From the NCBI GenBank assembly GCA_017547845.1, contig JAFYNZ010000067.1, positions 1 to 34,010 of the forward strand: a DNA stretch of 34,010 bases, given 5' to 3'. Under the pieces are notes generated by a model. That model ran no database searches. It saw nothing but the letters and a program-made list of their open reading frames with translations, and was not told where the DNA came from. The stretch comes from Muribaculaceae bacterium. Lineage in GTDB: Bacteria > Bacteroidota > Bacteroidia > Bacteroidales > Muribaculaceae. A program made the translations under genes and the position numbers. Positions 1-34,010 of this stretch are shown one piece after another (the stretch's first letter is position 1; the number at the start of each line of letters is the position of its first letter).

Positions 1-5
1 CAGTA

Positions 6-118
6 ATAGATATCTTTCTATATAGTTAAGGCTCGTCTTTGATAAGACTTCGCCTTTGCTACGCCTCGAGGCTCTGTCCCTATATGACCCTCTGCTAAAG
101 CATTGTCTTCACGGGACA
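6..118. repeat. Left copy of a dispersed repeat shared with the right end
   Basis: An 18-bp word (ATAGATATCTTTCTATAT) at 6-23 is identical to 33568-33585. Bases 71-118 align without gaps to 33662-33709 with 42 of 48 identical, including CTGCTAAAGCA and GTCTTCACGGGACA. A third shared word, TACATCTCGGTTA, lies at 225-237 and 33947-33959, in the same order. I infer a multi-copy intergenic element whose copies have diverged; no transposase or target duplication is visible. Confidence 0.75.
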
Positions 119-140
119 TTCACCCCTCTGCTACACGGAG

Positions 141-168
141 TAGTGACCTTAAAGCTTTAAGGTCACTA
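141..168. repeat. 28-bp perfect palindrome
   Basis: Bases 141-154 are the exact reverse complement of 155-168 (half-site TAGTGACCTTAAAG), with no spacer. It begins a run of related words, AAGGTCTTTAAGG, continuing to about 207. In DNA it could be a dimeric-protein site or a cruciform; in RNA it would be a hairpin. No gene lies close enough to call it an operator. Confidence 0.85.
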
Positions 169-207
169 AGGTCTTTAAGGACTCTAAGGTCTTTAAGGTC
201 AAAGACC
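142..207. repeat. AAGGTCTTTAAGG word array
   Basis: The word AAGGTCTTTAAGG occurs twice in succession after the palindrome (from about 169 and 187), with further GACCTTAAAG and TTAAGGTC half-words. Related words appear in the opposite orientation at 6959-7006, upstream of a TPR gene. The simple composition and repeated inverted halves mean each copy can fold into short hairpins. Its role is unknown. Confidence 0.7.
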
Positions 208-342
208 GAAAACCTTCGATGATCTACATCTCGGTTATTGACCTTAGGACTCTCTTCTTTTGCTACGCTCAGGGTCCCGGTCCCTTTGCTGACTATCGTC
301 TCAGGACAGTGACTCCATCGCTTGCTGCATATATATTTTTTT

Positions 343-791
343 AGCAGCAAAGGCAGAGTCGCTACAATCGGCAAAGTCGATGGAGGGAGTAGCAAAGGCA
401 GAGTCGCTGCTATCCCCTCGTTGTCCCTTGCTGTACTCGTTGTCTCGGAGTCGGATGTGGGACAGTGTACAGAGTCGCTGCTATGGTGATGCAGGTGTAG
501 CCGGAGTGGCAGTGTCCTCGAAGTCATCGACGAGCAGTGTCATCGGCGAGAATGTCTTTTGGGCCTGTTAGCCCTGTTAGGCCTTTGCTACACTCCTCTA
601 TATTCCTTAAACTCCCTAAACTCTCTCCCTCCCTCTCGCATGGGACATTACGGACAGAGTCGGGCATCAGGACAGGGACAGGACATCGGACGATACCCCT
701 CGATGCAATGTCACTGCTATCGTCGGAGTCATCGGATGAGCAGCAAAGGCAGAGTCGCTGCTATCATCGGAGTCATCGGCGAGAATGTCTT
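343..791. repeat. Duplicated intergenic words (24 bp and 20 bp)
   Basis: A 24-bp word with core GGCAGAGTCGCTGC is exact at 391-414 and 742-765, with a partial copy starting near 346 and a shorter one near 470. A second word, GTCATCGGCGAGAATGTCTT, is exact at 539-558 and 772-791. The copy at 742, with its left flank, has self-complementary ends (AGCAGC and GCTGCT), so it can form a hairpin. Spacing is irregular, so this is not a CRISPR or simple tandem array. Confidence 0.75.
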
Positions 792-874
792 CAGGCCCTT
801 TTCGCCCTAAATTTCCCTGAACTCCTTCGAATTATTAAATAATGTGTAAAGCGACAAAAAAATGTCGATAATTC

Positions 875-905
875 TTTGCGTTATGCAAACTTTTGTCTAT
901 CTTTG
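875..905 (+). promoter_or_regulatory. Bacteroidales-type promoter of the gcv operon
   Basis: The -33 element TTTG is at 875-878 and the -7 element TATCTTTG at 898-905, separated by 19 bp, which fits the Bacteroidota primary sigma consensus TTTG-N19-21-TAnnTTTG. Transcription would start near 911, leaving a leader of about 100 nt before gcvT. I found no recognisable glycine riboswitch in that leader. Confidence 0.8.
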
Positions 906-1010
906 GGGCAAAATTGCAGGCAATGAGCCGATGACCTTTGTTCTACCGCAATCATAATTGACCTCATTGTCCTAATAATCAGACAAATAACATTTTTAAC
1001 AAATAATACA

Positions 1011-2105
<1,095 letters not shown>

Positions 2106-2144
2106 TATTAACAATCATCTAAATATTTAATAAACATAGTTATT

Positions 2145-2525
2145 ATGAGCAAAGTATTGAACGACGTTCGTTACGCAGAATCTCACGAATGGGTGAGAAT
2201 CGAAGGTGAATTCGCATATGTTGGTATCTCTGATTACGCACAACACGCACTTGGCAATATCGTTTACGTAGATATGCCTGAAGTAGGTGACGAAGTTGAA
2301 CAAGGCGAAGAATTCGGCGCTGTAGAATCTGTAAAGGCTGCAAGCGACTTGTTCTCTCCTATCAGCGGTGAAGTAGTAGAAATCAACGAAGCTCTCGAAG
2401 ACGCTCCTGAACTCGTCAACGAAGACGCTTACGAAAACTGGATCATGAAGGTGAAGTTCAACGATGCAGCTGAACTCGACAACCTCCTCGATGCTGAAGC
2501 TTACGCTAAAATCTGCGAACACTAA
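2145..2525 (+). CDS. gcvH: Glycine cleavage system H protein (lipoyl carrier)
   Basis: The 126-residue protein is the usual GcvH length. It shuttles the aminomethyl intermediate and reducing equivalents between P, T and L proteins on a lipoyl-lysine arm. The lipoylation motif ESVKAASD is present, with the acceptor at Lys64, and the start YAESHEWVRIEG is typical. It follows gcvT by 39 bp. A 165-bp gap with a strong hairpin separates it from gcvPA, possibly adjusting the high H-protein demand relative to P protein (inference). Confidence 0.97.
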   Translation: MSKVLNDVRYAESHEWVRIEGEFAYVGISDYAQHALGNIVYVDMPEVGDEVEQGEEFGAVESVKAASDLFSPISGEVVEINEALEDAPELVNEDAYENWIMKVKFNDAAELDNLLDAEAYAKICEH

Positions 2526-2547
2526 TCGAGACTAACGACTTATCTAA

Positions 2548-2586
2548 GTATGGGTCTTATAGGCATAAGCCCTATAGGACCCGTAT
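2548..2586 (+). other. Long hairpin between gcvH and gcvPA
   Basis: GGGTCTTATAGG (2552-2563) pairs with CCTATAGGACCC (2571-2582) over 12 bp with one G-T wobble and a 7-nt loop; weaker pairs extend it outward to about 16 bp. No T-run follows, so it is not a classical terminator. It could stabilise the 3' end of a gcvTH message, act as a processing site, or cause partial termination. Confidence 0.6.
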
Positions 2587-2690
2587 TAATTTAAGGCGAC
2601 CACCACTGCGTAGGAAGCCTACAAAAGTCAAAGCATTATTTAAATCCGGGAATTAACCGAAATTCCCTTCAATTTAGACCTAATTTTTCT

Positions 2691-4016
2691 ATGAGCAATA
2701 AATTTATTCCACACACTGAAGAGGATATCCGCTTCATGCTCGACCGTATCGGCGTTAAGAGCATCGACGACCTCTATGCTGAAGTACCGGAAGAAGTGAA
2801 GCTTAAGGGCGACTACAACATCCCTTCTGCAATGTCGGAAATCGAAATCCGCAAATACTTCAACGAACTTGGCAGCAAAAACCGCCAACTCACAATCTTT
2901 GCCGGCGGTGGCGTTTACGACCACTACTCTCCATCAGTAATCGCTCACCTACTCTCTCGTAGCGAGTTTTACACAGCCTACACTCCATATCAACCAGAAA
3001 TCTCTCAAGGTACGCTCCAGTACATCTTCGAATATCAGAGCATGATTTCAGAGCTCAACGGCATGGAATGCACCAATGCTTCTATGTATGACGGTGCTAC
3101 TGCTACGGCTGAAGCAATGTTCATGATGGTCGCTTCTGCAAAGAAGAAAAATCGCGTCGTTATCTCTGCGACCGTAGCCGACAGAGTCATCAACGTCGTT
3201 AAGACCTACGCTAAATTCCGCGGCATCGACCTCACAGTGGCTCCTGAGAAAGACGGCATCACAGACTTCGATGCTATCAAGGCTGAACTCGAAGCAGGCG
3301 ACGTGGCAGGCGTTATCGTCGCTACTCCTAATAAATATGGTATCGTAGAAGACTACACCGGCTATGCCGACACTATCCACGCTGCAAAGGGTATGCTCGC
3401 TATCAATGCCGACCCTTCTGCTTTGGCTGTGCTTCGCACTCCTAAGGAATGGGGCGCTGACATCGCTTGTGGTGACGGTCAGTCACTCGGTATGCCTCTC
3501 TGCTTCGGTGGTCCTTACCTCGGCTACATGTCTTGCTCTTCAGCGACTCTCCGCAAGATGCCGGGTCGCGTAGTAGGTGCTACAAAAGATGCCGACGGCA
3601 AACGTGCATTCGTACTCACACTCCAAGCTCGCGAGCAACACATCCGTCGCGAAAAGGCTACTTCAAACATCTGTTCCAACCAGTCATTGATGGCACTCTA
3701 TGCCACTATCTACATGGCTTTGATGGGCAAAGAAGGTATGAAGGAAGTCAATCGCCTCTCTGCTGACGGTGCTCACTACCTCTACAACGCACTCTTGGCT
3801 ACAGGCAAGTTTGAACCTGCATTCCCTGGCAAGCCATTCCTTAAAGAGTTTGTCGTTAAGACATCACTCGACATCAAGGCTGTCAACAAGAAGCTCGAAG
3901 AAAACGGCATCATGGGTGGTCTCGACCTCGGCAATGGCATGGTAGCATTTGCCGTAACTGAAAAGCGCACTAAAGCCGAAATCGATCGTTTAATCACTTT
4001 AATGACGGAGGAATAA
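2691..4016 (+). CDS. gcvPA: Glycine dehydrogenase (decarboxylating) subunit 1, P-protein N-terminal half
   Basis: The 441-residue product corresponds to the N-terminal half of glycine decarboxylase in organisms with a split P protein. It starts FIPHTEEDIRFMLDRIG and contains the conserved GGGVYDHYSPSVI, YTPYQPEISQG and ATATAEAM segments. With GcvPB it decarboxylates glycine and loads the aminomethyl group onto H protein. This half lacks the PLP-binding lysine, which is on GcvPB. Its stop codon lies 3 bp before the gcvPB start, so the two are surely cotranscribed and probably translationally coupled. Confidence 0.96.
   Translation: MSNKFIPHTEEDIRFMLDRIGVKSIDDLYAEVPEEVKLKGDYNIPSAMSEIEIRKYFNELGSKNRQLTIFAGGGVYDHYSPSVIAHLLSRSEFYTAYTPYQPEISQGTLQYIFEYQSMISELNGMECTNASMYDGATATAEAMFMMVASAKKKNRVVISATVADRVINVVKTYAKFRGIDLTVAPEKDGITDFDAIKAELEAGDVAGVIVATPNKYGIVEDYTGYADTIHAAKGMLAINADPSALAVLRTPKEWGADIACGDGQSLGMPLCFGGPYLGYMSCSSATLRKMPGRVVGATKDADGKRAFVLTLQAREQHIRREKATSNICSNQSLMALYATIYMALMGKEGMKEVNRLSADGAHYLYNALLATGKFEPAFPGKPFLKEFVVKTSLDIKAVNKKLEENGIMGGLDLGNGMVAFAVTEKRTKAEIDRLITLMTEE
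4007..4011 (+). promoter_or_regulatory. Shine-Dalgarno-like site for gcvPB
   Basis: GGAGG lies at 4007-4011 inside the last codons of gcvPA, 8 bp before the ATG at 4020. Shine-Dalgarno sites are uncommon in this phylum and in the rest of the window, so this one supports coupled translation of the two P-protein halves. Confidence 0.6.
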
Positions 4017-4019
4017 GAC

Positions 4020-5486
4020 ATGAAATACTACGATAAACTTATATTTGAACTCTCACGCCCGGGACGTAAAGGCTACGAATTGCCTAAAAACGAATACGGC
4101 ATCAATGAATGCTCTATCCCTGCAGAACTCCGTCGTGAAGCTTCGCTCGACCTCCCGGAAGTCAGCGAGTTGGACGTTGTTCGCCACTACACCAACCTTT
4201 CGACTAAAAACTTCGGTGTCGACACAGGCTTCTACCCATTGGGCTCTTGTACAATGAAGTACAACCCTAAAATCAATGAAGAAGTGTCGGCTATGCCACA
4301 GTTCAACAATATCCACCCTCTTCAAAGCGAAGACTCTATCCAAGGCGCATTGGAACTCTACTACAACCTTCAAGTAGCACTCTCCAACATCGCAGGTTTC
4401 GCAGAGTTTACTCTCAACCCTTACGCAGGTGCTCACGGCGAGTTGACCGGTCTTATGGTGATGCGTCAATACCACGAGTCACGCGGCGACTTCAAGCGCA
4501 CTAAGGTCATCATTCCTAACAGTGCTCACGGCACCAACCCTGCATCAGCTATGGTGGCAGGTCTCCAAGTGGTGGAAGTGAAGTCAAAGCCAAACGGCTC
4601 AGTCGACGTTGAAGACCTCAAGCCATTGCTCGACGACACTATCGCAGGTATCATGATGACCAACCCTAACACGCTCGGTATGTTTGAAGTGGAAATCATG
4701 GAAATCGCTAAACTTGTGCACGAAGCAGGCGGTCTGCTCTACTATGATGGTGCCAACCTCAACCCACTCCTCGGTAAGGTGCGTCCTGGTGACATGGGCT
4801 TCGACATCATGCACATCAATATCCACAAGACATTCTCAACACCTCACGGTGGTGGTGGTCCTGGTTCAGGTCCTGTCGGTGTGGCAGAAAAGCTCGTTGA
4901 CTTCCTCCCTAACCCACGCGTTAAGAAGAACGACGAAGGTCGCTTCTATATCGACTGTGGTAAGGACAGCCTCGGCTCAGTCTCTACATTCTTCGGCAAC
5001 TTCGGCGTGATGCTCCGCGCTTACGCATATATCCTCACCCTCGGTAAGGAAAACCTCAAGAACGTTGGTCCAATGGCTACTCTCAATGCCAACTACATCA
5101 AGGAGTGTCTCAAAGACGACTATCTCCTCCCTATCGATGGCGTTTGCAAGCACGAAATGGTATTCGACGGTCTCAAAGACAAGAGCACAGGCGTGACTAC
5201 GCTCAACATCGCTAAACGCCTCCTCGACTACGGTTTCCACGCTCCTACCATCTACTTCCCACTCCTCTTCCACGAGTCAATGATGATCGAGCCTACCGAA
5301 ACCGAATCACTCGAAACTCTCGACGAATTCATCGAAGTAATGCACAAAGTAGCTAAGGAAGCTCGCGAAACTCCGGACGACGTTAAGAACGCTCCATTGA
5401 CAACTTTGGTGCGCAAACTCGACGAAACCGGTGCAGCAAAGAACCCTATCCTCAACTACAAAACACTCAAAGCTAATGCACAGTAA
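4020..5486 (+). CDS. gcvPB: Glycine dehydrogenase (decarboxylating) subunit 2, P-protein C-terminal half
   Basis: The 488-residue protein is the PLP-carrying half of split glycine decarboxylase. The cofactor motif [18 protein letters not shown] is complete, placing the Schiff-base lysine at Lys270; [11 protein letters not shown] and YYDGANLNP, which line the cofactor pocket, are also present. It works as a heterotetramer with GcvPA. Its 3' end overlaps the start of lpd by 11 bp, another sign of translational coupling within the operon. Confidence 0.97.
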
Positions 5487-6831
5487 CCTTATTATAATAG
5501 GTGCAGGTCCGGGCGGTTATGAGACCGCCTTGGATGCTGCTAAACGTGGCATGAGCGTTACGCTTTTCGAAGGCGCACACCTCGGTGGTACTTGCCTCAA
5601 CGAAGGTTGTATCCCGACTAAGTGCCTCTGCAAGAACGCAGAAGTGCTCACACAATTCAAAGAAGCCGACAAGTTTGGTATCGACGATTTCCAATTCACT
5701 TTCGACTTCAGCAAGGTCATGGCTCGCAAAAACGAAGTCATCGCTACACTCCGCGAAGGTATCGCATCGCTGATGAAGGCAGCTAAGGTCAACGTCGTAG
5801 AGGCTTACGCTTCTTTCAAAGACGCCAAGACCATCGTCGCTAACGGCGAAGAATACACTGCCGACAACATCATCATCGCCACAGGTAGCACCTCTCGTTC
5901 CCTCCCTATCCCGGGAGCAGACCTCGACTGCGTCATGAACTCTACCGACTTGCTCAACATCGACCGCATCCCTGAAAGCATCTGCATCGTGGGTGGTGGT
6001 GTCATCGGTATGGAATTCGCTTCTATCTTCAACGCTATGGGCTCTAAAGTGACCGTAGTCGAATTCATGAAGCAAATCCTCCCTCCATTTGATTCTGACA
6101 TTGCTAAACGCCTCAAACAGAACCTCTCAAAACGCGGTATCGATATCCTCACATCAGCTGCAGTTCAGAAGATTGAGAAAAACGAGCAAGGCGAAATCGT
6201 CACTACCTACGAGTCTAAAGGCAAGACTGCAGAAGTCATCACTACCGATATCCTTATGGCTGTGGGCCGTGCTCCTCGCATCGATGGTCTCAACCTCGAA
6301 GCAGCAGGCGTGGAATTCTCTCCTCGTGGCATCGTAGTCGACGACAATATGCGCACCAACGTCGAAGGCATCTACGCTATCGGCGACGTCAACGCACGCC
6401 TCATGCTTGCCCACGTAGCGACTTTCCAAGGCATTCGTGCCCTCAACGCTATCGAAGGCAAAGCCGACGAAATCGACTTCAGCATCGTACCATCAGCCGT
6501 GTTTACTCAGCCTGAGTGTGGCATGGTCGGCATGACAGAAGAGCAATGCAAAGCAGCGGGCATCGCTATACGCACAGGACAATCATTCTTCCGCGCCAAC
6601 GGTAAGGCTCTCGCCCTCGGCGAACCTGACGGCCTCTGCAAGCTCATCTTCAACGCTGAAGACGGACGACTCATCGGTGCTCACATCATGGGCGTACAAG
6701 CTGCCGACCTCGCTCAGCAAGCCGGCGACCTCATGACTCGTGGCACTACACTCCACCAAATGCACGACATCATCTTCGGACACCCTACTGTCAGCGAAGT
6801 GATACTCTCAGCCGTACACGCAGTGAAGTAA
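5476..6831 (+). CDS. lpdA: Dihydrolipoyl dehydrogenase (glycine cleavage L protein)
   Basis: The 451-residue flavoprotein reoxidises dihydrolipoyl-H protein with NAD+. The N-terminal FAD motif [13 protein letters not shown] is followed by the redox disulfide [13 protein letters not shown] (Cys40 and Cys45). A second NAD-binding [10 protein letters not shown] and the C-terminal catalytic GHPTVSE with its His-Glu pair are intact. I chose the ATG at 5476, because translation from it begins immediately before the Rossmann fold; the upstream extension would lie wholly inside gcvPB. Its location suggests a dedicated E3 for glycine cleavage, though it could also serve 2-oxoacid dehydrogenases. Confidence 0.96.
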
Positions 6832-6898
6832 TCCCCACAGCCACCGACACAGAGTGGCACACAGACAAAGACAAAGTGTTCCGACACTATAATCCGAT

Positions 6899-6929
6899 AG
6901 AGGGTGGCACTTCAAAGTCGCCCTCTTTC
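6899..6929 (+). terminator. Probable terminator of the gcv operon
   Basis: AGAGGGTGG (6899-6907) pairs with TCGCCCTCT (6918-6926) as a 9-bp stem with wobbles, followed by a weak T-rich tail (TTCATTT). It is the only good hairpin after lpd. Confidence 0.5.
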
Positions 6930-6958
6930 ATTTAATGAAATTTAGGGACATTTTATAA

Positions 6959-7006
6959 TTTAAGGACCTTAAAGACCTTAGAGATTCTAAAGACCTTAAA
7001 GCTCCT
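6959..7006. repeat. Second locus of GACCTTAAAGACC words
   Basis: GGACCTTAAAGACCTTAGAG and CTAAAGACCTTAAAGC repeat the words seen near 142-207 in the opposite orientation. The array lies 25-70 bp upstream of the TPR gene at 7031. It can form overlapping short hairpins. Whether it influences that gene is not visible. Confidence 0.6.
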
Positions 7007-7030
7007 CCCCTAACCCGACATCACCTCCCA

Positions 7031-7843
7031 ATGAAGCACCTCCTATCCATATTGCTGCTATCAACTCTCAGCGCCCTGACAGTCTCTGCCAAGGACTACT
7101 ACGAGCGTGTCGACTCAGCCGACATCTACATCGCTCGAAACAAGTGGGCCGATGCCGAACGCACCCTCAAAGAAGCCCTACGACTTGAGCCGGGCAATAT
7201 CCTAAACTCGATGCTACTATCCAATCTCGGATATGTTCAGCACACACAGGGCAAGTTGCAGGAGGCCATCGAAAGCTATGACGTGGCACTCGCCATGACT
7301 CCCAACTCGCTGGTGCTGCTTAAAAACCGTGCCAACGCACTCATCGACGCAGGACTCATCGATAGAGCCTACGACGATCTCACAGCAGCCATCGACATTG
7401 AGCCCGACAACCAAGAGTGTCGTAGCCGTCACGGATTTGTAGCCCTACAACTCGGCAAATACGACTCAGCCAAAGCCGACTTCGAGACTATTCTATGCCT
7501 TCACCCATCGTCAGCCGACGCTCTGCTCGGCATGACCATCAGCCTCGACTACCTCGGTCAATATGACTCCGCTATCGACTATGCTACCCAACTGATTGAC
7601 CTTCAGAAGAATGCCGACAACTACTTCACTCGTGCATTGCTCTATATCAAAGTCAACAATCTCCCGGCAGCAGACGACGACGTCAGAGAAGGGCTCAAAA
7701 TCGACAATAGAGAAGGCAATCTCTACCTCCTCCGCGCCTATCTCCACAAACTACGCTACCGAAAAGAAGAAGCAGAAATTGATAAAAAACTTGCGATAGA
7801 CTATAACGCTGATGCTCAATTGATTCAGCAACTTTTCCCCTGA
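7031..7843 (+). CDS. Secreted tetratricopeptide-repeat protein
   Basis: This 270-residue protein begins with a cleavable-looking signal peptide (MKHLLSILLLSTLSALTVSA) and then consists of TPR helices. Clear 34-residue units are seen around ADIYIARNKWADAERTLKEALRLEPGN, SNLGYVQHTQGKLQEAIESYDVALAMTPN, RANALIDAGLIDRAYDDL and RALLYIKV. TPR arrays bind other proteins, so a periplasmic scaffold role is likely; the partner is unknown. It is not clearly a paralogue of the two TPR proteins at the right end. It precedes the HU/SPOR gene, which has its own promoter. Confidence 0.85.
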   Translation: MKHLLSILLLSTLSALTVSAKDYYERVDSADIYIARNKWADAERTLKEALRLEPGNILNSMLLSNLGYVQHTQGKLQEAIESYDVALAMTPNSLVLLKNRANALIDAGLIDRAYDDLTAAIDIEPDNQECRSRHGFVALQLGKYDSAKADFETILCLHPSSADALLGMTISLDYLGQYDSAIDYATQLIDLQKNADNYFTRALLYIKVNNLPAADDDVREGLKIDNREGNLYLLRAYLHKLRYRKEEAEIDKKLAIDYNADAQLIQQLFP

Positions 7844-7870
7844 AAACCTCGCAGACAAAGCAATTTTTAA

Positions 7871-7902
7871 TTTGCAACTCTACCAAATTCTGCTTAACTT
7901 TG
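7871..7902 (+). promoter_or_regulatory. Bacteroidales-type promoter of the HU/SPOR gene
   Basis: TTTG at 7871-7874 and TAACTTTG at 7895-7902 are separated by 20 bp, an exact consensus match. The start site would be near 7908, giving a leader of only about 25 nt before the TTG start at 7933. This supports that start codon. Confidence 0.8.
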
Positions 7903-7932
7903 CACTGAATTTCCCAAAACAGTAAAACGAAA

Positions 7933-8940
7933 TTGACTAATATCTCTCAACATATTGAGCAACTCTTGCGCCGTCACGATTGCGTGATTGTGCCGACCAT
8001 AGGAGCATTCATTGTCTCCTACAAATCGGCGTATATCAACGACGAATGGGGCATCATGACTCCACCTAAGAGAGAAGTCCATTTCAATGCTTCAATCGTC
8101 AACAACGACGGTCTGCTTGCCAACTCTATCGCTCGCAAAAACCGTATCTCATTTGAAGCTGCCAACCTACTGCTACAACAGGAAATCGAAAAGATTCGCA
8201 CTCAACTTGAGCGCAACAAAGAGTACGCCATCGGACGACTCGGTATCCTACACCTTGGAGAAGAAGCCAACATCGACTTCAAAGCGTTTAAATCCGACAT
8301 TCAGCTCAACGCCAACTATGGCTTGAACCAATTCCGCATGAAGACGCTCAAAGAGATTCAGGAAGCTGTCTATGCCTCTGCATCTCCATCAGCTAAAGCC
8401 GACAATCGTAGCGATAAGAACTACTATATCCCGATCAACAAGCGTTTCGCTCAATACGCGGCAATGTTCATCGTCGTATTCTTCGCAGCTATATCGCTCT
8501 CCGTACCAAGCGGACAATACAAGCAAGAATACGCATCAGTAGTGCCTATCACTCAGTCTCACCAGACTCAGACTCCGGTCGACACCGTCACCCCTACCCC
8601 TGCACCTCAAGTCATAGAAGAGACTCCGGCGACAGTAGAGACCCAAGCGAAACCTCAAGCCGTAGCAGAGCCGACACCTGCCCCACAAGCTCCCGAAGCG
8701 ACAGAAACTACATCAGAACCACAATGCTATGCTGTGGTAGCAACAATGAGCTCAGTAGCAGAAGCCGAGAAATATATCCGCACCAAATCGACCGACAAGC
8801 AGTTGCAAATCGTCACCATCGGAAAGATGAGTCGAGTCTATACCGACTGCGGATCACGCCAAGAGATGGCCTCCATTATCACCAACACCGATTTCCAAGC
8901 AGAATTTCCCGGAGCATGGATATGGCAACCACGAAAATAA
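7933..8940 (+). CDS. Membrane protein with HU-CCDC81-like N-terminus and C-terminal SPOR domain
   Basis: The 335-residue protein has three parts. Residues 1-130 resemble the HU-like CCDC81 domain found in many Bacteroidota (HDCVIVPTIGAFIVSY, then GLLANSIARKN and the IGRLGIL segment). One membrane segment lies at about 172-191. A Pro/Thr/Glu-rich periplasmic linker leads to a C-terminal SPOR domain (about 264-335: CYAVVATMSSVAEAEKYI to WIWQPRK). SPOR domains bind denuded peptidoglycan, so the protein may link a cytoplasmic nucleic-acid or protein partner to the septal wall; this is inference. The start is TTG at 7933; the first in-frame ATG is about 120 bp downstream and would remove half the HU-like domain. 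Confidence 0.85.
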   Translation: MTNISQHIEQLLRRHDCVIVPTIGAFIVSYKSAYINDEWGIMTPPKREVHFNASIVNNDGLLANSIARKNRISFEAANLLLQQEIEKIRTQLERNKEYAIGRLGILHLGEEANIDFKAFKSDIQLNANYGLNQFRMKTLKEIQEAVYASASPSAKADNRSDKNYYIPINKRFAQYAAMFIVVFFAAISLSVPSGQYKQEYASVVPITQSHQTQTPVDTVTPTPAPQVIEETPATVETQAKPQAVAEPTPAPQAPEATETTSEPQCYAVVATMSSVAEAEKYIRTKSTDKQLQIVTIGKMSRVYTDCGSRQEMASIITNTDFQAEFPGAWIWQPRK

Positions 8941-8958
8941 TCACTCAACAGAGACAAG

Positions 8959-8987
8959 TCTCGGTCCCATACGGCCGAGATTTTTTT
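8959..8987 (+). terminator. Intrinsic terminator after the HU/SPOR gene
   Basis: TCTCGG (8959-8964) pairs with CCGAGA (8975-8980), followed directly by seven Ts. It lies 19 bp after the stop codon. Confidence 0.8.
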
Positions 8988-9501
8988 GTCTACAAAGCAG
9001 AACGCAAATGAAAGAGGACATCAGGGACAAGCACAGACACCCGGACAGGGACAGGACAGCAGTGAGGGGTTATGCTTAATGTTGATTGCTTAATGTTTAG
9101 CAGTGCCTTTTCGCCCTTTTGGGCACACAGGGCCATGCTTGTTGGAGCCTGCCGTGCCTTTTGAGCCTTTCCCATTCGACATTCAACCCCTTGCTGTCCC
9201 TTTGCTGTCCACGATTGCACTAGCTGTCCGTACCCCCACAGAGGGACACTCCGACACCCCATTAAACTCTAAACCCTAAACTTTCGCATTTTTTTGACCT
9301 AAAATGCTCTCGAAATTCTCTCGATGCAAGGCAAAAATCAGCGTTCTTTCCGACAAGGTCAAAAACTACGAAAATAGGCAATTTTACCCCAAATCACAAG
9401 AATCGGCAAAAAACGTCGAAAAAAATCAAAATTATTTTTCGCTGATATTCAGCAAATTACAAAAAACAGTAAAAATTTCTTGTAATTTTTTTGCTCAAAA
9501 A
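8988..9501. other. Gene-free region upstream of the tRNA pair
   Basis: No gene is supported. The first part (9000-9300) has intergenic words also found at the window ends, including GGACAGGGACAGGACA at 9043-9058 (identical to 670-685) and TGCTTAATGTT twice (9073-9083, 9087-9097). From about 9290 to 9500 the sequence is strongly A/T-rich; the 74-codon frame there has a Lys/Asn/Phe-heavy composition unlike the genes of this window. Confidence 0.6.
9454..9492 (+). terminator. Weak A/T-rich terminator-like hairpin
   Basis: AAATTACAA (9454-9462) pairs with TTGTAATTT (9480-9488), and Ts continue to 9492. It ends 9 bp before the tRNA promoter and could insulate it, but an A/T-only stem can arise by chance here. 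Confidence 0.3.
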
Positions 9502-9533
9502 TTTGGTCAGTTCAAAAAAAGGTCGTAACTTTG
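9502..9533 (+). promoter_or_regulatory. Bacteroidales-type promoter of the tRNA pair
   Basis: TTTG at 9502-9505 and TAACTTTG at 9526-9533 have a 20-bp spacer, an exact consensus. The start would fall about 45 nt before tRNA-Gly. Confidence 0.85.
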
Positions 9534-9586
9534 CATCGCATTTGAGAAAACAACGCCACTCAAACGCAAAACGAACATTAAAATAT

Positions 9587-9659
<73 letters not shown>

Positions 9660-9685
9660 CAAAGCACTGCTCTTTGCAGATTCAA

Positions 9686-9769
9686 GTCCGGGTGGTGGAA
9701 TTGGTAGACACGCTACTTTGAGGGGGTAGTGGCCGTGCGGCCGTGTGAGTTCGACTCTCATCTCGGACA
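9686..9769 (+). tRNA. tRNA-Leu (anticodon GAG)
   Basis: The 84-nt length with a long variable arm (GGCCGTGCGGCC) identifies a class II tRNA. The acceptor GTCCGGG pairs with CTCGGAC with one wobble. The anticodon stem CTACT/GGTAG closes a 7-nt loop with anticodon GAG, which reads CUC and CUU leucine codons; CTC is heavily used in the neighbouring genes. The discriminator is A, as expected for Leu, and CCA is not encoded. Confidence 0.96.
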
Positions 9770-9781
9770 CTATTTCAATGA

Positions 9782-9817
9782 AGACCGATCTTATCTTTTG
9801 ATAGGGTCGGTTTTTTT
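9782..9817 (+). terminator. Intrinsic terminator of the tRNA operon
   Basis: ACCGATCTTATC pairs with GATAGGGTCGGT over 12 bp including G-T wobbles, with a short TTTT-type loop, followed by seven Ts. Confidence 0.85.
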
Positions 9818-10036
9818 CGTATATACCCCTACCCTCATTTTCATCGCTGAAGTCTTCACTGCTACTCTTGCTTACAACAAGTATTGAAAGTCTCATCTTC
9901 CACCAAGACATAACACCGAAGCACTACGCAGGCAAGTACATCTTCAGAATTTCAACCCCTCAACCAAACTTTCACAGCCGGATAGTGTTATAACGACACA
10001 CACGACAACACACCAAACAATTTAATACTATCTACT

Positions 10037-11107
10037 ATGAAAAAGACATTATTCGCCCTACTGGCTATCTGGGCTACATTCTCTCTATCGGCTCAACGCC
10101 TCAACAAAGCCGAACTCAAGTCTCTTCAACAATTCTTGAGTCAACCGGCTGCAGAAGCTTCCACCAATGCCGAAGCTCTCAAAATCACCAACCTCAACGA
10201 CCCTTCTACTTGGAAAGGCATCAAAACCGACAACGGCAGGATTACTGAGATAGACTGGAGTGGTCACAAACTGGCAGGCTCGCTCAATCTCTCCGACTTC
10301 ACTTCCCTTCAGAAGCTCAACATCGCTCACAACAAAATCTCCACGCTGGCTCTTTCCGGCAACCCTATGCTGACAGAAGTCAACGCCTCCAAAAACAATA
10401 TCTCCCACCTGAGCATCAACGACTGTCCCGGACTGCAGTCTCTACTACTCAATCGCAATCAACTCTCGACGCTCAACATCGCTGACATACCTAAACTCAG
10501 CCGTCTCAATGTCGCCGGAAATGCCCTATTCACACTCGACCTCACCAATGCAGTAAACCTCAGAACTCTCAATTGTGCCAACAACCGCTTGGAAAACCTC
10601 GAAATCAGTGGTTGCACCAACCTACGCAATCTATATGCCGGCTACAATCAACTCTCGTTCATCAGTTTCGTCGGTCTTGAAAAGCTCGAAAACATCAACA
10701 TCAACTCCAACAAGATTTCGAAGCTTTATGTCCAAGGGCTATCCAACCTCCAAACGCTCTTCTGTAGCGACAATCACATGACCAAACTGGTAGTAAACAA
10801 TTGCGACAACCTGTCGGACCTTGACGCTTCCTACAACGATCTGACAGCGCTCAACCTCAACGGCACCGGTAAGCTCGCTTTCATTGACCTGGAATGGAAT
10901 GACCTCACCTACCTCGACTTGAGCAACCAGCCATTCCTCCAACGCCTTGATGTATCCAACAACCAACTCATCACCCTCGACCTCACTAACGACACTGTCC
11001 TATCGTTCATCAACCTCAGCGACAATTACTCGTTGAACGACCTACGCACTGATGGTTGCTACTCTATCCGTCAGATTGTCGGCACCTGGCACGACTACAA
11101 CTTTTAA
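10037..11107 (+). CDS. Secreted leucine-rich-repeat protein
   Basis: The 356-residue protein starts with a signal peptide (MKKTLFALLAIWATFSLSAQ). From about residue 60 to the end it is an array of short leucine-rich repeats, roughly 21 residues each, with the pattern LxxLxxxxNxLxxLxL: for example LQKLNIAHNKISTLALSGN, LSRLNVAGNALFTLDL and LRTLNCANNRLENLEI. Such repeats form a curved binding surface, typically for surface proteins or ligands. No lipobox, LPXTG or type IX sorting domain is visible, so a periplasmic or released location is likely. Function is unknown. It stands alone, flanked by gene-free sequence. Confidence 0.85.
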   Translation: MKKTLFALLAIWATFSLSAQRLNKAELKSLQQFLSQPAAEASTNAEALKITNLNDPSTWKGIKTDNGRITEIDWSGHKLAGSLNLSDFTSLQKLNIAHNKISTLALSGNPMLTEVNASKNNISHLSINDCPGLQSLLLNRNQLSTLNIADIPKLSRLNVAGNALFTLDLTNAVNLRTLNCANNRLENLEISGCTNLRNLYAGYNQLSFISFVGLEKLENININSNKISKLYVQGLSNLQTLFCSDNHMTKLVVNNCDNLSDLDASYNDLTALNLNGTGKLAFIDLEWNDLTYLDLSNQPFLQRLDVSNNQLITLDLTNDTVLSFINLSDNYSLNDLRTDGCYSIRQIVGTWHDYNF

Positions 11108-11455
11108 GGGAACGTCCATTATTTCCCGGATTTAGTTACTGCTTTAGATTTATAGTTCTTCCTTTTGTGTACTTTTTTATGTTTGTTAACAGTGCTATGC
11201 CGTAATGTGGCAGTGGTCCATAGCGAAATTTGCATTATCATTGACGACTGACAGTAAAATAGCTTTTTCACTGCTCGCCACCTATGTGACTCAATAAATG
11301 CAAGCCCACCATCTTACCTGAAAGATAAGAAAGGAGCAACTCACATCGTAGCAGAATAAATCACATCTTCTCATGTGAACAGCACTGACAAATAGGAAGC
11401 AGAGCAGACCTGTAGAGATTACTGACGACTGACAAGATTATATATTTGTTGCACT
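11108..11455. other. Gene-free region between the LRR gene and lepA
   Basis: No open frame resembles a gene. Several short hairpins can form: TCACAT/ATGTGA around 11360-11376, GCTATG/CATAGC around 11193-11224, and TCTTA/TAAGA near 11312. TGACGACTGACA occurs twice (11242-11253 and 11423-11434). The composition is less simple than the repeat-rich ends, so an unrecognised small RNA cannot be excluded, but no consensus promoter precedes it. Confidence 0.5.
11441..11448 (+). promoter_or_regulatory. Orphan -7 promoter element
   Basis: TATATTTG fits the TAnnTTTG -7 element, but no TTTG is found 19-21 bp upstream. It lies 8 bp before the terminator hairpin at 11456, so any transcript starting here would be a hairpin of about 50 nt. 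Confidence 0.35.
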
Positions 11456-11507
11456 ATCCCTCTGTCGCGAGCAGTTGCCACCTCAAAAGCGACGGAGGGA
11501 TTTTTTG
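11456..11507 (+). terminator. Strong intrinsic terminator hairpin upstream of lepA
   Basis: ATCCCTCTGTCGC (11456-11468) pairs with GCGACGGAGGGAT (11489-11501) over 13 bp with one wobble, with a 20-nt loop, followed by six Ts. It lies about 350 bp after the LRR gene and 85 bp before the lepA promoter, so it may end a long LRR transcript or a small RNA in between. Confidence 0.8.
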
Positions 11508-11591
11508 CACCCTTTGGGGCATTAAAGCCTTGATTTCTGCTGAAGAGTGCAAAAGAGTCAGCGATAGGACATAAAAAAGTAAATAGCAGTC

Positions 11592-11622
11592 TTTGAGATT
11601 TGCTCATTTTGTCGTATCTTTG
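11592..11622 (+). promoter_or_regulatory. Bacteroidales-type promoter of lepA
   Basis: TTTG at 11592-11595 and TATCTTTG at 11615-11622 are separated by 19 bp. The start would be near 11628, giving a leader of about 97 nt. Confidence 0.8.
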
Positions 11623-11724
11623 CAAAGAATATGCGCCATCGCGAGAGTCGCTACAGACAGATATCTTTGAAGCGATGTTCAGACGAGATAAGCATACGAT
11701 TATAACAGAAATAACTAATTGAAA

Positions 11725-13512
11725 ATGAAGAATATCCGCAATTTTTGCATCATTGCACACATCGACCACGGCAAAAGTACTTTGGCAGACCGTCTGCTCG
11801 AGTTTACCAACACCGTATCGTCTAAAGACATGGAAGCTCAGGTGCTTGACGACATGGACCTTGAGAAAGAGCGAGGCATCACTATCAAGAGCCACGCTAT
11901 CCAGATGGAATACAAACACAATGGTGAGACATACATCCTCAACCTCATTGACACTCCGGGACACGTCGACTTCTCTTACGAAGTGTCGCGCTCTATCGCT
12001 GCTTGCGAGGGTGCATTGCTGATTGTCGACGGCTCTCAAGGTATCCAGGCTCAGACCATTTCCAACCTCTACATGGCTATCGACAACAACCTCGAGATTA
12101 TCCCTATCGTCAACAAGTGCGACCTCGATAGTGCAAAGCCGGAAGAAGTGGAAGACCAGATAGTCGATCTTCTCGGTTGCGACCATGAAGAAATCATCCG
12201 TGCCAGCGGTAAGACCGGCATGGGCGTGCAAGAAATCCTCAACGCTATCATCGATCGTGTGCCTGCTCCTAAGGGCGACCCTGAAGCGCCATTGCAAGCA
12301 CTCATCTTCGACTCAGTGTTCAACCCATTCCGTGGTATCATCGCCTACTTCAAGATTGTCAACGGCACTATCAAGCCGGGCGAGAACGTGAAATTTGTGG
12401 CAACAGGCAAGGAATACGATGCCGACGAAATCGGCGTGCTTAAACTCGACATGGCTCCTCGCAAAGAGTTGTCAGCCGGCAACGTAGGCTACATCATCTC
12501 CGGCATCAAGACATCAAAAGAAGTCAAGGTCGGCGACACCATCACTCATGTGGCCAAGCCATGTGACAAAGCAATCGAAGGTTTTGAAGAAGTGAAACCT
12601 ATGGTCTTCGCCGGTGTATACCCTATCGAGACTGAAGACTACGAAAACCTCCGTGCATCGCTCGAAAAGCTCCAGCTCAACGACGCATCACTCACTTTCC
12701 AACCTGAATCGTCAGCAGCATTGGGCTTCGGCTTCCGTTGCGGCTTCCTCGGTCTGCTCCACATGGAGATTGTCCAAGAGCGTCTGAGTCGCGAATTCGA
12801 CATGGAAGTTATCACCACTGTGCCTAACGTGTCCTACAAGGTCTACGACAAGAAGGGCAACATGTCGGAAGTACACAACCCTTCAGGTCTGCCCGACCTC
12901 ACACTCATCGACCATATCGAAGAGCCATACATCCGTGCGTCGGTCATCACTCAGGCTGACTACATCGGCCCGATTATGACGCTATGTCTAAGCAAGCGTG
13001 GCGAACTCGTCAAGCAAGAATACATCTCAGGCAACCGTATGGAGATGATATTCGACATGCCTCTCGGCGAAATCGTCATCGACTTCTACGATAAGCTCAA
13101 GAGTATCTCTAAGGGGTACGCATCGTTTGACTACCACCTCCACAACTTCCGTGAATCAAAACTCATCAAGCTTGATATCCTTCTCAACGGCGAAAGTGTC
13201 GATGCTCTTTCTACCCTCACCCACTTCGACAACTCCGTACGCTTCGGTCGACGAATGTGTGAGAAACTCAAGGAATTGATTCCACGTCAACAGTTTGACA
13301 TCGCTATCCAAGCAGCTATCGGTGCGAAGATTATCGCTCGTGAGACCATCAAGGCTGTGCGCAAGGACGTGACAGCGAAGTGCTACGGTGGCGACATCTC
13401 TCGTAAACGCAAGCTCCTCGAAAAGCAGAAGCAGGGTAAGAAGCGCATGAAGCAGATCGGCTCTGTCGAAGTGCCTCAAAAGGCATTCCTCGCAGTGTTG
13501 AAACTCGACTAA
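11725..13512 (+). CDS. lepA: Elongation factor 4 (LepA), ribosomal back-translocase GTPase
   Basis: The 595-residue GTPase is full length. G1 is AHIDHGKS (about 11-18), G2 lies in RGITIKS, G3 is DTPGH (76-80) and G4 is NKCD (120-123). The EF-G-like domains and the LepA-specific C-terminal domain with its Lys-rich [16 protein letters not shown] tail follow. LepA acts on stalled or mistranslocated ribosomes and in ribosome assembly. I chose the ATG at 11725 because the family starts [16 protein letters not shown]; the TTG two codons earlier is possible but less likely. It is followed by nhaA after 73 bp. Confidence 0.97.
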
Positions 13513-13585
13513 GCAAACCCTTTGCAAACAAATTCGTTATAACAAAGAGCATTAATCGAATTTAGTAGCATTCTACGACATTCAC

Positions 13586-14932
13586 ATGGAAAAAGTACTT
13601 TTCACAGCACGGAAGACCATCCGTAACTATACCAATGGCGGCAACATCTTGATTGCTGCCACTATTTTGGCTATGATAGTGGTCAATATCCCATTCACAG
13701 CCGAAATATACAACAGTCTATGGAACAATGAGATAGCCCTACAGATTGGCAAGTTCAATCTCTTTAGCCACCACGGCCACCCGATGACCATAATGCAGTT
13801 TATCAACGACGCGTTGATGGCCATCTTCTTCCTCAATGTCGGCCTTGAAATCAAGCGAGAAATCTTGGTCGGCGAGCTATCGTCATTCCGTCAAGCCATT
13901 CTTCCGATCGTAGCCGCTATAGGTGGTATGCTCCTCCCTGTAGGCTTATTCTTCGCATTGGGACATGGCTCGGACTACATCAATGGTGCCGCCATCCCAA
14001 TGGCTACCGACATCGCATTCTCGCTTGGTGTGTTGGCAATGCTCGGCAAGCGTGTGCCATTGGCTCTGAAAGTATTCCTCACCACGTTGGCTGTAGTCGA
14101 CGACATAGGTGGCATCTTGGTTATAGCCATCTTCTACTCGTCGGAGATTAACGTCACAATGCTTCTGATTGCAGCCGCTCTCTTTGCAATGTTGTTACTC
14201 GGATCGTTCTTCAAAATAAAGAGCAAAATCTACTACCTTGGCATCGGTGCTTTCATATGGTTCTGCTTCCTTAACGCAGGTATCCACCCGACAATCGCAG
14301 GGGTGCTTATCGCCTTCTGTGTGCCTGCCAAACCGCTACATGCCCCTAACCACTACATCAACATCATTCAGGCTAAAATCAGCCACTTCAAGAAAGATAT
14401 GGCTGTCAACTTCAAGGAACGCACATTCCTCACCAAGCAACAAGTCAACTGGTTTAAGGAGATAGAGTCGGCATCCGACAAGGTGATTTCGCCGCTCCAA
14501 GACCTCGAAGACTCACTCCACCCTATCGTCAACTACATCATCGTGCCACTCTTCGCCTTTGCCAACGCAGGCATCTTCTTCGGCGACTTAGAGATAGCAT
14601 CGATATTCCAAGGTGTCAGCTTGACAATCATGGTCAGCTTGGTGCTCGGTAAATTCTTGGGCATCTTCTCATTCACATGGCTATGCGTTAAACTCAAGAT
14701 AGCTTCAATGCCTGCGGGTACAGATTGGAAGATGATTTCAGGCGTATCGTTGCTCGGTGGTATCGGTTTCACAGTGTCGCTCTTCATTGCCAACCTCTCA
14801 TTCACAGGCGATGCAGCATCAGTGGCAATACTCAACAACGCTAAACTCGGTATCGTTGTGGGCTCACTCATAGCCGGCATACTCGGCTACTGCCTCCTTG
14901 CAGCGACACTTCCCAAAGAAAACGTAGAATAA
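13586..14932 (+). CDS. nhaA: Na+/H+ antiporter NhaA
   Basis: The 448-residue inner-membrane protein exchanges sodium for protons for pH and salt balance. The ion-binding signature is intact: the conserved ATDIAFSLG around Asp142 and the adjacent aspartates of VVDDIGG (Asp172 and Asp173). Multiple hydrophobic helices cover the sequence. About 40 extra hydrophilic residues (roughly 265-310, FKERTFLTKQQVNW onward) lie before the conserved HPIVNYIIVPLFAFANAGI helix, accounting for its length relative to the E. coli protein; such an insertion is common outside Proteobacteria. It lies between lepA and ligA on the same strand. Confidence 0.95.
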   Translation: MEKVLFTARKTIRNYTNGGNILIAATILAMIVVNIPFTAEIYNSLWNNEIALQIGKFNLFSHHGHPMTIMQFINDALMAIFFLNVGLEIKREILVGELSSFRQAILPIVAAIGGMLLPVGLFFALGHGSDYINGAAIPMATDIAFSLGVLAMLGKRVPLALKVFLTTLAVVDDIGGILVIAIFYSSEINVTMLLIAAALFAMLLLGSFFKIKSKIYYLGIGAFIWFCFLNAGIHPTIAGVLIAFCVPAKPLHAPNHYINIIQAKISHFKKDMAVNFKERTFLTKQQVNWFKEIESASDKVISPLQDLEDSLHPIVNYIIVPLFAFANAGIFFGDLEIASIFQGVSLTIMVSLVLGKFLGIFSFTWLCVKLKIASMPAGTDWKMISGVSLLGGIGFTVSLFIANLSFTGDAASVAILNNAKLGIVVGSLIAGILGYCLLAATLPKENVE

Positions 14933-14959
14933 CCCATCATACAATCCCCATCTCACATC

Positions 14960-16966
14960 ATGGCAACATCAGCACTCGATCAAATCCTCAACCTCAGAGA
15001 GCAGCTCAACAAGCATAACTACAACTACTATGTGCTTAACTCTCCGACCATCTCCGACAAAGAGTTTGACCTTATGCTCAAAGAGCTGGAGAAACTTGAA
15101 AGTCAGCACCCCGAATATGCCGACGCCGACTCTCCGACACAACGCGTAGGTTCGGACCTCACCAAAGGATTTGAGCAAGTGAAACACATTCGCCCCATGA
15201 TGTCGCTATCCAACACATACTCATTTGGCGAAGTCGAAGAATGGTATGGTCGCGTCAAAAACCTACTCGGTGACGACAGTTTTGCCATCACAGGCGAGAT
15301 GAAATTCGACGGCACATCTATCTCTCTGCACTATGAAGAGGGACGACTCGTCAGAGCTGTCACTCGTGGTGATGGTGAGAAAGGCGACGATGTGACTGCC
15401 AATGTGCGCACCATCCGTAGCGTGCCTCTTCAGCTATTCGAGGGCAATTGGCCTGAGTCGTTTGAAATCCGTGGGGAAATTCTGATGCCATGGGAGTCGT
15501 TTGAGAAGCTCAACGCAGAACGTGAGGCCAACGGTGAGCAACTCTTTGCCAACCCTCGCAATGCCGCTTCGGGAACTCTCAAACTTCAAGATCCGAAGGA
15601 AGTGGCTCGTCGCAACCTTGATGTGCGTCTGTACTATCTACTTGGCGACAACCTCCCATCAGACAACCACTACGACAACCTTATGGCCGCTCGTCAGTGG
15701 GGATTCAAGATTGGCAACGAAATTCAATGCTTCGACTCTCTCGACAGTATTAAGCATTACATCGAGTATTGGGACATCGAGCGCAAAAACCTACCGGTAG
15801 CAACCGATGGCCTTGTGCTGAAGGTCAACTCCCTACGACAGCAACTCAACCTCGGCTTTACTGCTAAATCTCCTCGTTGGGCCATTGCCTACAAGTTCAA
15901 TCCTGAGAACGCTTGTACTCAGCTTAGATTCGTGTCGTTTGAGACAGGTCGCATGGGTGTCATCACCCCTGTAGCCAACCTTGAGCCGGTGCAATTGTCG
16001 GGCACTATCGTCAAGCGTGCTTCGCTCCACAATGACGACATTATCCGTCAGCTCGACATCCACCATGGCGACTGGGTATACGTCGAAAAAGGTGGTGAAA
16101 TCATACCCAAAATCACAGGCGTCGAGAAATCCAAGCGTCAGCCTGACTCTCAACCTATCCATTTCGTCAGCCACTGCCCCGAGTGTGGCACAGCCCTTGT
16201 GCGTATCGAAGGGGAAGCAGCATGGGTATGTCCCAACAGCTACGGCTGTCGTCCTCAGATTACAGGCAAGATACAGCATTTTGCCGCTCGTCGCATGATG
16301 AACATCGACGGCATTGGCGAAGAGACTGCCGAACTCCTCTACTCTGCCGGTCTTGTCAACACAATAGCCGACATCTACTCCCTCACAGCACCACAACTTG
16401 CCGGACTCGAACGACTCGGTGAAAAGTCGGCTGCCAAAATCATCGCAAGCATCAACGACTCAAAGCAAGTGCCTTTCGAGCGTGTCATCTACGCCCTTTC
16501 TATCCCTAACGTGGGGGAAACGACTGCCAAACGTCTTGCCTCTGCTGTGAAGTCTATGGATGCCCTGCAAACTATGACCATAGACCAGTTGACACAGATA
16601 CCCGACATCGGTCCTATCGTAGCACAATCCATCGTCGACTACTTACAGCACCCCATCAACATAGCCAACATTCAGGCTCTAAAAGATGCCGGTGTGCAGA
16701 TGTCGCTATCAGCCGAGAAGATGGAGCCTGCAGGCAATGCTCTGGAGGGAAAGACCATCGTCATCAGTGGTACATTCACCCATCACTCTCGCGATGAATA
16801 CAAGGAGATAATAGAGCGACATGGCGGCAAGAACTCCGGCTCTATTTCCAAGAAGACATCGTTTGTGCTTGCGGGTGACAATATGGGACCATCGAAGCTC
16901 GAAAAATGTCAGTCGCTCGGTGTGCCAATCGTCAACGAGTCGGAATTCCTCGCTCTTATTTCCTAA
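14960..16966 (+). CDS. ligA: NAD-dependent DNA ligase LigA
   Basis: The 668-residue protein is full length for bacterial NAD-dependent ligase, which seals nicks during replication and repair. The order is: Ia domain ([15 protein letters not shown]), adenylation domain with nucleophile Lys115 in EMKFDG, OB fold, a four-cysteine zinc finger (CPEC then CPNSYGC), helix-hairpin-helix repeats ([33 protein letters not shown]) and a C-terminal BRCT domain (about 590-668, [10 protein letters not shown]). It starts 27 bp after nhaA, so the two may be cotranscribed. Confidence 0.97.
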
Positions 16967-17034
16967 AATCAAGCAACGCCCGAACTTTGGCAACCGATTT
17001 GCCCTTTTAATATACGGACAAAACTGAACGTATA

Positions 17035-18543
17035 TTGGAAGACAAGTCACAACACATCACAACAAATCAACTCGCAATCCTGTTGCTGCTGCTCGGTCTC
17101 CTCTTGCCCTTGAACACCAAAGCACAAGAGACTGAATCGCTGACTCTTTACGAGCCGGTCGACTCGGTCGATATCGCTTATTACGGCAAGCAACGCCCCT
17201 GGCAAGCGTCGGCAATGGTGGTCGGTGTAAACCTCGGTGTGTGGGCATTCGACCGCTACATCATGCACGAACCATTTGCCTACATCAGCCCGGAGACTAT
17301 CAAGGAAAACATCACCTACGGCTTCGTATGGGACAACGACAAGTGGGGTACCAACATGTTTATGCACCCCTATCACGGCAATCTCTACTACAACGCTGCT
17401 CGTTCCAACGGCTACAACTACTGGCAGTCGGGACTCTTTGCCCTTGCCGGCAGTGCAATGTGGGAAGTGCTGATGGAGAATGAGCACCCATCTATCAACG
17501 ACATCATCACCACACCCATCGGAGGAATGATCGTAGGAGAAATGACCTATCGTGCTTCCGACCTTATACTCGACGACAGAGCTCAGGGAGTGGAGCGATT
17601 GGCACGCGAGGCATCGTCATTCATAGTCTCCCCCATGAGAGGATTGACTCGCATAATCAACGGCGATGCATGGAACGTCAGAACGACCTCCGGACGACAG
17701 TTTGGTATCCCCGACATCAAGCTGCAATTTTCTACCGGAGTGCGTAGTATCCATTATCGCAACAATATCAACGACCACAGCATTGGCTTCGCTTCCGAAT
17801 TAATGCTTGAGTATGGTGACAAATTCAGCGACGAACGACAGCGACTATTCGACTACTTCACAGTCCGTGGCAACCTCAACATTCAAGCTTCTCAGCCTGC
17901 ATTAGGCAGAGTCAACATCAGCGGTCGACTACATGGGAGAAACATCATCAACGACGATAAACACCACCGACTCAACCTTGCGATGTATCAGACGTTTGAC
18001 TACTTCGATTCCGACACCATCTCGTTAAAGTCGGCCAAGGTCCCCTATCGCATCTGCGCTCCGGCAGCCTTCGGGGGCGGTCTGACATATCAATATCGCA
18101 CTGACAAAAACGACAGCGTCGATGCCTTTATAGGCTGGAATGGCATAATACTCGGAGGGGCTCTTTGCGACTACTACAATGTCTATAAACGCAACTACAA
18201 CCTCGGTAGCGGATTCAGCATCAAAGCATCTATCAACGCCTTCTTGAGCAAAGGCAGAGTCAACATAGGAGCCAGTCATGGTTTCTATCGACTATTCACG
18301 TGGAAGGGCTACCCAGACGATGTCCTTACAAAGCCCTACACCCACAAGACGCTCAACGCTCAAGGCACCGAGTCACAGACATCGTTTCACATCACCGAAC
18401 TCAGAGCCGATGTCAAAGTCATCGACCGACTTTATCTGACAGCATCGATGATCAACTTTACTCGCCACACCCACTACATCCACCACCCATCCGTCACCTC
18501 ATCGACCACCGAAGCACGCCTGATGCTGACTTATCGCCTATAG
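17035..18543 (+). CDS. DUF3943-family outer-membrane protein
   Basis: The 502-residue protein has a signal peptide (hydrophobic core about 13-27, ending NTKAQ). A DUF3943 N-terminal part follows, recognised by HPYHGNLYYNAARSNGY (from 111), GSAMWEVLMENEHPSINDIITTPIGG and the GEMTYRASD segment. The C-terminal two thirds alternate hydrophobic and polar residues and end with an aromatic-rich strand (ARLMLTYRL), as in a beta barrel. Function is unknown; related proteins are outer-membrane proteins of Bacteroidota. The start is TTG at 17035; no ATG is close enough to retain the signal peptide. It follows ligA by 68 bp. Confidence 0.85.
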   Translation: MEDKSQHITTNQLAILLLLLGLLLPLNTKAQETESLTLYEPVDSVDIAYYGKQRPWQASAMVVGVNLGVWAFDRYIMHEPFAYISPETIKENITYGFVWDNDKWGTNMFMHPYHGNLYYNAARSNGYNYWQSGLFALAGSAMWEVLMENEHPSINDIITTPIGGMIVGEMTYRASDLILDDRAQGVERLAREASSFIVSPMRGLTRIINGDAWNVRTTSGRQFGIPDIKLQFSTGVRSIHYRNNINDHSIGFASELMLEYGDKFSDERQRLFDYFTVRGNLNIQASQPALGRVNISGRLHGRNIINDDKHHRLNLAMYQTFDYFDSDTISLKSAKVPYRICAPAAFGGGLTYQYRTDKNDSVDAFIGWNGIILGGALCDYYNVYKRNYNLGSGFSIKASINAFLSKGRVNIGASHGFYRLFTWKGYPDDVLTKPYTHKTLNAQGTESQTSFHITELRADVKVIDRLYLTASMINFTRHTHYIHHPSVTSSTTEARLMLTYRL

Positions 18544-18653
18544 CAAGCGACACTCGCAGCAAAAATACATTTCTCTGATTCTCGATAGTGTTTATAGTAG
18601 CTATAGAATTTATATATAGTATATTTCCTCTCTGCTTCTGCCATAAACAACGA

Positions 18654-18684
18654 CTGTGCCACCCCTATTATAGAGATGGCACAG
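18654..18684 (-). terminator. Possible terminator of the nitroreductase gene
   Basis: CTGTGCCA (18654-18661) and TGGCACAG (18677-18684) form an 8-bp perfect stem with a 15-nt loop, 33 bp after the stop codon of the minus-strand nitroreductase. The following minus-strand sequence, TCGTTGTTTAT, is only moderately T-rich. The OMP gene ends on the other side, so it could also serve that strand. Confidence 0.5.
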
Positions 18685-18716
18685 CCGTGTATGCAGATGA
18701 TATCTATCAGATCTGA

Positions 18717-19469
18717 TTAGTGCTTCACATCGTAGCCTTGAGCCTTGAGATAGTCGAGGATACGATATTCCATAGCATGACGGTAGTAGTCGAGGATATG
18801 GTCACACCAGTCGTTGGTAGTAGTACCACCCGAACGAGTCTGATTGTATTCTTTGACGATATTGTCATATGCTTCAAGTTCATCAACCATCTTCTCAGTG
18901 TCCTGACGATAGCAATTCTTGTGGAACATGAGTGATTCGCTCTGCTTAGGTTTGAGGTCAGGCTGCTCACGAGGCACACCCAATGCAAGGCCACACACTA
19001 CGAAGACACCCTTAGGCAACTTCAACATTTCTGCCAAACGAGCAGGGTCGACAGTGCGAAGATAACCGATGCAGTTGCTACCCAAGCCTGCAGCTTGAGC
19101 CGCTACCACAGCGCTCATCATGGCCAAAGATGCGTCGATAATGCCGATAGTCACACCGTCCATAGTGTTGGTAAACTCAGGCACATCAAAGCCCTTACGC
19201 TCAGCAAGACGAGTGATTTTATTGTAGTCAGAGCAGAAAATGAGCAAGCGGTTGCAAGTCTTGAGTTGCTTCTGATTGGTCATCACATAGAGTTCTTCCT
19301 TGAGCTCTTGGTCATCGATATCGATTACGGAAAACTGCTGACCGTTGTAGCTTGTCGGGGTATTTGCGATGGCCTTATAGATGAAATCCATAGTCTCTTG
19401 TGGAATCACCTCGCGCTCATAGCGACGCACACTGGTGCGAGAGAGCAAACATTCTTTAATATCCTTCAT
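18717..19469 (-). CDS. NfrA/NfsA-like nitroreductase (FMN-dependent NAD(P)H oxidoreductase)
   Basis: The 250-residue protein fits the NfsA/Frp-type branch of the nitroreductase fold. The N-terminal SRTSVRRYEREVIPQETMDF carries the conserved Arg residues that contact FMN phosphate; TPTSYNGQQFSVI, ASLAMMSAVVAAQAAGLGSNCIGYLR and VCGLALGVP are the other signatures. Members reduce flavins, quinones and nitro compounds; the true substrate is not evident. The start codon lies 40 nt downstream of the structured RNA's terminator and no separate promoter is visible, so expression may depend on readthrough from 19773. Confidence 0.88.
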   Translation of the reverse strand: MKDIKECLLSRTSVRRYEREVIPQETMDFIYKAIANTPTSYNGQQFSVIDIDDQELKEELYVMTNQKQLKTCNRLLIFCSDYNKITRLAERKGFDVPEFTNTMDGVTIGIIDASLAMMSAVVAAQAAGLGSNCIGYLRTVDPARLAEMLKLPKGVFVVCGLALGVPREQPDLKPKQSESLMFHKNCYRQDTEKMVDELEAYDNIVKEYNQTRSGGTTTNDWCDHILDYYRHAMEYRILDYLKAQGYDVKH

Positions 19470-19508
19470 AAATGTCTATGTATTTAGTTGTTGTATTGTT
19501 TATCTATC

Positions 19509-19551
19509 AAAAAAGCCGATGCTCACATTGTTTAAAACATGACCACCGGCT
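19509..19551 (-). terminator. Intrinsic terminator of the structured RNA
   Basis: On the minus strand AGCCGGUG (19551-19544) pairs with CAUCGGCU (19521-19514) over 8 bp, with further pairs above (UCAU with AUGUGA), followed by a run of six Ts at 19514-19509. It ends 40 nt before the nitroreductase ATG. Confidence 0.85.
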
Positions 19552-19773
19552 CTATATTGCCCACACCAAAGGAATGTGATGAAACTCCGTATGACAGGAT
19601 TTGAGTGCCGTTCAATCTTTGTAATCCGCCTGCGCTTAAAGCGACACCCGAAGGTGTGGGGCCCGCCATTGACGGAACAGCTTGTCTCGGTATTTCATTA
19701 AAATTTGATGAGTTTCCCAATCTGCTTTGATGTGGAATATCTCCTTCTTAAAGTTCGCTTACTTTAACTTTAA
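19509..19773 (-). ncRNA. Structured non-coding RNA, 6S-like rod or attenuator leader
   Basis: The minus-strand transcript of about 265 nt folds into nested helices. P1 is CCACAUCAAAG (19725-19735) with CUUUGGUGUGG (19561-19571), 11 bp with one wobble. P2 is GAAACU with AGUUUC (19711-19716, 19581-19586). P3 is CCG-GACA with UGUC-CGG (19683-19690, 19587-19596). P4 is CCGUCAAU with AUUGAACGG (19668-19675, 19608-19616). P5 is ACACC-UUCG-GGUGU (19644-19657). A separate 5' hairpin (UUAAAGU/ACUUUAA) and a terminator flank the rod. A long irregular rod with promoter and terminator fits 6S RNA or the Bacteroidales-1 class, which I know only by description. The alternative is a cis leader of the nitroreductase gene. 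The 62-codon frame across it starts at TTG without support. Confidence 0.7.
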
Positions 19774-19778
19774 CAACA

Positions 19779-19810
19779 CAAAATTACTACTAATGGTTCA
19801 ATTATCCAAA
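19779..19810 (-). promoter_or_regulatory. Bacteroidales-type promoter of the structured RNA
   Basis: On the minus strand TTTG (19810-19807) and TAATTTTG (19786-19779) are 20 bp apart, an exact consensus. Transcription would begin near 19773, at the 5' hairpin of the RNA. Confidence 0.85.
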
Positions 19811-19954
19811 TTATCCCTAAAAAAATTTATCAACACCATGCTTTACAACAGAAGAGAGACGCCCTATTGCTAAGACATCTCTCTTGATTATGTGTTGAGG
19901 GAGTGACGATTACCCCTCGATTAAGCTATGTGTCTGCTAAGTCGCCCTATCGGA

Positions 19955-22519
19955 TTAGAACCAACGCACATATGCGAAGTCCTGACGATGAGGGAGCGCA
20001 GGGTTGTTAGGATACATACGGAGAGCGAAACGGTAGACACCTGCTTCCTTGATGGTATCGTTGATAGCGTAAGTGAGCACTGAGCCTTCTTCTGCAACAA
20101 CTTCGAGTGGCTTAGAAAGATAGAACTTGCTTTCGCCGTCGATTTCCTTATAGAGCACAATTTCTACGCCGATAGACTTGCCGAGACCCTTAGTGTCGAT
20201 GCGGCAATCGGCAGTGTAGTTAGAACCTGTCTTAGGAGCGTTGTTAAGGTTAGGGTCATTGAGGTTAACAGAGAGCACTTCTACTTGATCCCACTTAGAA
20301 GCTACCTCTTCCTTCCATGCCACGATCTGACGAGCTTCAGCACAGTTGTCGGCAGCAATGCGAGCTGCACGCTTAGCTTGAGGAGCATAGAAACGATCGA
20401 TGTAGTCGTCGAGCTGACGCTTCATAGTGAAGTTAGGAGCGATGTGGCCTACAGAACGCTTGATATATTGAATCCATTCAGGTGAGTAGCCCTTAGAGTT
20501 CTTAGCGAAGTACAATGGCACGATTTCGTTTTCAAGCATAGAGTAGATAGTCGCTGCGTCGAGTTTGTCTTGCTGGCTTTGGTCTGTGAAAGTGCGCTTT
20601 TCGGTCAATGCCCAACCACCCTTTTCATCAAACTTGTAGCCTTCGTACCACCAACCGTCAAGCACTGAGAAGTTGAGGACACCATTCATTTCAGCCTTTT
20701 CACCAGATGTACCTGATGCTTCGAGAGGACGAGTAGGAGTATTCAACCAGATGTCGACACCTGACACGAGACGCTTAGCCACGATCATGTTGTAGTCTTC
20801 AAGGAAGATAATCTTACCCAAGAATTGTGGCATACGAGAGATCTCCATGATGCGCTTGATCAAGCCTTGACCGGCACCATCGGCAGGGTGAGCCTTACCT
20901 GAGAAGATGAATTGTACAGGGAATTGCTCGTTGTTGACAATCTTAGCAAGACGATCGAGGTCGGTGAAGAGGAGGTGAGCACGCTTATATGTAGCGAAAC
21001 GACGTGCAAAACCGATAATCAATGCGTTAGGGTTAATCTTGTCGACAATCTTCATCACAGCTGATGGGTCACCTTGGTTGGCAAGCCATTTTTCTCTGAA
21101 GTCTTTCTTAACGAAGTCGATGAATTTGTTTTTCATCGTCATACGCATGTTCCAGATTTCTTCGTCAGCCACCTTGAAGATGCCATCCCATGCTTCAGGA
21201 TTGCTTTGGTCTTCAAACACTTGCTTACCGAGCTTTTCAGCGTAGAATTCTTTCCATTCAGAAGCAGCCCAAGTCGGCATGTGTACACCGTTTGTGACAT
21301 AACCTACGTGTGACTCTTCAGGGCTGTAGCCTTTCCATACGCCTGAGAACATCTTCTTTGACACTTCGCCGTGGAGCCAGCTCACGCCGTTTGCTTCTTG
21401 GCAGGTGTTGAGTGCGAATACGCTCATAGAGAAGCGTTCGTTTGAGTCAGGGTTTTCACGGCCCATGTTCATAAGGTCGCTCCAAGAGATACCGAGTTTA
21501 GCAGGATATTCGCCGAGGTATTTGCCGAAGAGAGATTCTTCGAAGTAGTCGTGACCTGCAGGCACAGGAGTGTGAACTGTGTAGAGTGAAGAAGCGCGAA
21601 CGATTTCGAGTGCTACGTTGAATGACAAGCCGTCGTTTTGGATGTAGTCCACCAAGCGTTGAACGTTCATCAATGCAGCGTGACCTTCGTTGGCATGGTA
21701 TACTTCTGTGTGGATACCGAGCTTATTGAGCATAAGCACACCACCGATACCGAGCAAATACTCTTGCTTGATACGGTTTTCCCAGTCGCCACCATAGAGT
21801 TTGTGAGTGATCTGACGGTCGTACTCTGAGTTCATGTCGAAGTCTGTGTCGAGCAAGTAGAGCTTCATGCGACCGACGTTGACTCTCCAAACGTGAGCGT
21901 AAACGATACGACCAGGATATGGCACTTCGAGCACCATTGGGTGACCATCTTCGCCGAGAACAGGCTCAAGTGGAAGTTGGTCGAAGTTTTGAGCTTCGTA
22001 TTCAGCGATCTGTTGACCATCGACAGAGAGTACTTGTGTGAAGTAGCCAAAGCGATAGAGGAAACCGACAGCAGTCATGTTGATGCGGCTGTCAGAAGCT
22101 TGCTTGATGTAGTCACCGGCAAGCACACCAAGACCGCCTGAATAGATCTTCAAGCAGTTGCAGAGACCATATTCCATTGAGAAATAAGCCACAGAAGGAG
22201 CATCTGTGCGCATTGGTTGCTGCATATATTCCTTAAATGAAGCGTACACCTTTTCGATGCGAAGCATCATAGCATCGTCGTTGAGCACCTCTTGGATACG
22301 AGTTGAGCTGATGCGTTGGAGGAGCATTACAGGGTTTTCGCCTGTTGCACGCCATAATTTTTCATCTAAATCACGGAAAAGAGACTTGCCTTCGCTGTTC
22401 CATACCCACCAAAGGTTTTTAGACAACTCTTCGAGTGGCTTGAGGGCTGCAGGCAATTCAGCGCTGACTGTGACGTTGCGCCAATGTGGTTGATTTGTGT
22501 TACTAACCTGTAGTTTCAT
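19955..22519 (-). CDS. glgP: Alpha-glucan (glycogen) phosphorylase, GT35 with DUF3417 N-terminus
   Basis: The 854-residue enzyme releases glucose-1-phosphate from glycogen. Residues 1-115 match the DUF3417 type (LEELSKNLWWVWNSEGKSLFRD), which marks the alpha-glucan phosphorylase branch rather than the E. coli MalP type. AYFSMEYGL, YHANEGHAAL and GFARRFATYKRAHLL are conserved, and the PLP lysine is Lys608 in GTSGEKAEMNG. The C-terminus carries an extra beta-sandwich-like region ending RQDFAYVRWF. The start lies 42 bp after the glycogen synthase stop, so synthesis and breakdown enzymes form one operon. Confidence 0.96.
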   Translation of the reverse strand: MKLQVSNTNQPHWRNVTVSAELPAALKPLEELSKNLWWVWNSEGKSLFRDLDEKLWRATGENPVMLLQRISSTRIQEVLNDDAMMLRIEKVYASFKEYMQQPMRTDAPSVAYFSMEYGLCNCLKIYSGGLGVLAGDYIKQASDSRINMTAVGFLYRFGYFTQVLSVDGQQIAEYEAQNFDQLPLEPVLGEDGHPMVLEVPYPGRIVYAHVWRVNVGRMKLYLLDTDFDMNSEYDRQITHKLYGGDWENRIKQEYLLGIGGVLMLNKLGIHTEVYHANEGHAALMNVQRLVDYIQNDGLSFNVALEIVRASSLYTVHTPVPAGHDYFEESLFGKYLGEYPAKLGISWSDLMNMGRENPDSNERFSMSVFALNTCQEANGVSWLHGEVSKKMFSGVWKGYSPEESHVGYVTNGVHMPTWAASEWKEFYAEKLGKQVFEDQSNPEAWDGIFKVADEEIWNMRMTMKNKFIDFVKKDFREKWLANQGDPSAVMKIVDKINPNALIIGFARRFATYKRAHLLFTDLDRLAKIVNNEQFPVQFIFSGKAHPADGAGQGLIKRIMEISRMPQFLGKIIFLEDYNMIVAKRLVSGVDIWLNTPTRPLEASGTSGEKAEMNGVLNFSVLDGWWYEGYKFDEKGGWALTEKRTFTDQSQQDKLDAATIYSMLENEIVPLYFAKNSKGYSPEWIQYIKRSVGHIAPNFTMKRQLDDYIDRFYAPQAKRAARIAADNCAEARQIVAWKEEVASKWDQVEVLSVNLNDPNLNNAPKTGSNYTADCRIDTKGLGKSIGVEIVLYKEIDGESKFYLSKPLEVVAEEGSVLTYAINDTIKEAGVYRFALRMYPNNPALPHRQDFAYVRWF

Positions 22520-22561
22520 ATAAAAGTTATTAGTTAAGTTCTACACTATTAATTATAGATA

Positions 22562-24220
22562 TTATGCTTTGAGACGCTCGTCGCGGCGGCTTTGTGCCAC
22601 GGCAAACGCTTCGATATATTTCTCGATAAATTTCGACCAGTCGGCATCAGAGGCTGTCGCCATAGCTTTCTGACGCACCTCTGCCATCTGCTCTGCAGAG
22701 AGGTCGATGAGGGAGAGCAAAGAGTCGGCGATATCCTCGCGAGCTTGGTCGTAGTTGGAGTCGGTGCGAGCAATCACCTTTGCGCCACAAGCTTGTGCAT
22801 CGTTGGCATAGTCGGTGAGAATCCACTGTCCGAAACCTGCCTTGTCGCTTGAGATGGTAGGCACTCCGAATGCGATGCTTTCGAGTGGAGTGTAGCCCCA
22901 TGGCTCGTAGTAAGATGGGAACACTGTAGCATCAAGAGCAGGCATCATGTCGTAGTATGCGATGTTGAGCACGCCGTCGTTGCCATCAAGGTAGCAAGGG
23001 AGATAGACGATAGTCACCTTGCGAGATGCATCGTTGACTCCGAGGGAGCGAAGACGACAGCTGATAGCGTCGCAGTCTTCGTTGTTAAGGCGGTGGGTCT
23101 GATAGTTGAGTTCGGGTGCAGTCCATTGCTCTGACTCCATATTGGCAAGGAGGTCGCTTGCAGGCTCTTTCACCCATGCCGGCACCATGATGAATGCCAC
23201 GACTTCGCGACTATCGGTGGCAAGCTTGTCGCCTACCCTACCCATAGCGTCGATGAAGATGTCGATACCCTTGTTGCGGTACTCGTTACGGCCCGATGTA
23301 GCTACGATGAAGGCGTCGTCGGCAAATGTCTTGCCTGTGAGCTTACTTGCCACATTGAGCAATGCCTTGCGAGCTGACTGACGCTGAGTCTGGTATTTCT
23401 TACCGGTAGGCACAAAGTTTGGCTCAAAACCGTTAGGAGTCACCACTTGAGGCATGAGGTCGAGGAGCTGACGACACTCGATGGCTGTCACATCGCTGAC
23501 CGTAGTGAAGCAGTCGGCATTGTGGGCAGCAGTCTTTTCGAGAGAGTGCTTGGACTCCATGTTGAGTTCGCCTGCCATCTGGTCGCCGTTGTAACCCGAG
23601 AGGTAGTCGTACAATGGTTTGCCGTTGCCGCAGATACTACGGCCAATGCTTGTGGCGTGAGTAGTGAATAGTGTCGCAATCTCCGGGCAGAGTGTGCGAA
23701 GGTGAAGAAGTCCCATGCCTGTGGTCCACTCGTTGAAGTGAGCGATGACGTTCTTAGGGTCTTCCTTGAGGTGATTGGTCAAAGCAGCCATGACGATAGC
23801 TGATGCGATGCCGAATGCGCAACCCTCATCGTAGTCGCCGTAGGCATGAAGAGAGTCGACGCGGAAATTGTTCCAGATTTCGCCGTAGTAGTGATTAAGG
23901 TGCTCATAGACACCGTCAAACTTCACAAGCACTACAATCGGATTACCGGGAATCATCCATCGACCTACTCTGATGCTGATGCCGTGTGGCAACTCGAGAT
24001 TCTTGACACAATTCTTGAGGAGCGACTTGTACTCCTTGAAGTATGGTGAGGGGTTTTCTTCTGTCCACACATCCGGACCGATAAACACCACTTTATCCTT
24101 GTTGATATCTTGGAGAGTTTTTGCTTTTGTAGACAAGACGGTGTAGATACCTCCTATTTTGTTGCATACTTCCCAACTTGTCTCAAAAATCAATCTATCT
24201 TTTAGAGTGCAATTATGCAT
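22562..24220 (-). CDS. Glycogen synthase, eukaryote-type GT3 family
   Basis: The 552-residue protein belongs to the GT3 family of yeast and animal glycogen synthases rather than GT5 GlgA. The donor-binding N-terminus reads EVCNKIGGIYTVLSTKA (17-33), HFNEWTTG (161-168) lies in the acceptor cleft, TSGRNEYRNKGID (308-320) is typical of GT3, and the catalytic EPWGYTPLE (439-447) is intact. GT3 enzymes can use UDP-glucose; which sugar nucleotide is used here cannot be read from sequence. The N- and C-terminal phosphorylation extensions of eukaryotes are absent. It is the first gene of the glycogen operon. Confidence 0.95.
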   Translation of the reverse strand: MHNCTLKDRLIFETSWEVCNKIGGIYTVLSTKAKTLQDINKDKVVFIGPDVWTEENPSPYFKEYKSLLKNCVKNLELPHGISIRVGRWMIPGNPIVVLVKFDGVYEHLNHYYGEIWNNFRVDSLHAYGDYDEGCAFGIASAIVMAALTNHLKEDPKNVIAHFNEWTTGMGLLHLRTLCPEIATLFTTHATSIGRSICGNGKPLYDYLSGYNGDQMAGELNMESKHSLEKTAAHNADCFTTVSDVTAIECRQLLDLMPQVVTPNGFEPNFVPTGKKYQTQRQSARKALLNVASKLTGKTFADDAFIVATSGRNEYRNKGIDIFIDAMGRVGDKLATDSREVVAFIMVPAWVKEPASDLLANMESEQWTAPELNYQTHRLNNEDCDAISCRLRSLGVNDASRKVTIVYLPCYLDGNDGVLNIAYYDMMPALDATVFPSYYEPWGYTPLESIAFGVPTISSDKAGFGQWILTDYANDAQACGAKVIARTDSNYDQAREDIADSLLSLIDLSAEQMAEVRQKAMATASDADWSKFIEKYIEAFAVAQSRRDERLKA

Positions 24221-24297
24221 ATAATTTTTACCTGTTAAATAACTTTCTTATTATGGTGAAATTTACCTTAAAACCTGCGTAAACTGTATTCAGGGTG

Positions 24298-24305
24298 CAA
24301 AGATA
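24298..24305 (-). promoter_or_regulatory. Probable -7 element of the glycogen operon promoter
   Basis: On the minus strand TATCTTTG matches TAnnTTTG, about 80 bp before the glycogen synthase ATG. No clear TTTG -33 element lies 19-21 bp upstream, so the promoter is an incomplete match. Confidence 0.55.
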
Positions 24306-24401
24306 CAAAATTTCTACCGTATTACCTAATTTTATGACACTCGATGAGCATTGTTTTTGCATTTAAGCGATATTTTTTGGTCGATTTAGCCGATTTTCAC
24401 C

Positions 24402-24920
24402 TCATTTGCAAGCATCATCTTGGCATGATTTGGCTCCAAACTCGATGACCTCCAAGTCTTTGATGTCGCCGGCATCGATGGTGAATCTCACCAATGTGCG
24501 CTTCTGTTGCCACCCTTGCTTTCCGGCTGCTCCGGGATTGATGTGCAATAGTTGCAACTCCGGGTCGTAGATGACCTTGAGGATATGGGAATGTCCACTG
24601 ATGAATAGACGCACACCTTGCTCCTTGAGCAGTCGCTTCATGCCCGGAGAGTATTTGCCGGGATAGCCGCCGATGTGTGTCATCAAGACCTTAACTCCCT
24701 CTGTCTCAAATATCTCCACTTCACGACAATGACGCTTCACTTCGCCATGATCGATGTTGCCACTGACAGCTCTGAGTGGTGCTATCTGCTCCAACGCCAC
24801 TATCACGCTCATGTCGCCTACATCGCCTGCGTGCCATATCTCGTCGCAGTCTGCGAAATACTCTGCGTAGCGGGCATCTATGCAGGAATGTGTGTCGCTC
24901 AACAGTCCTATACGTTTCAT
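24402..24920 (-). CDS. YfcE/MJ0936-type metallophosphoesterase
   Basis: The 172-residue protein is a single calcineurin-like phosphoesterase domain. All metal-binding motifs are present: SDTH (8-11), HAGDVGD, SGNIDH, MTHIGG and SGHSH near residue 114. E. coli YfcE and archaeal MJ0936 hydrolyse phosphodiesters in vitro; the physiological substrate is unknown. It lies 74 bp after clpC with a terminator in between, and 181 bp before the glycogen operon, so it is probably its own unit or partly reached by readthrough. Confidence 0.92.
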   Translation of the reverse strand: MKRIGLLSDTHSCIDARYAEYFADCDEIWHAGDVGDMSVIVALEQIAPLRAVSGNIDHGEVKRHCREVEIFETEGVKVLMTHIGGYPGKYSPGMKRLLKEQGVRLFISGHSHILKVIYDPELQLLHINPGAAGKQGWQQKRTLVRFTIDAGDIKDLEVIEFGAKSCQDDACK

Positions 24921-24946
24921 CTTTGCTTTGCCTTGAACGGTCGTAT

Positions 24947-24984
24947 AAAAAAGTGCAGAAGCATCTGTCGAGACACCTCTGCAC
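24947..24984 (-). terminator. Intrinsic terminator of clpC
   Basis: On the minus strand GTGCAGAGG (24984-24976) pairs with CTTCTGCAC (24961-24953) over 9 bp with one wobble, then six Ts. It begins 11 bp after the clpC stop codon. Confidence 0.8.
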
Positions 24985-24994
24985 CTATTAGTTA

Positions 24995-27535
24995 TTAATC
25001 TTCGTAGACCATTGTCAATCTGTCAGCACCCTCTTCATAAGTCACTGCAATGCTGCCTCCCGACTTGCTTTGCGCACCAAGGTTGAGCATCAACTCTGCC
25101 AACTCGTCTTCGAGGTACTTCTGGATTGCACGTTTAAGCGGTCGAGCACCATACTGACGGTCGTAGCCCTTCTCAGCTATAAAGTTCTTAGCCTCATCGC
25201 TGAGTCGCAATGTGAAACCGAGTTGCTCGATGCGAGCAAAGAAACTCTTGAGTTCGATATCGATAATCTGCGTAATCGCCTCTTTATCAAGCTGGTCAAA
25301 CATGATGATGTCGTCGACACGGTTGAGGAATTCAGGCGAGAACACACGATTCAATGCCTTGCTGATTACGCCGTGGGCTTGGTCTTTGGTGACTATTTCG
25401 GTGTTGAAACCGATACCACCTCCGAACTCCTTGAGTTGTCGCGAACCGACGTTGCTGGTCATGATAAGGATAGTGTTTTTGAAGTCGATTTTTCGTCCCA
25501 ACGAGTCGGTCAATCGACCTTCATCCATCACTTGAAGCAAGAGGTTGAACACATCGGGGTGAGCCTTTTCGATTTCGTCAAGCAACACCACCGAATACGG
25601 ACGACGACGCACCTTCTCAGTCAATTGTCCACCCTCTTCGTAGCCCACATAGCCCGGAGGAGCTCCGACAAGACGAGAGACCGTGAATTTCTCCATGTAT
25701 TCGCTCATGTCCATACGGATAAGCGTATCAGATGAGTCAAAGAGGTATTCTGCCAATTTCTTTGCCAAGTGTGTCTTTCCGACACCTGTAGGGCCGAGGA
25801 ACATGAACGTACCGATAGGCTTGTTGGGGTCTTTCAGACCGATGCGATTGCGCTGTATAGCCTTGACTATCTTGGTGATAGCATCATCTTGACCGATGAT
25901 TGAGCCCTTCAGAGAGTCGCCCATCTTGAGCAGACGAGCACCCTCGGCTTGAGCGATGCGTTGAGTAGGCACGCCGGTCATCATAGCGACCACCTCTGCC
26001 ACCTTCTCTTCGTCGACTTCCTGACGGTCTTGGTCAAGCTGTCGTTCCCACTCCTGCTTAGCCTTCTCCAACTCCTCTTTCTGACGGCTCTCCTTGTCGC
26101 GAAGGTTGGCTGCGAGTTCGAAATTCTGTGCTTTGGCAGCAGCGAGTTTAGCCTCGGTGGTCTTATCTATCTCTTTCTCAAGGTTTTCGATATTTTCGGG
26201 CACCACTATGTTGGTGATATGCACACGCGAGCCTGCTTCGTCGAGGGCATCGAGAGCCTTGTCGGGGAAATTGCGGTCGCTGACATATCGCTCTGTCAGA
26301 TTTACACACGCCTTGATAGCCTCGTCGGTGTAGTAGACATTGTGGTGGCTTTCATATTTGTCTTTGATGTTGCGAAGGATTTCGAGTGTTTCGTCGGGCG
26401 TAGTAGGCTCTACCATCACCTTTTGGAAACGGCGTTCGAGAGCGCCATCTTTCTCGATGTTCTGACGATACTCATCGAGTGTTGTCGCACCGATGCATTG
26501 CACCTGACCGCGCGACAGTGCAGGCTTGAGCATATTAGCGGCATCCATCGACCCCGGTGTAGCTCCTGCTCCTACGATAGTGTGCAACTCGTCGATGAAG
26601 AGGATAATATCGGGATTTTTGGTCAATTCGTCGAGCACTGCCTTGATGCGTTCTTCAAACTGACCACGATATTTCGTACCCGCCAACATGCCTGCCATAT
26701 CGAGCGAAACCACTCTCTTATTGAACAACACTCGCGACACTTTTCGCTGCACGATACGCAACGCAAGTCCCTCAACGATAGCCGATTTACCCACGCCCGG
26801 CTCGCCGATGAGCACAGGGTTGTTTTTCTTGCGACGCGACAAGATCTGAGCCAATCGCTCGATCTCATTTTCGCGACCGATGACAGGGTCGAGCTTACCC
26901 TCTTGGGCAGCCTTGGTCATGTCGTTGCCATACTTGTCGAGTGCCGGTGTGTCGGAGGTAGAGGTCGACGATTTGGTCGTGCTTCTGGCAGCCGACGACT
27001 CCTGCTTAGGGGCATTTGGATTTCTGCCAAATGGTGCTTCATCGTCATCGTCATCACCCTCAGTGAAGTCCTTGCCGGCTGATGGTGTCTGACCGATATT
27101 GACGCTTGTAATCGTGAGGTCAAAATTCAGATACGTCTCCTTGATGTGACGCAAAAAGTCGCTGTCGAGAGCTCGCTCGTCGTGAATGAGTGCAAGCAGG
27201 ATATGCTCGCCAAACACCTTGGGAGCGTTGAGCGTCTTAGCCTCCGACTTGGCCAGTTTCAGGTGTCGCACAGCCGAAAGCGAGAGCGTATAATCTTCGA
27301 TGGTAGTCGTAGCTTCGTCAGTAGAATTGCCGAGCTCGAGATGCTCCTTAATCTCATCGACCATCTGATCGACAGGGATATTAATTTTACGGAGCAGAGA
27401 ATTGACTGTATTGTTGGTGGTCACCACGCCGAGCAAGAAATGCTCGCATGTGATGACACTTGCATTATATTCTTGAGCCACTTTTCGACCAACTTCCAAT
27501 ATGGTCTTAAATTGATTTGAAAAGTCGTTGTTCAT
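24995..27535 (-). CDS. clpC: ATP-dependent Clp protease ATPase subunit ClpC
   Basis: The 846-residue Hsp100 unfoldase feeds substrates to ClpP. An N-terminal double Clp-N repeat (1-145) is followed by an acidic, Ser/Thr-rich linker (about 158-200), AAA module 1 with Walker A GEPGVGKS (244-251) and Walker B around 311-318, a short middle region with a UVR-like segment (466-482) and AAA module 2 with Walker A GPTGVGKT (581-588). An IGF tripeptide at 708-710, in the position of the ClpP-docking loop, favours ClpC over the disaggregase ClpB, whose long coiled-coil middle domain is absent. It is divergent from gyrA. Confidence 0.95.
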
Positions 27536-27870
27536 ATGAATTCATTAAAATTTGATGGTCGAGCGTGCAACTATCGTGCCAAATCTTGCTGCCACCCATC
27601 TCCCGACCACCCTCTGCCCTGCATTGCTCACCGACATCGACACCTTTTCTCTGAGAGGCAAATAAACTTTTCTGCCGTAAATCAATCCAATATTTAGAGC
27701 AAATGCTTCTTTCCGAAGGAATATGGCTTGAAACGACCGATTTTTTTGGAAGATTATTTTAGTATGTGCCACTTTTTTCCTAACTTTGTACTATCTTTTG
27801 ATAAATAGTGACATCTGTCAAATCATCAACTATTTGACACAAACGTAGAAATAGAATTAATTAACATCAA
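27536..27870. other. Divergent clpC-gyrA intergenic region
   Basis: This 335-bp region separates two divergent genes. The gyrA promoter is at 27757-27788. No consensus promoter for clpC could be found on the minus strand, and no CtsR- or CIRCE-like inverted repeat is apparent. The short frames here have no support. Confidence 0.6.
27757..27788 (+). promoter_or_regulatory. Probable gyrA promoter
   Basis: TAACTTTG at 27781-27788 is an exact -7 element. At the right distance (20 bp) the -33 position has TTTT rather than TTTG. The leader would be about 77 nt. Confidence 0.6.
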
Positions 27871-30426
27871 ATGCAAGAAGAGGATAAAATAATTCCGATT
27901 AATATCGAGTCGGAAATGAAAAGTGCCTACATCGACTACTCTATGTCGGTGATCGTATCCAGAGCATTGCCTGACGTGCGTGACGGCTTCAAGCCGGTGC
28001 ACCGTCGTGTGATGTACGGTATGAAAAAGTTGAACAACAATTTTTCCGGCGAAACCAAGAAGTCTGCTCGTATCGTGGGTGAAGTAATGGGTAAATACCA
28101 CCCTCACGGCGACTCTTCTATATACAACACCATGGTCCGTATGGCTCAAGACTGGTCGCTACGCTACCCTCTCGTCTACGGCCAAGGCAACTTCGGCTCT
28201 GTCGACGGCGACTCTGCTGCGGCTATGCGTTACACCGAGGTCAAGCTCGAACGCATCGGTGAAGAAATGCTTCGCGACATCGACGCTGACACTGTAGACT
28301 TTGTGCCTAACTTCGACAACACTCTCACCGAGCCTACCGTGCTACCTACCCGTATACCCAACCTCCTTGTCAACGGCTCGTCGGGTATCGCTGTCGGTAT
28401 GGCCACCAACATGCCTCCTCACAACCTCTCAGAAGCCCTCGACGCTTCTATCGCCCTTATCGACAACCCTGAGCTCGAAATCAAGGACCTCATGGAATAT
28501 GTCAAGGCTCCCGACTTCCCGACAGGCGGCGAAATCTTCGGCCTCCAAGGCGTCAGAGATGCTTATGAGACAGGTCGCGGTCGCGTCATCATCCGCGCTA
28601 AAGCCGAAATCGTGCCGGGCGACACTCACGACCAAATCGTCATCACCGAAATCCCATACGGCGTAATCAAAAACGACCTCGTCAAGAGCATTGCCGACCT
28701 CGTAGTAGAGAAAAAGGTCGACGGCATCGCCGACATCACCGACCTCTCGGCTCGCGGCAAGATGAACATCACCATCGACATCAAGCGTGATGCCAACGCC
28801 AACGTGGTGCTCAACAAGCTCTTCAAGATGACTCAGCTTCAGACATCGTTCAGCGTCAACAACGTCGCCCTCGTCAACGGCCGCCCTCGTACGCTCAACC
28901 TCAAAGAGATACTATCGGCATTCATCGACCACCGTCACGAAGTAGTCATCCGTCGCACACGCTTCGAACTCAAAAAGGCTGAAGAACGCGCCCACATCCT
29001 CAAGGGATTGATGGTCGCTTGCGACAACATCGACGAAGTAATCAGCATCATTCGCTCTTCAAGCAACACCGAAGTCGCTCGCGAACGCCTCGCTCAACGC
29101 TTCGACCTTGACGAAATTCAGACTCGCGCCATCGTCGAAATGCGCCTCCGTCAGCTCACAGGCTTGGAAATGGACAAGTTGCGTAGCGAATACGAAGAAC
29201 TCATCCGTCACATCGAATACCTCAACGAAATCCTCAACAACGACGTCGTATGTCGCAACGTCATGAAAGAGGAGCTCGAAGAAATACGCAACAAATATGG
29301 CGACGAACGCCGCACCCTCATCAAGCCATTCACAGGCGAATTCAACGAGGAAGACTTCTATCCTAACGACGAGATGATCATCACCATCTCTCACCTCGGC
29401 TACATCAAGCGCACTCCGCTCAGCGAATTCCGCGCTCAAAACCGTGGTGGCGTCGGCGCTAAAGGTAGCGACACTCGCGACACCGACTTCATCGAGCACA
29501 TCTACCCTGCTTCCAACCACAACTATATGCTATTCTTCACTCAGAAGGGTCGCTGCTACTGGTTGAAAGTCTACGAAATCCCTGAAGGCAACAAGAACTC
29601 TAAGGGACGCGCTATCCAAAACCTCCTCAACATCGACTCCGACGACTGCGTCAACGCATTCATCCGCGTCAAGCACCTCAACGACGAAGAGTTCACTTCG
29701 AGCCACAACCTCATCTTCTGTACCAAGAAAGGTATCATCAAGAAGACATCGCTCAAGGCATACTCTCGTCCACGCTCAAACGGTGTCAACGCTATCATCA
29801 TTCGCGAAGACGACCAAGTCATCCAAGTACGCTTGACCGACGGCAACTCTGAAGTCATCATCGCCAACAAGGAAGGTCGCGCCATCCGTTTCCACGAAAG
29901 CAACGTGCGCGAAATGGGTAGAATGTCGACCGGCGTTAAAGCCATGACTCTGGGCGAAAACGACGACGAAGTAATCGGCATGATCACCATGACCGGCAAG
30001 GAAAACGAGACTGTAATGGTAGTGTCAGAAAAGGGCTACGGCAAACGCTCTGCCCTCGAAGACTATCGCATCACCAACCGTGGCGGTAAAGGTATCAAGA
30101 CACTCGCCGTGACCGAAAAGACAGGCTCACTCGTAGCCATCAAGAATGTCACCGACGAAAACGACCTCGTCATCATCAACAAGAGCGGTATTACCCTTCG
30201 CATGTCGGTGGCCGACATTCGCGTAATGGGTCGCAACACTCAAGGCGTCAAACTCATCGACCTCAACAAGCGCGGCGACTCCATCGCCTCTGTCTGCAAA
30301 GTCGACTCTGACCCTGAAGAAGAAACCGTAGCCACTGTCGAAGGCGACCAACCTATGTCGACACCACAAGTCCAAGAGCCTCAAGCAGACGCTACAAAAA
30401 CTCCATCAGAAGAAACTCAACAATAA
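27871..30426 (+). CDS. gyrA: DNA gyrase subunit A
   Basis: The 851-residue subunit cuts and rejoins DNA during ATP-driven supercoiling. The catalytic tyrosine is Tyr121 in AAMRYTE. The N-terminal winged-helix domain and QRDR (75-121) are followed by the coiled-coil gate and a six-bladed C-terminal domain. The blade containing the GyrA box shows [10 protein letters not shown], a relaxed form of the consensus, and a second NRGGKG occurs later. Ser82 corresponds to E. coli Ser83, but the position of E. coli Asp87 is Asn86 here. The last 35 residues are an acidic, Gln-rich tail. Confidence 0.95.
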
Positions 30427-30464
30427 CCGATAACGACAACAATTAACTCTAAATCAATATAGAA

Positions 30465-31568
30465 ATGAAAAAGATTTATGCTTTAGCACTCGGTCTTGCG
30501 ACAGTATTCGCAGCCGGCGCACAAAACGATGCTAAGTCGCTCTTCAACGAAGGTAAGCAAGCTGAAGATGCTTTCAACAAAAACATCACTTCTGCCATCA
30601 CTACAGGCCAAATGGCTCCTGAACACGCCTACAGCCTCGTGACTGCTTACGACTTCTACCTCAAGGCCCTCCCACTCGACTCTCTTCCAGATGCTAAGGG
30701 CAAAGTGAAGCCTGCAGTCTCTAAGAAGATTGCGACTTCTTTCACCAACCATGTGAAGCAAAGCAGCTTCACCAACGCTGCCATCTTCCTCTACCAAGCA
30801 GGCGAACAATATCCTAAAGCCTACAGAGCATTCATGATTGCCGGCGACCTCCCTCGCAACCCTCTCACAGGCAAAGATGGTGAAGCAGTGCACGACACCG
30901 TACGCGCCAACGACTACTACAACGCAGGTCTTTGCGCTTACGCTGCCAAAGCTTACGCTGAGTCGGCTGAAGCATTCCGCAAGTCTCGCCTTGCCGACCC
31001 AAGAAACGTCGACAACTTCGTATACGAAATCGCAAGCTACCAAAACCTTGACTTCGGTGGCGACGAAAAACTCAAAGAAGAGACTATCCACGCTGCTGCT
31101 GAAGAAGCTTATAGAATCCACGGCGCAAGCAACATCTTCATCTTCAACAACTATGTCAACCGTTACTTCAACAACGACGACATTGAGACTGCCAACAGAA
31201 TCCTCACCGAAGCATTGCAAAAAGACCCTGCTAACGGCAACGTTTACCTCCTCTTCGGTCTCTTGAAGAACAAAGAAGAAAAATATGCCGAAGCCGCTGA
31301 TTGCTTCCGCAAAGCAGGCGAACTCTCTAACGTCTACAACACACTCCTCGACGCTTGCCGTCAGCTCAACCTCCTCGGCAAAGTTCAGCTCAACGCCATC
31401 AACTACGACGCTGCTGACGCTGCCGCTCAAAAGGATGCTGTGAAGAAAGACTACTTCCAAAAGGCTCTCGAAATCGCCAACAAGGCTAAAGCTCTCCCTG
31501 ATGCCAACGGTCAAATCAACAGCATCATCGACGACATCAACTACAGCCTCGAAACATATTTCCAATAA
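30465..31568 (+). CDS. Secreted TPR protein, first of a tandem pair
   Basis: The 367-residue protein begins with a signal peptide (MKKIYALALGLATVFAAGAQ). Its middle has segments such as YDFYLKALPLDSLPDAKGKVK, NAAIFLYQAGEQYPKAYRAF and ANDYYNAGLCAYAAKAYAESAEAFRKSRLADP, and a canonical TPR unit near 245-290 (ANRILTEALQKDPANGNVYLLFGLLKN). It is paralogous to the next gene, sharing the order and spacing of these segments. TPR proteins of this type are usually periplasmic or outer-membrane-associated scaffolds; the role is unknown. It starts 38 bp after gyrA and may be partly cotranscribed. A strong terminator follows. Confidence 0.85.
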   Translation: MKKIYALALGLATVFAAGAQNDAKSLFNEGKQAEDAFNKNITSAITTGQMAPEHAYSLVTAYDFYLKALPLDSLPDAKGKVKPAVSKKIATSFTNHVKQSSFTNAAIFLYQAGEQYPKAYRAFMIAGDLPRNPLTGKDGEAVHDTVRANDYYNAGLCAYAAKAYAESAEAFRKSRLADPRNVDNFVYEIASYQNLDFGGDEKLKEETIHAAAEEAYRIHGASNIFIFNNYVNRYFNNDDIETANRILTEALQKDPANGNVYLLFGLLKNKEEKYAEAADCFRKAGELSNVYNTLLDACRQLNLLGKVQLNAINYDAADAAAQKDAVKKDYFQKALEIANKAKALPDANGQINSIIDDINYSLETYFQ

Positions 31569-31594
31569 AATCAACTCAGACTCCAATAGACAAG

Positions 31595-31629
31595 GCAATC
31601 GTATCTTAATCGGGTACGATTGCTTTTTT
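31595..31629 (+). terminator. Intrinsic terminator between the paired TPR genes
   Basis: GCAATCGTATC (31595-31605) pairs with GGTACGATTGC (31613-31623) over 11 bp with one wobble and a 7-nt loop, followed by six Ts. Confidence 0.92.
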
Positions 31630-31680
31630 ACCAATCTCTCCTGTATCCATCTTCCAACCCACTACCCAACCACCTCAACT

Positions 31681-32919
31681 ATGAATCACAAAATCGCCAC
31701 CCTCATCTTAGCAGCCTCAGCATGCTTGTCGGCATTCCCTCAAGCCAAAATCGTAAACGAAGCCGAAAAACTCATCGGCATCGACGGAAAGGCTGCGCAA
31801 GCACGTCAACTCATCAGCCAAGCTATGCAAGACAGCACCACCAAAGACGATGCACACACATGGGTGGTCGCTGCCAACATCGAAATCGAATACTTCGAAA
31901 CAGAATACCATAAACTGACCATCAACCCTGCCGACTCCCGCGTCGACAAGACAGCCATGTCGCAAGCCATCATCGACGCCTATCGATACTACTCCACTGC
32001 CCTGCCTCTGGACACAATCATCACACCTAAAGGCAAAATCAAGACAAAATACTCCAAAGAGATACAGAAAAGACTCAAGCAGATCTACCTCAACCGTCAT
32101 TTCCTATGGGCTGCTTCAGTATTCACCCAATGCGACAAACGCTACCCCGAAGCCTACAACGCCTTCTCCACACAAGGCGATATCCCCGGACTACACCTCT
32201 ACCACAACGACAAAAACATCTCGTCAATCGCCGACTCTATCCGCGGAAACGCCTACTACAACGCTGCCGTCTCTGCTTGGTCGGGACAACAACACCTCAT
32301 CGCAGCACAGACATTCCACAAAGCTCGCCGTCACGGCTACATCACCAAAGACCTCTTCGCCTACGAGATAGCATGCTATCAAGCCGTCATACAGAGCGAC
32401 ACACTCAATATCGAGTCAGCCGAAAACGCAATGTTTCTCACAGCCAAAGACGGCTACGACACCTACGGCTGCCAAGAGCCGCTATTCCTACACCTATATA
32501 TAAAAGGACTCACCGAGCGACAGCAATTCTCCCAAGCCATCACAATCCTTGACAAAGAGATAGCACTCGACCCCGACAACGACAGCCTATATCGCCATCG
32601 CGCATTCGTCTACGACTATGCCGGAGACGACGACGCATCAGTGGCCGACTACATCAAAGCCGGCACACTATCTACCGACTTCCAGATCCTTATCGAAGCC
32701 GGAAAGAAGATAGCAATGGTCGGTGGCATGAAAATCAACGACATCAACAAGACCGACAACAGCGACTCTGCCAAAGCCAAGAAACAACAGATAGTAGAGA
32801 TGTATTTCAACCAAGCATTAGCCTTTGCCAACAAAGCCAAAGCCATCAACCCCGACAACACCAATGTCGACCTACTCATCGAAAACATCACCTACGACAT
32901 CACCAGCAACTCCTACTAA
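31681..32919 (+). CDS. Secreted TPR protein, second of a tandem pair
   Basis: I place the start at the ATG at 31681, giving 412 residues with a signal peptide (MNHKIATLILAASACLSAFPQ); longer frames would run back through the terminator and the previous gene. It shares with its neighbour the segments YRYYSTALPLDTIITPKGKIK, AASVFTQCDKRYPEAYNAF, GNAYYNAAVSAWSGQQHLIAAQTFHKAR and FAYEIACYQ, and a C-terminal TPR (ITILDKEIALDPDNDSLYRHRAFVYDYAGD). It is clearly a diverged duplicate. Between 31630 and 31681 no consensus promoter is visible, so expression may rely on readthrough. Confidence 0.85.
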   Translation: MNHKIATLILAASACLSAFPQAKIVNEAEKLIGIDGKAAQARQLISQAMQDSTTKDDAHTWVVAANIEIEYFETEYHKLTINPADSRVDKTAMSQAIIDAYRYYSTALPLDTIITPKGKIKTKYSKEIQKRLKQIYLNRHFLWAASVFTQCDKRYPEAYNAFSTQGDIPGLHLYHNDKNISSIADSIRGNAYYNAAVSAWSGQQHLIAAQTFHKARRHGYITKDLFAYEIACYQAVIQSDTLNIESAENAMFLTAKDGYDTYGCQEPLFLHLYIKGLTERQQFSQAITILDKEIALDPDNDSLYRHRAFVYDYAGDDDASVADYIKAGTLSTDFQILIEAGKKIAMVGGMKINDINKTDNSDSAKAKKQQIVEMYFNQALAFANKAKAINPDNTNVDLLIENITYDITSNSY

Positions 32920-32973
32920 GTCGCCACTATAGGCACGCAACAGATAGCATAGCCACTATAAATATCATAGAAA

Positions 32974-33017
32974 GAATAAGGCCTGTAGACTCACCGAGAC
33001 TTTGGGCTTTCTTATTC
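32974..33017 (+). terminator. Possible terminator after the second TPR gene
   Basis: GAATAAG (32974-32980) pairs with CTTATTC (33011-33017), with an inner GCC/GGC pairing across a TTT bulge. The stem is interrupted and not followed by a T-run, so termination here is uncertain. Confidence 0.35.
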
Positions 33018-33151
33018 CCCCCGACGAGACAGTAAATTAGCAATATGTGCCATTTGAGCCTTGTAGCCGTTTAGTCCTTGATGCCCTATTAGGCCTATTA
33101 GCCCTTCCATAGCCACTAATGCCCCATTATACATCACCCTCTCAACTGTCC

Positions 33152-33464
33152 CATCGTTTCATCGTTTCAGGGATGCCTCGAGTGATGTTGATTATCCGAA
33201 TGAAACGAGTGAAACAAACGAAACACGTCAACAACCTCCCAACTCCTTAAAATTTCCTAAAATCTACACTTTTGCAACCTTTTATGCTTGCATATATCAA
33301 AACAACATTGTATCTTTGCAAATATTTAGGCAGCGACTCTACTGGCTATTCTTTGAATCCTTTAGCATTCCCGAGTATAGGTGTTTCATTCGTTTCAAGT
33401 GTTCCAGTCGACACATTCATCACATTTGAATTATCCGACACCCTCCTGAAACGATGAAACGATG
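33152..33464. repeat. 313-bp segment bounded by 20-bp perfect inverted repeats
   Basis: CATCGTTTCATCGTTTCAGG at 33152-33171 is the exact reverse complement of 33445-33464. A nested inverted pair, CGAATGAAAC (33197-33206) and GTTTCATTCG (33383-33392), lies inside, and ATTATCCGA occurs directly at 33191-33199 and 33430-33438. The arms are made of the simple word GAAACGAT, so they could arise by local repeat growth. The layout resembles a MITE, but no flanking target duplication is evident. Confidence 0.65.
33287..33318 (+). promoter_or_regulatory. Promoter-like site inside the inverted-repeat segment
   Basis: TATCTTTG at 33311-33318 fits the -7 element exactly; CTTG at 33287-33290, 20 bp upstream, is a near match to TTTG. 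No credible coding frame follows, so a transcript starting near 33325 would be non-coding. Confidence 0.5.
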
Positions 33465-33567
33465 AAACGCTTCTCACTGACGACAGCCACAGTCCGATCA
33501 TCTGCGTTACTCTTCACTCTAAGAGAGGGAAGAGAGGGAGAGTGTATATCTACGCTTGCAAGCAATC

Positions 33568-33709
33568 ATAGATATCTTTCTATATCTCAGAAGCCCAAGC
33601 AGGCTTCTAAAGCCTCTAAGGACTAGGACACCCTTAAGGCTTTGTCTATCGGTCGCTACTCGCTCTGTCCCTACAAGACTTACTGCTAAAGCATCGTCTT
33701 CACGGGACA
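33568..33709. repeat. Right copy of the dispersed repeat shared with the left end
   Basis: ATAGATATCTTTCTATAT at 33568-33585 equals 6-23, and 33662-33709 matches 71-118 at 42 of 48 positions. Between them a hairpin AGAAGCC (33589-33595) with GGCTTCT (33602-33608) is specific to this copy. Confidence 0.75.
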
Positions 33710-33716
33710 CCCGCTA

Positions 33717-33920
33717 CCCACTCCCTCCTACAGGTCGCTATCACTCCGCCAATGCTTCGCTAAACGCTCCCACTCCCTCCTACAGGTCGCTCGCTCAGCC
33801 AAAGCATCGCTAAACGCTCCCACTCCCTCCTACAGGTCGCTATCACTCAGCCAACACTTCGCTAAACGTTCCCTCTCCCTTACCGGTCGCTCGCTCAGCC
33901 AAAGCATCGCTAAACGCTCC
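33717..33920. repeat. Alternating A/B tandem repeat array
   Basis: Four units of about 48-52 bp begin at 33717, 33769, 33819 and 33871 with CCCACTCCCTCCTACAGGTC or a variant, and all end in TCGCTAAACG. Units 1 and 3 carry GCTATCACTC, while units 2 and 4 carry GCTCGCTCAGCCAAAGCA, so the true period is a doublet of about 102 bp. The units are not spacers between identical short repeats, which excludes CRISPR. No frame is kept, since unit lengths vary. Confidence 0.85.
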
Positions 33921-33948
33921 CTTCCCCGAGTTACCCCGATAGGGGTTA

Positions 33949-34001
33949 CATCTCGGTTAACCGGTGGTCAGCGAGCGTAGCGAGTGCCACCACCGGAGAT
34001 G
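33949..34001. repeat. Imperfect inverted repeat with GCGAGCGTAGCGAG loop
   Basis: CATCTC and CCGGTGGT (33949-33954, 33961-33968) are complementary to ACCACCGG followed by AGATG (33989-34001), with a GGTTAA bulge. The loop holds GCGAGCGTAGCGAG, itself a doubled GCGAG word. The sequence just before it, ACCCC-GATA-GGGGT, is a second small hairpin. Confidence 0.65.
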
Positions 34002-34010
34002 CACCCTCAC

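Follow-up and report, generated by a model that had tools for sequence, protein, structure and literature searches.

The locus considered here lies in a window of 34,010 nucleotides, the whole stretch of DNA that was analysed, from the genome of a Muribaculaceae bacterium (contig JAFYNZ010000067.1). It raises the question of what is made from the minus strand between positions 19810 and 19509, where a promoter, a long rod-like fold and a terminator had been recognised from the letters alone, and where the original prediction had offered 6S RNA, the Bacteroidales-1 RNA class or an undescribed RNA as possible identities.

Identification of the RNA family

A search of the region with Rfam covariance models identified RF01693 (Bacteroidales-1) on the minus strand, the match extending over positions 1–179 of the 179 in the model with a score of 123.9 bits (E 2e-20); the gathering threshold for this family is 60 bits. 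Judged by sequence and model, the locus is a new member of the already known RNA family Bacteroidales-1, and the match to the full model excludes an undescribed RNA. Rfam describes RF01693 as 'Bacteroidales-1 6S-Bacteroidales RNA suggested', and the 6S RNA of the order is the best reading of this family, in support of the original prediction. The classical 6S model, RF00013, had no hit in the genome, nor in the region at E values up to 10, and was rejected as the family of this locus; the genomes of E. coli and B. subtilis, used as controls, did match it. Weak microRNA matches in the region (E 3.5 and 4.2) were taken as chance. When the window was aligned to the model, the apical-arm pairs of the Rfam structure were present, two places per side being flagged as non-standard pairs. 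The features of the locus are collected in Table 1.

Table 1. Features of the 6S-type RNA locus on the minus strand of the window
Feature	Position	Strand	Evidence
Sigma-ABfr type promoter, TTTG (-33) N20 TAATTTTG (-7)	19810..19779	(-)	exact match
5' leader hairpin, UUAAAGU-AAGCGA-ACUUUAA	19748..19767	(-)	MFE and centroid folds
Bacteroidales-1 RNA (RF01693), putative 6S RNA core	19553..19737	(-)	cmscan
Closing stem, 5' arm CCACAUCAAAG	19725..19735	(-)	pairs with 19571-19561
GGGAAACUCAUC, inner closing helix and 5' side of bubble	19707..19718	(-)	mostly invariant or nearly invariant columns, 60 sequences
Apical arm with AAUGGCGGGCC / GGCGGAUUAC and UUCG-capped 5-bp hairpin (19657-19644)	19607..19681	(-)	covariation, Rfam structure
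CUCAAAUCCUGUCAUACGGAGUUUC, 3' side of central bubble and inner closing helix	19581..19605	(-)	mostly invariant or nearly invariant columns
Closing stem, 3' arm CUUUGGUGUGG	19561..19571	(-)	covariation, 12/12 aligned closing-stem pairs
Intrinsic terminator, interrupted hairpin into T run (19514-19509)	19509..19553	(-)	fold and recurrence across loci

Promoter and terminator

The exact TTTG-N20-TAATTTTG promoter that had been read from the sequence was present on the minus strand upstream of the RNA (Table 1). It conforms to the consensus of the Bacteroidetes primary sigma factor given in PMC7366714, TAnnTTTG at -7 and TTTG near -33. The window contained four occurrences of the pattern TTTG-N20-TAnnTTTG, where 100 shuffles gave 0.09 on average; the further exact matches were at 7871-7902 (+), 9502-9533 (+) and 27840-27871 (-), the one at 9502-9533 lying upstream of two tRNA genes (9587-9659 and 9686-9769). 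The search anchor was present in 181 of 218 related loci, and removal of five that were too short left 176 for a count in which a promoter was defined as TAnnTTTG within 200 bases upstream, preceded at 18–22 bases by TTG. A promoter so defined was present at 164 of the 176 loci (20/25 in the genus, 26/26 elsewhere in the family and 118/125 other loci) and in about 1% of 3520 shuffles. A simple scan for a sigma-70-like promoter at the RNA gene returned none above chance, sigma-70 not being the sigma factor expected here.

The intrinsic terminator of the original prediction was recovered as a hairpin running into a T run in the predicted fold, although a simple terminator scan at the RNA gene reported no terminator above chance; the interrupted stem may escape a scan of this kind. 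Usable ends were available for 179 of 181 loci and sufficient flank for 177, and 135 of the latter showed a terminator-like hairpin (19 of 24 in the genus and 116 of 153 others), compared with 39 of 885 shuffles.

Secondary structure and covariation

The 265-nt RNA (19773-19509, minus strand) had a predicted folding energy of -77.2 kcal/mol (z -3.42), equalled by one of 200 dinucleotide shuffles. In the predicted fold a 7-bp hairpin occupies the leader; a long closing stem is joined by an apical arm that bears a 5-bp stem capped by UUCG, and the 3' end forms a long, interrupted hairpin. All helices had been placed in one rod by the original prediction; the rod itself, with a closing stem, a large central bubble and an apical arm as in 6S RNA, was retained, but the leader and terminator hairpins fall outside it. 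Predicted pairs within the bubble differed between structures.

The helices covary among relatives, the check that had been proposed for them. In the 60 most diverse of 179 usable sequences, aligned without reference to structure, 92.7% of cells in the proposed structure were paired and 26 of 42 pairs had changes on both sides. Cells with changes on both sides numbered 297; 500 shuffles averaged 99.7 and none attained 297, and six control versions, in which the structure was slid by 1–3 columns, gave 40–92. Such changes occurred in every one of the 12 closing-stem pairs and in 13 of the 17 pairs of the apical arm (helices 5–7), the other four of which never vary. Next to the bubble, helices 2 and 3 are nearly constant and had no such change, and helix 4 had one; variation in these three helices, adjoining or within the bubble, is insufficient for proof. 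Similarly, AGUUUC on the 3' side of the bubble can pair with GAAACU on the 5' side (97.5% of cells paired), with variation too low for proof.

Applied to the same alignment, RNAalifold returned the same closing stem and arm with other bubble pairs, and 20 of its 35 pairs had changes on both sides. In an unguided ranking of column pairs from 166 sequences (187 loci less 10 without the search pattern, 5 incomplete and 6 duplicates), the first 13 entries fell in the closing stem or apical arm. In 40 alignments simulated along the tree, the 95% level of the highest value per alignment was 177.9, and just two single pairs lay above it; the claim of covariation is therefore made for helices as a whole, judged against the shuffled and slid controls, and not for individual pairs. 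Whereas the structure line of RF01693 leaves the closing stem unpaired, covariation supports this stem here, so that a complete 6S-type closing stem gains support in the family.

One covarying pair of the GGCC helix (19659/19628 on the minus strand, columns 91/156) is a C-C mismatch in 14 of the 60 sequences, that of the window included; pairing in the adjacent register, with one C bulged out, is conceivable in its place.

The 5' leader hairpin

Leaders with a -7 element were compiled into sets of 45 distinct family sequences and 111 distinct others, some belonging to both and the second set including named Muribaculaceae contigs; 152 were distinct overall. The loop motif [AG][ACG]GNGA was picked from the genus alignment (25 of 26 loci, L192 being without the anchor), which makes the family figure partly circular: six-base-loop hairpins of this motif with a stem of at least four pairs were found in 16 of the 45 family leaders, compared with a mean of 0.20 and a maximum of 1 over 200 rounds of shuffling, and the remaining 29 had no hairpin at this stem length. 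By the same loop and stem criterion, 8 of the 111 other leaders carried one (shuffle mean 0.23, maximum 2). All leader shuffles preserved single-base composition only.

Across all 152 leaders the commonest six-base loop, at stems of at least three pairs, was AAGAGA, with 21 occurrences where shuffles gave 0.22, on stems that vary widely, and its carriers include loci labelled as Barnesiella (L157) and as a Dysgonamonadaceae contig (L097). In 162,683 bases of family loci, AAGAGA hairpins with a stem of at least four pairs occurred eight times in the leader and twice elsewhere. A genome-wide leader motif, GCAAGAGAGC, was rejected: a search of six genomes gave 34 matches, and among the 31 examined TAnnTTTG stood within 70 bases upstream only in five, all within 6S leaders.

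As a recurrent element of 6S leaders the hairpin is possibly new, and we know of no such leader-loop control point in classical 6S RNAs. Tentatively, and with more doubt than confidence, we suggest that 6S RNAs in Muribaculaceae, and in some other Bacteroidales, may carry a second functional module: a leader hairpin whose six-base loop would be fixed (RVGNGA, mostly AAGAGA) and whose stem would exchange freely. A protein or ribonuclease would recognise this loop and so mature, protect or tether the RNA. Our guess at its role would be maturation or protection of the 5' end, and the hairpin offers a lead on how the Bacteroidales 6S RNA is matured.

Distribution and relationship to 6S-Flavo

A single copy of RF01693 was found in the window's genome, which is 89.83% complete. 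Searches of wider samples used stricter filters, at which some weak matches are lost, and detected the RNA in 181 of 198 family genomes, including 139 of the 140 of good quality, in 106 of the 393 genomes that represented the order (76 of them above the cut-off) and in 12 of the 395 that represented the phylum (6 above it). Near-universal presence in the family and one copy here are as expected of a housekeeping RNA. Within the genus 26 of 31 genomes matched; one genome without a match, G845, is 99% complete, and its lack may be an assembly gap or a real loss.

The 6S-Flavo model, RF01685, matched 49 of the 395 phylum genomes (19 over the cut-off) and 28 of the 393 order genomes (none over the cut-off). 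Wherever a genome was matched by both models the two matches lay at the same place and on the same strand (11 of 11). These included five genomes of the order sample (G435, G567, G588, G710 and G742), and all six weak RF01693 matches outside the order coincided with RF01685. Because of this coincidence RF01693 and RF01685 are very probably homologous. For our locus the link to a 6S family already named in this phylum runs through relatives and is in that sense indirect; RF01685 had no match in the window's genome at E 0.001. Both families were without a clan in the Rfam copy used, and the overlap is evidence that they form one homologous group. Our literature search on RF01693 and 6S-Flavo returned the founding paper only, and the link may still be published, for example in Wehner et al. 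(2014); a search combining Muribaculaceae and 6S RNA found none.

A Bacteroidales-1-like RNA with a Bacteroidales-type promoter was also seen on a contig labelled as Clostridiales bacterium (L072, JAMPBP010000007.1), which is probably a mislabelled assembly.

Alternative explanations

Neighbouring genes were named from Pfam matches and counted at loci with 1.2 kb of flank on the relevant side. A nitroreductase gene follows the RNA on the same strand in all 24 genus sequences, as it might if the RNA were a cis-acting element of that gene. We regard this as very improbable: a terminator lies between the RNA and the nitroreductase gene, and the RNA is kept where the gene is mostly missing (present in 0 of 23 other family loci and 9 of 105 of the rest), so that a nitroreductase leader was rejected on a linkage largely confined to the genus. 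On the upstream side the RNA had been described as lying downstream of glgP, which holds in the window but not as a feature of the genus, as a phosphorylase match within 1.2 kb upstream was found at one of 23 genus loci, that of the window itself, and at none of 25 other family loci or 114 others. Membership in a phosphorylase transcript was rejected, the linkage being confined to the window. In the window, genes for a DUF3417/carbohydrate phosphorylase and a glycogen synthase lie side by side upstream of the RNA, at 19955-24220 (-). Translation of a short protein from the 62-codon frame at 19720-19532 (-) is the least credible reading, to the point of being negligible. The frame is open in the window, six of 52 family sequences reach 62 codons (all of them among the 25 of the genus, the window included), and the median open length in the genus is 38 codons compared with 13 in shuffles, 3.4% of which reach at least 61. 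However, an earlier stop interrupts the frame in 19 of the 25 genus sequences and in all 27 of the other family sequences (median 14 codons in the latter), and substitutions follow base pairs. Counted from the start codon, the invariant GGATTAC falls in all three frames among the 25 genus sequences (7, 8 and 10 cases), which means that the frame is not kept, and it was rejected as coding despite open lengths in the genus above those of shuffles. Clear purifying selection on this frame had been named in the original prediction as evidence against an RNA; what was found leaves the RNA standing.

The possibility of a structured sRNA that acts in trans and has no 6S function, such as a base-pairing regulator, is a more serious alternative to a 6S RNA, if still an improbable one. 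It would agree with the lack of an RF00013 match and with the founding paper, in which Table 1 sets Bacteroidales-1 apart from 6S-flavo and leaves a cis-regulatory role open (PMC2864571). It sits poorly, on the other hand, with the overlap of the two families in place and strand in all doubly matched genomes, with a 6S-like layout in which the closing stem covaries, with an RNA that is near-universal in the family and single-copy here, and with a genome in which RF00013 detects no other 6S candidate.

Proposed function and comparison with known 6S RNAs

We consider it highly likely that the locus is the 6S RNA gene of this Muribaculaceae species, transcribed from a sigma-ABfr promoter, whose product would mimic an open promoter and sequester RNA polymerase. 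What was computed here is the family membership, the two covarying stems, the promoter and terminator sequences and the overlap with 6S-Flavo, and on these grounds we take the finding to be the housekeeping 6S RNA. For mimicry and release of polymerase we draw on established 6S biology and on a report from B. thetaiotaomicron, where dRNA-seq is reported to have revealed a 6S RNA together with product RNAs of two classes (PMC7366714). The step from the B. thetaiotaomicron 6S locus to RF01693 rests on the note in Rfam. Transcription would start from the housekeeping-type sigma-ABfr promoter and end at the intrinsic terminator, giving a rod with a covarying closing stem, a largely invariant central bubble and a covarying apical arm. 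By analogy, this rod would mimic an open sigma-ABfr promoter, bind RNA polymerase holoenzyme and lower transcription; on recovery the polymerase would copy a short product RNA off the bubble and so be released. As a guess, the GGGAAACUCAUC block is a candidate template, and the main product RNA would be its complement, starting at about GAUGAGUUUCCC. Inspection by eye of the 3' bubble strand found no TAnnTTTG-like element in sense, so that promoter mimicry leaves no motif to be seen. On the 5' bubble strand the complement often reads TTTGATGAGT, in which the TTT part is not fixed.

Compared with the rest of its family, the RNA of the window shares with RF01693 the conserved blocks GGGAAACUCAUCA, AAUGGCGGGCC, GGAUUACAAAG, CUCAAAUC.UGU and CGGAGUUU, and differs in its own leader hairpin and in the C-C mismatch in the GGCC helix. 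It resembles 6S-Flavo in the similar ACUC...GGAGUUU frame around the bubble, the RF01685 model being shorter, at 108 positions, than that of RF01693. Classical 6S RNA (ssrS) is laid out as a closing stem, a central bubble and an apical arm. The RNA described here is like classical 6S RNA (RF00013) in this layout and, we assume, in function; unlike it, the promoter that it imitates would be that of sigma-ABfr and not that of sigma-70.
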